Position numbers and translations under genes: made by a program
In this document: positions 1 to 55,658 of the stretch, piece after piece
Numbering within the stretch: the stretch's first letter is position 1
Layout: every line of letters starts with the position of its first letter
The notes under the pieces: model-generated
Told to the model about the DNA's origin: nothing
Database searches by the model: none
What the model saw: only the letters and a program-made list of their open reading frames with translations
NCBI GenBank assembly: GCA_025056735.1
Contig: JANWVR010000115.1
Location: 1-55,658, forward strand
Reading direction: 5' to 3'
Length of the DNA stretch: 55,658 nucleotides
Source of the DNA: Saprospiraceae bacterium
Lineage (GTDB): Bacteria > Bacteroidota > Bacteroidia > Chitinophagales > Saprospiraceae

Positions 1-1
1 A

Positions 2-415
2 ACCTCTGTGCTGGTATGCGAGGGAATAGTGCGCTTCTGGCCACAGGGTAAAGGCCACGGCAAACAAAGCACTATCTTACAGGCAAAAGAAAAAGCCCGC
101 TGGCATGCCACTGGCCAGCGGTTGGAAAAAGACGCTGTGCCGAATTTGAACGAGCTTGTTTGGCAAACGCATCGTCTCTCCTTTAGCGGAGAGCCGCTGT
201 CGGAAGTTGTGGCCGAATTCGAGGCGTATTTTCAGGTGGATATCGAGATTGAAGCCGCAAGCATGCACTCCTGCACCCACGGAGGCAACTACCAGTTGGA
301 TGACCTTGGCTTGGAGCGATCTTTAGAAAATCTGTGCCGCGCTTACGACCTCCGCTTGCGCAAAAAGGACGACACGCACTATTTGCTCGCTGGGGGCAAG
401 TGCTCAAGCCGATAG
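2..415 (+). CDS. FecR-family anti-sigma factor, C-terminal part (cut by window edge)
   Basis: This is the last 137 codons of a FecR-type protein. In Bacteroidota these are single-pass inner-membrane anti-sigma factors that pair with an ECF sigma factor and a TonB-dependent receptor. The visible part starts inside the FecR beta domain (TSVLVCEGIVRF) and continues into the C-terminal DUF4974/STN-like domain, where LSEVVAEFEAYFQVDIEI and the final YDLRLRKKDDTHYLL are typical. The frame is open to the window edge, so the GTG at 8 is not the true start; the N-terminal domain and membrane segment lie outside. No TonB receptor follows: the next gene is convergent and unrelated. The family is fairly certain; the regulated target is unknown. 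Confidence 0.85.
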   Translation, partial: TSVLVCEGIVRFWPQGKGHGKQSTILQAKEKARWHATGQRLEKDAVPNLNELVWQTHRLSFSGEPLSEVVAEFEAYFQVDIEIEAASMHSCTHGGNYQLDDLGLERSLENLCRAYDLRLRKKDDTHYLLAGGKCSSR

Positions 416-450
416 TGTACGAAGGGCTGGAGAGAGCCCGGATAGCCTGC

Positions 451-1353
451 TCAGTTTTTGCTGAACCAGCGCACCAAAAAAGGATGGCTGAACACGGAGA
501 GCAAAATAATGCCCACGCCGATGTAAAAGCCAGGCGGGAGCTCCTGGTGTTCGCCAAAGAACAACCCAGCCAGAATGACCCCATACACGGGTTCTAAGTT
601 CACCGTCAGGTTGGCGGCAAACGCTGTCAGGTGGCGCATAGCCGTCAGTGTCAGATAATAAGGCAGCAGCGTGCACCCCCAGGCCAGCAGAAGCATCCAC
701 AGCCAGTCCCAGGGCCGTGGCTGAAGGTTGAGTCCGGCGCCTGATAGCGCCACAAAGGGCAATGCGGCAGTGCAGACCACCAACCCGCCGAGCAGCTCCA
801 TGAAACTCATTGGCCAGGCAGGCGGCGCTTCGGCGTCAATCAAGCGCTTGTTGAGCACCGTAAACAACGCCGCCAGAAAGGCTGCGAGTAGCCCCACGAG
901 AAAGCCGGAACGCATCGCCCAGTCTAAATGACCGATGATAAGCGCCATGCCTGGCAGCACGAAAAGCCCCAGCGCCACTTCGTACCAGCGCACACGCTGC
1001 CGCAGCAGCAAGGGCTCCAACAGCGATGAAAAGAACGAGGCCACGGCCATGCTGGCTACGGCCACCGACGCATTCGACAATTTAATGGCACCGTAAAAAC
1101 ACAGCCAGTGCAACCCCACTAACACGCCAATGCCCAACATGCGCTCCAGCGTGCGCCGCGAAAGCGCCCGCAACTGTGCTTTGGGCAAAAACCACCACAG
1201 GGCGCCACAACACAACACCACGCGCCACCATACCAACGGCAAGGCAGACAGGCTGATAAGCTTGCCCAGAATAGCCGTAAACCCCCACAAAAACACACAG
1301 AAGTGAAGGTACAAATACGCGCGCAGGCGGTCGTTTATGGCTCGTTCACCCAT
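451..1353 (-). CDS. DMT-superfamily (EamA) permease
   Basis: A 300-residue, strongly hydrophobic protein with about ten predicted membrane segments in two EamA repeats. It begins HFCVFLWGFTAILGK, the usual first helix of drug/metabolite transporters, and the second repeat contains the LEPVYGVILAGLFFGE motif. It presumably exports a small metabolite or amino acid across the inner membrane; the substrate cannot be read from sequence. I chose the ATG at 1353 over an upstream in-frame start at 1404, because a TAnnTTTG promoter box lies at 1361-1368 and the first helix begins shortly after this start. The gene is divergent from the trans-sulfuration enzyme to its right, so amino-acid-related export is possible but is only an inference. 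Confidence 0.88.
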   Translation of the reverse strand: MGERAINDRLRAYLYLHFCVFLWGFTAILGKLISLSALPLVWWRVVLCCGALWWFLPKAQLRALSRRTLERMLGIGVLVGLHWLCFYGAIKLSNASVAVASMAVASFFSSLLEPLLLRQRVRWYEVALGLFVLPGMALIIGHLDWAMRSGFLVGLLAAFLAALFTVLNKRLIDAEAPPAWPMSFMELLGGLVVCTAALPFVALSGAGLNLQPRPWDWLWMLLLAWGCTLLPYYLTLTAMRHLTAFAANLTVNLEPVYGVILAGLFFGEHQELPPGFYIGVGIILLSVFSHPFLVRWFSKN

Positions 1354-1360
1354 TGGGCGG

Positions 1361-1368
1361 CAAAGGTA
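1361..1368 (-). promoter_or_regulatory. Candidate -7 promoter box of the DMT permease
   Basis: TACCTTTG on the minus strand matches the Bacteroidota -7 consensus TAnnTTTG. It ends 7 bp before the ATG at 1353, so the leader would be very short or absent. No clear -33 element was identified. Confidence 0.45.
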
Positions 1369-1443
1369 GCTTCTGCAGCGCGCCCACAGGCGACACAAAA
1401 GCACGCCTTCCAGACAACCCTCCGGGCGTCGGCCAAACGCCGC

Positions 1444-1451
1444 TACCTTTG
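1444..1451 (+). promoter_or_regulatory. Candidate -7 promoter box of the trans-sulfuration gene
   Basis: TACCTTTG, an exact TAnnTTTG match, 38 bp upstream of the ATG at 1490. Confidence 0.5.
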
Positions 1452-1489
1452 CCCGCCTTTTCTACGCAAAAACACGCTTTTGCACCGCT

Positions 1490-2626
1490 ATGAAATTTGC
1501 TACCAAAGTCATCCACGCCGGCATCGAGCCCGACCCCAGCACAGGCGCCATCATGACGCCCATCTTTCAGACCTCTACTTATGTGCAAGCCGCGCCGGGC
1601 GAACACAAGGGCTACGAGTACGCGCGCACGCAAAACCCCACGCGCCATGCCTTAGAGAAGAATTTAGCTGCCCTAGAAAACGGCACCGACGCCATCTGTT
1701 TTGGCTCCGGCTTAGCCGCTCAGGATGCTGTCATTAAACTGCTCAAAACAGGCGATGAAATTCTGTCTGTCAACGACCTGTACGGCGGCTCTTACCGTCA
1801 GATGGTGCGCGTCTATGGCGCTTGGGGCCTGAAGAGCCGTTTCATAGATATGACACAGGCACACACTGTGGCCGACGCTATTGGCCCAGATACGCGCATG
1901 CTCTGGATAGAAACGCCTACCAACCCGATGCTCAACATCGTGGATATCGAAGCCATATGCGCGATTGCACGCCGACGCGGCATCCTGACCGTCGTGGACA
2001 ACACCTTTGCTTCGCCCTACTTGCAAAACCCGCTCGATTTGGGCGCTGACATCGTGCTGCATTCAGCCACCAAATACTTAGGCGGCCACTCCGACGTCGT
2101 GCACGGATGCTTAGTCGTGCGCGATGCAGCGCTGGCCGAACGGCTCCATTTTATCCAGAACGCCTCCGGCGCCGTGCCCGGGCCTATGGACTGCTTTCTC
2201 ATCCTGCGCGGCATCAAGACGCTGCACCTGCGCGTGCAACGCGCCTGCGAAAACGCTCAAGCCATTGCTCACTTCCTCAGAGCGCATCCCAAAGTGGCGC
2301 GCGTCTATTGGCCAGGCTTCGCCGACCATCCCAACCACGAGATTGCAAAGCGACAAATGCGCCATTTCGGCGCTATGGTGTCGTTCGACTTAGCCGAAAA
2401 CACCTTCGAGGCCGCCCGTCGTGTGTTGAGCCAAACTCATTTATTCTCCTTAGCCGAGTCATTGGGCGGTGTGGAGTCGCTCATTGGCCATCCGGCCAGT
2501 ATGACGCATGCCAGCATTCCGCGCGAAGAGCGCCTGAAAGTAGGCTTGACGGACTCACTGATTCGGCTAAGTGTGGGTGTGGAAGATGTCGAGGATTTAA
2601 TCGCCGATTTGGACGCCGCTTTGTAG
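1490..2626 (+). CDS. Trans-sulfuration PLP enzyme (cystathionine gamma-synthase/lyase family)
   Basis: A full-length 378-residue Cys/Met-metabolism PLP enzyme, cytosolic. The PLP-binding lysine is K195 in SATKYLGGHSD; D170 in VVDNTFASPYLQ is the residue that contacts the pyridine nitrogen; YEYARTQNPTR near residue 42 supplies the cofactor-phosphate tyrosine and arginine from the neighbouring subunit. The family includes cystathionine gamma-synthase, gamma-lyase and methionine gamma-lyase. The C-terminal ESLGGVESLIGHPASMTH is shared by synthases and lyases, so the exact reaction is left open. No cystathionine beta-synthase or other met gene is adjacent. The following alkB-like gene starts 14 bp after the stop. 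Confidence 0.92.
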   Translation: MKFATKVIHAGIEPDPSTGAIMTPIFQTSTYVQAAPGEHKGYEYARTQNPTRHALEKNLAALENGTDAICFGSGLAAQDAVIKLLKTGDEILSVNDLYGGSYRQMVRVYGAWGLKSRFIDMTQAHTVADAIGPDTRMLWIETPTNPMLNIVDIEAICAIARRRGILTVVDNTFASPYLQNPLDLGADIVLHSATKYLGGHSDVVHGCLVVRDAALAERLHFIQNASGAVPGPMDCFLILRGIKTLHLRVQRACENAQAIAHFLRAHPKVARVYWPGFADHPNHEIAKRQMRHFGAMVSFDLAENTFEAARRVLSQTHLFSLAESLGGVESLIGHPASMTHASIPREERLKVGLTDSLIRLSVGVEDVEDLIADLDAAL

Positions 2627-2631
2627 TTTTG
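2624..2631 (+). promoter_or_regulatory. Possible -7 promoter box overlapping a stop codon
   Basis: TAGTTTTG matches TAnnTTTG, and its first three bases are the TAG stop of the preceding gene. The alkB-like ATG follows at 2640. The hydroxylase may therefore have its own promoter with almost no leader, but a chance match is equally possible here. Confidence 0.3.
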
Positions 2632-2639
2632 TCGGCGCT

Positions 2640-3692
2640 ATGAAAGACGGTAAGTATTTGTTCGCGTATCTATTGCCCCTGAGCGCTGCAATCGGTTTGG
2701 CGCTCAAAGGGCCGTGGGCGTGGGCTACGCCCGTTGTCAGCTTTGTGCTGTTGCCCCTTATTGAGCTCTGGACGCCACAATCTACCGAAAACGTACCGCC
2801 TGAAGAAGAAGAGGCGCGCTCCAAACGGCGTTTTTTCGACGTATTGCTGTACCTCAACCTGCCCATCCTTTTTGCTCTGACGGGATGGTACCTGTGGACA
2901 ATACAGCATCACGCCCTCAGCGCTTCGGAGCTGGTGGGTCTTACTTTTGGCGCGGGCATCATCGTGGGCGCTATCGGCATCAACGTAGCGCACGAATTGG
3001 GTCACCGTGTGCGTCCGTATGAGCAGGCCATGGCGAAATGGATGCTCATGACGGCGCTCTACCAGCATTTTTTCATCGAACACAACCGCGGCCACCACAA
3101 GTACGTGGCTACCGACCGCGACCCGGCTACGGCTCGGCGCGATGAATGGCTCTTTGCCTTCTGGCTGCGCTCCATCGCAGGCAGCTGGCGAAGTGCCTGG
3201 CAGCTGGAAACCGAGCGCCTGCGTAGAGCAGGACTCCCGATATGGAGCCGCCACAACGAGATGTTGCGCTTCGTTGTCTGGCAGGCGGGCTGGCTGGCCG
3301 CTGTGGCATTGCTGGTTGGCATGAAAGCGCTCTGGGGTGCATTTGCTATTGCCCTTATTGGCATCCTGCTGCTGGAGACCATCAATTATATTGAGCATTA
3401 TGGGCTGCGCCGGCGCATCCTGCCCAACGGACGGCCGGAGCCCGTCAGCCCGGCGCATTCCTGGAACAGCAACCACGAGATCGGGCGCATCTTCCTCTAC
3501 GAACTCACGCGCCACAGCGACCACCACTACAAAGCCACGCGCAAATACCAGATTCTGCGGCACATGGACGAAAGCCCACAATTGCCTTTTGGCTATCCGA
3601 CCAGCATCCTTCTGGCGCTGATACCGCCGCTGTGGTTTCGATTGATGAACCCACGCTTACCCGACGCAAATACTCCTGCAAAAGCGGCTTAG
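2640..3692 (+). CDS. AlkB-type membrane di-iron alkane/fatty-acyl hydroxylase
   Basis: A 350-residue integral membrane non-haem di-iron monooxygenase. All the AlkB histidine boxes are present and in order: HELGH at 118-122, EHNRGHH at 147-153, NYIEHYG at 249-255 and RHSDHH at 291-296. The NYIEHYG box separates the AlkB branch from desaturases. Hydrophobic segments lie around 8-42, 68-88, 98-116 and 211-248. The family uses O2 and electrons from rubredoxin or ferredoxin to hydroxylate a terminal methyl group; no rubredoxin domain is fused and no rubredoxin gene is nearby. The native substrate could be n-alkanes or another hydrophobic chain. The next gene, an AI-2E family permease, starts 14 bp downstream. 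Confidence 0.93.
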   Translation: MKDGKYLFAYLLPLSAAIGLALKGPWAWATPVVSFVLLPLIELWTPQSTENVPPEEEEARSKRRFFDVLLYLNLPILFALTGWYLWTIQHHALSASELVGLTFGAGIIVGAIGINVAHELGHRVRPYEQAMAKWMLMTALYQHFFIEHNRGHHKYVATDRDPATARRDEWLFAFWLRSIAGSWRSAWQLETERLRRAGLPIWSRHNEMLRFVVWQAGWLAAVALLVGMKALWGAFAIALIGILLLETINYIEHYGLRRRILPNGRPEPVSPAHSWNSNHEIGRIFLYELTRHSDHHYKATRKYQILRHMDESPQLPFGYPTSILLALIPPLWFRLMNPRLPDANTPAKAA

Positions 3693-3706
3693 GAAACGTT
3701 TCTTTC

Positions 3707-4828
3707 ATGCGCAACACCTTACTGTGGGCAGCAGGCCTAATGGCTCTTGGCGCTGCAGTCTATTTCTTCTCCAATATTGTCGGCTACATTGCAGCTGCAG
3801 TGGTATTGGCTATGCTGGGCCGACCGCTAAAGGAGTTTTTCCAGCGTCGCATCCGCATTGGGCGTTGGCGCATGGGATCAACATCGGCCTCGCTGCTGAC
3901 CTTGCTTTGCTTTCTGTTGGTCATTATCGGGTTCTTTTTGCTCTTCGTGCCTACTATTATTGGGCAAATCAAGCACCTGACCACCATAGACTACGCGGCC
4001 TTGGGCGAAAAACTAAGAGGGCCTTTAGCCGAATGGGATACCTGGTTGCACCAGGCGGGCATGCTGGAGCCGCACCAATCGCTGGGTAGGCGCATTCAAG
4101 AGACGCTCATCGGCTTCTTCCAGCCCAAGCGGCTAGGCGATTGGATTAGCGGCATTGTATCGCTGGCCAGCAGCACGGCTTTGGCCCTGCTGTCGGTGTC
4201 CTTCATTTTATTTTTTCTACTGAAAGAAGACGACCTCATCACAGGCGTTATCTACTCGCTTATGCCGGCACACCTGAGACGCAAACTGCTGCACGCCTTG
4301 GAAGAGGCAGGCACTGTGCTGACGCGCTATTTGCGCGGTTTGGCGCTGCAAACGCTTTCTTTCATGGCCATTGCCTCAGCAGCCCTGTGGCTGTTGGGCG
4401 TACCCAACGCTTTGCTGCTGGGCATTCTGGGCGGGCTTTTCAACATTATACCCTACTTAGGCCCGCTTATTGGCATTGCTGTGGGCTGCTTTTTCACGCT
4501 TATTTATTTTATTGAGTCCGACTTCAGTGTCATTGGGCTAAACCTGCTCAAAGTCGTAGCGGCCTTTGGTTTTACGCAGGTGATAGACAATATCCTGCTC
4601 TACCCGTACATCACCTCGACCAGCGTGCGCGCACATCCGTTGGAGATCTTTCTGGTAGTGCTGGTCGCCGCCCAATTGGGCGGCCCTGTCGGCATGATCA
4701 TCGGCGTGCCGCTTTACACCGTTACCCGCGCCGTCATCGGCGTATTTTTTAGCGAGTTCCAAATCGTGCAGCGCTGGACCGGGCAGGGAGAGCGAGCGCC
4801 GGAGAAAAAGGAAGACAAAGAGGACTAA
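3707..4828 (+). CDS. AI-2E transporter family (PerM-like) permease
   Basis: A 373-residue polytopic inner-membrane protein. It has N-terminal helices (LLWAAGLMALGAAVYFFSN), a central soluble stretch around residues 90-150, and a C-terminal helical core containing LLGILGGLFNIIPYLGPLIG, the signature of the AI-2E/PerM (UPF0118) family. Members have been linked to autoinducer-2 export, sodium/proton exchange and other fluxes, so the substrate is undefined. The ATG at 3707 was chosen over an in-frame start at 3632 that lies inside the alkB-like gene. A charged tail (APEKKEDKED) ends the protein. It may be co-transcribed with the gene before it. Confidence 0.88.
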   Translation: MRNTLLWAAGLMALGAAVYFFSNIVGYIAAAVVLAMLGRPLKEFFQRRIRIGRWRMGSTSASLLTLLCFLLVIIGFFLLFVPTIIGQIKHLTTIDYAALGEKLRGPLAEWDTWLHQAGMLEPHQSLGRRIQETLIGFFQPKRLGDWISGIVSLASSTALALLSVSFILFFLLKEDDLITGVIYSLMPAHLRRKLLHALEEAGTVLTRYLRGLALQTLSFMAIASAALWLLGVPNALLLGILGGLFNIIPYLGPLIGIAVGCFFTLIYFIESDFSVIGLNLLKVVAAFGFTQVIDNILLYPYITSTSVRAHPLEIFLVVLVAAQLGGPVGMIIGVPLYTVTRAVIGVFFSEFQIVQRWTGQGERAPEKKEDKED

Positions 4829-4884
4829 TCGGCAGTAGCTACAGAACCGTGAACTTCGAGTCTCCACGGGCAATTGCAAAAATC

Positions 4885-4892
4885 TAATTTTG
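4885..4892 (+). promoter_or_regulatory. Candidate -7 promoter box of the mntA-hepT pair
   Basis: TAATTTTG matches TAnnTTTG and ends 5 bp before the ATG at 4898. The transcript would be close to leaderless for that start, or would have a leader of roughly 25 nt if the ATG at 4922 is used. Confidence 0.4.
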
Positions 4893-4897
4893 CCTGC

Positions 4898-5311
4898 ATG
4901 AAAACTTGGCCACATCCGTCCATGACGGACTTTCTATGCCGTGAAGTACCCGGCCTAATGGGTGTTTATCTTTTCGGCAGCCGGGCAAACGACACGGCCA
5001 AGACTGATAGCGATTACGACATTGCCCTCCTGACGGAGAAGCCCGGTTTGTTGAATTCCGAGCACCTTTGGGAACTGGCCCTCCAACTAAGCGACCAACT
5101 GGGCGCCGCGGTAGATCTGGTGGATTTGCAAGCCGCACCCACTGACTTTCGATTTGTTATCGTCTCTACGGCGGAGCGTATCTACTGCCGAGAACCGTAT
5201 TTCTGCGATTGTTTTGAAATGACTGCCTATTCCATGTACCAGGACTTGGAGTTGTTCCGGCGCGATATAATCGCCGATATTAAAAAAAGGGGGAGCGTTT
5301 ATGGCCGATAG
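4898..5311 (+). CDS. mntA: MntA-type antitoxin, minimal nucleotidyltransferase
   Basis: A 137-residue protein of the DNA-polymerase-beta-like minimal nucleotidyltransferase family. The active-site signature is LFGSRANDTAKTDSDYDIAL, with G27-S28 and the metal-binding pair D39/D41. The WELALQ...AVDLVDLQAAPTDF and SMYQDLELFRRDIIADI segments match MntA antitoxins. In characterised systems MntA adds AMP to a tyrosine of the HEPN toxin HepT and blocks its RNase activity. The ATG at 4898 places the GS motif 27 residues in, the usual spacing; 4874 and 4922 are alternatives. The stop overlaps the start of hepT by 11 bp, the typical arrangement for this toxin-antitoxin pair. Confidence 0.88.
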   Translation: MKTWPHPSMTDFLCREVPGLMGVYLFGSRANDTAKTDSDYDIALLTEKPGLLNSEHLWELALQLSDQLGAAVDLVDLQAAPTDFRFVIVSTAERIYCREPYFCDCFEMTAYSMYQDLELFRRDIIADIKKRGSVYGR

Positions 5312-5711
5312 CGTGATTGTAAATAAATCTGCCAGTATTGAGCGCTGCCTTCGGCGTATTCGGGAAGATTACTTCGGTCACGAAGAAGATTTTGAAACGG
5401 ACTTCATGCGCCAAGACGCCATCCTTCTCAACTTGCAAAGAGCATGTGAGCAGAGCATTGGCTCAAGCAATCATCTTGTACGCATCTACCGCCTGGGGGC
5501 GCCCCAAGGCGCTGAGGACACCTTTGATCTTTTACAAAAAGCCGGCATAATCACGCCAGACCTGTGTCGAAAGCTTACGCACATGGTCGGTTTTCGGAAT
5601 ATCGCTGTACATGAGTACTCGAAACTCAACCTGAACGTGGTGAGAGCCATTATCGAGAAACATTTGGACGATTTTTCAGAGTTCGTCTCCATCGCTTTAA
5701 GGCACGCATAG
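5301..5711 (+). CDS. hepT: HepT-type HEPN toxin (DUF86)
   Basis: A 136-residue, mostly alpha-helical HEPN-domain protein. The catalytic R-x4-H-x-Y motif is intact: R99, H104 and Y106 in [11 protein letters not shown]. In characterised HepT proteins the Arg and His carry out RNA cleavage and the Tyr is the residue AMPylated by MntA. It follows mntA with an 11-bp overlap, so the two are almost certainly translated from one mRNA. The toxin has all its key residues, suggesting the pair is active rather than decayed. The module sits between housekeeping genes (a permease and aspS) with no visible mobile-element boundary. Confidence 0.9.
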
Positions 5712-5791
5712 CCGGAAAACCGCCCTAAGAAAACGCGCAAAATGGCCCTGGACAAGTGGAACGGCTGCGCGCGCAACGCTTTGCTTCGCCC

Positions 5792-5799
5792 TACCTTTG
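5792..5799 (+). promoter_or_regulatory. Candidate -7 promoter box of aspS
   Basis: TACCTTTG, an exact TAnnTTTG match, 51 bp upstream of the aspS ATG at 5851. Confidence 0.5.
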
Positions 5800-5850
5800 C
5801 CGCCTCAAAAGGGCGTGCTGGAGAAAGGCGCCTTATCTTATACCATTGCT

Positions 5851-7617
5851 ATGTATCGAACCCACACCTGCAACGACCTGCGCCTGAGCGACGTCGGCCA
5901 AACCGTAACCTTAGCCGGCTGGGTAGCGGCCAGCCGCGACCTGGGAGGCCTCACTTTTATTGATCTGCGCGACCGCTACGGCATCACGCAATTAGTCTTT
6001 GATATGGACGATAACGCTGACCTGTGCCGCCGCGCTCGCCGTCTGGGGCGCGAATACGTCGTGCAGGCTACCGGCGTGGTGCGCGAGCGTGCTAGCAAAA
6101 ACCCTAACCGCGACACCGGCGATATTGAAATCCAGGTAACGGAACTGGAGGTGCTCAACCCGGCCAAAACGCCGCCCTTCACCATCGTGGACGACACCGA
6201 CGGCGGCGACGATCTGCGCATGAAATACCGCTACTTAGACCTGCGCCGGCCCAGCATCCAGAAAAACATCCTCTTCCGCGCGCGCCTGAGCTTAGAGACA
6301 CGCAACTACCTGGCTGCGAAGGGCTTTGCAGAAATCGAGACGCCCTTCCTCATCAAGTCCACGCCTGAGGGCGCCCGCGACTTCGTGGTGCCTTCGCGCA
6401 TGAACCGCGGGCAATTTTACGCTCTCCCGCAGTCGCCCCAGACCTTCAAGCAAATTCTCATGGTGGCCGGTTACGACCGCTACTTCCAGATTGTGCGCTG
6501 TTTTCGCGACGAAGACCTGCGCGCCGATCGCCAGCCCGAATTCACGCAGATTGACTGCGAAATGGCCTTCGTACACCAGGAAGACGTGCTGCAAACCTTT
6601 GAAGGTCTGACGCGCCACCTTTTCCAGACCATGTTGGGCATAGACCTGGGGCCTTTCCCGCGCATGACTTACGACGAAGCCATGCGGCGCTACGGCTCCG
6701 ACAAGCCCGATGTGCGGTTTGGTATGGAGTTTTGCGACCTGACAGAACGCACCCGAGGTAAAGGCTTTCCAGTGTTTGACCAGGCCGAAAGCGTGTTGGC
6801 CATTTGCGCGCCCGGCTGTGCCTCGTATAGCCGCAAGCAAATAGACGAGCTCACCGAGTGGGTGCGCCGCCCGCAAATTGGCGCCAAAGGCCTGGTCTAT
6901 GTGCGCTACGAGTCCGACGGCTCGGTAAAATCTTCTGTGGATAAGTTTTACTCGCCTGACGACCTGAAAGGCTGGCTCCAGGCATGCGGCGCCGCGCCAG
7001 GCGACCTGCTGCTTGCACTGGCTGGCGAGACCGAAAAGACGCAGAAGCAACTGTCGGAGCTGCGCTTAGAAATGGGCAATCGCCTTGGCCTGCGCCCTGC
7101 GCACGTCTTCAAACCGCTGTGGGTGCTCGACTTTCCCCTGCTGGAATGGGATGAGGAGGAAGGCCGCTTTTTTGCCATGCACCACCCGTTCACCTCGCCT
7201 AAAGCGGCTGACATTCCGAAAATGGACTCTGATGACCACGCAGTGCTCAAGAGCATCCGGGCCGACGCTTACGACTTGGTCATCAACGGCGTGGAGATTG
7301 GCGGCGGCTCTATTCGCATTCACGATCGCGATCTCCAGAGCCGCAATTTCCGCCTCTTGGGCTTCACGCGCGATGAGGCAGAAGCGCAGTTTGGCTTTCT
7401 GCTAGGGGCCTTTGAATATGGCGCCCCTCCGCACGGAGGTATCGCCTTCGGCTTTGACCGCCTGTGCGCCGTCATGAACGGCGCTAACTCTATCCGCGAC
7501 TTCATCGCCTTCCCGAAAAACAACCAAGGCCGCGATGTTATGATTGATGCGCCCGACGCTCTGAAACCTCAACAGCTGGAGGAGCTCGGCATTGCACTGG
7601 CGGACGCGAGCAAGTAG
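5851..7617 (+). CDS. aspS: Aspartate--tRNA ligase
   Basis: A 588-residue bacterial-type class II aminoacyl-tRNA synthetase that charges tRNA-Asp (or tRNA-Asn as well if non-discriminating). It has an N-terminal OB anticodon-binding fold ([20 protein letters not shown]), then the catalytic domain with [11 protein letters not shown], motif 2 ([18 protein letters not shown]) and motif 3 (GIAFGFDRL near the C-terminus). A GAD insertion typical of bacterial AspRS fills the middle of the catalytic domain. Length and architecture are normal. The ATG at 5851 begins [10 protein letters not shown], the usual N-terminus; the upstream start at 5797 overlaps the promoter box. Confidence 0.97.
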
Positions 7618-7695
7618 TTACAGACAGGCTGCCCGTATCGGGATGAAAATGTCGTAGCGGGAGTACTCCTGAATACGGCGCGCGATCTCACAAAG

Positions 7696-8691
7696 TCATC
7701 CTTTTTGTGCGCCGTTCCCGTTGGATTTGTTCGTCAGACGCTCTCTCAGCGCGCGAACTTCTTTCTCAGAGAGGCCACTGATCGAAGCAATTCGAGCATC
7801 GGTCCAGTCAGGGTACTCGTGCAACAAATTTGCGGCGACCGTCTGGGCGTGTTCTTCGCGACCTTCCGCACGGCCTTCCGCACGGCCTTCCTCGCGTGCC
7901 TTTTGCAAAAATTCAGGCTTGCAGATTCTCCAAAACTCCCGTTCTAACATCTCGTAGGCCTCCTGCGCGTCCTTCGGCACGCGATACGCTAATTCCGAGT
8001 CAAAATTCTTGTCCTTCATAGCAAAAACGCTTTCCAAGAAGAAAATCAACGAGTTGTATAAAAGCCGATCACCGCTCTGACGCGCCCGATGCTGTGGCAA
8101 CGACATGATCACCGGTAAATGCCTCGTTAGCCGTTCTAAATCTCGCGCAAATTTAAACGTCAACAACATGCTGCGCAAGTACTTTGCTTTTCGGAGGCTC
8201 TCGATTTTTTCTGCCGAAATGGCATTCAAATTTACCAGGAGGTATTTAAAGTCTGGCACAAAGCGGCGATGTCTCTTGGACAAATAGGGAAAGTTTTCAA
8301 AAAACTCCCTGTAAACCCAGGGCGCTTCTCCATGATAAAAAACAATAGGGATAATCTCCGTATACGGCCGGCCATTCTTAATGTCATCCTCCCATACCTG
8401 CAGCATGTAGTCGAGTATCTGCAGATGGATAGGTATCCTGGGTGGCGCGCTTTTGTGCTCAAAGAGGAAGGCCACGCGCACAGGATCGCCGTTCTTACGG
8501 CGGGTTTCATAGAGGGCATCGCAGAAAGAAGCGCTAAAGCGGCCACTGACGTAGGAGTCGGAAGCTCTCCGAAAAAAAGTAAAATCTATGCCCTGACGCA
8601 CCGAGCGAGGCAGAAATTGTCGGATAAACTGTTTCGCTATGCGCACATCGCTGAAAAAGATCTTGAAGAGCAGGTCGTAGAGCGCCATCAT
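7696..8691 (-). CDS. Rpn-family PD-(D/E)xK nuclease (recombination-promoting, transposase_31-like)
   Basis: A 331-residue protein of the Rpn / putative-transposase family. The N-terminal YDLLFKIFFSDVRIAKQFI and the central VRVAFLFEHKSAPPRIPIHL carry the PD-(D/E)xK nuclease core; EHKS is the E-x-K pair. The C-terminus has an arginine/glutamate-rich repeat (EEGRAEGRAEGREEH) and a short helix-turn-helix-like end (TDARIASISGLSEKEVRALRERL). Characterised Rpn proteins are DNA endonucleases that increase RecA-independent recombination; most family members are multicopy and drift quickly. A broken relative lies at 30522-30854. Start uncertain between 8691 and 8688 (two adjacent Met). No terminal repeats were seen, so it is not annotated as an IS. 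Confidence 0.85.
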   Translation of the reverse strand: MMALYDLLFKIFFSDVRIAKQFIRQFLPRSVRQGIDFTFFRRASDSYVSGRFSASFCDALYETRRKNGDPVRVAFLFEHKSAPPRIPIHLQILDYMLQVWEDDIKNGRPYTEIIPIVFYHGEAPWVYREFFENFPYLSKRHRRFVPDFKYLLVNLNAISAEKIESLRKAKYLRSMLLTFKFARDLERLTRHLPVIMSLPQHRARQSGDRLLYNSLIFFLESVFAMKDKNFDSELAYRVPKDAQEAYEMLEREFWRICKPEFLQKAREEGRAEGRAEGREEHAQTVAANLLHEYPDWTDARIASISGLSEKEVRALRERLTNKSNGNGAQKG

Positions 8692-8770
8692 AAAAGCAAG
8701 GGTTTAAGCTGAGCGGGTATCATTTTAACAGATGGAAAAAATCGAGGTAAGTTCAGCGATTCCGATCAGA

Positions 8771-8803
8771 TAAAGGCAGGATTAGCACATTTTTCTGCCT
8801 TTA
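8771..8803. other. Intergenic inverted repeat
   Basis: Nine-base perfect arms TAAAGGCAG / CTGCCTTTA are separated by 15 nt. It lies between the divergent Rpn gene and the M12B-like peptidase gene. No T-tract follows, so it is not an obvious terminator; an operator or a decayed element is possible. The rest of 8692-8953 shows no gene. Confidence 0.35.
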
Positions 8804-8953
8804 CGGCGTCAAAAAACAACCGTTTGGCGACTATTAGCCAAATTTGGGCAACAAAGGCGCCGAAGGCAGCCGTGAAAGGGTCTATTTTCGCGTCTGCCGC
8901 CAGGGAGCGGTTTCATTTTTCCATTCAAATACATACAAAAACTGCCTGTTGCC

Positions 8954-11900
8954 ATGCGTTGGACCGCCTTGTTTCTGCTGTGGGTAGCCGCTTTTACTGT
9001 GGTGAAAGCACAGCGTGCAGCCGCCTCATTTCTGAAGCCTGTTTCGGAGGAGGCCATAGTCTTGCCCGAAACGGCAGAGCGCAAGCTCGTGCCGCTGCGC
9101 TATCGCACATACGAATTGGACGAGCAAGGTCTGTTGGCGGCGTTGAGCCGCGCGCCGCGCGAGTTTACGCCGGAGGCGCGCCAGCAGCGTTGCATCATTC
9201 GCCTGCCTTTGCCCAACGGCATGGAGGAGGCTTTTTCGGTTTGGGAGACGTTTCAGGTAGAACCAGCGCTGGCTGCCGCCATGCCCTCGGCGCGCACCTA
9301 TGCGGGCGAGGCATTGAATCACCCGGGCATGACGGTGCGCTTTAGCCACACGCTTCGCGGGCTCAATGCCTGGATCTACGGGCCCGACGCCCGCCTGTCG
9401 TTCTTAGAGGTGTACGCCTGGGGCCAGACGCGCTATTACATGGCTTATGGTGAGGAAGACTTGCCTGAGGAGGCGCGCCCAAAGGAAGCCGACTTAACGT
9501 GCGGATTCAGCGACGACGGCCGGCGGCTGCAAGCATCTGGCGTTGCCGAACGCGGCACGCTGGGTAGCACGCCGGTGCAACTGAAGCAATACCGCATCAT
9601 CATTTCAACCACGGGCGAGTTTTCGCAAGACCACGGCGGCACGCGCGACCAGGTGTATGCCGCGCTGGTGGAATACGTCAACCGCATCAATGCGGTGTAC
9701 GAGCGCGACCTTGCCATACGGTTCAACTTAGTGCAGGCTACGCTGGCAACTATTTTTCTCAATCCGGCTACCGACCCCTTCACGGGTACCGACAACGGCA
9801 CTCTGGCCGCTCAGAATCAGCTAGCCTTAGAACAGGCAGGAGTACCCTTAGCCGCCTATGACATTGGACACGTCTTTGCACGGGGCGGCGGCGGCATTGC
9901 CGGTCTGGGTGTGGTATGTCAGAACGGCAAGTGGCGGGCCTGCAGCGCGGGCAGCGGCTCGTATGGCTTAGGATTTACTTACGTAAACTGCCATGAAATT
10001 GGACATCAGCTGGGTGCGAACCACTCGTGGAATCGCTGTGGTGGCTTTGCGCCTGACCAGCGCGCCGGTATTTCGGCCTACGAGCCCGGCAGCGGTAGCA
10101 CCATCATGTCGTACGCGGGCGCTTGCGGCCCCGACAACGTGCAGGGAGGCGCGGATATGTACTTCCACGGCGGCACCCTGGGTGAAATCCGCAAATACGT
10201 AGATCAGGAAAGCGGCGCTCAATGCGGCACGCTGACCCCCACAACGAACAATCACCCTGCCGTATCGCTGCCGTACAGCAATGGCTTTTTTATCCCCATT
10301 CGCACACCGTTTGAATTAACCAGCACGGCTACTGACGCCGATGGCGACGTCCTGACGTACACCTGGGACCAGATAGACGTGGGGCCAGAGACACCTCTGG
10401 GTACCCAATTGGGCAATTCGCCGCTGTTTCGCTCGCGGCCTCCTGCGTCGGCGCCCAACCGATACTTCCCGCAGCTGAACACCATCATCAACAATGCCAC
10501 CGACCCACGCGAGCTGTTGCCCGACACCACGCGCAACCTCACTTTCCGCCTGACCGTGCGCGACGGGCGCGGCGGTGTGCGCTTTGCTAATCTGGCTTTC
10601 CGGGCTACGGCCACTGCAGGGCCGTTCACCGTTGCCTATCCGAACACACCGAGCGACCGCTGGAACATCGGCGAATACGCCGAGGTGCGCTGGAATGTGG
10701 CCAATACCGACCAGGCGCCTGTCAACTGCTCGCGCGTCAACATCCGCCTGAGCACGGACGGAGGTCTAACGTACCCTATTCTGCTGGCCGAACGGGTGAG
10801 CAACGACGGCAGCCATTACGTCAAAGTTCCCAATCTTCCCACCTCTTCGGCGCGCGTGTGCGTGGATGGGGCCGACAACGTCTTTTTTGACATCTCAAAC
10901 AGCAACTTCGCCATTCAGCAGCCTGCGCAGCCCTCGCTGACGATGGGCTTAGAAAACGACGCTGCCGTCCTGTGCCTGCCCGCCCAGCACACGGTAACGA
11001 TTTTCACCGCCGGCGTGCTGGGCTTCAATGCACCCGTAACGTTGGATTTAACCACCCCGCTACCGCCTGGCGCAGTAGCTACCTTTAGCCAGCCTACCCT
11101 GCAACCAGGCGAGAGCGCTACGCTGACGCTGGACTTTTCGCAGGTGAATGTGGAAGGAACGTTCACCCTTCAACTGCGCGCCACGGCGGCTGGCGTCGCG
11201 CCAATTGTGCGGCCAATTGTGATACGCACCATTCGCAACGACTTTACTGGCCTGGCGCTCGTGTGGCCGCCCAACGGCGCTACTGACCAGGCCCTGGTGC
11301 AGACCTTGCGCTGGAACAAAGGCTTAGACGCTCAGACTTACGATGTCCAACTGGCCACCAGCCCATCGTTTGAGACTTCCACCATCGTGGCTTCGGCAAA
11401 CAACACGGCATTGGATAGCTTCCGGGTGCAGGTCTTTTTGAATAAGGGCCAGCCCTACTTCTGGCGCGTACGCCCGCGCAACGAATGCGGGGCGCACGCC
11501 TGGACGGAGCCGTTCTTCTTTTCTACTGTGGCCGAACGGTGCTTCTTGTGGGAAGCCAATGACCTGCCTCGAAACCTGACGGCCAACGGAACACCCGTCA
11601 TCGAGTCCAGGATCAACGTGCTGAGCGGCGGCGTCATTAAGAACATGGAAGTGCGGCGCGTGAAGGGCTATCACGAGTTTTTCCGCGACCTGAACGCGCG
11701 GCTTATCAGCCCACAGGGTACGGAAGTGGTATTGTGGTCGGGGCGCTGCGGCAACTTCAACGGTTTTTTTAACCTGCGTCTGACAGATGCCTCACCCTCG
11801 CCGTTTCCGTGCCCGCCTCCGAACACAGGCTTGCCCTACCAGCCACAGGAACCACTTGCGGCATTTAATGGTCAAAACGCTACTGGCGTCTGGACACTGC

Positions 11901-12574
11901 GCGTGCAAGATACCCAGATCGGCGGTGGTGGCGTGCTGGAGCAGTTCCAGCTGGAGTTTTGCTCGGAGATTACCCTGAACCCGCCGTTCTTAGTCAATAA
12001 CAACCCGTTATTGGTCGAGGCAGGCAACAATCATCCCATCATGCCCGACCTGTTGCTGGCTGGAGACGCCGACAATGGCCCTGCCGACCTGACCTTTACG
12101 CTGCTGACGGTACCTCAGTACGGGCACCTGAGCAAAAACTGGTCGCCTCCCCTGCGACCGGGTGACCAATTCACCCAGGCCGATATCAATAGCGGCGCCA
12201 TTCGCTTCTTCGACTACGGCTTTCGACGCGACGATAGCTTCCTATTCATCGTCAGCGACGGGCAGGGTGGATTTTTCGGCACACCCCGCTTCCGCATTCA
12301 AACACGGACAGTGCGCGCAAACGAGGCCCACCAGCAGGACCCGGGCTTCCAGTTGTACCCTAATCCAGCGCGGGAAATGGCCTGGATAGCCCTGAGCGCT
12401 CCGGCAGATCAAACGTTGAGTGTACTGCTCTTCGACAGCGCTGGCCGCTTAGTACTGCAGACATTGCTGCCTGCCGGCACGACGGTACTCCCTCTACCCA
12501 TGGCAGGTTTTGCTCCCGGGCTGTACTTTGTCCAGGTAGGGCAAATAATGAAGAAATTGGTCTTATTGAAATAA
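8954..12574 (+). CDS. Secreted M12B-like zinc metallopeptidase with type IX secretion tail
   Basis: A 1206-residue multidomain exoprotein. A signal peptide (TALFLLWVAAFTVVKAQ) leads into a propeptide and a reprolysin-like catalytic domain with zinc motif HEIGHQLGANH at about 346-356 and Met-turn IMSYAG shortly after. Next come Ig/cadherin-like and fibronectin-type modules (about 410-860), a proprotein-convertase P-domain-like module (about 885-1005), a cadherin-like repeat (LLLAGDADNGPADLTFTL onward) and finally a type A T9SS sorting domain in the last 75 residues (FQLYPNPA...GLYFVQV). It should be exported by Sec and then across the outer membrane by T9SS. Likely a nutrient-acquiring protease, although the target is unknown. 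An M14-type peptidase follows. Confidence 0.93.
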   Translation: MRWTALFLLWVAAFTVVKAQRAAASFLKPVSEEAIVLPETAERKLVPLRYRTYELDEQGLLAALSRAPREFTPEARQQRCIIRLPLPNGMEEAFSVWETFQVEPALAAAMPSARTYAGEALNHPGMTVRFSHTLRGLNAWIYGPDARLSFLEVYAWGQTRYYMAYGEEDLPEEARPKEADLTCGFSDDGRRLQASGVAERGTLGSTPVQLKQYRIIISTTGEFSQDHGGTRDQVYAALVEYVNRINAVYERDLAIRFNLVQATLATIFLNPATDPFTGTDNGTLAAQNQLALEQAGVPLAAYDIGHVFARGGGGIAGLGVVCQNGKWRACSAGSGSYGLGFTYVNCHEIGHQLGANHSWNRCGGFAPDQRAGISAYEPGSGSTIMSYAGACGPDNVQGGADMYFHGGTLGEIRKYVDQESGAQCGTLTPTTNNHPAVSLPYSNGFFIPIRTPFELTSTATDADGDVLTYTWDQIDVGPETPLGTQLGNSPLFRSRPPASAPNRYFPQLNTIINNATDPRELLPDTTRNLTFRLTVRDGRGGVRFANLAFRATATAGPFTVAYPNTPSDRWNIGEYAEVRWNVANTDQAPVNCSRVNIRLSTDGGLTYPILLAERVSNDGSHYVKVPNLPTSSARVCVDGADNVFFDISNSNFAIQQPAQPSLTMGLENDAAVLCLPAQHTVTIFTAGVLGFNAPVTLDLTTPLPPGAVATFSQPTLQPGESATLTLDFSQVNVEGTFTLQLRATAAGVAPIVRPIVIRTIRNDFTGLALVWPPNGATDQALVQTLRWNKGLDAQTYDVQLATSPSFETSTIVASANNTALDSFRVQVFLNKGQPYFWRVRPRNECGAHAWTEPFFFSTVAERCFLWEANDLPRNLTANGTPVIESRINVLSGGVIKNMEVRRVKGYHEFFRDLNARLISPQGTEVVLWSGRCGNFNGFFNLRLTDASPSPFPCPPPNTGLPYQPQEPLAAFNGQNATGVWTLRVQDTQIGGGGVLEQFQLEFCSEITLNPPFLVNNNPLLVEAGNNHPIMPDLLLAGDADNGPADLTFTLLTVPQYGHLSKNWSPPLRPGDQFTQADINSGAIRFFDYGFRRDDSFLFIVSDGQGGFFGTPRFRIQTRTVRANEAHQQDPGFQLYPNPAREMAWIALSAPADQTLSVLLFDSAGRLVLQTLLPAGTTVLPLPMAGFAPGLYFVQVGQIMKKLVLLK

Positions 12575-12577
12575 AAA

Positions 12578-12604
12578 GCGCCTTCTTTTCAAAGAAATTG
12601 GCGC
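12578..12604. other. Imperfect hairpin just after the M12B-like gene
   Basis: GCGCC-TTCTTT and AAAGAA-ATT-GGCGC can pair into an 11-bp stem with a 3-nt bulge and a 2-nt apex. It starts 3 bp after the stop codon. There is no T-run immediately after it; it may protect the mRNA 3' end. Confidence 0.35.
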
Positions 12605-12637
12605 ATGTTTGCCCGCCTTTTGGCGAGAAAGGGTGCG

Positions 12638-12676
12638 CCGTCCATTACCGGTAAGGGCACGATGGACGGGACTTTT
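12638..12676 (+). terminator. Possible intrinsic terminator between the two peptidase genes
   Basis: CCGTCCAT and ATGGACGG form a perfect 8-bp stem (12638-12645 with 12662-12669), followed by GACTTTTT. The loop is 16 nt, long for a classic terminator, so this is tentative. It lies 26 bp before the M14 gene start. Confidence 0.4.
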
Positions 12677-12701
12677 TCCGTATTTTTTCAAAACAAAAAA
12701 G

Positions 12702-15230
12702 ATGAATTGCCTGCGCGTTTGCCTTGCGTTGCTTTTGCTGTGGCGTTTTTCAGCGCTACCTCTATCGGCCCAAACGGCCCTGAAAAGTCCGGATGAATTT
12801 CTCCCGCACCGATTGGGTGAGCAATTTACGCCGCACCATCTGCAGGTGGCTTACTTTGAGTATCTGGCCGCGAATTCGCCCAAGACCATGCGTCTGGAGC
12901 GCTACGGCGCGACGTACGAAGGAAGGCCTCTGCAAGTGGCGTACTTTTCTTCGGCTGAAAACATGGGGCGGCTGGAACAGATACGTCAGCAGCACATCGC
13001 GATGACAGAGCCGGGCGGGCAGGGGCCTCGCAACGGCAATTCGCCGCCCGTGGCTATCGTGTGGCTGAGTATGAGCGTACACGGCAACGAGCCGTCGGGC
13101 TCAGAGTGCAGCATGCTTTTAGCCTGGCAGCTGGCAACACAAACGGAGCCGGAAGTACAGCAATGGCTGAAAAACACCTTGGTCATTCTCGATCCGTCGC
13201 TCAACCCTGACGGCTATGACCGCTACACCCACTGGTACCGGAGTGTGAGCAACCGGCGCAAAAACCCTATTCCCGATGGACGCGAGCATGTAGAGCCCTG
13301 GCCGCGTGGGCGCACCAACCACTATCACTTCGATCTGAACCGCGATTGGGCCTGGGCCACGCAAATCGAAACGCAACAGCGCTTAGAACTTTATCATCGT
13401 TGGCGCCCGCACGTACACGCCGACTTGCACGAGCAGGGCGTGGACAACCCCTACTATTTTGCACCGGCTGCCGAGCCACTGCACGATTACATCACGCCAT
13501 GGCAGCGCGATTTTCAGACGCAGGTAGGGCGCAACCACGCTCGCTACTTCGACCGAAACGGCTGGCTTTACTTTACCAAAGAAGTATTCGACCTGTTCTA
13601 TCCTTCCTACGGCGACACCTATCCGATGTTCACGGGCGCCATTGGAATGACCTACGAACAGGCCGGGCATTCTACTGCCGGGCGAGCCGTCATTACCTCG
13701 TCGGGCGATACGCTGACACTGCGCGAACGCATCTTGCACCACCTGACAACGAGCCGATCCACCATTGAGGTGGCCAGCCAAAACGCCGCGGCATTGGTGG
13801 AAAACTTCCGCAAATACTTCGAGCGCAACACCAACCAGCCGCAAGGCCCCTATACGGCGTTCGTCATCCCGGCTTCGAACAATCCTCACCAGGTCAGTGC
13901 CTTGTGCCGCTTGCTCGATCGCCATCGCATCCGCTACGGGCGAGCGGGCGCCAGTATGCGCGGGATCAAGGGACTCAGTTACATCACTAACAAGGACACC
14001 GTGTTCGATCTGGCGGATAAAGACCTCGTCATCAGCGCCTATCAGCCCAATTCCGTGCTTTTGCAGGTGCTCTTCGAGCCGGAGCATCGCCTGACGGACT
14101 CGCTCACCTACGACATTACGGCCTGGGCGCTGCCGTATGCGTATGGTCTGGAGGCCTACGCCCTGAAACAGAAAATAGAGCCGAAGTGGGGGTTTACTCC
14201 TTACCAGGCCCCTGAGGTGCGGATTGCAGCGTCGCCTTACGCCTGGTGTACACGCTGGCAATCGCCAGCAGAGGCGCGCTTTTTGGCGCGTTTACTGGAA
14301 CGCGGTGTTCGGGTTCGCTACGCCACACAGCCGTTCTCGATGGGGGATCAGCACTACGCTCCGGGCGCCTTAGTGATCAGCCGCGCCGACAATCAGGCTT
14401 TAAGTGCGGAATTGGACGGCATCGTGCAGGAGTCGGCCCGCGAAGCCAATGTAGAGGCGCGCCCGATTTTCAGTGGTTGGGCTGAAAAAGGCCGCGACTT
14501 GGGTTCAGAAAACTTTGTGCTCATCCGTCGGCCTGAGGTGGCGCTCATCTATGGTGACGAGGCGGATGACAATGCCTTCGGGCATCTGTGGTATCTTTTC
14601 GAGCAGGACTTGGATTATCCGGTCACACCGATTGCACTAAACCGGTTGTCGCAGGTGCGCTTAAGCGATTTCAGCGTGCTTATTTTTCCGAGTGGCCGCT
14701 ACAGCCTGCCGGAAAGTACGCTCAAAACCTTACAAGAGTGGGTGCGCCAGGGCGGACGTCTCCTGGCCATTGAAGGCGCCGTGCGGGCCTTTGCTGACAA
14801 AGAAGGATTTGACTTAAAGACGAAGCCAGAGCCAAAGAAAGACACCACAGCTACGCATACTTTGAGCAAACCTTATCAAAGCCGTGAGCGCGATCGGATT
14901 AGTGAACAGGTCTCGGGCGCCATCGTACAGGCAGAGGTGGACGCTTCGCACCCGCTGGCATTTGGCTTGCAAGGGCGCTATTTTTCGCTAAAAAACAGCA
15001 GCCAGTGTTATGATCTGACGGCGGGCGCTTATGCGCCAATTCGCTTAGGCGAGTCGTTTGCTTCGCGCGGTTTTATCGGCAGCCGAATACGCCCCCGCTT
15101 GAAGAATACGCCTATCGTGGCTGCGCAGCGCATGGGGGAAGGGCAGGCCATTTTCTTTGTGGACGATCCGGTATTCCGCTGCTTCTGGGAACAGGGTAAA
15201 ATGCTGCTTTACAATGCACTGTTTTTTTAA
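12702..15230 (+). CDS. Secreted M14-family zinc carboxypeptidase-like protein
   Basis: An 842-residue protein with a signal peptide (LRVCLALLLLWRFSALPLSAQ). The M14 zinc site is visible: H127 and E130 in VHGNEPSGSE, the third ligand H239 in PHVHADLHEQG, and a probable catalytic glutamate E319 in MTYEQAGHSTAG. The C-terminal half resembles glutamine-amidotransferase-like folds often found in large Bacteroidota M14 proteins (VLIFPSGRYSLPESTLKTLQEWV). No T9SS sorting domain is present, so it probably stays in the periplasm or envelope, unlike the preceding peptidase. The ATG at 12702 was chosen because the signal peptide begins there; an upstream in-frame start at 12609 would precede it with charged residues. 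Confidence 0.9.
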   Translation: MNCLRVCLALLLLWRFSALPLSAQTALKSPDEFLPHRLGEQFTPHHLQVAYFEYLAANSPKTMRLERYGATYEGRPLQVAYFSSAENMGRLEQIRQQHIAMTEPGGQGPRNGNSPPVAIVWLSMSVHGNEPSGSECSMLLAWQLATQTEPEVQQWLKNTLVILDPSLNPDGYDRYTHWYRSVSNRRKNPIPDGREHVEPWPRGRTNHYHFDLNRDWAWATQIETQQRLELYHRWRPHVHADLHEQGVDNPYYFAPAAEPLHDYITPWQRDFQTQVGRNHARYFDRNGWLYFTKEVFDLFYPSYGDTYPMFTGAIGMTYEQAGHSTAGRAVITSSGDTLTLRERILHHLTTSRSTIEVASQNAAALVENFRKYFERNTNQPQGPYTAFVIPASNNPHQVSALCRLLDRHRIRYGRAGASMRGIKGLSYITNKDTVFDLADKDLVISAYQPNSVLLQVLFEPEHRLTDSLTYDITAWALPYAYGLEAYALKQKIEPKWGFTPYQAPEVRIAASPYAWCTRWQSPAEARFLARLLERGVRVRYATQPFSMGDQHYAPGALVISRADNQALSAELDGIVQESAREANVEARPIFSGWAEKGRDLGSENFVLIRRPEVALIYGDEADDNAFGHLWYLFEQDLDYPVTPIALNRLSQVRLSDFSVLIFPSGRYSLPESTLKTLQEWVRQGGRLLAIEGAVRAFADKEGFDLKTKPEPKKDTTATHTLSKPYQSRERDRISEQVSGAIVQAEVDASHPLAFGLQGRYFSLKNSSQCYDLTAGAYAPIRLGESFASRGFIGSRIRPRLKNTPIVAAQRMGEGQAIFFVDDPVFRCFWEQGKMLLYNALFF

Positions 15231-16249
15231 TCTTCCTGCCATACGACCTCACCCTCAGGAGTGATGTAGCGCCATTTGCCACCGACGATAACACGCGCTA
15301 AGCCGTGTGCAAAAGAGGCTGCAGCATCAAAAGCTGGTGTTATGGCCCAGCTGCCATCGGGTCGAAGGTATCCCCATCGGCCGTTATTTTGGGCTGGTGC
15401 CAGTCCTTCGCTAAAGGTGCCTGCTCGCTCAAATTTGGGTAGAATGGCCAGTCGTCCGTCAAGGGCAACGTATCCGCAGGCGCCATTGATCTCCACTAAA
15501 GCCAGACCCTGGCCGAAATCTTCGGCTCGGTCAAACATGGGTGCTATGGCTATATCACCCTCTTGCGTAATGAAGCCGTATTTTCCCCCTCCAAACACTA
15601 AGGCCATACCCTCTTGAAAGCGAACGATACGCTGATTAGGCGCCAGCTCAAATTGCGGCGCTAAGCGCACAACACCCTGCCGATCAATAAGCCCCCAGCG
15701 CCTATCCTTCAGGACAACGGCTACCGGACCATCAAACGGTTGGCAGACGTCCCAGGCCGGCGAGATGACAAACTCGCCGTGCGGAGCAATAAAACCGCAT
15801 TGGTCGCCCACAGCCGCCGGCGCCAGCCCGCCCTTGAATGCCCCAGCAGCCGTGTAATGGGGCGGCAGGGCAAATCGCCCGGAAGAATCTATGTAACCCG
15901 CACGCCCTTCTATCTCGACAGCAGCCAATCCTTCCGAAAAATCATCGGCGCGGTCAAAACGCGCGGCAATCACTTCATCGCCGCGCTCGTTCACAAATCC
16001 CCATCGCCGCACCACCTGAACACGAGCCAGCCCTTCCGAAAACAGGCCAATGGCACGATACAGACGCTTCACGTATAACCGTCCGAGTGTATCCAACAGC
16101 ACCCAGCGGTCATTGAGTCGCACGCGTGCAAAACCGCCATGAAAGTCAGTGGCTTCAATATACTGCGGCTCAATGACGACCTCCCCAGAGGCATTCATAA
16201 AACCCAGGAAGCCCCGGCGGCGAATTTTGAATAGTGGCGACGGCGTCAT
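15227..16249 (-). CDS. WG-repeat protein
   Basis: A 340-residue protein built almost entirely of about ten WG/KWG-type repeats of roughly 30 residues, for example RRWGFVNERGDEVIAARFD, GKYGFITQEGDIAIAPMFD and GRWGYLRPDGSWAITPAFD. Such repeats probably form a beta-rich scaffold; no enzymatic role is known and no signal peptide is visible from the ATG at 16249. An in-frame ATG at 16285 is less likely because a TAnnTTTG box lies at 16256-16263. The gene converges on the M14 gene, and the two overlap by 4 bp at their stop codons. Function unknown. Confidence 0.85.
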   Translation of the reverse strand: MTPSPLFKIRRRGFLGFMNASGEVVIEPQYIEATDFHGGFARVRLNDRWVLLDTLGRLYVKRLYRAIGLFSEGLARVQVVRRWGFVNERGDEVIAARFDRADDFSEGLAAVEIEGRAGYIDSSGRFALPPHYTAAGAFKGGLAPAAVGDQCGFIAPHGEFVISPAWDVCQPFDGPVAVVLKDRRWGLIDRQGVVRLAPQFELAPNQRIVRFQEGMALVFGGGKYGFITQEGDIAIAPMFDRAEDFGQGLALVEINGACGYVALDGRLAILPKFERAGTFSEGLAPAQNNGRWGYLRPDGSWAITPAFDAAASFAHGLARVIVGGKWRYITPEGEVVWQED

Positions 16250-16255
16250 GGGCGG

Positions 16256-16263
16256 CAAAATTA
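16256..16263 (-). promoter_or_regulatory. Candidate -7 promoter box of the WG-repeat gene
   Basis: TAATTTTG on the minus strand matches TAnnTTTG, 6 bp before the ATG at 16249; a very short leader is implied. Confidence 0.4.
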
Positions 16264-16341
16264 GAGCAAGATGCCGCAGACGCAAGCAGCAAGGCCCGGT
16301 GCCGTGTCCTGTGCTGGGTTAAAAGTGTTCCGAGGGCGCCC

Positions 16342-19056
16342 TTAGTCAAACTCAATGGTGTCTCCGGCTTTGTAGGTTGCTTTACCGTTGTTGGCTTTGC
16401 GGTTATTGCTGGTTTCTTTATCGCCCGAGGCTGTAACGTTGGGCTGCGTATCGAAAAGCGTGCCCTGCTGCGGTGTTGGCTCTGTCGCAACGAGAGCGGC
16501 AGGCTTTTGTACGGCATCGCTGTCCACTTCCTGAATGTCAGAGAGGAGGACGTCACTTAGTTTGTTACCCACGGCTTTCCAGCCTTTAACGTCCATGAAA
16601 TCGCCGAGGCTGATTTCGCCGCTCATAGATTTGCCTTTGACGCGGAGCGTATACTGGATGCGCGGGTTGGGCTTGACGCTGGCAAAGAGCAGTTTCGATT
16701 TGGGGTGATCGGTGATGAACGTGAAGCGCTCCCGTAGGCGAGCAGTTTCGATGCGGAAGCGCTTAACCATAGTCCAGCCTTTATGGCCGTCAAAATGCAC
16801 TGCACTGATGACGGTGTCGGGATGGAATTTGCCGATATAAAGCACGTCTTTGGGTTCGAACCGTTGCAGCAGATCTGTGTCGGTTTGTTCATAGGTGCCG
16901 TCGCGGTAGAGGACAAGCAGCTGGTCGCCGGTGTCAAATTCGCCCAACAGTCGGCCGCGTTCCTGGGTGTTGAGTCGTCCGGTGATATCGTCGTACCAGA
17001 TTTTTTGGGCGCCGATGGTGCTTTTGCCCACTTCTTTCTGGCGAATGCTCTTGACGGGGTATTTGGTCAGGATGTTGCCCTGGGCATCGCGGCCCTTGAT
17101 GGCGAGTTCGGCGAAGTCGTAATCGAACACTTTGATTTTGGCCGAACATCCCGGGCTGAGCGTAACGGTAACGACTTCGCTTTCACCGTTAGGGTTAGCC
17201 GTCAGATAGAGGATGCGCGAGCCTTTACCGCTGCCGCCGACGGGGTACTCTTTGTCGCGCGTGATGGCTGTTACGTTAAAGCGCTTGACCATGGTACGGC
17301 CCGTCTTGCCGTCCACGTAAGCTAAGTTATAGGTAGTTCGCTCGTCGTTCTTCTTCCAGACAGCCGCGTGGATGATATCCTTACCCACGAAGACTTTTTC
17401 GCCAATGCGCACTACTTTCATGACTCCGTCACGGCGGAAGACGATGATGTCGTCAATGTCGGAGCAATCCTGGATGAATTCGTCCTTTTTCAGGCCATAA
17501 CCAATAAAGCCTCCGGCGCGGTCTACGTATAGTTTGGCGTTATTGGCCACCACTTCGGCCGCTCGAATTTCGTCGAAGACAGCAATTTCGGTCTTGCGCT
17601 CACGCCCGGCGCCGTATTTTTCCAACAGACGGCGGAAGTAGGCGATAGCGTAATCGGTCAGGTGCTCTAAGTGGTGCAGAGTTTCGCGCAATTGCTCGTT
17701 GAGCTGAGCAATTTCTTCATCGGCTTTGAAGGAGTTGTATTTCGAGATGCGTTTGATGCGAATTTCTGTCAGGCGCACCAGATCGTCCTGCGTTAGTGTG
17801 CGCAGGAGTTTGATTTTATCGGTCTTTTTTCGGTAATCCGGGTCGTCGGGCGTGATGACATATTTGCGCAGTCCAGTTTCGATGGTTTGGAGGACGGCGT
17901 CCCAGGTTTCGCATTCCTCGATATCGCGATAGATGCGTTTTTCGATGAAAATTTTTTCCAGAGAGGCGAAGTGAAGTTTCTCCTCCAGTTCGCGACGCAG
18001 GATTTCGAGTTCCTGGCGCAGGAGTTCTTTGGTGTTTTCAGTAGAAATGCGCAGTAGTTCGTTCACATCGGTGAACAGAGGCCGACTGCCTTGAATGACG
18101 CAGCAGTTGGGGCTGATGCTGATCTCGCAGTCGGTAAAGGCGTAAAGGGCGTCTATCGTTACGTCGGGACTGACGCCGGGCTGCAGTTCGATTTCGATGT
18201 CCACCTCTGCGGCGGTTTTGTCGGTAACGCGCTTGATTTTTATCTGGCCCTTTTCGTTGGCCTTCAGGATGGAGTCTATTAAATCGCCGACAAACACGCC
18301 GTAAGGCAATTCGGTGATGCGCAGTGTCTTTTTGTCCACTTCCTGGATGCGGGCTCGTATACGCACTTTGCCTCCACGGGCGCCGGCATTGTACTGCGTA
18401 ACGTCCACTAAGCCGCCCGTAGGAAAATCCGGGTACAGATTGGCCTCGCGTCCTTCCAAAACGGCGATGCTGGCCTGACATAGCTCGATGAAGTTGTGCG
18501 GCAGCACCTTGGTGCTCAACCCCACGGCAATACCCTCAACGCCCTGAGCCAGTAGCAGCGGAAACTTCATCGGCAGCGTGATCGGCTCGCGCTTGCGGCC
18601 GTCGTACGACATCTGCCAGTGTGTGGTCTGAGGATTGAAGGCCACTTCGAGGGCGAATTTCGTCAGGCGGGCTTCGATGTAACGCGGAGCTGCTGCTGGG
18701 TCGCCGGTGCGATAGTCGCCCCAATTGCCCTGGCAGTCAATGAGGAGGTCTTTTTGGCCTAAGTTGACCAGCGCGTCGCCAATGGCCGCATCGCCGTGCG
18801 GGTGGTACTGCATCGTCTGGCCAATAAGATTAGCGACTTTGTGATAGCGCCCGTCGTGCTGCTCATACATGGCGTGCAGGATGCGGCGCTGCACGGGTTT
18901 CAGGCCGTCTTCAATAGCCGGCACAGCCCGTTCCAAGATAACATAAGAGGCATAATCCAGAAAATAGTTCTGGTACATGCCAGATAGGGTGACGATCTGG
19001 TCGTCGCCGGCTGCGGCAGTGGGCGGTGCAGAGGTGTCTTTTTTGGAACGCGCCAT
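16342..19056 (-). CDS. parC: DNA topoisomerase IV subunit A (type IIA topoisomerase A subunit)
   Basis: A 904-residue A subunit of a type IIA topoisomerase, the DNA-cleaving partner of ParE. The catalytic tyrosine is Y126 in PRYIEARLTKF; YHPHGDAAIGDALV (about 84-97) is the conserved DNA-gate segment. A coiled-coil region lies around 350-500, and a C-terminal beta-pinwheel-like DNA-wrapping region follows. The pinwheel lacks an obvious GyrA-box, which favours ParC over GyrA; this form is the usual Bacteroidota ParC. The tail is low complexity (residues about 845-904). I chose ATG 19056 (MARSKKDT) over 19107, because the upstream residues would be encoded by the palindromic leader repeats. parE is not in the window. 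Confidence 0.93.
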   Translation of the reverse strand: MARSKKDTSAPPTAAAGDDQIVTLSGMYQNYFLDYASYVILERAVPAIEDGLKPVQRRILHAMYEQHDGRYHKVANLIGQTMQYHPHGDAAIGDALVNLGQKDLLIDCQGNWGDYRTGDPAAAPRYIEARLTKFALEVAFNPQTTHWQMSYDGRKREPITLPMKFPLLLAQGVEGIAVGLSTKVLPHNFIELCQASIAVLEGREANLYPDFPTGGLVDVTQYNAGARGGKVRIRARIQEVDKKTLRITELPYGVFVGDLIDSILKANEKGQIKIKRVTDKTAAEVDIEIELQPGVSPDVTIDALYAFTDCEISISPNCCVIQGSRPLFTDVNELLRISTENTKELLRQELEILRRELEEKLHFASLEKIFIEKRIYRDIEECETWDAVLQTIETGLRKYVITPDDPDYRKKTDKIKLLRTLTQDDLVRLTEIRIKRISKYNSFKADEEIAQLNEQLRETLHHLEHLTDYAIAYFRRLLEKYGAGRERKTEIAVFDEIRAAEVVANNAKLYVDRAGGFIGYGLKKDEFIQDCSDIDDIIVFRRDGVMKVVRIGEKVFVGKDIIHAAVWKKNDERTTYNLAYVDGKTGRTMVKRFNVTAITRDKEYPVGGSGKGSRILYLTANPNGESEVVTVTLSPGCSAKIKVFDYDFAELAIKGRDAQGNILTKYPVKSIRQKEVGKSTIGAQKIWYDDITGRLNTQERGRLLGEFDTGDQLLVLYRDGTYEQTDTDLLQRFEPKDVLYIGKFHPDTVISAVHFDGHKGWTMVKRFRIETARLRERFTFITDHPKSKLLFASVKPNPRIQYTLRVKGKSMSGEISLGDFMDVKGWKAVGNKLSDVLLSDIQEVDSDAVQKPAALVATEPTPQQGTLFDTQPNVTASGDKETSNNRKANNGKATYKAGDTIEFD

Positions 19057-19073
19057 AGTGGGTGTTTTTTTTG

Positions 19074-19158
19074 GCCAAACAAGTTTGGCCGGTACAGAGC
19101 CAAACAAGTTTGGCGGTTACGGGGCCAAACAAGTTTGGCTGGTACAGGCAAGTCTGGC
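19074..19158. repeat. Three tandem palindromes (25-bp period) plus a degenerate fourth in the parC leader
   Basis: GCCAAACAAGTTTGGC occurs at 19074-19089, 19099-19114 and 19124-19139, exactly 25 bp apart. Each copy is a palindrome except for the central AA. The linkers are related (CGGTACAGA, GGTTACGGG, TGGTACAG). A shortened copy, GGCAAGTCTGGC, lies at 19147-19158. They sit between the candidate parC -7 box and the parC ATG, so they would be transcribed into the parC 5' leader as a series of hairpins, or act as an operator array on DNA. Confidence 0.85.
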
Positions 19159-19167
19159 CAGCGGGGG

Positions 19168-19175
19168 CAAAGGTA
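19168..19175 (-). promoter_or_regulatory. Candidate -7 promoter box of parC
   Basis: TACCTTTG on the minus strand, an exact TAnnTTTG match, 111 bp upstream of the parC ATG. It places the palindrome array inside the transcribed leader. Confidence 0.5.
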
Positions 19176-19199
19176 ATGCAAAGAATTCGCGTTTTTAAA

Positions 19200-19330
19200 A
19201 CAAAAGGTTTTAAAAGTGTCGCCTTTGAGGTTCCATTTCGAGACTACAAAAAGTTGAGGTATTGGATTTTAGCATCCGTCAGAGCAGACGCCGCCGCTGC
19301 AGGTATCCCTTTGGAACGCCGACAACCTGA
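19200..19330 (-). pseudogene. Decayed fragment of a glycosyltransferase C-terminus
   Basis: Read on the minus strand this stretch gives SALTDAKIQYLNFL, then a stop, then SRNGTSKATLLK. It matches the C-terminus of the GT2 fusion protein at 20836-22770 (TALTEAEIQRLNFLYAKNW). At the DNA level, 19245-19289 and 20906-20950 agree at about 35 of 45 positions, including 15 identical bases in a row. It is in the same orientation as the intact gene, with the AAA ATPase gene between them. A 58-codon plus-strand frame at 19176-19352 is the antisense of this fragment. Confidence 0.6.
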
Positions 19331-19426
19331 GAACGAAGAATCATCAGACTGAATTGAGGATAAAAGTAGTATCCTTAGAAGGACAATAAATAATTTAAGT
19401 TTCTTTCTCGGAAGGATAAGTATTGC

Positions 19427-19434
19427 TATCTTTG
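19427..19434 (+). promoter_or_regulatory. Candidate -7 promoter box of the AAA ATPase gene
   Basis: TATCTTTG matches TAnnTTTG, 20 bp upstream of the ATG at 19455. Confidence 0.5.
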
Positions 19435-19454
19435 TCGTTCAATAAAGGCCAGTC

Positions 19455-20735
19455 ATGGAGAATAAGAAGGCTATTTTCAGGCAAATCATTGCCGATTTTA
19501 TAGACTCACCACTGCCAGAAACGCTGCCGAGGGATATCGAGATACCCTCCGATGTACCCAAGATTATTTCTTTAGTTGGGCCTCGGCGCTCTGGTAAAAC
19601 GCACCTTCTGTTTCATCTCATTCGCTCTTTGCGTCAGCAGGTGGAGAGCAACCGCTTAGTGTATGTCAATTTTGAGGATGATCGCCTGTTTCCGCTTCGC
19701 TTGGACGATATGGAGGCATTCGTGCAGGCCTACTACGAACGCTATCCGTCAAACAAGGATGTGTTGGTGTGGTTCTTTTTTGATGAAATCCAAGAGGTTC
19801 CGCACTGGGAAAAGTTTATTCGCCGCCTGTGGGACACGGAGCGCTGCCGAATATATCTAACCGGATCCTCATCTAAACTGCTCAGCCGCGAGCTGGCCTC
19901 AGCCCTGCGCGGGCGGACGCTGCCGTTTGAGGTATTGCCATTGAGCTTTGCAGAATTCCTGCGTTTCAATCAGGTAGAAGTAGCGCCTGATACCTCCAAG
20001 GGCAAGGCCACAGCGCTGCACTGGTTTGATCGCTGGCTCCTGCAGGGAGGCTTTCCCGAATTAGTCTTCTTACCAGAGTCGCTACACCTCAGAACAATAA
20101 ACGAGTACATAGACCTGATGCTTTATCGCGACCTTGCGGAGCGCTTTGCTGTTCGACAGCCCGCTGCCATGAAGTATTTACTGAAATTTCTAATGCATAA
20201 TTTGGCCAATCCCATCAGCCTGAACAAAGTATTTCAAGATATGAAGTCTCAGGGCTACGCCATCAGCAAAGACACAGTGTTGGATTACACTTCGCATCTC
20301 GAAGAAGCCTTTATTGTGTTTCGAGTGGACATCTGGCATCGCTCCGTACGCGCGCAGGCCGTGAATCCCAGCAAGTACTACACCGTAGATGCTGCTCTGA
20401 AACAAAGTACAGGCATTGGCCAGGACTGGGGTCGGCTGTTGGAGAACGCCGTCTTTCTGCATTTGCGACGCCAGGGGATACAGCCTTATTATTGGCGCGA
20501 AAAACAAGAGGTAGACTTTTGCTGGGAGGGCGGCATACCAATCAACGTCTGTTGGGATTACTCAAACGCAGCCACACAAAAACGAGAGGTTCAAGGACTC
20601 CTGGCCGCTATGGAAGCATTAGACGCCGATGAGGGCCTTCTATTGACGCGCGATCAGGCAGATGACCTTGCTGTTGGCTCTTATAAAATACGTATCCGGC
20701 CCGCCTGGACGTACTTTCTGGGAGAAAAAATATAG
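19455..20735 (+). CDS. AAA ATPase with DUF4143 domain
   Basis: A 426-residue cytosolic ATPase of the AAA_14/DUF4143 type. Walker A is GPRRSGKT (42-49) and Walker B is VWFFFDEIQ with D110-E111; a sensor-like TGSSSKLLS follows. The C-terminal part is DUF4143, with an apparent endonuclease-like fold (YWREKQEVDFCWE, where an E-x-D motif can be seen). Family members are common, multicopy and laterally mobile in Bacteroidota, and their function is unknown. The gene is bordered on one side by a GT gene and on the other by a decayed copy of that gene's 3' end, which suggests it arrived by insertion or with a local duplication. Confidence 0.88.
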   Translation: MENKKAIFRQIIADFIDSPLPETLPRDIEIPSDVPKIISLVGPRRSGKTHLLFHLIRSLRQQVESNRLVYVNFEDDRLFPLRLDDMEAFVQAYYERYPSNKDVLVWFFFDEIQEVPHWEKFIRRLWDTERCRIYLTGSSSKLLSRELASALRGRTLPFEVLPLSFAEFLRFNQVEVAPDTSKGKATALHWFDRWLLQGGFPELVFLPESLHLRTINEYIDLMLYRDLAERFAVRQPAAMKYLLKFLMHNLANPISLNKVFQDMKSQGYAISKDTVLDYTSHLEEAFIVFRVDIWHRSVRAQAVNPSKYYTVDAALKQSTGIGQDWGRLLENAVFLHLRRQGIQPYYWREKQEVDFCWEGGIPINVCWDYSNAATQKREVQGLLAAMEALDADEGLLLTRDQADDLAVGSYKIRIRPAWTYFLGEKI

Positions 20736-20783
20736 CCCTGCTGCAACATAGGAGCTCGTGTGCCTACCCAAGCGGACTCCGCA

Positions 20784-20805
20784 GCCGAGTGTAACAGGAC
20801 TCGGC
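20784..20805. other. Hairpin between convergent genes
   Basis: GCCGAGT (20784-20790) and ACTCGGC (20799-20805) form a 7-bp stem with an 8-nt loop. It lies between the convergent AAA ATPase and glycosyltransferase stops. Without a T-tract it is only a possible bidirectional terminator. Confidence 0.3.
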
Positions 20806-20835
20806 CCGGCTATGCGCGCCGATTGTCCGCCCCGG

Positions 20836-22770
20836 TCATCCCTTTGCTGTGAACAGTATTTTGCACAACAAAGCTGCATCTCGTCCAAGGCTCCAGTTTT
20901 TGGCATACAAAAAGTTGAGGCGTTGGATCTCCGCTTCTGTCAGGGCGGTCTCCGTTTTTGCTGAGGCGCTGACTAGCTGTGCGAGTGGAAAGACGGCCGG
21001 CGGCAAAAGGGGCATGGGCTCCTTCTGAGCCGATGGGGCGTAGCCAATCCATGTTTTTCGGCCCAGGAGGACGGGCAGCCAGTTTTGGGCAAGGGCCTTT
21101 TTGCTTCTCAAGACCAAAACCCACAAAGGGCTTAGTAAAAGCAATGAGACGCAGACAACGAGATCAAAGGCGCGTTTTGCGCGTCGGCTCTCGGGCTGGG
21201 CAAGCCGAAAGTTAGGCGCTATAGAATACAGCTCGCCCGGGCGGTCTTTGTTGCTGCTACCGATGATATGATCGCTGCCCGCGGGCAGGGTTTTGTAGCG
21301 GATGCTCGGGCCGAGGCTCTGCATCGTGTCGAGCACGTCGCTAATAGGTACATCCTGTGTGCAAAAGATGATTTCATCGGCCTCGAAGAGCCGCACCAAG
21401 GCAGGCAGGCGCTGGCGCTGGTCGGGCGCCAGGGTAGTCGTCAATTCCCAGGCGATTTCGGCGCGTTGAAGCAGCCGTTTGGCGCGTTCGCTCTCTGTTG
21501 GGCCGCCCACGATGAGGATGTTGCGGCGGCGCAGCTGGCCAATGCGCCAGCTGCGATATTCGATAAAATAGAGTAGCACGCGCAACAGCGAAAGCCCTGC
21601 CGCAGTCCAGATAGCCCCCAGGATTAAGACGGCTCTAGAAGGACGATATGCCTGATCGAGGAAGCCGTAGATAGCAGCCAACAATACGGCGCCGACGCCT
21701 ACGTTGCGCAACAGCCGCACTAAGTCATAGCGCCGATCATAGCTACCTCCCAGCCAGAGCACAAGCAGCCACACGCTAACGTAGAGCGGAAAGTTGAACC
21801 AAAGGATAGAAGGTTGAAAGTAGTCGGGGTCTTTATAGTAATAATGTGCCCAGAAGTCCTTCAGCGCGACCAGCCCTCCGTACATCAGTGCGGCATCTAG
21901 TAACGGTAACCAGGCGTTTTGGGCGGCGCGTGCAAGAAATGCAGCCACTGCGCGCAAGGCAATAGCCGCTTGCAACAAGAGCACCAGCAGGCCCAATCCG
22001 CCGCGCCGGAAATGTTTGCGGGCAAAGATGATCATGGCCTCATAGAAGCGCCGCACGTACCGGAAATCCTTCTGGGTGCTCTCGCCCTTGTAATGCAGAA
22101 TGCGGGTATGGGGGTAGTAATAATTCTGAAAACCCGCCTGCTGAAGCCGGTACGAAAGGTCAATATCCTCGCCGTACATAAAAAAGGCCTCGTCGAGCAG
22201 CCCTGCCCGCTCCAGAGCGCTGCGGCGAATGAACATAAAACAGCCGGCTAGCACGTCCACGGGGTGTGTCTGGCTGAGGTCGAGGTGACCCATATAGTAA
22301 CCATTGAAACGGGCGCTGCGCGGGAACAACACACCCAACCCCATCATTTTGCAAAACGACACCCAGGGTGTTGGAAAGCCGCGCTTGCTTTCGGGCAAAT
22401 ATTGACCGCTGCCGTCGAGCATGCGCACGCCCAAAGCACCAGCCTCAGGATGGGCATCCATGAAAGCCAGGCAATGCCGAAACGTATCCGCCTCTACTAA
22501 GGTGTCTGGGTTGAGCAACAGCACATATTCGCCGCAGCTCTGCCGAATGGCCTGGTTGTTGGCCGCTGCAAAGCCCACATTCTCGCGATTGGCGATGAGC
22601 CTGACTTCCGGAAAACGCTGCCGAACCAGTGAGACAGAGTCGTCCGTCGAGGCATTGTCCACCACCCATACCTCGCCCTCGATGCCCTCTAAAGCAAGCT
22701 GCACGGAAAGCAAGCATTGCTCTAAGAAAGCACAAACATTGTAACTGACAATGACTATAGACAGGCGCAT
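20836..22770 (-). CDS. GT2 glycosyltransferase fused to a degenerate WbaP/PglC-like sugar-transferase scaffold
   Basis: A 644-residue membrane protein. Residues 1-250 are a GT2 glycosyltransferase of the rhamnosyltransferase type (LSIVIVSYNV, VVDNASTDDS, LLNPDT, YGEDIDLSYRL). Hydrophobic helices follow (about 258-285 and 318-395). Then comes a Rossmann-like segment (RRRNILIVGG) and a stretch beginning RAKRAFDLVVCVSLLLLSPLWV, which is the start of bacterial polyprenyl-phosphate sugar-1-phosphate transferases. The catalytic part that should follow (the KFRSM region and the Asp-Glu dyad) is missing; only the final NW-type C-terminal helix returns. GT2 activity is likely, while the second domain is probably structural. 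It likely acts in envelope polysaccharide assembly. No other polysaccharide genes adjoin. Confidence 0.82.
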   Translation of the reverse strand: MRLSIVIVSYNVCAFLEQCLLSVQLALEGIEGEVWVVDNASTDDSVSLVRQRFPEVRLIANRENVGFAAANNQAIRQSCGEYVLLLNPDTLVEADTFRHCLAFMDAHPEAGALGVRMLDGSGQYLPESKRGFPTPWVSFCKMMGLGVLFPRSARFNGYYMGHLDLSQTHPVDVLAGCFMFIRRSALERAGLLDEAFFMYGEDIDLSYRLQQAGFQNYYYPHTRILHYKGESTQKDFRYVRRFYEAMIIFARKHFRRGGLGLLVLLLQAAIALRAVAAFLARAAQNAWLPLLDAALMYGGLVALKDFWAHYYYKDPDYFQPSILWFNFPLYVSVWLLVLWLGGSYDRRYDLVRLLRNVGVGAVLLAAIYGFLDQAYRPSRAVLILGAIWTAAGLSLLRVLLYFIEYRSWRIGQLRRRNILIVGGPTESERAKRLLQRAEIAWELTTTLAPDQRQRLPALVRLFEADEIIFCTQDVPISDVLDTMQSLGPSIRYKTLPAGSDHIIGSSNKDRPGELYSIAPNFRLAQPESRRAKRAFDLVVCVSLLLLSPLWVLVLRSKKALAQNWLPVLLGRKTWIGYAPSAQKEPMPLLPPAVFPLAQLVSASAKTETALTEAEIQRLNFLYAKNWSLGRDAALLCKILFTAKG

Positions 22771-22905
22771 GGCGCAAAAGTGCGGCGGCTTTGGCCTTCA
22801 ATGGGCAGGCTTTTGCCTGTAATTCGCTTCCACAGACCCGCCATTCACATCTGCAGTTCGCTATCTTACCCTTCAAAATTTTTCCTTTTTTCTGCCCTTT
22901 GCCGC

Positions 22906-22913
22906 TACCTTTG
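22906..22913 (+). promoter_or_regulatory. Candidate -7 promoter box of the PPIase gene
   Basis: TACCTTTG, an exact TAnnTTTG match, 69 bp upstream of the ATG at 22983. The leader between them is AT-rich. Confidence 0.5.
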
Positions 22914-22982
22914 CGTCTGCTTTTTTAAAAGTACCCTTAGTTTTCGGGTTTAAAAATTTGACTATCAACTTTTTGTGACAAG

Positions 22983-25103
22983 ATGGCCTTAATCGGAACG
23001 ATTCGTAAAAATGGGTGGATACTCATCGTGCTCATGGTGCTAGCGTTGGGCGGGTTTATCCTGATGGACATTATCAGCAATGCTCAGCGCTACAGCTCTG
23101 CCGACATCAACACGATTGGCAAGGTGAAAGGCACCGAGATTAAGCGTTCGGAGTTTGATACCTACGAAAAGCTCATTTACTCCAACCCACAGCCAGGTAC
23201 GGCTTACCAAATTCGCCAGCAAGTGTGGGACTACTTCGTAGAACGCACCCTTTTGGAAAAAGAGGCGGAAGCTTTGGGACTTGGCGTGGGCAAGGAAGAG
23301 CTAATGGATCTGCAATTTGGACAGAACCTTAGCCAAGTAATTGTACAGCGCTTCTCCGGCCCCGACGGTCAGCCCAATCGCGAGCAATTGAACAACATCA
23401 AAAACGCTATTGAGTCGGGCAATTTTACGGATCCAACCAATCGCGCTTATTGGGCCACTCAGGAAAAGGAAATCATCACCGAGCGCCTCCAAGAAAAGAT
23501 TGGCGCACTCCTCTCTAAGGCCATCTATGCACCTGCCTGGCAGGCGGAAATGGCCTACCGCGAAAGCAATCAGCGCGCTAACTTCCTGTTTGTGCGCATC
23601 CCTTACGACAGGGTGGCCGACAATGAAGTTACCCTTACTGACGACGATTTTAAGGCTTATTTGAAAGAGAACCCGCGTCTCTATCGCCAATTCGATGAAA
23701 CACGCACCGTGGAATACGTTGAATTCAACGTATATCCCACAGAAAGCGATAGCGCCGCGGCTTACGAAGCTGCCTGGAAGTTGTGGGAAGGTCTGCGCGC
23801 CGCGGAGAACGACTCGCTCTATACTGTAACGAATCGCGGCACAGTGGATAGTCGCTTCCGCAAAAAGGACGACCTTCCCGCTGCTGCTGCTGACTCGCTG
23901 ACCACTGCGCCAGTAGGCACCCTCGTCGGGCCTTTCTACGATAAAGGAAGTTGGGTGATCGCCAAAATTTTAGGCCGCAAACTTGTGCCTGACTCGGTTC
24001 AGGCACGCCACATTCTGATACGCGACGCAACACCGGAAAATGAGAAAAAAATAGACAGCCTCATGCAGCTGCTAACCTCAAAGAAGGCTCGCTTTGACTC
24101 GTTGGCTATTGCTAACAGCCAGGACCCTGGCTCGGCAGCGAAGGGTGGAGATTTAGGCTGGTTTCCAGAGGGCGCCATGGTGCCTGAGTTTAATGCAGCC
24201 TGCTTTTATGACTCTGAGATCGGCAAGTACTACAAAGTCTCTACTCAATTTGGCTGGCACCTCATCGAGGTTACGGGCAAAAAGTTCCTTAACAATCAAG
24301 CGGGTGTGCGGCTGGCCACGCTCACTCAACCTATAGAGCCGAGCAAAGGGACGCAGCAGCGCGTCAAAGACAAGGCGTTAGAAATTTTGCAGAAGGCCAA
24401 AACGCGCCAGGATTTGATAGAATTAGCCAAAAAAGAGGGCTATGCGGTCATGTCCAGCCAGCCTCTGAAAGCTACTGATTTCTCGCTGAGCACCTTTGGC
24501 CAGGGTGAAGAAGCGCGCGAAATCGTCCGCTGGGCTTATGAAGATAAAACAAAAGTAGACGCCGTGGCACAGGAAGTATTCTCCTTCCGCGACCCCAACG
24601 GCGGCTATTTCGACAGCAAGTATGTACTGGTAGCGCTCAAGAACATCACGCCCGCCGGCGACGCCACCGTGGAGACGCTCAAAAACAACCCGCGCGTGGA
24701 AATGGAAATTCGCAACCGGAAGAAGGCAGAAATTCTTAAAAATAAAATCGGTAATAAATCTGACTTAGATGCTTTGGCTGCTGAGTGGAAGGTTTCCGTA
24801 GACACAGCTCAAAATGTCGTCTTGATGCAATCCTTCCTCCCCGGTGGAGGTGCTGAGCCGCGCATAGTAGGGGCTGTGTTCCACTTAGCCAAAGCCGGCG
24901 CGACCACCAAGCCTATCGCGGGCAATAACGGCGTTTATGTGGCTCGTCTGCTGGAAAATATCCCCGATTTAGCAGCACCTCCGGATTTGGCTATGTTCCG
25001 CCGTCAGGCAGTCTCCTCTACTATTTCGGCACTTCGCGTCGGCTGGGTCAACCTCTGGCGCAAATACTCCGATATTGACGACTATCGCAGCCGTTTCTTC
25101 TAA
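22983..25103 (+). CDS. SurA/PpiD-like periplasmic peptidyl-prolyl isomerase
   Basis: A 706-residue membrane-anchored folding chaperone. One N-terminal membrane segment (WILIVLMVLALGGFILMDI, about 12-30) anchors it in the inner membrane with the rest in the periplasm. A SurA_N-type chaperone region follows (about 35-230). A parvulin-type isomerase domain is visible around 340-430 (ARHILIRDA, SQDPGSAAKGGDLGWF, GWHLIEVTGKKF). The size and plan match Bacteroidota PpiD-like proteins, which help outer-membrane and secreted proteins fold. It is followed by a strong intrinsic terminator, so it is probably a single-gene transcript from the promoter box at 22906. Confidence 0.92.
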   Translation: MALIGTIRKNGWILIVLMVLALGGFILMDIISNAQRYSSADINTIGKVKGTEIKRSEFDTYEKLIYSNPQPGTAYQIRQQVWDYFVERTLLEKEAEALGLGVGKEELMDLQFGQNLSQVIVQRFSGPDGQPNREQLNNIKNAIESGNFTDPTNRAYWATQEKEIITERLQEKIGALLSKAIYAPAWQAEMAYRESNQRANFLFVRIPYDRVADNEVTLTDDDFKAYLKENPRLYRQFDETRTVEYVEFNVYPTESDSAAAYEAAWKLWEGLRAAENDSLYTVTNRGTVDSRFRKKDDLPAAAADSLTTAPVGTLVGPFYDKGSWVIAKILGRKLVPDSVQARHILIRDATPENEKKIDSLMQLLTSKKARFDSLAIANSQDPGSAAKGGDLGWFPEGAMVPEFNAACFYDSEIGKYYKVSTQFGWHLIEVTGKKFLNNQAGVRLATLTQPIEPSKGTQQRVKDKALEILQKAKTRQDLIELAKKEGYAVMSSQPLKATDFSLSTFGQGEEAREIVRWAYEDKTKVDAVAQEVFSFRDPNGGYFDSKYVLVALKNITPAGDATVETLKNNPRVEMEIRNRKKAEILKNKIGNKSDLDALAAEWKVSVDTAQNVVLMQSFLPGGGAEPRIVGAVFHLAKAGATTKPIAGNNGVYVARLLENIPDLAAPPDLAMFRRQAVSSTISALRVGWVNLWRKYSDIDDYRSRFF

Positions 25104-25137
25104 AAACGAAAGCGTTGTGCCCAACGGCCTATAAGGA

Positions 25138-25180
25138 GCGAGGGCACTGGAGAATTCTCCAGTGCCCTCGCAATTTTTTT
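25138..25180 (+). terminator. Strong rho-independent terminator
   Basis: Positions 25138-25171 are a perfect 34-nt palindrome (it starts GCGAGGGCACTGG and is centred on AATT), followed by AA and seven T. It lies 35 bp after the PPIase stop. The palindrome is symmetrical, but the T-run is on the plus-strand side only. Confidence 0.9.
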
Positions 25181-25264
25181 GCGCTCAGATGACTAACCGC
25201 TTTGTCGCAAGCCGCATCTTCCGCACCTTTGAGGCGTTGACACAATCGCTAAACTCTCCTAAGC

Positions 25265-25813
25265 ATGACTTTCACCGAACAAGATTATTTTAACTTTCAG
25301 CGCAAAGTAGAACGCTACAAAGAAGTACTGCAAAACACCGAACGCTATCGGCAGTACTGGGAGGCGGAGCTCAAGCCCGCTCTTTTAGAACATCTGCGCA
25401 AAGCCGCCGAACTGGCCCAATTGCCCTGTACCGTAGAAGAGCGCTCCGAAATCCAAAACTTGGGCGCTGTCATCCTTTCGCTCGGCCATAGCCAAAGCGG
25501 ACTGGGCGAACCGTTGGGCGAAGGAATACACCGAGACCTGATCAAACATAATGGCTCCTTAGTCTATCAGCAGCTCTTTAACGGCAAAATCATGGTCATG
25601 GTCAACTACCCCTACATCGAACGCTACGGCCAACCGCAACAGCCCAAAACCTTAGCCATCTACCGACCCGAAGAAATCAAAGAACCTTACGTCGTCCGGC
25701 ATTTGGAGACGTTCATCTCCGAAATCACCCTCTGGGAGGATTACGACGACGACCGACCGGACGAAAACCAACGCATCGGGTTCAAACTGAACTTCGAACG
25801 CGAGGAGGTGTAA
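25265..25813 (+). CDS. Uncharacterised 182-residue soluble protein
   Basis: A 182-residue, acidic, non-membrane protein without a signal peptide. I do not recognise a family. The N-terminal third (residues 5-60) is rich in charged residues and predicted helical (FQRKVERYKEVLQNTERYRQ); the middle contains GAVILSLGHSQSGLGEPLGEG and MVMVNYPYIERYGQP; the C-terminal end is very acidic (WEDYDDDRPDE). Codon use looks like that of its neighbours, so it is probably native. It is flanked by a terminator upstream and a 225-bp gap before tolC, so it is likely transcribed alone. No motif for catalysis could be identified. Confidence 0.75.
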   Translation: MTFTEQDYFNFQRKVERYKEVLQNTERYRQYWEAELKPALLEHLRKAAELAQLPCTVEERSEIQNLGAVILSLGHSQSGLGEPLGEGIHRDLIKHNGSLVYQQLFNGKIMVMVNYPYIERYGQPQQPKTLAIYRPEEIKEPYVVRHLETFISEITLWEDYDDDRPDENQRIGFKLNFEREEV

Positions 25814-26038
25814 GGTATACAGAGAGCCCTCTCTCTATGCCTTTTATTGCGGAAAATTCCCAGCAAGCAAAAGGGGCTGCAAGGGCAAAGAATTATGTGC
25901 ACACTTCTAACCACTTTCGCCCTTAAGCCCTTAGGGTCATTGCCTTCATCCAAAGTTTTTTCTCTTTGATATAAAAAAAGCAGTGCCTGCTGCTACGGCC
26001 TCTAATCTTGCCTTCCGTTTCACAAAGGGCTTTTTTCC

Positions 26039-27499
26039 ATGAGAAGAACACACGTTCAAACCGCTGCCCAACATTTTATACTTGCTCTGGCGCTACTGTT
26101 GTGGAGTGCAGCTCCGTCGGCATCCCAAGAGGTCTGGAACTTAGAGCGGTGCATTCGGCACGCTCAAGAAGCCAATCTGCTCGTTCGCCAGGCACAGACG
26201 AACGCTCGGGTGGCGCTGCTGTCGGAACGCCAGGCGAAGGCCGGTCGGCTGCCCTCTATTAATGCCAACTCCACGCTGGGCGAGCAGTTTGGCCGCACCA
26301 TTGACCCGGCGACCAACCAGTTCGTAACCTCGGGTATCACCTTCAATAGCATCGGCCTGACAGCCGGGCTGCCGCTGTTTGCCGGCGGACAGATTCACCA
26401 CGGCATTCGGCAGGCTCGCTGGAACGCCCAGGCCGCTAAAGCCGATGCTGAGCAGACGGCCAACAACCTGGCCCTTCAGGTAGCGCAAGCCTACCTAAAC
26501 GTCCTGCTGGCTGAAGAACAGCGCGAAATCGCCCGTCGAAGGGTTGAGCAAGCGCGCCTCCAATTAGAAACGACCCTCAAGCTCATCGAAGCCGGAAGCG
26601 CCCCAGCAGCCGATCGCTTCAATGCGCAAGCCCAACTAGCGCGCGAAGAGCAATTAGCCGTACAGGCGCAAAACAGCGTAGAGCTGGCCATGCTCGCCCT
26701 CAAACAATTGCTTCAATTAGAGCCTAACGACAACCTACGTATCGAACGACCGCGCATCGAACCGCCAACGGATGCCGCACCCGAAAACCTTACACTCCCT
26801 GCCGTCTATGCCATAGCTCGTGAAACACAGCCCGGCGTAAAAGCCGCTCACTTCCGCCTCAAAAGCGCCGAAACCGGCGTAACGCTGGCAAAATCGGCCT
26901 ACTTTCCAACCCTTACGCTCTTCGCCAGCCTCAACACCAACTACTCCTCGCAATTTCGCGATTTTAATAATCCACGCATCCTTGGCACCGTACTGGGCCC
27001 GCCCGTTATCGTGCGCATCAATGAAGTGGATGTGCCTGTCCAGCAATATGTCAACCTCTTTGAGTTCCCCCGCCTCTCGTACCTCGACCAGATAGAACAA
27101 AACTTCGGCCAGGGTATCGGCCTGCAAATCAGCGTGCCCATCTATCAAAACGGCCGCAACCGCCTCAGCGTCGAGCGTGCACGTCTGAACGTCATTAGCG
27201 CCCAACTGCAGGAAAACCAGGCCCAACAGCAACTGAAAAACGACATTCAGACCGCTATTGCCAATGCCCGTGCCAGCCGCCTACAGCTAGACGCAGCCCA
27301 AAAAACATACGAATTTATGCAGGCCGCTTTTGCCAATACCGAACGACGCTACCAACTTGGCGCAGCCAATCTACTCGAATTTACTACCGCCCGAAACAAC
27401 CGCGACAACGCCGAAAACGACCTCCTCATCGCCCGCTACGATTACGTGTTCCGGCTGAAAATCCTTGATTTTTATTTGGGCAAGGAAATCCGACTCTAA
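26039..27499 (+). CDS. TolC-family outer-membrane efflux protein
   Basis: A 486-residue outer-membrane factor. A signal peptide (FILALALLLWSAAPSASQ) leads into two repeats of long coiled-coil helices, with the conserved opening VWNLERCIRHAQEANLLVRQA and a second repeat from about residue 255 (LPAVYAIARETQPGVKAAHF). It forms a trimeric channel that receives substrates from a periplasmic adaptor. The adaptor gene follows 63 bp downstream on the same strand, so the two are likely one operon. No inner-membrane ABC or RND pump is next to them. A near-consensus box, TAATCTTG, lies about 35 bp upstream of the start. Confidence 0.93.
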   Translation: MRRTHVQTAAQHFILALALLLWSAAPSASQEVWNLERCIRHAQEANLLVRQAQTNARVALLSERQAKAGRLPSINANSTLGEQFGRTIDPATNQFVTSGITFNSIGLTAGLPLFAGGQIHHGIRQARWNAQAAKADAEQTANNLALQVAQAYLNVLLAEEQREIARRRVEQARLQLETTLKLIEAGSAPAADRFNAQAQLAREEQLAVQAQNSVELAMLALKQLLQLEPNDNLRIERPRIEPPTDAAPENLTLPAVYAIARETQPGVKAAHFRLKSAETGVTLAKSAYFPTLTLFASLNTNYSSQFRDFNNPRILGTVLGPPVIVRINEVDVPVQQYVNLFEFPRLSYLDQIEQNFGQGIGLQISVPIYQNGRNRLSVERARLNVISAQLQENQAQQQLKNDIQTAIANARASRLQLDAAQKTYEFMQAAFANTERRYQLGAANLLEFTTARNNRDNAENDLLIARYDYVFRLKILDFYLGKEIRL

Positions 27500-27562
27500 C
27501 ACCGCCAACTATAACTTTCTCAAGAGTAAAACACCACCCAAACGCCTCATCATCGCATCGCT

Positions 27563-29029
27563 ATGGCCAATTTTTTGAAAAGCAAAAACAAGCGACTCCT
27601 GTACGCCGCAATAGGTGTGCTGGCGGTAGTTATAGTGGCCGCCATCGTTAAAGCACGTCAAACACCGAAAGGGGAAGCAGTTACTTTAGAAAAAGTGCAA
27701 CGGCGCACCATTCGTGAAGTAGTCAGCGCCAGCGGCAAGATCTTTCCGGAAACAGAAGTTAAGATCAGCTCCGATGTATCGGGTGAGGTGATTGCCCTCT
27801 TCGTACGCGAAGGCGACTCTGTAGTAGCGGGCCAGATACTGGCCAAAATTCGACCCGACGAGTATCAAAGTGCCGTAGAGCGCGGCCAGGCAGCTCTCAA
27901 CAGCGCCCAGGCACAGCGCCAGATATCCACGGCCAGCTCTGAAAGCGCTGGCGCACAAATTGAGCAACTGAAAGCAGAAAAGAACCGCGTTGCTGCCCAG
28001 CTGGAAGCTGCCAAAAGCGCGCACCGCCGCAACGAACAGCTGTACCGCGAGGGCGTCATCTCCCAACAAGATTTTGAAAACTCATTTAGCAATCTGCGTG
28101 CCCTGGAAAGCGCCTACGCTGCTGCTGACGCTTCCTTAAAGGCCGCAGAAAAAAACTTTGCCAGCGCCCGTGAAAACATCCGCGTGGCTGAATTCGGCAT
28201 ATCCAGCGCTCAGGCCACCCTCAAAGAATTGCGCACCAGCCTGCAAAAGACCATCGTCGTGGCGCCAGTGAGCGGCATTGTCAGCAAACTCAACATTGAA
28301 AAAGGCGAACGCGTCGTCGGTACCCTCCAGATGGCTGGCACCGAAATGATGCGCATCGCCAACCTGCACTCTATGGAAGTACAGGTAGAGGTGAGCGAAA
28401 ATGATATCCTTAAAGTCTCCGTCGGCGACGAGGCCGATATCGAAGTGGACGCTTATCTGGGGCGCACGTTCAAGGGCAAGGTATCCGAAATCGCCAGCAG
28501 CGCCAGCAATGTGACCAACGCCCTGGGCGCCGCTACTGTCTCTCTAAATACCGACCAGGTAACCAACTTCATTGTCAAAGTGCGCATTGACCCGGCCTCC
28601 TATGCCGATTTAGTGGCTGACGGACGCCAATATCCCTTCCGGCCCGGCATGTCAGCCTCTGTGGATATCTATACAAATACTGTTGAAAATGCCCTGAGCG
28701 TGCCCATCATCGCCGTAACCGCACGCAGCGACGAAGAAACCTCAACGGCCAAATCTACCGCCCAAAAAGAGGAGGAGCAGCGCGATGAAAAAACGCAAAA
28801 TCGTACCAGCGCTGCTACCTCCAAAATTCGCGAGGTCGTCTTTGTGGCCATTGGCGACACCGTGGCCATGCGCGACGTGAAAACGGGTATCCAGGATAAT
28901 GACTACATTGAAATTATTTCCGGCCTACAAGAAGGCGAAGTCGTCGTTACCGGTCCATATAGCGCCATCGCGCGCAAACTCAAATCGGGCAGCCGAATCC
29001 GGGAAGAGAAAACGAAAAATGAAAAATGA
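27563..29029 (+). CDS. HlyD/MacA-type periplasmic adaptor of an efflux system
   Basis: A 488-residue membrane-fusion protein. One N-terminal anchor (LLYAAIGVLAVVIVAAIV) precedes a split biotinyl-lipoyl domain (VSGEVIALFVREGDSVVAGQIL and APVSGIVSKLNIEKGERV), separated by a long coiled-coil hairpin (about residues 105-220), followed by beta-barrel and membrane-proximal domains. The adaptor should bridge TolC and an inner-membrane pump. A low-complexity Thr/Ala/Glu insert lies around 390-420. The expected MacB-type ABC permease is not found downstream, so the pump must be encoded elsewhere or the operon has lost it. Confidence 0.92.
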   Translation: MANFLKSKNKRLLYAAIGVLAVVIVAAIVKARQTPKGEAVTLEKVQRRTIREVVSASGKIFPETEVKISSDVSGEVIALFVREGDSVVAGQILAKIRPDEYQSAVERGQAALNSAQAQRQISTASSESAGAQIEQLKAEKNRVAAQLEAAKSAHRRNEQLYREGVISQQDFENSFSNLRALESAYAAADASLKAAEKNFASARENIRVAEFGISSAQATLKELRTSLQKTIVVAPVSGIVSKLNIEKGERVVGTLQMAGTEMMRIANLHSMEVQVEVSENDILKVSVGDEADIEVDAYLGRTFKGKVSEIASSASNVTNALGAATVSLNTDQVTNFIVKVRIDPASYADLVADGRQYPFRPGMSASVDIYTNTVENALSVPIIAVTARSDEETSTAKSTAQKEEEQRDEKTQNRTSAATSKIREVVFVAIGDTVAMRDVKTGIQDNDYIEIISGLQEGEVVVTGPYSAIARKLKSGSRIREEKTKNEK

Positions 29030-29174
29030 AAAGGGAATAGCACGATATAGGGCTTGTTTGCAAGATGTATTGGATGAGCAGGCGTTTGCTTTCTTGTTCA
29101 TGGGTACTGCCGACCTTTGCAGACAAGAACTTTTTGCTGCCCATGGCGTCTTTCCGACCTTCCCAATGCTGCAC

Positions 29175-29182
29175 TAATTTTG
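29175..29182 (+). promoter_or_regulatory. Candidate -7 promoter box of the 168-residue membrane protein gene
   Basis: TAATTTTG matches TAnnTTTG, 6 bp before the ATG at 29189. Confidence 0.4.
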
Positions 29183-29188
29183 TCTTTC

Positions 29189-29695
29189 ATGGAAGAAAAT
29201 CGTTCTGCCACTTCGGATGCTACGCCGTCTCCAGCCAATGGGCGTTCTTCGCCGGTCTTGCTTTCTTCCAATTGGACGCTTTTCTGGCGCGTGTTTGTGC
29301 CTGTGTTCGGCACGGTATTCCTTAGTGGTTTCTGGCTGCTAATGTGGCTGACACCCGCTGATGAACTTTACCTGTCTTATTCCATCTGGTGGCCCAGAGG
29401 CATATCGCTGGCACTCTGGCTGCTTTGGTTGCTATATGTGCGTTGGTCGCTTTGGCCGCTCAAGCGCATTGATGCTGACGACGCTTATGTGTATGTAACG
29501 AACTACTGGACGACAGCACGCTATCCGTGGACGGATGTAGAGCGCGTCGAAAAGCGCCGCATTGGCGGCCGGCGAGCAGCCCTGCTGCATTTAAAAGGAC
29601 CAGGGTGCTTTGGCCAGCAAATTCGATTCTTACCCGGATCGCATGCTTTTGAGTGGCTACGACAGCGCGGTATCGCATTAGAAAATACTGCCTGA
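29189..29695 (+). CDS. Small membrane protein with PH-like C-terminal region
   Basis: A 168-residue protein of unknown function. Two hydrophobic segments lie at about 27-51 (FVPVFGTVFLSGFWLLMWL) and 62-83 (GISLALWLLWLLYVRW), followed by a soluble region (DDAYVYVTNYWTTARYPWTDVERVEKR) whose pattern resembles bacterial PH-like domains, a weak resemblance. The first 25 residues are polar and Ser/Pro-rich. The ATG at 29189 was chosen because a TAnnTTTG box sits just before it; an in-frame start at 29117 would put that box inside the coding region. It follows the efflux adaptor by 160 bp and probably has its own promoter. Confidence 0.7.
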   Translation: MEENRSATSDATPSPANGRSSPVLLSSNWTLFWRVFVPVFGTVFLSGFWLLMWLTPADELYLSYSIWWPRGISLALWLLWLLYVRWSLWPLKRIDADDAYVYVTNYWTTARYPWTDVERVEKRRIGGRRAALLHLKGPGCFGQQIRFLPGSHAFEWLRQRGIALENTA

Positions 29696-29722
29696 AGACC
29701 TTGCCATTTTCCTGGCATGCGC

Positions 29723-30445
29723 TCAACGACTCGACTCTGCTACCTTTCTGCTTTTCCCGCCCAAATACACCGCCGCACCGCGTACTAACAACCACTGTCC
29801 CAGCAAATAGGTAGCCATGATCGCGGCACTGCTAAAAGCAAACGGATGCCCAAAACGCGCAGCTGCCAGCAGACAATCGGAGAGCAGAAAGAGCATGGCC
29901 CCTGACATTGCCTGCGAAAAAGCCACTTCGCCCAGCCGAAACCGAGCGTGCAACACCGATAACGCCATCCCCACCAGCGCAGCCCCATACACCGCCACGG
30001 GCAATTGCAAACCCTCCGGAATACTCGGCCACAACCAATAAAGAAATCCCACTAAGAAAACCACCAATGCCGCTCCCGACAACGGCGATTGATGTAAAAA
30101 TCCCTTTGATTTTCCAACAGCTGCCAGAAAACCGCCTAAGTAGGAGACCTGAGCGAACAAAAAAGCCAGCAAACCCAACAGAAAAAACAGCTCACCGTGC
30201 ACGCCATGACTAAACAACAACAACATATCACCCAACGTGGAAAACACTAGGGCAGCCAGCAGTGAGCTGCGCAAAAAACGGCCTTTAGCTGACGTAACGC
30301 TCCAAAACCAGAGAGCCAATAATGGCATCAGCCATGGCTTCGTCCAGGCGGATAACGCTGCCACTTTACCCATCTCGGCAACTACGTGGATAAAAGACAG
30401 GGCAGCAAAGACCCAGATGGCGATGGTGCGCAATACGGGTTTCAT
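29723..30445 (-). CDS. YhhN/TMEM86-family lysoplasmalogenase-like membrane protein
   Basis: A 240-residue integral membrane protein with about eight helices. The family motifs are visible: TKPWLMPLLALW near residue 35, STLGDMLLLF near 68 and FLLSDCLLAAARF near 187, with the conserved aspartates of the YhhN/TMEM86 family. Characterised relatives hydrolyse the vinyl-ether bond of lysoplasmalogens. Whether this organism makes plasmalogens cannot be judged here, so another ether-lipid or membrane role is possible. It converges on the 168-residue membrane protein gene, with 27 bp between stops. A near-consensus box (TAATCTTG, minus strand) precedes the start. Confidence 0.85.
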   Translation of the reverse strand: MKPVLRTIAIWVFAALSFIHVVAEMGKVAALSAWTKPWLMPLLALWFWSVTSAKGRFLRSSLLAALVFSTLGDMLLLFSHGVHGELFFLLGLLAFLFAQVSYLGGFLAAVGKSKGFLHQSPLSGAALVVFLVGFLYWLWPSIPEGLQLPVAVYGAALVGMALSVLHARFRLGEVAFSQAMSGAMLFLLSDCLLAAARFGHPFAFSSAAIMATYLLGQWLLVRGAAVYLGGKSRKVAESSR

Positions 30446-30521
30446 CAGGCAAGATTACGGTGATTTTTTTCGTCTGAAAAGATAGAAGGTAGCGCTATAT
30501 TTTTTTCCTTCTTTTGTATCA

Positions 30522-30854
30522 GAGGAGGTGAGTACAGAGGTGTTGCTGATTTTGTTTCGGGCGACGCTTTTGTATGTGCAACAGATGTCGAATTTTTCTA
30601 AGGAGGAGGTTGTGGATTTGATACAGACACTGCTCTCGCCCTACGAGCATGAGGCGAAGAGCACCTATCCGTAGATTTCGGAGGAGGGTTTTGAAAAAGG
30701 TCTCGAAAAAGGCCGTGCAGAAGGCATTGAAATCGACGTTGAAAAGGTTTTACTCGCCTTTTTGAGGAATAATTCTGGTTGGAGTGATGAAAATGTGGCT
30801 GCCGCCTTTGATGTCTCGATGGAAGTAGTGCGGAGAGTGCGGAATTTGCTGTAA
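30522..30854 (+). pseudogene. Broken Rpn-family nuclease, C-terminal remnant
   Basis: One reading frame gives the C-terminal third of an Rpn-like protein. FSKEEVVDLIQTLLSPYEHE leads to a TAG stop at 30672-30674 after STYP, and the same frame then continues ISEEGFEKGLEKGRAEG and ends with a helix-turn-helix-like tail (WSDENVAAAFDVSMEVVRRV) before TAA at 30854. The tail plan matches the intact Rpn gene at 7696-8691. The nuclease core is missing and there is no plausible start, so the gene is both truncated and interrupted. Nothing else coding was found in the 30446-31057 gap. Confidence 0.75.
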
Positions 30855-31057
30855 TCAGTCGGAGTGCCTACCTGGAAAACCACAGCGAAAGCATTGGGCG
30901 TTTCGAGTATAGCGCACAGGAGCTATACCGGCGTGATTGTCCGGGCCCAAGTAGTAGGTTCGGTGTAGGTAATGCGTTTTCCTCGAAAGGCGCATACCCA
31001 TTTCTTCATTTGGGCTTAACAAACGACATTCGCCCCTCAAAAACAGATCGAGCTACT

Positions 31058-31339
31058 ATGGTAATCAACATTCAGAGCATTCGCTTCAAGGCAGACGATC
31101 ATCTGCAGGCGTACGTACAGGAGAAAGTAGGCAAACTGTTCAGCGTCAATGATAAAATTTTGCGAGCTGACGTAAAGATTTCCGAACAAAGCGGAGTTAA
31201 TCGCTACCAATGCGAAATACGATTGGCCGTACCAGGCAACCACCTTATCGCCAAACGCAGCGCAGAAACGCACAAGAAAGCCGTGTATAACGCCGTCAGC
31301 ACTTTATCTCGCCGTCTGCGCGACCAGAAAAAGCGATAA
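31058..31339 (+). CDS. Ribosome hibernation promoting factor (short HPF/RaiA type)
   Basis: A 93-residue protein of the S30AE/HPF family. It has the beta-alpha-beta-beta-beta-alpha pattern and conserved pieces MVINIQSIRFKADDHLQAYVQEKVGKL, with the basic C-terminal helix (HKKAVYNAVSTLSRRLRDQKKR) that contacts rRNA. Such proteins bind the 30S decoding centre in stationary phase and silence or dimerise ribosomes. It is the short form, without the C-terminal dimerisation domain of long HPF. The ATG at 31058 gives the conserved N-terminus; an in-frame ATG at 31010 adds unrelated residues. It lies 170 bp before citrate synthase. Confidence 0.9.
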   Translation: MVINIQSIRFKADDHLQAYVQEKVGKLFSVNDKILRADVKISEQSGVNRYQCEIRLAVPGNHLIAKRSAETHKKAVYNAVSTLSRRLRDQKKR

Positions 31340-31427
31340 AAATATCTGCATGCGGTTCCTTAAACGCTTATCCGGCAAAAATGCCTCTACGTCGAAGCAT
31401 CTGCAGCCGCTCTGGCGCCAAATGTCA

Positions 31428-31435
31428 TAACTTTG
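31428..31435 (+). promoter_or_regulatory. Candidate -7 promoter box of citrate synthase
   Basis: TAACTTTG matches TAnnTTTG, 73 bp upstream of the ATG at 31509. The remainder of 31340-31508 shows no gene. Confidence 0.5.
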
Positions 31436-31508
31436 TGCGTATTGGATTGTTAACCGGCCAAATAGCACCTTATTCCTCATTTTCTGCACTTTTTCCACCA
31501 CATCATTC

Positions 31509-32846
31509 ATGGATCCTTTAAAGCAACTATTTTTTGAGAAATCGCAGGCATCTAAGCAGGAGATCAAGGATATCCTCCAGCAGCATGGCCAGGTCAAGGT
31601 AGACGATGTCTCGATTGACCAGGTATACGGTGGTATGCGCGACATTATATGTATGTTGTGGGAGCCATCGCTATTAGACCCTCAAGAAGGCATTCGCTTC
31701 CGCGGGTTTTCGATACCGGAATTGCGCGAGAAACTACCGAGTGCTCCGAAAGGCAAAGAGCCACTGCCGGAGGGGCTATTCTGGCTACTGCTTGTAGGCG
31801 AGATACCAACGCGCGACGAAGTCAAATGGCTTACTGAGAACTGGGTGCGCCGGTCCAACGTACCTGAGCACGTCTTTCGCACCATAGAGGCCTTGCCCGT
31901 AGATACGCACCCCATGACACAATTGTCGGTAGGTGTCATGGCGATGCAAAACACTAGCGTCTTCGCTCAGCGCTACAACAGTGGCATGAACAAGACAGAA
32001 TACTGGGACGCTACCTACGAAGACGCCATGAACTTAGCGGCCCGCCTGCCACGCATTGCCGCTTACATTTATCGCCGGATCTACCACAACGGAGATGTCG
32101 TGTTGCCCGACATTTCCTTAGACTGGGCCGGCAACTACGCCCACATGCTTGGCTTTGAAGACCCTGGCTTTAAAGAATACATGCGCCTGTTCCTGACCAT
32201 TCACGCCGACCACGAAGGCGGCAATGCCTCGGCGCATACCATGCACTTAGTTGGCTCCACGCTCAGCGACCCCTATCTGTCGCTTAGCGCTGCTTTCAAC
32301 GCTTTGGCCGGCCCGCTGCACGGATTGGCCAATCAGGAGGTTATCCGCTGGATCCTGAAAATGGTGGAAACGCTGGGCACCTCGCGCCCCACGCGCGAGC
32401 AAATCGCGGACTATGTAAAGAGTACGTTAGCCAGTGGGCGCGTCATTCCTGGATACGGACACGCTGTGCTACGCCAGCCCGACCCGCGTTTTATGGCACA
32501 GCGCCAGTTTGCAGAGGACAACGTGCAGGATAGCGACTTAGTCAAAATCGTGTGGAAAATCTTCGATGTTGTGCCGCCCATCCTCGGCAGTCTGGGTAAA
32601 GTACGCAATCCCTGGCCCAACGTGGATGCCCACTCTGGCGCCCTACTGATGCATTACGGTATGAAAGAGCACAATTATTACACGGTGCTTTTCGCCGTTA
32701 GCCGCGCGCTCGGCGTGTTGGCTGCTCAGTGCTGGGCACGCGCGCTAGGTTTGCCGTTAGAGCGGCCAAAATCGGTAACGACGCAGTGGATCAAGGAGTT
32801 TTTGGAGAAAAAAGTAGCAGAAAGCAACGCCGTTCCAGCCAATTAA
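31509..32846 (+). CDS. gltA: Citrate synthase, eukaryotic/mitochondrial-like type
   Basis: A 445-residue citrate synthase, catalysing oxaloacetate + acetyl-CoA to citrate at the entry of the TCA cycle. The catalytic triad is intact: H271 in [12 protein letters not shown]318 in PGYGHAVLR and D373 in NVDAHSG. These numbers nearly equal those of the pig heart enzyme (274, 320, 375). [20 protein letters not shown] and the overall length also follow the mitochondrial form rather than the typical Gram-negative hexameric type. It probably forms a dimer. purE begins 10 bp after the stop, so the two may be co-transcribed. Some Bacteroidota carry this type, but it is less common in bacteria overall. 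Confidence 0.94.
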
Positions 32847-32856
32847 GGTCCATCCA

Positions 32857-33360
32857 ATGGTAGCCATCATCATGGGGTCTGACTCCGATCTGCCCGTTAT
32901 GCAAAAAGCGGCAGACGCGCTGACGGAACTCGAAGTCCCCTTTGAGATGACTATCGTATCGGCCCACCGCACGCCGGAGCGGATGTTTCGCTTTGCACAA
33001 AGTGCGCACGAGCGCGGCATACGAGTCATCATTGCCGGCGCGGGCGGCGCGGCTCATTTGCCGGGCATGGTAGCAGCCATCTCGCCGTTGCCCGTTATCG
33101 GTGTGCCTGTCAAGTCTTCCAACTCTATTGACGGCTGGGACAGCATTTTATCCATTCTACAAATGCCCGAAGGCGTACCCGTGGCCACCGTAGCGCTCAA
33201 TGCCGCACGCAACGCAGGTATCCTGGCCGCTCAAATGTTGGCCACAGGCGATGCAGCCCTGTTAGGACGCATCCAGGTCTATAAAAAACGACTCGAAGCA
33301 GCCGTACTGGAAAAAGCAGCGCGCATGGAAGGCGACAAGCCGCCGAGAACAGACTCCTGA
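32857..33360 (+). CDS. purE: N5-carboxyaminoimidazole ribonucleotide mutase (PurE class I)
   Basis: A 167-residue class I PurE, which converts N5-CAIR to CAIR in purine biosynthesis. The substrate-binding opening [12 protein letters not shown], the catalytic histidine segment [10 protein letters not shown] and [15 protein letters not shown] are all present, with [19 protein letters not shown] typical of the family. The class I reaction normally requires PurK to make N5-CAIR; purK is not in the window. It lies 10 bp after the citrate synthase stop and may share its promoter. Confidence 0.95.
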
Positions 33361-33445
33361 CATCTGGGCGACGACAGCGTGCATTTCCTCCCTCGGCACC
33401 TCCGCCTTGCGAAAGAATGCTGCCACTCAACGCGCCTGTTTGATA

Positions 33446-33471
33446 AAAATATGCCCGTTTAGGCATATTTT
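33446..33471. other. Hairpin upstream of comM
   Basis: AAAATATGCC (33446-33455) and GGCATATTTT (33462-33471) form a perfect 10-bp stem with loop CGTTTA. It lies 25 bp before the comM ATG. The second arm ends in four T, which is short for a terminator; it may be a leader hairpin or an operator. Confidence 0.6.
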
Positions 33472-33496
33472 CGCGTCGTTTAGCGACCTTCGCCAC

Positions 33497-35056
33497 ATGC
33501 TTGTCAAAACCTTTGCTGCAGCGGTGCGCGGCGTGGACGCGCAAACCATTACCATCGAGGTGAACACCGGAGGTGCTTTAGGCACTACGGCCGACAAGCC
33601 CGGCTATTTTCTGGTGGGATTGCCCGACAATGCCGTGCGCGAGGGTCAGCAACGCATGGAAGCGGCGCTCAAAAACTCCGGCCTTCGGCTGCCGCGCTAC
33701 AAAACCATTATCAACTTAGCGCCTGCCGATGTGCGCAAGGAAGGATCCGCCTTCGACCTGCCCATTACTATTGGCATGCTGGCGGCCACAGGCGTCATTC
33801 CACCGGACAATTTGGACCAGTTTTTCATCATGGGCGAGCTGTCGTTGGATGGCTCCCTTCGCCCCATCAAAGGCGCGCTGCCCATTGCCATTCAGGCGCG
33901 CAAACAGAAGTTCCGCGGGTTTATTCTACCCAAAACCAATGCCCGTGAGGCAGCTATCGTAGCCGACCTGGAAGTGTATGGGGTGGAGACTCTCAACGAG
34001 GCGATTGACGTGCTGGCCGGCGCCGGGCAGGAGCATTTGGTGAAAGTGAATGCCCGCGAAGAATTTGCTGCCAACCTGAACAATTACGACGTGGACTTCT
34101 CCGACGTGCGCGGGCAGGAAAACATCAAACGCGCCTTAGAACTGGCCGCAGCTGGCGGGCACAACGTCATTCTCATCGGGCCGCCCGGCGCAGGAAAGAC
34201 GATGCTGGCCCGCCGCCTGCCCACCATTCTGCCGCCGTTAACGCTGCACGAAGCCCTGGAAACGACCAAAATACACTCTGTAGCCGGCATTCTTTCGGGT
34301 CAGGCATTAGTAACCACCCGCCCCTTTCGGGCGCCGCACCATACCATCAGTGACGTGGCACTGGTGGGCGGTGGCTCCGATCCGATGCCGGGCGAGATCA
34401 GCATCGCGCACAACGGCGTACTTTTCTTAGATGAACTGCCCGAGTTCAAACGCACCGTGTTGGAGGTGCTGCGCCAGCCTATGGAGGAGCGGCGCGTTAC
34501 CATTAGCCGCGCCAAAGTATCGGTGGACTATCCGGCCAGTTTTATCCTCGTCGCCAGTATGAACCCTTGCCCTTGCGGCTATTACAACCACCCGGAAAAG
34601 GAATGCGTCTGCGCGCCGGGCGTGGTAAAGCGCTATGTTTCTAAAATTTCCGGCCCACTGCTCGACCGCATTGACCTGCACGTGGAAGTAACACCGGTGT
34701 CGTACGACGAGCTAACGGCTGCCGAACGCCCGCGCATCAGCAGCGCCGACATCCGGGAACGGGTGCTGAAGGCGCGCGCCATCCAGGCTGAGCGCTTTAA
34801 GAACACGCCCAGCATCTATTGCAACGCGCAAATGCCCAGCCGCATGGTGCGCGAAGTATGCGCCTTAGACGCGGCAGGCATCGAGCTGCTTAAAACCGCC
34901 ATGGAACGCCTGCAACTCAGTGCCCGCGCCTACGACCGCATTTTGAAGGTAGCACGCACCGCCGCCGATTTGGGCGGTAGCCCGAAAATCCGCTTGGAAG
35001 ACCTCTCTGAAGCCATTCACTACCGCAGCTTAGACCGCGAAGGGTGGGCAGGCTGA
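33497..35056 (+). CDS. comM: YifB/ComM-family AAA+ ATPase (Mg-chelatase-like)
   Basis: A 519-residue AAA+ protein of the YifB/ComM family. An N-terminal Lon-protease-like S5 fold (VNTGGALGTTADKPGYFLVG) precedes the ATPase with Walker A GPPGAGKTMLARRLP and Walker B GVLFLDELPEFKR, then the typical cysteine cluster MNPCPCGYYNHPEKECVC and a C-terminal Mg-chelatase domain. ComM acts as a helicase that extends branch migration during integration of single-stranded DNA in natural transformation, although homologues occur in species not known to be competent. The ATG at 33497 gives the standard N-terminus; an in-frame ATG at 33407 would run through the upstream hairpin. Confidence 0.93.
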   Translation: MLVKTFAAAVRGVDAQTITIEVNTGGALGTTADKPGYFLVGLPDNAVREGQQRMEAALKNSGLRLPRYKTIINLAPADVRKEGSAFDLPITIGMLAATGVIPPDNLDQFFIMGELSLDGSLRPIKGALPIAIQARKQKFRGFILPKTNAREAAIVADLEVYGVETLNEAIDVLAGAGQEHLVKVNAREEFAANLNNYDVDFSDVRGQENIKRALELAAAGGHNVILIGPPGAGKTMLARRLPTILPPLTLHEALETTKIHSVAGILSGQALVTTRPFRAPHHTISDVALVGGGSDPMPGEISIAHNGVLFLDELPEFKRTVLEVLRQPMEERRVTISRAKVSVDYPASFILVASMNPCPCGYYNHPEKECVCAPGVVKRYVSKISGPLLDRIDLHVEVTPVSYDELTAAERPRISSADIRERVLKARAIQAERFKNTPSIYCNAQMPSRMVREVCALDAAGIELLKTAMERLQLSARAYDRILKVARTAADLGGSPKIRLEDLSEAIHYRSLDREGWAG

Positions 35057-35068
35057 ACGGAGCGCCAG

Positions 35069-36022
35069 TTATTTCTTCAGGCCAATTTCGCGCAGGCGTT
35101 CGTCTAAGTACTCGCCAGCGGTGATGGGCGCGTAATGCAACGGGTTGTCGGGCGTTACACACGAGGGCAGGCAATCGAGCCGCATGGCGCTGATGGGGTG
35201 CAGGAAGAATGGAATGCTCAGACGCGGCAAATGCCACTCTTCGCGCGGGGGGTTGACAACGCGGTGGGTGGTGCTCTTCAGGCAGTTGTTGGTCAGACGC
35301 TGGAGCATATCGCCCACGTTGATGACGATTTCGTCGTCTTCAGGCATAATGGGCACCCATTCATTCTGCGAGTTGAGCAACTGCAACCCACCAGCGCTGG
35401 CGCCCACCAGCAAGGTGATTAAGTTGATGTCTTCGTGCTGCTCTGCGCGAATGGCGCTGGCCGGCTCCTGCGTGATGGGCGGGTAGTGAATGGCCCGCAA
35501 AATGGAATTGCCGTAGGTAATGTACGGCTCGAAATAATTGGCTGGCAGGTTTAGGTAAATAGCTATGGCCTCGAGCAATTTAGCGCCTGCGCTCTCGAAG
35601 GCTTGGTACAACTCCCGGCCCAGCCGATGAAATTCAGGCACCTCAGCTACCTCAACATTAGGCGGATACTCCGCTCGCAGCGGATGCCCTTCGGGTACCT
35701 CCTGGCCAATCTGAAAAAACTCCTTCAGATCGGGTGCCTTAGAACGCTTTGCATGCTCTTTGCCAAAAGAGGTGTAGCCGCGCTGGCCGGCCAAGCCCGG
35801 TATTTCGTATTTGCGCTTTACCTCCTCTGGCAGTGCAAAAAAAGCCTTTGACGCCGCGTAGAAGCCGTCCACCAACGACTTGGGTATGCCGTGATTGACC
35901 ACTGCTACAAACCCTACTTCGCGAAACGCGCTGCCCAATGCCGCCACAAACGCCTGACGGTCGGCACTCGTACCGTGCACATAAGCAGATAAGTCCACTG
36001 TGGGAATACCTTTTGCGCTCAT
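35069..36022 (-). CDS. Isopenicillin-N-synthase-like Fe(II)/2-oxoglutarate dioxygenase
   Basis: A 317-residue enzyme of the 2OG-Fe(II) oxygenase superfamily, IPNS branch. Iron ligands are H196 and D198 in EQHEDINLITLL and H253 in KSTTHRVVNP; R267 and S269 in RLSIPFFLHP bind the co-substrate. The N-terminal DIOX_N region (VGFVAVVNHGIPKSLVDGFYAASKAFF) is intact. Relatives oxidise a wide range of small molecules, including amino acids, hormones and secondary metabolites; the substrate cannot be inferred and no biosynthetic cluster is nearby. It converges on comM with 12 bp between stops. A terminator separates it from the lipoprotein gene upstream. Confidence 0.9.
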   Translation of the reverse strand: MSAKGIPTVDLSAYVHGTSADRQAFVAALGSAFREVGFVAVVNHGIPKSLVDGFYAASKAFFALPEEVKRKYEIPGLAGQRGYTSFGKEHAKRSKAPDLKEFFQIGQEVPEGHPLRAEYPPNVEVAEVPEFHRLGRELYQAFESAGAKLLEAIAIYLNLPANYFEPYITYGNSILRAIHYPPITQEPASAIRAEQHEDINLITLLVGASAGGLQLLNSQNEWVPIMPEDDEIVINVGDMLQRLTNNCLKSTTHRVVNPPREEWHLPRLSIPFFLHPISAMRLDCLPSCVTPDNPLHYAPITAGEYLDERLREIGLKK

Positions 36023-36030
36023 AGACTCTG

Positions 36031-36058
36031 AAAAAAATCAGGGTCTCGAAAGGCCCTG
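36031..36058 (-). terminator. Intrinsic terminator of the lipoprotein gene
   Basis: On the minus strand CAGGGCCT-TTCG-AGACCCTG forms an 8-bp stem (one G-T wobble) with a tetraloop, followed by A and seven T (36031-36037). It begins 6 bp after the lipoprotein stop and ends just before the oxygenase ATG at 36022, so the two genes are probably transcribed separately. Confidence 0.8.
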
Positions 36059-36064
36059 GGTGAA

Positions 36065-36841
36065 TTATTTCAATTTGACTACCGTAGCCACCGAGGGCTT
36101 TTTCTTCTGTTGCTCTTCGTCGAAAGGCTTTAACAAAATAGTTACTGACTGGCCGTCGCTGGATAGTTCGGAAAGTGGATTCGAGGACTTTTTCACCTTC
36201 GCGTCGGGAAAACGATAAACTTGTTTATAGGTCATACTCGAAAAGAAGGCCTTTACCATTTCCATATTGCCCTCTTCGTCTTCTTCCTCTGCCTCGGCAA
36301 GTGTCTTCTTAAATTGCTCGCCGATATCGGCAACATTCAGCCGCTCAAAATTGCCTCCTTTAAAGCGGAAGGTTTCTTCCACTTTGGTGTCGTACTTTTC
36401 GCGGTTGATAACGCGGATAGCCTTGTTCAGCGCCTCGATGTTGGCGAAGTCGAACGAATAGCCGAAAAGGTAAACCGAGGTGTCGTTAATTTCCTGGACG
36501 TTGGACAGGCCGGCAATACTGCGCAGCGAGCTGGCTACAGAGCTAAGTTCGGCACCCATTTGGGCCATGGAATTTTCTTCTTCACCAGACGCCTCCTCTT
36601 CCTCACTATCGGTTTGCGCGTTTTCTCCGTCCGGATTTTCCTCCCCCGCTTCTTCGCCCATATTTTTGAGCGCGTCCATCATGGATTTTACTTCGCCCAT
36701 GTCCATCGTCATTTTATAGGAGCCAGAGCCGTCTTTCTTGACGGTTACTTCTTCTACAATATGCAAACAGCTGGCGAACAGCAGAGAGACGACTCCGAGT
36801 GTCAACCACCCGAGCAGTCGTTTGGTCAGATTTTTCATCAC
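36065..36841 (-). CDS. Uncharacterised lipoprotein with acidic linker
   Basis: A 258-residue probable lipoprotein. The signal peptide LLGWLTLGVVSLLFASC ends in a lipobox with Cys at about residue 25. A short domain (VEEVTVKKDGSGSYKMTMDM) follows, typical of small Bacteroidota lipoproteins. Residues about 62-92 are a Glu/Asp-rich low-complexity linker, then a C-terminal region of unknown fold (SMTYKQVYRFPDAKVKKSSN). It should be anchored to the outer or inner membrane. No function can be assigned. It is followed by its own terminator at 36031-36058. Confidence 0.8.
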   Translation of the reverse strand: MMKNLTKRLLGWLTLGVVSLLFASCLHIVEEVTVKKDGSGSYKMTMDMGEVKSMMDALKNMGEEAGEENPDGENAQTDSEEEEASGEEENSMAQMGAELSSVASSLRSIAGLSNVQEINDTSVYLFGYSFDFANIEALNKAIRVINREKYDTKVEETFRFKGGNFERLNVADIGEQFKKTLAEAEEEDEEGNMEMVKAFFSSMTYKQVYRFPDAKVKKSSNPLSELSSDGQSVTILLKPFDEEQQKKKPSVATVVKLK

Positions 36842-36883
36842 AACAAGGGTATTTTTAAAAAGTGAATGTTGGCCTAACTTCTT

Positions 36884-39781
36884 TTACTCTACGGCAAAGG
36901 TAGTACTTACTGATTTGCCGTCCTTTTGCATTTCCAGCACATAGCTGCCTTTTTGTAAATAAAATTTCCCAGTATCAGCTTTGGTAAGTTCGAGCGTCTT
37001 TTTCGGGTCTTTTTGGGCGTCTTGCAAGGCTTTTTGATAACGTTTCACAGCGGCCTCTTGAACGTCTAAGGCGTATGAGAACGTATTTAAACCAGGCTTG
37101 CAATCCACCTGCCTGCTGTTGAGCACGATGCCGTCTTTTGTTTTGACACTCCAGGAGGCTTTTCCTGGCGCTGCGGCGTAAAATACGATGGGAAGTTCTG
37201 GGTCTTTGAGTTCGCGCCAGGGTTGTTTTTTGCCCCAGTTCTCGCTGTATTTGATCTTTGCTGGTTCAAAGACATAAATAGGCATTGCCAGCACTTCGGG
37301 CGTCAATTGCTGGATAGGCGCAATGTTAATTCGATATAGCGAGCGCCCATGGGTGCCGAGAATAAGTTCGCGAGCGCGTTTTTGGATGGCGATATCGTGC
37401 ACGGGCGCGGTAGGCAAGTCTGGGCAAAGGGCATGGAAAGTGTTGCCTCTGTCCAAAGAGACATAGGCGCCTGCGTCGGTGCCGACATAAAGCACGTTGG
37501 GATTCTCCGGGTCTTCTCGCACAACGTTGATGGGTTCCAAAGGCAGATTAAGGCCGATGCGTTCCCACGTGGCACCATAGTTTTCCGAGACATACAGATA
37601 GGGTTTGAAGTCGTCCCAGCGATAGCCGTTGAGGCTGGCATAGACGCGGCTTTTTTGATGTGCTGAGGCGATGATGCGCGATACCCATAGGTTGGGCGGT
37701 AGGGAGTCGGAGATACGCTTCCAGGTATCGCCTCCGTCGCGCGTTACGTGGATGAGGCCATCGTCGGAGCCAACATAGAGTAAGCCGAATTTGAGCGGGC
37801 TTTCACTGATGGTCGTGAGTGTGCCGTAAGGGACGTTGCCGACGCGGCTGCCTTTGGTCAGATCGTCGGAGATGGCTTCCCAGTCGTCGCCGCGGTTGAA
37901 GGAGCGGTAAAGCTTATGAGCGCCGAGATAGAGCACATCGGGGTGGTGTGTGCTAAGGTGGATAGGCGTCTGCCAGTTGAAGCGCGGCGGTCGTTCGCCC
38001 AGATCATGTTTGGGGGTGATGGCTTTTCGCTTGCCGGTTTTTTGTTCGATGCGGAAGTAGTTGCCAAACTGATAGCCGGTATAGATGATGTCGTTGGTGC
38101 GCGGATCCACGGCCACCTGCATTCCGTCGCCACCCAGCAGGCTCTGATACGGGTACTGCCCAGTCTGATGCCAGCTGCTGGAAGCCTGGTAGGTTGAAGG
38201 GCCGACCCAGACGCCGTTGTCCTGCGCGCCGCCGTAGACGCGATAGGGTTGAGCATCGTCCACCGCTACGGCGTAGAACTGCCCTACGGGCGGTTGATTG
38301 CATTTGATCCAGGACTCTCCGTCGTCCCAGGAAATGTTTAGCCCGCCGTCGTTACCGTTGACCAAATGGCCCGGGCGATTGGGATTGACCCACAGGGCGT
38401 GATGATCTACGTGTACATTGTCGCCATTGATGTTGCGCCAGGTACGGCCGCCATCGTCGCTGCGGATGATGTAAAAGCCCAGCAGATACACCTTATCTGC
38501 ATCGCCGGGCTGACAGCGAATGTTGGAGAAATAATAACCGTAGGTGAAATTCATTTGCTCCAGCGGCTCGTCGTGCGTGCGCTTCCAGGTGCGGCCCCCG
38601 TCATCGCTGCGATAAACTTCAGCGCCGATGTAGTCCGTCTCGAACAGCTGAGCATTGGCGTCCTCCAGATATTCTACCAACGTTTGAGGAGTAATGGCGC
38701 CTTTTTGAACTAATTCTTTGATTTTCTTTGCATTATACTTTTCTGGAAAGTGGTTTTGCTTTAGAAAAGTGTCTATTTGTTCGTCTGGCAGTTTGAGGAA
38801 AGCGGCGGCATTCATGGTGCGCAGAGCGTCTTTTGTCAGGGCTTCGGTGGCAGGCTTGTCCTTTTTGGGCTTCGGATTCTGGTTGTCCACGCAGGCGTAA
38901 AGGACAGTCTTTCCATCTTTTATGCCGGCGTCTAAGCCGATGCGCCCGGTATTAGGCCCGGTAGGGAAGCCACTACCCGGCGTAGTTAGTCGGCCCCAGG
39001 TAGCGCCGCCGTCGGTGCTTTTCCAGATGGCCGAGCCTTCGCCGGCGCCGCTGAAGTTCCAGGCCCGGCGCTCGCGTTGCCAGGTAGCGGCATAGACGGT
39101 GTTGGGATTTTGCGGGTCTAAGCAGAGGTCAATGGCGCCCGTGTTGTCGTCCACGAAGAGCGTGCGCCGCCAGGTGCGGCCACCATCGGTGCTTCGATAG
39201 ACGCCGCGCTCTGGATTGGGCGAGTAGAGATGCCCTAGTACAGCCACCCAGAGGACCTCCGGGTCCTTCGGGTGTAGCACAATGCGCCCGATGTGGTGGC
39301 TTTCGGGCAGGCCGCGCCATTCCCACGTTTTACCATTGTCGGCGCTGCGGTAGATGCCCGTGCCAGCATACGAAGAGCGGCTGCTGTTGTTTTCGCCTGT
39401 ACCGACCCAGATGACGCGGCGCTGCCAGTCCACGGCAATGTCGCCGATGGTCATGGCGGCTTCCTGGTCGAAGATGGGTTTGAAAGTAACGCCATTGTTG
39501 GTTGAATGCCACACCCCCGCCGATGCGTAGGCGATGTACATCTCCGTTGGGTCGGCTGGATTGACTTCTACGTCAGTTACGCGGCAAGAGAACACCGACG
39601 GCCCTATGCTGACGGCGCGCACGCTGCCCATGAGCGTGCTTTCCTTCAAAGCCCGATGTTGTTCAAAGCCTTTGAGGCGTTCTTCAGCAGGCGTTGGCTT
39701 TTGGGCAAAAGTCGAGGCGGCTACAAAAATAAAACCAAGCCCCAAAGTCCTCCACATGAGTGTCAAAAGAAGACGTCGCAT
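36884..39781 (-). CDS. Large secreted BNR/sortilin-like beta-propeller protein
   Basis: A 965-residue exported protein with a signal peptide (WRTLGLGFIFVAASTFAQ). Most of it consists of BNR/Asp-box motifs of the VPS10/sortilin propeller type, for example YRSADNGKTWEW, YRSTDGGRTWRR, YRSDDGGRTWKR, IRSDDGGRTWRN and VTRDGGDTWKRIS. These proteins are often labelled glycosyl hydrolases, but sialidase or hydrolase residues are not evident here. There is no T9SS sorting domain; the tail GSYVLEMQKDGKS is an Ig-like end. It may bind or process extracellular glycans or peptides. I chose ATG 39781 since the signal peptide begins there; an in-frame start at 39841 adds 20 residues. Confidence 0.85.
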   Translation of the reverse strand: MRRLLLTLMWRTLGLGFIFVAASTFAQKPTPAEERLKGFEQHRALKESTLMGSVRAVSIGPSVFSCRVTDVEVNPADPTEMYIAYASAGVWHSTNNGVTFKPIFDQEAAMTIGDIAVDWQRRVIWVGTGENNSSRSSYAGTGIYRSADNGKTWEWRGLPESHHIGRIVLHPKDPEVLWVAVLGHLYSPNPERGVYRSTDGGRTWRRTLFVDDNTGAIDLCLDPQNPNTVYAATWQRERRAWNFSGAGEGSAIWKSTDGGATWGRLTTPGSGFPTGPNTGRIGLDAGIKDGKTVLYACVDNQNPKPKKDKPATEALTKDALRTMNAAAFLKLPDEQIDTFLKQNHFPEKYNAKKIKELVQKGAITPQTLVEYLEDANAQLFETDYIGAEVYRSDDGGRTWKRTHDEPLEQMNFTYGYYFSNIRCQPGDADKVYLLGFYIIRSDDGGRTWRNINGDNVHVDHHALWVNPNRPGHLVNGNDGGLNISWDDGESWIKCNQPPVGQFYAVAVDDAQPYRVYGGAQDNGVWVGPSTYQASSSWHQTGQYPYQSLLGGDGMQVAVDPRTNDIIYTGYQFGNYFRIEQKTGKRKAITPKHDLGERPPRFNWQTPIHLSTHHPDVLYLGAHKLYRSFNRGDDWEAISDDLTKGSRVGNVPYGTLTTISESPLKFGLLYVGSDDGLIHVTRDGGDTWKRISDSLPPNLWVSRIIASAHQKSRVYASLNGYRWDDFKPYLYVSENYGATWERIGLNLPLEPINVVREDPENPNVLYVGTDAGAYVSLDRGNTFHALCPDLPTAPVHDIAIQKRARELILGTHGRSLYRINIAPIQQLTPEVLAMPIYVFEPAKIKYSENWGKKQPWRELKDPELPIVFYAAAPGKASWSVKTKDGIVLNSRQVDCKPGLNTFSYALDVQEAAVKRYQKALQDAQKDPKKTLELTKADTGKFYLQKGSYVLEMQKDGKSVSTTFAVE

Positions 39782-39864
39782 AGTCCCGATTTTCACTGTC
39801 TTGAATAATAGCCGCGAAGATAGGACAACAAAAACCGGCAATAAGAAGGCTGTGCAAGTGCTTG

Positions 39865-40500
39865 TCAGGAGGTCAGAAAGGAACGCATCAGCTGCGCTGT
39901 ATCTATATCTGGTGTTTTTACAATGCCGCGAATACCCAGCGCTTCTGCTGCGCGCACGTTGGCCTCTAAGTCGTCAATAAAGATGGTCTCTTCAGGTTTT
40001 AGACCTGCGTCTTGCAATACGTATGCGTAGATGCGCTCATCGGGTTTGCGCAAACCCACTTCATGGGAGTAATAAACGGCGTCAAAATAGCGCTCGCGGA
40101 AGTCGTGTCGCTGGTGTTCTTCTGCCATATAGCGATCTATCCAGCGCGCATGCAGGTCGTTGATGTTGCTGAGCAAAAAGACGCGATAGCGTTCGCGGAG
40201 GCGCTCCAACAGGTCGAAGTATTCCGACGGCATTCCAATGAAGATCGCGTTCCAGGCCTCCAGCACTTCTGCCTCTGTCAGTGCCGGCTCCGAAGACCTT
40301 CGGAGTACCTCTATGAAAACTTCTGTGCTCAAAGCCCCCGTTTCATAGCGGTTGAACACATCTGCTGCCCGCAATTTGGCGCGTGCCGCCTCAAAACGGT
40401 CGTCGCCCAATAGGCGGCGCAATTGCCGCTCCGTAGCGCCTAAGTCTAAGTGAAACAAGACGTTGCCGAAGTCAAAAATAAGGTTCTGAAGGCCAGACAT
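39865..40500 (-). CDS. HAD-superfamily phosphatase (YihX-like)
   Basis: A 211-residue HAD hydrolase. Motif I is LIFDFGNVLF (nucleophile D10), motif II is FLLSNIND, the conserved lysine is in VGLRKPDERIY and motif IV is IFIDDLEANV. The DxG form of motif I and the helical cap match YihX-type sugar-phosphate phosphatases and related epoxide-hydrolase-N-like members. The substrate is unknown. It follows the propeller gene on the minus strand but with its own region upstream; operon membership is unclear. Confidence 0.9.
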   Translation of the reverse strand: MSGLQNLIFDFGNVLFHLDLGATERQLRRLLGDDRFEAARAKLRAADVFNRYETGALSTEVFIEVLRRSSEPALTEAEVLEAWNAIFIGMPSEYFDLLERLRERYRVFLLSNINDLHARWIDRYMAEEHQRHDFRERYFDAVYYSHEVGLRKPDERIYAYVLQDAGLKPEETIFIDDLEANVRAAEALGIRGIVKTPDIDTAQLMRSFLTS

Positions 40501-40579
40501 GCGCGTTTTGCTTTTCCGGGCAAATATCTGTTGCCCACCTGTAGCAGCAGGTTAAGGTTTTGTGAGGAATAGCGTTTTT

Positions 40580-42385
40580 TCAATCAAACTGCTCGGCGCG
40601 AAGGCGGTCTATAGCCAACGGCTTATCGCTTTCGGCATTCCAAAACAGTATTTCTATTCTATCAAAAGAGACCTTTGGAAGTCGCAAGTCCTGGTAAATC
40701 TCGCGCGTTTCACCGCCATTCAGCATCCGGAAGACGCGGATCATCCGCTCGTGCACCGTTTGCTCGCCGGATTTCACTTTTACAATAAACTGGGCCATTT
40801 TCCATACATTCCATTCCTTTTCCCCCGCCCGGAAGGTGGCCCATACGCGCAATTTAGCGCCGTCCATGGGAACGATTGGAAATACAATAACCTCGCTAAA
40901 CTGGCGCTCAGCACTAAGACAGAGACCGCGTTGCCCTTCGATGGGCGTCAAAGGGCAGCCTTCCTGCACTGGAAGGCCTTCAAAGTTGTTTTCATAGATA
41001 AGCCGAATATTCCGCCGGCGTTCGCCGTAGTCGCAGTCGGTGTCTAAGAGTTTTTTCGCATCCACGGGCGCTTGCCAACGCAAAAAAATGCGCCAAAAGT
41101 AGGCTCGCGTCATAAACTCTGGCTCCAACAGACCGCCTCGGTGGGCCTGATGGGTGAGCCAGAGGTTGTAATAGACAAAAAACGCGCACAGTGCCCAAAA
41201 TATCGCCCGAAAAGCAGTATGACGGACACTGAGTACCTGCTGGGCAAATGCTGTTAATGGGAAAGCCAGTACAGCATAACTCTGTACCATCGCGCGTTGG
41301 CCTAAGCTGCCGCCATACCACCAGATAGACCAGGCGAAAGTAACATATAAAAACAGCGCAAAAAACAGCCCTATGGCCCAAAAGAGATCGCGATGCCTCT
41401 TCCAAAGATGCCAAAAACCAATTAAAGCAAATACCATCATGGGGGTGTAAATCAACCAGCCTTTGCGATAGCTGATGAGGCCATTGAACAAATGCGGTCG
41501 TAGCCAGTCGAAAGCCTGATCCTGGTAGCTGTACACCCACCATTCGCCGGTAACGAATTTCCAGTAAGCGACCTGAATGCTAAGCACTAAGGCGGCAGCC
41601 AGCATTGCCGGGAGTAGGTGATGCCAGTGATTTTTCCAAAAAAGCCAACGCTTGGCGAGCCCGGCGCGGTTGGCCACACCCCAGATGAGCGGGAGTATCG
41701 CCGCCAGAATTTCGGTTGGGCGTGTCAGCGTCATCAGGCCGAGCAATCCTCCTACGACAATGGCTTTCCATTGAAGTGGTTGTGCGTAGTAGGAAATGGT
41801 CGCTGCTATCAGTAACGCATATAGCGTAAACAGGTAGTTATGCGTCATGGCGCCAGTGATGGCGGCATAGTCTAAGTAGTTGGTTCCCAGTATCAAAAGC
41901 ACAAGTGTTACGGCCGTTGCCGCATCGGAGAAATAATGCAGCAGATTACGTCGCAATACCCATAACCCCAGTAACGCGACCAACAGGCTGCCCATACCGA
42001 TAGCTACCTGATAGGGATAAGAAAAGCCATCGGCTTCATACCCTAAGGCCTGGGCTAACGCATGGGCAACCCCAAAAAACGGCAGGTACTGCACAGCCAG
42101 CCCGCAAGAATACTTGAGGACGTAGTTGCCCGAAGGATGCAGGAAAGCCTGATACGGCCCGTCTGAAGGCCGGTATTTCTGATGAATGGCATTCCGAAAC
42201 GAGAGCTGTTTGATATCTCGATAAATGAACACAGCGGGCAGATAAAAGTAATAGCCCGACACATCCCAACTCAGCATGGCCTCCGTTTGGCCCTGATTCC
42301 ATTTAGGGTAATAGAAAATGCCAATCGCTAAGACAAAAAGGGCGCATCCAGCGTAAGCCCAGCGCGACAGGGAGAGGTTTTTCAT
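40580..42385 (-). CDS. Polytopic membrane protein, possible GT-C glycosyltransferase
   Basis: A 601-residue membrane protein with roughly ten helices between residues 8 and 420 and a soluble C-terminal domain of about 170 residues. The first periplasmic loop has a GT-C-like acidic motif (AMLSWDVSGYYFYLPAVF), as in dolichyl-phosphate-mannose-type transferases, and TRPTEILAAILPL is a further family-like piece. A role in transferring lipid-linked sugars to envelope components is plausible but not proven. The C-terminal part (about 430-601) shows no recognised fold. Stop and HAD start are 79 bp apart, and a TAnnTTTG box lies upstream at 42406. Confidence 0.72.
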   Translation of the reverse strand: MKNLSLSRWAYAGCALFVLAIGIFYYPKWNQGQTEAMLSWDVSGYYFYLPAVFIYRDIKQLSFRNAIHQKYRPSDGPYQAFLHPSGNYVLKYSCGLAVQYLPFFGVAHALAQALGYEADGFSYPYQVAIGMGSLLVALLGLWVLRRNLLHYFSDAATAVTLVLLILGTNYLDYAAITGAMTHNYLFTLYALLIAATISYYAQPLQWKAIVVGGLLGLMTLTRPTEILAAILPLIWGVANRAGLAKRWLFWKNHWHHLLPAMLAAALVLSIQVAYWKFVTGEWWVYSYQDQAFDWLRPHLFNGLISYRKGWLIYTPMMVFALIGFWHLWKRHRDLFWAIGLFFALFLYVTFAWSIWWYGGSLGQRAMVQSYAVLAFPLTAFAQQVLSVRHTAFRAIFWALCAFFVYYNLWLTHQAHRGGLLEPEFMTRAYFWRIFLRWQAPVDAKKLLDTDCDYGERRRNIRLIYENNFEGLPVQEGCPLTPIEGQRGLCLSAERQFSEVIVFPIVPMDGAKLRVWATFRAGEKEWNVWKMAQFIVKVKSGEQTVHERMIRVFRMLNGGETREIYQDLRLPKVSFDRIEILFWNAESDKPLAIDRLRAEQFD

Positions 42386-42405
42386 ACTAAAAAGTTAGGC
42401 AGGCA

Positions 42406-42413
42406 CAAAGATA
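42406..42413 (-). promoter_or_regulatory. Candidate -7 promoter box of the GT-C-like gene
   Basis: TATCTTTG on the minus strand matches TAnnTTTG, 20 bp upstream of the ATG at 42385. Confidence 0.5.
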
Positions 42414-42492
42414 TCCTTCGGGCGCCATCGCGGTTGGCGGGCAACCGATATTTGCAACGATTAGCCTATGTGTTACCTTACCTAAATACTTT

Positions 42493-44124
42493 ATGATAAA
42501 GTACCCTCTTCTTGTAGCGGCGTTCTCTCTTGCCCTCTCTTTTCAAACCTCTGGACAATCTAATCCCGACTTTATCTTAGAAAAACTACCAGAGTTTATC
42601 AATTCGTCCTACGCCGAAATCACGCCTGTAGTCAGCCGCGATGGTCGGGCACTGTTTTTCACCCGCGTGGCGTATCCGGAGTTTTGCCGATACCTTTTTT
42701 TGGACAGCATTGACCTGCACGAAAAGTTTCCGCCAGAGCGCTATGAGCGCATTTTGCGCAACATTTACTCCGAATTGGAGCGCAAGCCTGTAAGTCATCC
42801 AGCAACTTCCAGTTTCAACCAGGATGTCTGGATAGCAGAAGCAGACTCTGCATTTGTCTTTTACTTTTTGCAACACCCGGGACCGCCGCTCAACAATGCC
42901 CTGCCGAACAGCATCACGTGCATCACGCCCGACCCAAATGCTTTTTACTGCATCAATCAGTTTTCGCCTAAGGGCGATATGACGCGCGGCTTTTCGATTA
43001 TTCGGCGCACCGATAGCACATGGCTTTTTCCGAAACCCATTGAAATAGCGGAATACTACACCATTAACTCCGAGGTAAACCTGACCATGAGTTTTGATGG
43101 GAAGGTGCTCATTCTTTCTGCCACCCGCCACGACTCGCGCGATATGGACCTGTATGTGTGCTTCAAAGAGGGCGAAAACAAGTGGAGCGCACCGCGCAAC
43201 TTAGGCCCAACGGTCAATACGCGCTACCGCGAAACGACGCCTTTTCTTTCGGAGGACAACCGCACGCTCTTTTTCTCTTCTAATCGGTGGGAAAGCCTTG
43301 GTGGAAACGACATCTTCATGTGTAAACGCTTGGATGATACCTGGCAAAACTGGTCTGAAGCCCAGCGGGTAGTAGAGCCGATTAACTCTCGGGCAGATGA
43401 CAGCCAGCCCTATTTCAACATGACCTCCGGCTATTTGTACTTCACTTCCACTCGAGACGGCAGCAGCGACATTTTCCGGGTGCGCATTGCACCGCCACAG
43501 CCCACCGAACTCACTGTGCGCGGGCGTATTTTACATCGAAAAACGTACCAGCCAGTGCTGGGAGCAAGCGTTCGATACGGCGCTGAAAACAATCCAAGCA
43601 ATATGCTATCGGCTTCCAGCGGCTTTTTTTCGCTAAAAATTCCCAAAGGGGTGTCGTTTACATTTACCCCCGAAAAAATTGGCCTGGCCGGCACACCGAC
43701 GACGGTTTACTTTCCCTGGGACTACTACTACTTTCAGGAATACCAATGGATAGACCTTTGGATGGACTCGCTGGAGGTGGGCAGCAAGATTGAATTATCG
43801 CCGATTTATTTCAAGCAATCATTACCAGTCATTCTGGAAACCTCATACGGCGAATTGGAGCGATTAGCCGATTTGCTCCAGAGCAATCCTACCCTATCTA
43901 TTCGCATTGAGGGACACACCGATAATGTGGGTCGCCCGGAAGACCTTCAGCGCTTATCTGAGCAACGCGCTCAGGCTATCCGCGACTTCCTTCTGGCCCG
44001 AGGCATCGCTCCCGAGCGCATAGAAGCCGTAGGTTATGGAGCGCAACACCCCGTCAATGACAACAGCACGGAAGAACTTCGCGCTCAAAACCGACGTGTA
44101 GAAATCCGAATTACGCGGATTTAA
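42493..44124 (+). CDS. OmpA-family protein with PD40-type propeller
   Basis: A 543-residue envelope protein. A signal peptide (PLLVAAFSLALSFQTSGQ) is followed by PD40/WD40-like propeller repeats (residues about 30-330, such as GGNDIFMCKRLDDTWQNW and SRDGRALFFT), a carboxypeptidase-regulatory-like beta module (VRGRILHRKTYQPVLGASV, about 335-375) and a C-terminal OmpA peptidoglycan-binding domain (IEGHTDNVGRPEDLQRLSEQ and NRRVEI). The peptidoglycan-binding Asp and Arg are present. The plan is that of Bacteroidota gliding/T9SS-associated proteins such as PorE, but there is no lipobox, so that identity is not claimed. A parS site begins 6 bp after the stop. Confidence 0.85.
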   Translation: MIKYPLLVAAFSLALSFQTSGQSNPDFILEKLPEFINSSYAEITPVVSRDGRALFFTRVAYPEFCRYLFLDSIDLHEKFPPERYERILRNIYSELERKPVSHPATSSFNQDVWIAEADSAFVFYFLQHPGPPLNNALPNSITCITPDPNAFYCINQFSPKGDMTRGFSIIRRTDSTWLFPKPIEIAEYYTINSEVNLTMSFDGKVLILSATRHDSRDMDLYVCFKEGENKWSAPRNLGPTVNTRYRETTPFLSEDNRTLFFSSNRWESLGGNDIFMCKRLDDTWQNWSEAQRVVEPINSRADDSQPYFNMTSGYLYFTSTRDGSSDIFRVRIAPPQPTELTVRGRILHRKTYQPVLGASVRYGAENNPSNMLSASSGFFSLKIPKGVSFTFTPEKIGLAGTPTTVYFPWDYYYFQEYQWIDLWMDSLEVGSKIELSPIYFKQSLPVILETSYGELERLADLLQSNPTLSIRIEGHTDNVGRPEDLQRLSEQRAQAIRDFLLARGIAPERIEAVGYGAQHPVNDNSTEELRAQNRRVEIRITRI

Positions 44125-44130
44125 CTCGAA

Positions 44131-44146
44131 TGTTTCACGTGGAACA
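44131..44146. promoter_or_regulatory. parS centromere-like site (perfect match)
   Basis: TGTTTCACGTGGAACA is the reverse complement of TGTTCCACGTGAAACA, a classic ParB-binding parS sequence. All 16 positions match the consensus. It lies in the short gap between the OmpA gene and thrC, 31 bp before the thrC ATG. parS sites cluster near the chromosome origin in most bacteria. Confidence 0.85.
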
Positions 44147-44176
44147 TCTTTCCCAACCCGCCTCTTCTATTTTTTT

Positions 44177-45484
44177 ATGGAATTATACAGCACGAATAAC
44201 CCACATCTACGCGCCACTTTTCGAGAGGCACTTTTTCAAGGCCTACCACCTGACAACGGCCTTTACATGCCTGCCCAAATACCGCGCATGCCCGAAAAAT
44301 TTCTGAAACAACTGCCCGAATTGCCTTTTGATGAAATTGCTTATGCCATAGCCCTCGCACTGATTGGCGATGAAATCGCGCCAGACGCCTTGAAGGAGAT
44401 TATTCAACAGACAATAACTTTCCCTGCACCCGTAGTCTTATTAGACAATACAACAGGCGTGCTGGAACTCTTTCACGGGCCTTCGTTAGCCTTCAAAGAC
44501 TTTGGCGCTCGCTTCATGGCACAGGTTATGGCGCACTTTAACCCCGAAGGCGAACGCGACCTGGTCATTTTAGTGGCCACTTCGGGTGATACCGGTGGCG
44601 CTGTGGCGGCAGGTTTTTATCAAACCCCTGGTATTCGCGTTGTCATTCTGTACCCTTCGGGCAAGGTCAGCCCTCTTCAGGAAAAACAACTGACAGCATT
44701 AGGAAAAAATATTGCGGCCATTGAAGTGGACGGCACGTTCGACGACTGCCAGGCATTGGTAAAAAGGGCCTTTCTGGATGAAATGCTTCGCGAAAAATTG
44801 CGCCTGAGCTCTGCCAATAGCATCAACATCGCGCGCCTATTACCGCAGATTTTTTATTATTGGGAAGCCTACAAACAGGTACAACACTTCAAGCGCCCGG
44901 TAATCTTTTCGGTGCCTTCGGGCAACTTTGGCAACCTGACAGCCGGGCTTATTGCCCAGCAGATGGGGCTGCCTGCGTACCACTTCATTGCAGCTACCAA
45001 CATCAACGACACCGTGCCGGCATACTTAGCGCAAGGCCGCTTTGAGCCAAAGCCTTCCGTGCGTACGCTCTCAAACGCCATGGATGTGGGCAATCCCTCC
45101 AACTTCGCCCGGATGCTGCATTTGTATGGTTCCACGTGGAACATCATGCGGACACACGTCTCCGGTTTTGCCTTCGACGATGCGCAAACACGCGCCGCTA
45201 TGCGAAAAGTTTATGCCGCACATCAATACGTGCTCGACCCACATACCGCTATCGGCTATTTAGCCTGGAAGACCTATCAAGAACAATCGAACAGCGAAGC
45301 CTTTGGCATCGTATTAGGCACGGCCCACCCTGCTAAGTTTCAGGAAGACGTCTCAGAAATCCTGCAAACAGAGATACCGCTTCCGCCTGCCCTGACGCAA
45401 CTGATGGACAAGCCCAAGCGCGCCATTTTCATGCCCGCGCACTACGAGTCATTTCGAGAATGGCTTTTGAGCGCGTGTCCATAA
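44177..45484 (+). CDS. thrC: Threonine synthase
   Basis: A 435-residue PLP enzyme converting O-phosphohomoserine to threonine. The PLP lysine is K107 in GPSLAFKDFGARFM; ATSGDTGGAVAAGF and the SANSINIARLLPQ motif are typical, as is GNFGNLTAGLIA. The N-terminal LRATFREALFQGLPPDNGLYMP is the standard opening of the longer (class with about 430 residues) form. No other thr genes are adjacent. The 5' gap holds a parS site, and a second parS-like palindrome lies inside the gene at 45129-45142. Confidence 0.95.
   Translation: MELYSTNNPHLRATFREALFQGLPPDNGLYMPAQIPRMPEKFLKQLPELPFDEIAYAIALALIGDEIAPDALKEIIQQTITFPAPVVLLDNTTGVLELFHGPSLAFKDFGARFMAQVMAHFNPEGERDLVILVATSGDTGGAVAAGFYQTPGIRVVILYPSGKVSPLQEKQLTALGKNIAAIEVDGTFDDCQALVKRAFLDEMLREKLRLSSANSINIARLLPQIFYYWEAYKQVQHFKRPVIFSVPSGNFGNLTAGLIAQQMGLPAYHFIAATNINDTVPAYLAQGRFEPKPSVRTLSNAMDVGNPSNFARMLHLYGSTWNIMRTHVSGFAFDDAQTRAAMRKVYAAHQYVLDPHTAIGYLAWKTYQEQSNSEAFGIVLGTAHPAKFQEDVSEILQTEIPLPPALTQLMDKPKRAIFMPAHYESFREWLLSACP
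45129..45142. promoter_or_regulatory. Second parS-like site inside thrC
   Basis: GTTCCACGTGGAAC is a perfect 14-bp palindrome containing the parS core GTTnCACGTGnAAC. The flanking 16-mer (45128-45143) differs from the consensus only at its first base (G instead of T). It is about 1.0 kb from the first parS and in coding sequence, as many parS sites are. Confidence 0.65.
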
Positions 45485-45496
45485 AACTCATCCACC

Positions 45497-46291
45497 TCAC
45501 GCCTTGGCTGTAAGGGGGGCACTCGAAGAAATAGCAACCTCTTTTAGAAAAGCAGCCAGTATTTCATTAAATTCCTCTGGGCGCTCCATCATGGGCGCAT
45601 GGCCGCATTTATCTAAAAAATATAGCCTCGAGTTAGGCATTAACTCGTGAAATTTCTCCGCCACAAAAGGTGGTGTAACCGCATCTTGCTTTCCCCATAC
45701 CAACAAGGTAGGCGCCTCGATCTTATGAATTTTATCGGATAAGTTATGCCGAACGGCAGACTTAGCGGTCATGACTACGCGCAAGCCCTTTGAGCGGTCG
45801 TTGACAATATTGAAAACCTCGTCCACCAATTCCTTTGTAGCCACTGCAGGATCGTAGAACGTATCCGCCGTCTTTTTCTTAATGTATTCGTAATCACCGC
45901 GTTTTGGAAATGCACTGCCAAAGGCGCTTTCAAAAAGACCTGAACTTCCTGTTAAGGTGATAGAAGCAATGCGCTCCGGGTGCGCCAAGGCGTACAACAG
46001 CGCAATATGTCCTCCAAGGGAATTACCCAACAGGTGCACCTTTTTAAAACCCTTGTACTCTACAAACTCCGTAACAAAGTCTACCAATCCCGTTACAGAT
46101 ACTTCCAGAATAGGCATTTCATAAATAGGAAGCATCGGAATAACCACGTTGTATTCCGTCGAGAAACGCTTGTACAAGGCTTCAAAATTACTCAGTGCCC
46201 CAAAAAGCCCATGCAGCAACAGCAAGACTTCACCATCGCCACCGGACTCAATGTACTTGAAGCGGCCTTCTTCTTTGATTGCAACCGTCAT
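45497..46291 (-). CDS. Alpha/beta-hydrolase
   Basis: A 264-residue alpha/beta-hydrolase with the catalytic triad visible: S91 in LLGNSLGGH, D203 in VWGKQDAVTPP and H231 in DKCGHAPMMERP. The oxyanion loop is LLLLHGLFGALSNF. The sequence resembles the esterase/2-hydroxy-6-oxo-dienoate-hydrolase branch, but the substrate is unclear. No signal peptide is seen from ATG 46291; a TAnnTTTG box lies upstream at 46322, so the longer start at 46324 is unlikely. It converges on thrC, stops 12 bp apart. Confidence 0.88.
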   Translation of the reverse strand: MTVAIKEEGRFKYIESGGDGEVLLLLHGLFGALSNFEALYKRFSTEYNVVIPMLPIYEMPILEVSVTGLVDFVTEFVEYKGFKKVHLLGNSLGGHIALLYALAHPERIASITLTGSSGLFESAFGSAFPKRGDYEYIKKKTADTFYDPAVATKELVDEVFNIVNDRSKGLRVVMTAKSAVRHNLSDKIHKIEAPTLLVWGKQDAVTPPFVAEKFHELMPNSRLYFLDKCGHAPMMERPEEFNEILAAFLKEVAISSSAPLTAKA

Positions 46292-46321
46292 TGTATCTAA
46301 AAAAAAGCTAAAGCTCGCCGG

Positions 46322-46329
46322 CAAAAATA
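46322..46329 (-). promoter_or_regulatory. Candidate -7 promoter box of the alpha/beta-hydrolase
   Basis: TATTTTTG on the minus strand matches TAnnTTTG, 30 bp upstream of the ATG at 46291. Confidence 0.4.
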
Positions 46330-46377
46330 GAGATTAAATCCAACTAAACCCGTGCAGGCAACGAAGGCCTTTATAGC

Positions 46378-47508
46378 CTACCCGGTCTTCATTGATAACA
46401 TAGATTTAGGGGCTGCAATTTCCATGCTCGACTTGTGCTGGCTGCTCCAAACTACAGTGTACGTTAAGAAAACAGTAATCCCAAGCAATACAACGGCCCC
46501 CATCTGGTGTAAAATGCCCAATAGAACAGGGATATTTCCCTGACAATTCAGCAGCGTAACAATGCCCAATAGCACCTGCAAAAGTAATGCGCCCGCAAAG
46601 GCTGCGCTGCTCCAACGCAGAAGACGCGTCGAGGCCTGCTTCCAAAACTTGATTACAGCATATAACCCAATGACAGTCAGCAAGTACGCTGTATTTCGAT
46701 GTAAAAATTGAATCAGCGCCGGCATGAATGGGTTGCTGTCGTAGTGCGTAAAGCTGTCCCAATTCCAGTGTGAAGCATCCAGCAAAACAGCCGGCACATA
46801 AACGCCGTGCATATCGGGCCAGGTCGGGAAAAACAATCCCGCCTTGGCGCCAGACATCATAGCCCCCAGAGCAATCTGAAAGAACGCTATACCCAAAAGA
46901 GTATAACTCATTCTTTTCCAACCGATTCTACAACTAAGATCAGGTTTTATAGGGTACGTGGAAAACACAATCCACAGCAAGTAGGAGAAGATAATCAAGG
47001 CCATGCACAGGTGTAGGGTTAGGTTGTACGCATTGACCCAGGGCCGATGGATCAGGCCGCTGGCCACCATAATCCAGCCGAAGAAGCCTTCCAAACCTGC
47101 CAACAAAACGACAACGGTGAGCTGCTGGAGCAGGCGTTTAGAGAGCATGCCTCTTGCCCAGAAAATTCCGAAAGGAATGATGAAAACAAAAAACATCAAC
47201 CTCGCCCAGAGCCGGTGAAAATACTCCCAAAAGTAGATGAACTTGAATTCCGCCATGCTCATCCCTTGATTGATCTTGGCGTATTGTGGTGTGGCTTTGT
47301 ACAGGTTGAAGGCCTCCTCCCAGGCCTGCTCGCTAAGCGGAGGTAAGGTACCGGTTACGACCTCCCAGCGCGTAATGCTCAAACCACTACCGGTGAGGCG
47401 CGTTACCCCGCCGATAACGACCTGGAGAAAAACCATAGCAACGCCGATCCATAACCACACGCGCACAACGCGCGCAACCTGTGTGTTGTCTTTTAACCTT
47501 CCTGACAT
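46378..47508 (-). CDS. Heme A synthase (Cox15/CtaA family)
   Basis: A 376-residue, eight-helix inner-membrane protein that oxidises heme O to heme A for cytochrome aa3-type oxidases. Heme-ligand histidines are seen in FWEYFHRLWARL, YNLTLHLCMALIIF, LIQFLHRNTAYLL and ILHQMGAVVLLG, and the N-terminal IGGVTRLTGSGLSITRW is the family hallmark. The length and the WPDMHGVYVP region match the Cox15-like (eukaryote/alphaproteobacterial) group. No cytochrome oxidase genes are in the window. The 570-bp gap upstream is the candidate replication origin, so transcription would begin inside or at the edge of that region. Confidence 0.93.
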   Translation of the reverse strand: MSGRLKDNTQVARVVRVWLWIGVAMVFLQVVIGGVTRLTGSGLSITRWEVVTGTLPPLSEQAWEEAFNLYKATPQYAKINQGMSMAEFKFIYFWEYFHRLWARLMFFVFIIPFGIFWARGMLSKRLLQQLTVVVLLAGLEGFFGWIMVASGLIHRPWVNAYNLTLHLCMALIIFSYLLWIVFSTYPIKPDLSCRIGWKRMSYTLLGIAFFQIALGAMMSGAKAGLFFPTWPDMHGVYVPAVLLDASHWNWDSFTHYDSNPFMPALIQFLHRNTAYLLTVIGLYAVIKFWKQASTRLLRWSSAAFAGALLLQVLLGIVTLLNCQGNIPVLLGILHQMGAVVLLGITVFLTYTVVWSSQHKSSMEIAAPKSMLSMKTG

Positions 47509-48078
47509 GTTGACTAAACGATTGTACTATGTAGAAATGCTTCGGATGATAATTCTGAAACTATAAAGGCACGGAGTTTTTTTCACGAAGATATCGGGAT
47601 ACTCCCTCGCGATACACAAACTTTGGCTTAAAGCAGTGACGCAATTTTAGGAATATGAGAAACACGTGGACCTGCCGTTTAGATGCAGCGCCTTTCCACA
47701 CGTTGACTCTTTATAGGTGATTTTTTATTTTTTTTAAATTAAAAAATCCACCTCCTTTCATCAGGGCTGTGCATTTGTGGATTACGGCATAACAGAAAAA
47801 GGCATAGGGGTTTTCACCGCCTCTTGTCATAGTTGTACACATGCGAATGGGTTAACATTAGCTTAATATACAGAGACTTTTGCAGGTATCCACATACCTG
47901 TGTAAAAACGGGCAGCGCTTCCTGTGAGTCTTTTTCTTTGCCGATGTTGTGTGGGGATTGAGAATCAAACGGCGGAAATTTTTTGGGCTGATGGGGAAAA
48001 TGCGCCCGAGCGATAGCCGATATCATCCTTGTGTGGGAAAGGCCCCAGTAGTGCCCCCTTTTTTCCACATTCTTTGGT
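47509..48078. other. Candidate chromosomal replication origin (oriC)
   Basis: A 570-bp stretch without a convincing gene. It has a run of 28 consecutive A/T bases at 47720-47747, a likely unwinding element within an imperfect inverted repeat (47716-47752). Five 9-mers differ by one base from the DnaA box TTATnCACA: 47776-47784 (-), 47833-47841 (+), 47886-47894 (+), 47899-47907 (-) and 48061-48069 (+). One of these sits in a palindrome, CAGGTAT-CCAC-ATACCTG (47883-47900). Two parS sites lie 2.5-4 kb away. This combination is that of an origin; dnaA is not adjacent, which is normal for many Bacteroidota. Confidence 0.5.
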
Positions 48079-50238
48079 TTAAATAAATAGGTTATAGACA
48101 ACCCAGGCGCCGGCATAAGCCAGCAGCGTCATGAAAGCAAACTGTAGCAGCGGCCATTTCCAGGAACCTGTCTCGCGACGCACGACGGCTAAAGTGCTGG
48201 CGCATTGCATGGCTAAGGCGTAGAATACTAACAGAGAGAGGGCTGTGGCTAAGGTGTAAACGGGCTTACCGGTGTCTATGAATTTTTCGTCCCGCATGCG
48301 TTGGCGGAGGGTGGCTTTTGTCGGGTTCTCGGCAGCATCGGTGATGTCTGCCTCAGCATCGCCCAGCTGGTACAGGACGGCCAGCGTGCCGGCAAAGACT
48401 TCGCGGGCCGCAAACGAGGTGAACAGGGCTATGCCGATTTTCCAGTCGTATCCTAAAGGACGGATGACAGGCTCGAAGGCCTTGCCTATGCGACCAGCGT
48501 AGGAGGCTTCCAACTGATAGGCGGCAATCAGGCTTTCGGTTTCTTCTGGGGAAAGCCTTCGAACTGCGGCTTCTGTGCGGGCCCTGGCTTTGGCTTCATC
48601 CATGCTGCTGCCCGGTCCAAAACTGGCAGAGGCCCACAATACAATAGAGATGATGAGAATGATGCGGCCGGCCTCGAAAACGAATGCCGAGACTTTTTCC
48701 CACACCGTCAGCCATAGATTGCGCCAGTGTGGCATTCGATAGACAGGAAGTTCTAAGGCTAAATAGGAACGCTCGCGGGTGCGCATGATTTTCTTGAGTA
48801 TGTATCCTGTGCTCAATGCGGCGAACACCCCCAGCGCGTACATACTGGCAAACGTGAGGCCTTGTAGCGAAAAAACACCCAGGACTTTTTGCGCCGGCAC
48901 GACCAACCCAATCAGAATAACATACACGGGTATGCGAGCGCTGCAGGTGATGAAAGGCGTTACTAGAATGGTAATTAGCCGTTCTTTCCAATTGCCAATT
49001 GTGCGGCTGCTCATGATGGCCGGCACTGCGCAGGCGCCTCCGCTAATAAGTGAAACAATGCTTCGGCCACCCATGCCAAACCGGCGCATAGACTGATCGA
49101 ACATAAACACCACGCGAGCCATGTAGCCAACTTCTTCCAGCAGGGTGATGAGAAAGAACAAGATGGCAATTTGGGGTACAAAAACTAAAATACCACTCAA
49201 ACCGGTCAGAATGCCGTCGGTCAGTAGTCGGGTGGCCCAGTGCTCAGGCAAGAGCGCCCGGAGCGTATTGCTCAGCCACGCAAACGACGACTCGATGAAA
49301 TCCATCGGAATGGAACTCCAGTCGTAGATGGCCTGAAAAATTAGCAACATGATGAGGCCAAAAATGACTGGCCCAAACCACCGATGCGTCAGTATGGCAT
49401 CAATACGGTCGGTTGTCGTGCTGGGAAAGCGGGGCGGATGCTGAACTGTTGCCTGTACGATGGGCGTGAAACGGTCGTAGCGTTCGAGCGTCTCGTCCAC
49501 CTGGTGTTTCAGAGAATTGAACTGCTTGTCGGAAGTAATGGCGCTTAAGGTTTGGCGCGTCTGTTCCGAAAGGTCTGGAAGCCAGGCGTGGTGATGCGCC
49601 AGCAACAGCGCGCGGTAGGGGTTATCAGCGCCGGCGTTCAGCCGAATGGCTTCCGAGATGTTTTTTTCTTGTTCGTCTAAGGGATAAAAGCCTTCAGAGG
49701 GATGGCGATGTTCCTGCAGTAACTTTTCTATTTCCAACAGGAGTTTAGAGAGGTTTTCTCCAGTCCGGCTGCTGATTAAGACCACCGGGACTCCTAATTT
49801 TTCGGCAAGCTTTGCGGTGTTCACCTTTAGGCCGATGGCCTCTGCGGCGTCGGCCATGTTGAGCGCCAGCAGAATAGGAAGGCGCAGATCGAGCAGTTGA
49901 GTAAGCAGCAGCAGGTGCTTCTCTAAGTGAGTAACATCAGCGACGTACACCACCGCGTCCGGATGATGCGGGTCGGAAGGGTTGCTAAAAACGGCAGCTA
50001 CAATTCGCTCATCTGCAGACGTAGGATAGAGACTATAAGCGCCGGGTAAATCAGTCAGTTCGACCTCCTGACCGTCGGGCAGTCGAAAGCGCCCTGTTTT
50101 TATGTCAACGGTAACACCTGGAAAATTGCCGGTCTTTTGCCTTAAGCCCGTCAACAAGTTGAACAGCGTGGATTTGCCGCTGTTCGGATTGCCTACCAAG
50201 GCGATTTTGGGCGTGCGCGTCGCCTGCATTGCCGTCAT
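48079..50238 (-). CDS. feoB: Ferrous iron transport protein B
   Basis: A 719-residue Fe(II) permease. The N-terminal G domain has G1 at GNPNSGKST (16-24), G3 DLPGAYS and G4 NMAD, followed by a helical regulatory domain. The C-terminal membrane core has two Gate motifs with the conserved cysteines (SGGACAVPAIMSSRT and TCSARIPVYVILIG) and FAAREVFAGTLAVLYQLGD. The ATG at 50238 overlaps the feoA stop in ATGA, so the genes are translationally coupled. Uptake of Fe(II) under low-oxygen or reducing conditions is the expected role. Confidence 0.96.
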   Translation of the reverse strand: MTAMQATRTPKIALVGNPNSGKSTLFNLLTGLRQKTGNFPGVTVDIKTGRFRLPDGQEVELTDLPGAYSLYPTSADERIVAAVFSNPSDPHHPDAVVYVADVTHLEKHLLLLTQLLDLRLPILLALNMADAAEAIGLKVNTAKLAEKLGVPVVLISSRTGENLSKLLLEIEKLLQEHRHPSEGFYPLDEQEKNISEAIRLNAGADNPYRALLLAHHHAWLPDLSEQTRQTLSAITSDKQFNSLKHQVDETLERYDRFTPIVQATVQHPPRFPSTTTDRIDAILTHRWFGPVIFGLIMLLIFQAIYDWSSIPMDFIESSFAWLSNTLRALLPEHWATRLLTDGILTGLSGILVFVPQIAILFFLITLLEEVGYMARVVFMFDQSMRRFGMGGRSIVSLISGGACAVPAIMSSRTIGNWKERLITILVTPFITCSARIPVYVILIGLVVPAQKVLGVFSLQGLTFASMYALGVFAALSTGYILKKIMRTRERSYLALELPVYRMPHWRNLWLTVWEKVSAFVFEAGRIILIISIVLWASASFGPGSSMDEAKARARTEAAVRRLSPEETESLIAAYQLEASYAGRIGKAFEPVIRPLGYDWKIGIALFTSFAAREVFAGTLAVLYQLGDAEADITDAAENPTKATLRQRMRDEKFIDTGKPVYTLATALSLLVFYALAMQCASTLAVVRRETGSWKWPLLQFAFMTLLAYAGAWVVYNLFI

Positions 50239-50468
50239 GCGTCCACCAATATGCTTTGGGCTTCCTCTTTGCGCAACGCCAAACGGACGCCGTCCGCCTT
50301 AATATAATAGGTGTGGCCAAACGGAGCGCGCCGGATCATTTCTATCAATGTGCCTGGCAGCAGCCCCATGGCCGTCAAGCGACTGGCTAAAAAAGGGTCT
50401 TCTATCCGCAGCGCTCGTGCACATTCGCGCGCTTTCAGGCTTTCTACCGTCCGATACCTCCTGAGCAT
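50235..50468 (-). CDS. feoA: Ferrous iron transport protein A
   Basis: A 77-residue SH3-like protein. The family pattern RLTAMGLLPGTLIEMIRRAPFGHTY is clear. FeoA is a small cytosolic partner needed for FeoB-mediated Fe(II) uptake. It overlaps feoB by 4 bp and is the first gene of the pair, with a TAnnTTTG box 33 bp upstream at 50502-50509. No Fur-type operator was recognised. Confidence 0.94.
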   Translation of the reverse strand: MLRRYRTVESLKARECARALRIEDPFLASRLTAMGLLPGTLIEMIRRAPFGHTYYIKADGVRLALRKEEAQSILVDA

Positions 50469-50501
50469 AAAATGGGCGATTTAGACAAAATCCAAACAGC
50501 G

Positions 50502-50509
50502 CAAAGGTA
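50502..50509 (-). promoter_or_regulatory. Candidate -7 promoter box of feoAB
   Basis: TACCTTTG on the minus strand, an exact TAnnTTTG match, 33 bp upstream of the feoA ATG. Confidence 0.5.
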
Positions 50510-50651
50510 GGTGTTGTTTCGTGTATGTTAATTTCTAAGCCGTTAATCCTGACCAACGGCTGACACACGCCCTCCTTTTCATCAAGGGCGAAATAAAGGC
50601 GCCGGCCAGTGTGGCTTTTATTTCTTTGGTCAATGGGACGGTTGACAGTTG

Positions 50652-51716
50652 TCAGGCTTTTTCCAGGGAAATGTCGCTCAAGAGAGGCATCTCGGCAGTA
50701 GAGCGGAAGTGGGCGTTGGGAAACCGCTTTCCATAAAAAGAATGGTAATGCGCCTGCCTTTGTTGCTCTGAAGCGGGCAACTGGCTAAACTCACGGCAGA
50801 CATTTGAGCAACAGCCCTGGTACTTTTCCCGACAGGCGGCGCACTGGATAAAGAGCAGGTGGCAGTAGTTGTTGGCGCAATTCGTATGCGTATCGCAGGG
50901 CGCACCGCACTGGTGGCAGTGGGCGATGACTTCGGAACTGATGCGTTCGCCAAGGCGTTCGTCGAAGACGAAGTTTTTGCCCACAAACTTGTTGGGCAGG
51001 TTCCTGGCCCTAACCTGCCGGGCGTATTCAATGATGCCGCCTTCGAGTTGGAAGACGTTTTTGAACCCGCAGTGCTTCAGGTAAGCGCTGGCTTTTTCGC
51101 ACCGGATGCCGCCGGTGCAATACATGACGATGTTGCGGTCTTTCTTATCGGCCAGCAGTTCGGCCACATAAGGCAGTTCCTCTCGGAACGTATCCACGGG
51201 CGGCAAAATGGCGCCCTGGAAATGGCCGACCTCGCTTTCGTAGTGGTTGCGCATGTCCACCAGAATGGTTTCCGGGTCGTCGGTCAGCGCGTTGAAGGCC
51301 TCGGCGTCTAAGTGGATGCCGCAGTTCGAGGGGTCAAACGTAGGGTCGTCTATACCGTCGGCCACAATTTTGGGGCGAACTTTGATGGTGAGAGCAAAGA
51401 AAGATTTTCCGTTGTCCTCAATGGCGATATTGAGGCGCAGGTTTTGCAAAAAAGAAATGCTGTCTAAAGCGGCTTTGAAATCCGCCATTCGGCGCGTGGG
51501 TACGGATATTTGGGCGTTGATGCCTTCTTGCGCCACATAGATGCGGCCCAGTACACCGATTTCGCTAAAGAGCCCATAGAGGTGGTCGCGGAAAAACACA
51601 GGATTAGGGATGTGTGTGTAGCGGTAGAAAGAAATGGTCGTGCGCGTTTCGGCGCTGCACTCCAACCTTTTGCGCAGTTCTCGGCGATTGATGCGATTAT
51701 AGAGAAACGTGGTCAT
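50652..51716 (-). CDS. trhO: tRNA uridine(34) hydroxylase (TrhO/YceA), rhodanese-like
   Basis: A 354-residue enzyme that hydroxylates U34 of certain tRNAs in an oxygen-dependent way as the first step to (m)cmo5U. An N-terminal ferredoxin-like domain (residues 1-130) precedes a rhodanese domain with active-site C200 in [12 protein letters not shown], then a cysteine-rich tail ([29 protein letters not shown]), probably zinc-binding. The plan is that of TrhO, not of a simple thiosulfate sulfurtransferase. A TAnnTTTG box (51733-51740) overlaps the end of the gene upstream. Confidence 0.92.
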
Positions 51717-51732
51717 GGGCGCTGGATAAGTT

Positions 51733-51740
51733 CAAATTTA
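51733..51740 (-). promoter_or_regulatory. Possible -7 promoter box of trhO
   Basis: TAAATTTG on the minus strand matches TAnnTTTG; it covers the stop codon region of the aminotransferase gene (stop at 51738) and lies 16 bp before the trhO ATG. Confidence 0.3.
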
Positions 51741-52880
51741 CACTTTGGCTAAGCGTTCGCCCGCTTGCTCGAGCAAGTCGTCTGTTTTGGCAAAGCAAAA
51801 GCGGATGATTTTATCGTCCTGTTTGTGCGAGAAAAAGGAAGATACCGGGATGGCTGCCACTCCGTATTCTATCGTCAAACGCTTACAGAAGTCCAGATCC
51901 GGCTCGTCGCTGATGGCCGAATAGTCGTACAGTTGGAAATACGTGCCACTGCAGTGGATGGGCTTGAAGCGCGTGTTGGCCATAGCCTTCTGGAAGGCGT
52001 CCCGTTTTTGCTGGTAAAATTCCGACAGCCCTGCGTACTCCGAAGGGTCGGCCATAAAATCAGCGAAGGCAGCCTGGATAGGATGGTTGGCTGAAAACAC
52101 ATTGAATTGATGCACTTTTCGGAATTCGCGCGTCAGTTCGGGCGGGGCAATGCAATAGCCTGTTTTCCAGCCGGTGTTGTGGTAGGTTTTCCCGAATGAA
52201 TAGATGCACAGGCTTCGCTCGTAGAGGTCGGGATAGCGCAATGCCGAGGCGTGCTGTTCGCCGTCAAAGATGATATGTTCATAGACCTCGTCGCTCATCA
52301 CCAGAATGTCGGTGTTTTTGAGCATACGGCTTAGGGCCAGCATGTCCTCTTCGCGCAACAGTGTGCCGGTAGGGTTGTTGGGTGTGTTGATGCAGATCAT
52401 GCGTGTGCGCTGGGTAATGCGGCGCTTGAGGGCCTCCCAGTCTATTTGATAGTTGGGCGCGCTCAAGGCAAAAGGGATAGCGACGCCGCCCACGGTTTCC
52501 ACCGAAGGGCGATACGAGTCGTAGCACGGTTCAATCAAGATGACTTCGTCGCCTGGGTTGACAAAAGCCGCAATTGCGCAAAAGATGGCCTGCGTACCAC
52601 CAGCCGTGATAGTGATTTCTGTGTCTGGGTGAAGAGCGCGGCCGTAGAGGCGCTCCATTTTTTCGGCGATGCGTTCGCGCAGCAGCGGCAGCCCGGGCAT
52701 GGGCGAATACTGATTGGCGCCGCGCTGCATGTGTTCAAACACTAATCGTTGCAGCCGCTCCGACGGATTGAAGTTCGGAAAACCCTGCGACAGGTTGATG
52801 GCGCCGTGCTCATGAGCCAGGGCCGACATTACGGTGAAAATGGTCGTGCCTACGTGCGGTAGTTTAGAGGTAACGTGCAT
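51738..52880 (-). CDS. Class I/II aminotransferase, methionine-aminotransferase-like
   Basis: A 380-residue PLP fold-type I aminotransferase. The Schiff-base lysine is K231 in IYSFGKTYHNTGWKTGY; INTPNNPTGTLL and SDEVYEHIIF are standard motifs, and GAINLSQGFPNFNPSERL is typical of the methionine/kynurenine (YbdL-KAT-like) branch. Cytosolic; probably transaminates Met, Phe or similar amino acids. The ATG at 52880 (MHVTSKLPHVG) is preferred over 52925. It lies immediately upstream of trhO on the same strand, with 21 bp between, and may form an operon with it. Confidence 0.9.
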   Translation of the reverse strand: MHVTSKLPHVGTTIFTVMSALAHEHGAINLSQGFPNFNPSERLQRLVFEHMQRGANQYSPMPGLPLLRERIAEKMERLYGRALHPDTEITITAGGTQAIFCAIAAFVNPGDEVILIEPCYDSYRPSVETVGGVAIPFALSAPNYQIDWEALKRRITQRTRMICINTPNNPTGTLLREEDMLALSRMLKNTDILVMSDEVYEHIIFDGEQHASALRYPDLYERSLCIYSFGKTYHNTGWKTGYCIAPPELTREFRKVHQFNVFSANHPIQAAFADFMADPSEYAGLSEFYQQKRDAFQKAMANTRFKPIHCSGTYFQLYDYSAISDEPDLDFCKRLTIEYGVAAIPVSSFFSHKQDDKIIRFCFAKTDDLLEQAGERLAKV

Positions 52881-53023
52881 GGGTATTTTTTCAAAAAACC
52901 GCCGTCGAGCGGTCAGAGATAGCATGGAAAAACTTCAAGCGCAGGCGATGGCGCTCAGCGTCAGCGTTGCGGCGCGTGGATTAGGCGAAAAGTCCGAATT
53001 TTGAGCCGAAAAACAAGTCTTGC

Positions 53024-53317
53024 ATGTGCACGCAAACGCATTGGGCTGCAAAAATAACGCGCTGGGTCGGGCGGGCAAAGGGCCTTGCCGCGGCAAGCCT
53101 GTTCGCCGCGGCGTGCACTCAGGCGGATGCTCCTTTAGATCCTAAAGTGCGCTACCGCATAGATTCCATCTCTACTGCTCAAATACAGCAGGCTCGCATT
53201 GAAATGGATAGCCTCTGCGCGCAAGAACGCCTCCGAAAATTGCCTGCACTTATGGACTCCATCCGCCGCCAACGCCTGCGCCAAATCGAACGACAACTCC
53301 AGACGCTACCGCAGTAA
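53024..53317 (+). CDS. Small predicted lipoprotein
   Basis: A 97-residue protein with an N-terminal hydrophobic stretch ending LAAASLFAAAC, a plausible lipobox. The mature part is a charged, helical, Gln/Arg-rich region (SISTAQIQQARIEMDSL, RRQRLRQIERQLQ). Family not recognised. It is 43 bp upstream of the Mpo1-like gene on the same strand. It may be a real small lipoprotein, but its short length leaves some doubt. Confidence 0.55.
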   Translation: MCTQTHWAAKITRWVGRAKGLAAASLFAAACTQADAPLDPKVRYRIDSISTAQIQQARIEMDSLCAQERLRKLPALMDSIRRQRLRQIERQLQTLPQ

Positions 53318-53360
53318 AATCGTTTTTTCTCTTATACTGCTCACTAAACTGCTCTGTGTT

Positions 53361-53825
53361 ATGAAAAGTATTGGCCAATGGTTGTCGGAGTACGGCGAAA
53401 GCCATCAGAACCCGACCAACAAACTCGTGCACTGGATCTGCGTGCCTACCATCTTCTTCAGCATCGTTGGGCTGTTCTACGGCGTCAAGTTGGGTGCGGA
53501 GATCATGCCCGGCTTGCAACTCAACTTAGCCATGGTGTTGCTGGCGCTGACGGTGCTTTACTACGCTCGTCTGTCGCCCGCGCTTTCTGTGGGCATGCTT
53601 CTTTTTTCCATTCTATGCCTGTGGTTGGCGCAGCTCATTGAGTCCAGCGGACTCGTCCTCTGGCAGGTGTGCGTAGCCCTTTTTGTCGTAGCCTGGATAG
53701 GTCAGTTCTGGGGCCACAAAATCGAAGGCAAAAAGCCGTCCTTCTTCAAAGACGTGCAATTCCTGCTCATCGGGCCGGCCTGGCTGATGAGTTTCATTTA
53801 TCAGCGTCTGGGGCTGCGCTATTAA
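53361..53825 (+). CDS. Mpo1-like (DUF962/YGL010w) membrane protein
   Basis: A 154-residue protein with four predicted membrane helices. The N-terminal WLSEYGESHQNPTNKLVHWICVP is the hallmark of the Mpo1/DUF962 family: the two His residues (in SHQNP and LVHW) are proposed metal ligands, and the yeast member is a dioxygenase in fatty-acid alpha-oxidation of phytosphingosine. The C-terminal QFWGHKIEGKKPSFFKDVQFLLIGP is also conserved. The bacterial role is unknown. The ATG at 53361 was chosen because it starts directly before the conserved motif; a longer frame from 53199 overlaps the lipoprotein gene. Confidence 0.9.
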   Translation: MKSIGQWLSEYGESHQNPTNKLVHWICVPTIFFSIVGLFYGVKLGAEIMPGLQLNLAMVLLALTVLYYARLSPALSVGMLLFSILCLWLAQLIESSGLVLWQVCVALFVVAWIGQFWGHKIEGKKPSFFKDVQFLLIGPAWLMSFIYQRLGLRY

Positions 53826-53855
53826 AGGCGCTCATGGGAGAAGAGGTGTCGTCTT

Positions 53856-53949
53856 TGGCTCGTGTTCCCGTTTGGCTGAAGACCAAGGTCTGAATAAATC
53901 TTACCGTTATCCGCTTCAGGTTGTGCATCCACCAAACATGGCCACGTAA
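53856..53949 (-). mobile_element. IS1595-type end with transposase stub
   Basis: This 94-bp stretch is nearly identical to 55047-55140. Its outer end reads TGGCTCGTGTTCC, the terminal repeat, and on the minus strand 53916-53950 encodes the last codons of the transposase (YVAMFGGCTT then stop). It is an orphan end: the rest of the element is missing. Confidence 0.8.
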
Positions 53950-53954
53950 GATGG

Positions 53955-54124
53955 TGGCTCATGTTCCCGGGTGACTGGTTATCCGTGCAAAAAACCTGAA
54001 AATCAAGAGCTGGTTTTCATAGCTCAGCCGATAAGGAAGATGAGCCATAGGAGAATCTACTATAGGTAACCGTCATCTTTTGAAAGGCAAAATTACATGG
54101 TTAGCAGAAAAGGAAGATGAGCCA
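53955..54124. mobile_element. Cluster of IS1595-like terminal repeats, possible MITE
   Basis: TGGCTCATGTTCC at 53955-53967 faces GGAAGATGAGCCA at 54035-54047, giving a 93-bp unit with inverted ends that agree at 12 of 13 positions. A second AAGGAAGATGAGCCA lies at 54110-54124. No matching 8-bp target duplications were found. This fills most of the 53826-54163 gap, and no gene was seen in it. Confidence 0.55.
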
Positions 54125-54163
54125 AATCTTTTACGAGCCATTGTCTTTGAGAACTATTGTTAT

Positions 54164-54883
54164 TCATTCGTATAAAAATCTGAAATTCGACGCCTGCGAA
54201 GGTGATACCAACAGAATTCTGTCAAATTGAGACTTTATCTTTGGAAGGTCGTAAAACTGTTCGGCATCTAAATCTACTAGTCCGTATCCGACATAATCTA
54301 CAACAGCAAGCCACCATTCTGGATATTTCGACTTGTAGTTTTTTACCTTACTTTCTTTTTCTGCTACTATCAGTTTTAAATTATTGTAAATTAAACCCAC
54401 AACTGGTCCGACAGAATCATAGTCGAGGCTCATTCCATATTCATACTGATTTTTTAATTTTTTAGCCGAAGGTATAATTATGATTTTAAAATTATCTGTT
54501 ATTTTGTATTCCCTATACTCGTTTATAGCGGATTTATGGTTTTCGAGAATTTTAGAGAATTGTTTTTTTATCTCTTTTTTATCTGGCAAGGGTCTGCCGA
54601 AAAAATATCCGACAAATGCACTTTTATTAAAAGTCTTGTCCGAAACTTCCTCTATTATTTTCTTTAGGAGTCCATGGACTATATATTCATCTTGTTCAAG
54701 GCCTTCGAATTTGTCCCCTGATACTTGATTTTGATTAAGCCTTCTTACCTCAATCGCAATATTGTTGTTCAGTAAAATATCTGGCGGGATGTTTCCGTCT
54801 GGCTGATAACTTATTTTGTCATAGCCCTGTATCTGAAGGCAATCAATTATTATTCTTTCTTCTCTCTTGGGTGTATTTTTCAT
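54164..54883 (-). CDS. AT-rich orphan gene, possible PD-(D/E)xK nuclease
   Basis: A 239-residue, lysine-rich, non-membrane protein. Its GC content looks near one third, far below the rest of the window, and its codons are strongly AT-ending. PPDILLNNNIAIEVRRLNQN (residues about 33-52) fits a PD-x-E-x-R variant of the PD-(D/E)xK core, and YPEWWLAVVDYVGYGL plus FDRILLV recur in small orphan nucleases. I chose ATG 54883 over a TTG at 54946, because TAACTTTG (54914-54921) is a good -7 box just upstream. It lies between two IS1595-type ends, so it is probably acquired. Function is inferred, not shown; no methylase or other partner is next to it. Confidence 0.78.
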   Translation of the reverse strand: MKNTPKREERIIIDCLQIQGYDKISYQPDGNIPPDILLNNNIAIEVRRLNQNQVSGDKFEGLEQDEYIVHGLLKKIIEEVSDKTFNKSAFVGYFFGRPLPDKKEIKKQFSKILENHKSAINEYREYKITDNFKIIIIPSAKKLKNQYEYGMSLDYDSVGPVVGLIYNNLKLIVAEKESKVKNYKSKYPEWWLAVVDYVGYGLVDLDAEQFYDLPKIKSQFDRILLVSPSQASNFRFLYE

Positions 54884-54913
54884 TTTTTTGAGATGGTCAT
54901 AAAAATCCGGGCG

Positions 54914-54921
54914 CAAAGTTA
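54914..54921 (-). promoter_or_regulatory. Candidate -7 promoter box of the AT-rich gene
   Basis: TAACTTTG on the minus strand matches TAnnTTTG, 30 bp before ATG 54883; a TTTG about 22 nt further upstream could be the -33 element. Confidence 0.5.
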
Positions 54922-55046
54922 AATTAGAAAAGATATTTTTGCTCAAATTTCATTGGACTCGCAGACCCGAGCGCCAAATGTCTCCGTTTGCGATTATAAT
55001 AAGTATCGACATATTGGAAAACTTCTATTTGAGTGTTCTCCATCGT

Positions 55047-55140
55047 TAGCTCACATTCCTGTTTGGCTGAAGACCAAGGTTTGAATAAATCTTACTGTTA
55101 TCCGCTTCAGGTTGTGCATCCACCAAACATGGCCACGTAA
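55047..55140. repeat. 94-bp direct repeat, second copy (IS end)
   Basis: Second copy of the sequence at 53856-53949, same orientation, here continuous with the transposase region. Outer end TAGCTCACATTCC. It marks the left end of the IS1595-type element that runs off the window. Confidence 0.85.
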
Positions 55141-55658
55141 AGATGTAGGTAGTGCTTGTTCATGACTTTAAAAGGCCTCAAAAAGTTATGCACTTCTGTC
55201 CACAAGCCTTCGATAGTATTCGTATGCACTTCGTTAATACTATCGCCATCCTCATCCCGCGCCCATTCGTGGACGCCATGGCAGACCGTCTTATGCTCTC
55301 TTGTTGGCGTGCCTACGGGCCATAGGCCGAATTCTCGTCGCTGTAGCAGACGCCTATTTGCGCACAACGCAGGTTTATGGAGGCTTCCACTTCTCCCTTA
55401 CACGTGTTGTGCAACACCTCCAACCTCACCTGCCTGCTTTGGTGTCCTACAGTGCCCAAAATGGGTGGGCGATCCGTCTGCCAGATGCCCTGTCCTTTTT
55501 TTATTGGCACGTCGCCGAGGCGGATCGTCCTTATCCGCATGCACAATGCCCTTTTCGCCAGCATTTTGGTACATCTCATCGCTTTCCACCTCTACATCCG
55601 GCAAAGCGTCCTGCTCTCGATGCTCGTAAGCGTGCTGCATTAGCCTATGTCGCAAGTA
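55107..55658 (-). pseudogene. IS1595-family (ISXO2-like) transposase, frameshifted and cut by window edge
   Basis: Three minus-strand frames together spell an ISXO2-like DDE transposase: VEVESDEMYQNAGEKG and DDPPRRRANKK (about 55510-55655), GIWQTDRPPILGTVG to SDENSAYGP (about 55320-55500), and HEWARDEDGDSINEVHTNT to NFLRPFKVMNKHYLHLYVAMF (55107-55325). The first shift falls at a run of seven A (plus-strand T, 55496-55502); the second near 55325. The order of motifs is correct, so the gene was once intact. The N-terminal zinc-finger region lies beyond the window edge. Probably inactive unless the A-run is bypassed by slippage; the second shift argues against that. Confidence 0.85.

Follow-up and report, generated by a model that had tools for sequence, protein, structure and literature searches.

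A probable chromosomal replication origin between cox15 and feoB in a Saprospiraceae bacterium, with a DnaA-trio-like core conserved beside cox15

The cox15–feoB intergenic region

The window analyzed here, 55,658 bp, is the whole of contig C41 in the draft genome of a Saprospiraceae bacterium (3.74 Mb in 152 contigs). Nucleotides 47509–48078 are exactly the gap separating cox15 from feoB and are crossed, in the ORF list, by a mechanical 100-residue ORF (47814–48116). The Cox15 protein is 89, 81 and 72% identical to those of its nearest named relatives, all Saprospiraceae bins, and most of the 80 Cox15 records found likewise come from Saprospiraceae bins, mostly fragmentary metagenome bins. 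The genes and elements at the locus are as follows, with the strand given where one applies.

46378–47508, minus strand: cox15/ctaA (PF02628), the neighbor that stays constant across the Saprospiraceae loci examined
47509–48078: candidate oriC region, intergenic between cox15 and feoB, marked by the box cluster, the sole reported matches of the core models R1 and R2, the skew switch and conservation
47720–47747: 28-nt pure A/T tract (100% A/T; window 46% A/T), candidate duplex-unwinding element
47776–47784, minus strand: DnaA box D, TAATCCACA, one mismatch, in register in 23/30 species
47833–47841, plus strand: DnaA box C, TTGTACACA, in register in 25/30 species
47883–47900: palindrome CAGGTAT-CCAC-ATACCTG with 7-bp arms around box B, read from the sequence
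47886–47894, plus strand: DnaA box B, GTATCCACA, within the palindrome, in register in 23/30 species
47899–47907, minus strand: DnaA box B', TTTTACACA, in the opposite orientation to B, with weak conservation (9/30 species)
48061–48069, plus strand: DnaA box A, TTTTCCACA, distal, in register in 27/30 species
48079–50238, minus strand: feoB (FeoB_N, Gate and FeoB_C), the far-side neighbor in this genome and in four close relatives

Five 9-mers in the gap lie within one mismatch of TTATNCACA, at 47776 (−), 47833 (+), 47886 (+), 47899 (−) and 48061 (+), and together span 294 bp; none of the five is an exact TTATNCACA box. Two further box-like 9-mers occur just within feoB, at 48092 and 48244. Box D adjoins the candidate unwinding element and is oriented towards the A/T tract, just as the boxes of B. 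subtilis read towards their trios, and boxes A, B and C are oriented away from it. The original prediction, which had described five box-like 9-mers in these 570 bp, a 28-nt pure A/T run beside them, one box inside a palindrome with 7-bp arms and two parS sites within 4 kb, is confirmed in each of these elements (the parS sites, one exact and one with a single mismatch, are described below). Its estimate that chance would give about 0.4 such 9-mers fared less well: the cluster is real, but that figure overstates how exceptional it is. When the window was simulated 200 times with a first-order Markov model, the densest 570 bp held five boxes in 4 runs and never more, and the densest 570 bp of the real window holds seven, including the two within feoB. 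As the window as a whole contains 31 box-like matches versus 31.7 expected from shuffling, it is the clustering and not the total count that is informative. The five-box cluster by itself is modest (P of about 0.02 for a window of such size), and the simulated windows with at least five boxes per 570 bp, together with the lack of an exact box, are what would speak for a chance cluster of DnaA-like 9-mers.

Conservation of the boxes and the core beside cox15

Direct DNA similarity to the 570 bp was detected in 3 of 59 relatives only (G035, G002 and a 27-nt match in G055), and because it reached so few of them the Cox15 protein was needed as an anchor. Every one of the 30 genus loci, the focal locus among them, has 4–10 boxes in the 650 bp directly upstream of cox15, and four of the five focal boxes are kept in register (≤1 mismatch) in 23–27 of 30 species, again counting the focal one, so that the prediction of conserved boxes holds for four of the five. 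Random columns of the same alignment gave a median of 0, a 95th percentile of about 5 and a maximum of 23, a value that may stem from draws landing on the boxes themselves. An exact DnaA box is absent from 5 of the 30 genus loci, and its lack in the focal species is thus not special to its clade.

A conserved core includes box D, where three nested features are read on the cox15 strand:

47754–47786, minus strand: conserved origin core (box, 11-nt spacer, trio motif), matrix score 39.6
47765–47775, minus strand: 11-nt spacer AATGCACAGCC, GC-rich at one end and containing a second, degenerate box (AATGCACA), from the consensus of alignments A2 and A3
47756–47764, minus strand: DnaA-trio-like motif CTG ATG AAA (other strand 3'-GAC TAC TTT-5'), read from the sequence

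In the genus consensus, the cox15 strand carries the box, the 11-nt spacer with its degenerate second box and GC-rich end, 5'-CTGATGATG-3' and then A/T-rich DNA; the general form of the core is box, 11-nt spacer, 5'-CTR-ATR-ATR-3' and A/T-rich DNA. The A/T-rich stretch comes after the trio motif in the family alignment too, and the tract at 47720–47747 is the probable duplex-unwinding element of the focal genome. In 27 of 30 genus rows all three trios keep the central T of the upper strand (adenine on the lower); the focal species and its near relatives G002 and G011 have lost one trio. Three central T are also found in 48 of 50 rows from the further loci introduced below, rows that were chosen by a matrix favoring those very bases, which leaves the genus rows, aligned without the matrix, as the fair count; for the further loci, 47 of the 48 with a core is the fairer figure, because one of the 48 (L225) is without a convincing core.

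The core occurs once in the focal genome. In the window, the next-best matrix site scores below zero. The core sequence model R1 (128 positions) gave a single match in the 3.74-Mb draft at E ≤ 10, with 150 of 492 first-look candidates scored, and R2, built from 65 rows with the focal sequence excluded, gave a single match at E ≤ 0.01, located at the origin site (E = 6.1e-11). Strong R1 matches (E ≤ 1.8e-6) adjoin cox15 in 32 of 36 genus relatives; of these 32, 29 had supplied training rows for R1 and three (G013, G015 and G028) had not. A strong match is missing in the other four: cox15 was not found in G003, G004 and G036, and G031 has only a contig-end fragment of the gene. Four boxes in register in 23–27 of 30 species and a 128-position core at the same place in 32 of 36 relatives refute the chance cluster, whose remaining probability is negligible.

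The arrangement extends beyond the genus. At 50 further loci (L176–L225, up to 21 kb each), mostly from other Saprospiraceae, the best core match lies 77–375 bp before cox15 and on the same strand in 48, the two best matches in other positions being those of L218 and L225; one of the 50, L183, is genome G016, which was in the training set, and L182, L186 and L211 score like members of the genus. At the earlier loci L146–L175 the core precedes cox15 in 28 of 30, and the two without it, L157 and L171, hold merely 145 and 91 bp of upstream sequence. Matrix scores reach 18.0 in 59 control stretches (up to 20 kb), more than many of the other Saprospiraceae attain; the claim for the family therefore rests on position and strand, the score by itself being nonspecific. 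On the far side the neighbor of the origin varies among relatives: feoB is directly adjacent in the focal genome, G035, G002, G011 and G019 (about 1.5 kb examined), and in G022 its end lies about 1.4 kb from the origin.

These data also bear on two readings in which the site is functional without being the chromosomal origin. An origin belonging to a mobile element, such as an integrated plasmid, is very improbable: the flanks are housekeeping genes (cox15, feoAB and threonine synthase), the core has a single match in the genome and, of the 50 further loci, 48 have it beside cox15, against which nothing specific can be set beyond a contig end (about 54–55.6 kb) of low G+C whose ORFs look mobile-element-like by eye. 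If the true origin were elsewhere, the array could instead be a DnaA-controlled promoter or a datA-like site of DnaA titration, which would fit the conserved position: in nearly all Saprospiraceae loci examined it stands just upstream of cox15, where a regulatory site would be. DnaA boxes are known at titration and promoter sites too.

GC skew and parS sites around the locus

The cumulative GC-skew minimum of the window falls at nt 47,762, inside the core. Skew across the site was compared in the focal genome (7.6 kb on the far side) and in 17 relatives preselected for long contigs, with up to 20 kb per side. From the cox15 side to the feoB side, raw skew rises in 18 of 18 genus genomes and gene-strand-corrected third-position skew in 17 (G005 being the exception), corrected AT skew falls in 15, and the pooled 2-kb profile is V-shaped around the site. 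The 18 genomes do not amount to 18 independent results, because the species are related (G007 and G009, and G027 and G034, closely so), and the change is only weak in G005, G012, G019 and G021. Taken singly, the 17 relatives have their cumulative minimum within the flanks 0.9–13.4 kb off the site, in 16 of them away from cox15. At the further cox15 loci, skew rises in 25 of the 27 with enough flank, and corrected skew in 23 of the 24 for which it was computable. The skew minimum expected at this site is thus seen in its local form.

Farther out the signal fades, samples taken tens to hundreds of kilobases away in G007, G009, G012 and G034 being mixed; beyond 100 kb those of G012 and G034 are near zero, or of the wrong sign at 380 kb in G012. 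Sampling of G007 contig C1 (20 kb every 190 kb) and G009 contig C2 (every ~76 kb) was noisy and gave no clean genome-wide V at such coarse spacing, at which the gene-strand correction was of little help; short flanks pooled across species were clearer. In G007 C1, a second change of corrected skew from negative to positive appears at ~0.2–0.4 Mb, far from the cox15 locus, which could be noise, rearrangement or an assembly error.

The dnaA gene offers a different picture. It is on contig C100, and is thus not adjacent to the origin site on C41 in the focal draft, and in the relative G007 it lies 1.93 Mb from the cox15 locus, consistent with the premise of the original prediction that Bacteroidota origins are often not next to dnaA; the same is in print, PMC4755523 describing oriC in Bacteroidetes as commonly far from dnaA. 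The same skew test applied at dnaA gave a rise in 5 of 10 genomes, both raw and corrected (some flanks being short), and the dnaA flanks of the 10 genomes contained no parS site and no cluster exceeding five boxes.

Two parS sites lie on the cox15 side of the focal origin:

44131–44146: parS, exact, the sole exact one in the draft, 3.4 kb from the origin
45128–45143: parS-like site, one mismatch, within the threonine synthase gene, 2.4 kb from the origin

The exact sequence TGTTNCACGTGNAACA occurs once in the focal draft, and the reversed control pattern does not occur in it; two or more parS sites were found in 5 of 100 shuffles given the same search of the window. A parS-like site (≤1 mismatch) lies within 15 kb of the origin, on either side, in 17 of 18 genomes; in G018 the stretch examined has none within 15 kb and an exact one ~20 kb away. 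In several close relatives a parS-like site recurs at the matching distance of ~2.4 kb from the origin, and the threonine synthase codons at 45128–45143 may be held in place also by ParB binding.

A promoter or titration site would leave the local skew switch, the clustering of parS sites and the arrangement of box, spacer, trio motif and A/T tract unexplained. In four genomes from other families (G043, G045, G056 and G059), moreover, a weak core match (E 9e-5 to 0.037) and an exact parS lie 1.2–10.5 kb apart, and cox15 is on a different contig. Because core and parS share these contigs, the comparison suggests that the core follows the origin and not the cox15 gene, and we consider the promoter or titration reading unlikely, if somewhat less so than the mobile element. 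Conservation, the local skew switch, the single core and the parS sites support instead the placement of the real origin between cox15 and feoB, and we conclude, with a probability of roughly 0.95, that 47509–48078 is the chromosomal oriC of this Saprospiraceae bacterium.

Unwinding at the core and comparison with known origins

From the elements, their conservation, the single core copy, the local skew switch and the proximity of parS, all directly observed, we infer DnaA binding, strand opening and initiation at this origin. DnaA would bind boxes A, B and C as well as box D, which has the opposite orientation and lies, with its degenerate tandem partner, beside the tract. From box D a DnaA oligomer would extend over the 11-nt spacer onto the single-stranded trio-like motif and open the 28-bp A/T tract, where helicase would be loaded and from which forks would depart both ways. 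ParB and its partners, acting via parS at 2.4 and 3.4 kb, would then separate the new origins.

This scheme resembles the basal unwinding system (BUS), defined in PMC8287927 and PMC6669920 as DnaA-box, spacer and DnaA-trios, with a rule (PMC8287927) of a box with ≤2 mismatches, a spacer of 0–16 bp peaking at 10–13 and at least three lower-strand 3'-NAN-5' triplets. The focal locus shares with the BUS, as described there, the box, the 11-nt spacer, the GC-rich end and lower-strand triplets with a central adenine, followed by A/T-rich DNA, whereas the triplets of the genus are mostly 3'-GA[C/T] TA[C/T] TA[C/T]-5' and not repeated 3'-GAT-5'. The upper strand of the canonical triplet reads 5'-CTA-3', and a 3'-GAC-5' trio occurs naturally in H. 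pylori (PMC8235120). By the BUS rule, TAATCCACA with its one mismatch qualifies as a box and 11 nt as a spacer, and the focal motif CTG ATG AAA, which keeps the central A in two of its three trios, provides two triplets of the at least three. We conclude that the focal core would work like a BUS though it falls outside strict membership.

A trio-code reading of the core describes a module of two boxes ~8 nt apart, 5'-CTR-ATR-ATR-3' with a nearly invariant central T, and then A/T-rich DNA. It is conceivable, though we advance it only tentatively, that such an unwinding module, with a fixed trio code of its own, is common to the Saprospiraceae and perhaps to much of the class, and that the focal species, G002 and G011 have lost one of its trios. 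If so, the DnaA of these three would have changed its single-strand preference or would need fewer than the three trios thought minimal. The trio variants of the core also form a natural set on which the triplet requirements of DnaA could be examined.

As for origins at large, the focal one has the features of an oriC as predicted by Ori-Finder/DoriC, namely an intergenic box cluster, an A/T-rich tract, a local skew minimum and nearby parS, but it is not beside dnaA and its constant neighbor is cox15. Prevotella intermedia belongs to another order than the Saprospiraceae. The origin of its strain OMA14 (PMC4755523) is likewise from the Bacteroidota, predicted by boxes and a skew transition and not near dnaA. 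Among the literature matches listed there was no Saprospiraceae origin and no cox15-adjacent origin, and a DoriC prediction may exist; within the literature covered, the kind of system is known, and what is new is the location, the linkage to cox15 across the family and the variant form of the trios. In fragmentary metagenome bins, skew and dnaA adjacency cannot locate the origin. This origin can be found even in such genomes, as nearly all relatives whose cox15 could be examined have it next to that gene, and the cox15-adjacent core would thus be an origin marker usable on single contigs, for example to anchor estimates of replication rate from metagenomes.

Beyond the family, R2 gave matches at E ≤ 0.01, many of them weak, in 44 of the 99 genomes searched for the order and in 12 of the 99 for the phylum, two sets that overlap and both count the focal genome. 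Of 16 matches inspected (focal included), those in G106, G083 and G205 and one of three in G070 are origin-like (6–11 boxes, no ORF), and 7 fall within an ORF. Outside the genus, 13 order genomes have an R1 match at E ≤ 0.1, and in at least 4 of them it lies within 11 kb of an exact parS, among the sites listed, which do not include those of G047. In the complete genome G083 (loci L299, L312 and L313), from another family of the order, the candidate origin core lies not by cox15 but by nadA-like and SurA/PpiD-type isomerase-like genes, read from ORFs by eye; skew changes little there (−0.020 to 0.021), its local minimum lies 5 kb away, and no parS-like site was found closer than one at 11 kb.

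Two minor observations concern the contigs themselves. The end of the window (54001–55658) is low in G+C (0.35 at 54–55 kb) and holds a 260-residue ORF and short overlapping ORFs that, by eye, read like an IS transposase, the three tried against Pfam giving no match. The contig of L182 (JAKLJF010000164.1), filed as a Thermoanaerobaculia MAG, encodes a Cox15 of 67% identity preceded by a genus-typical core (score 47.5) and is probably misbinned.
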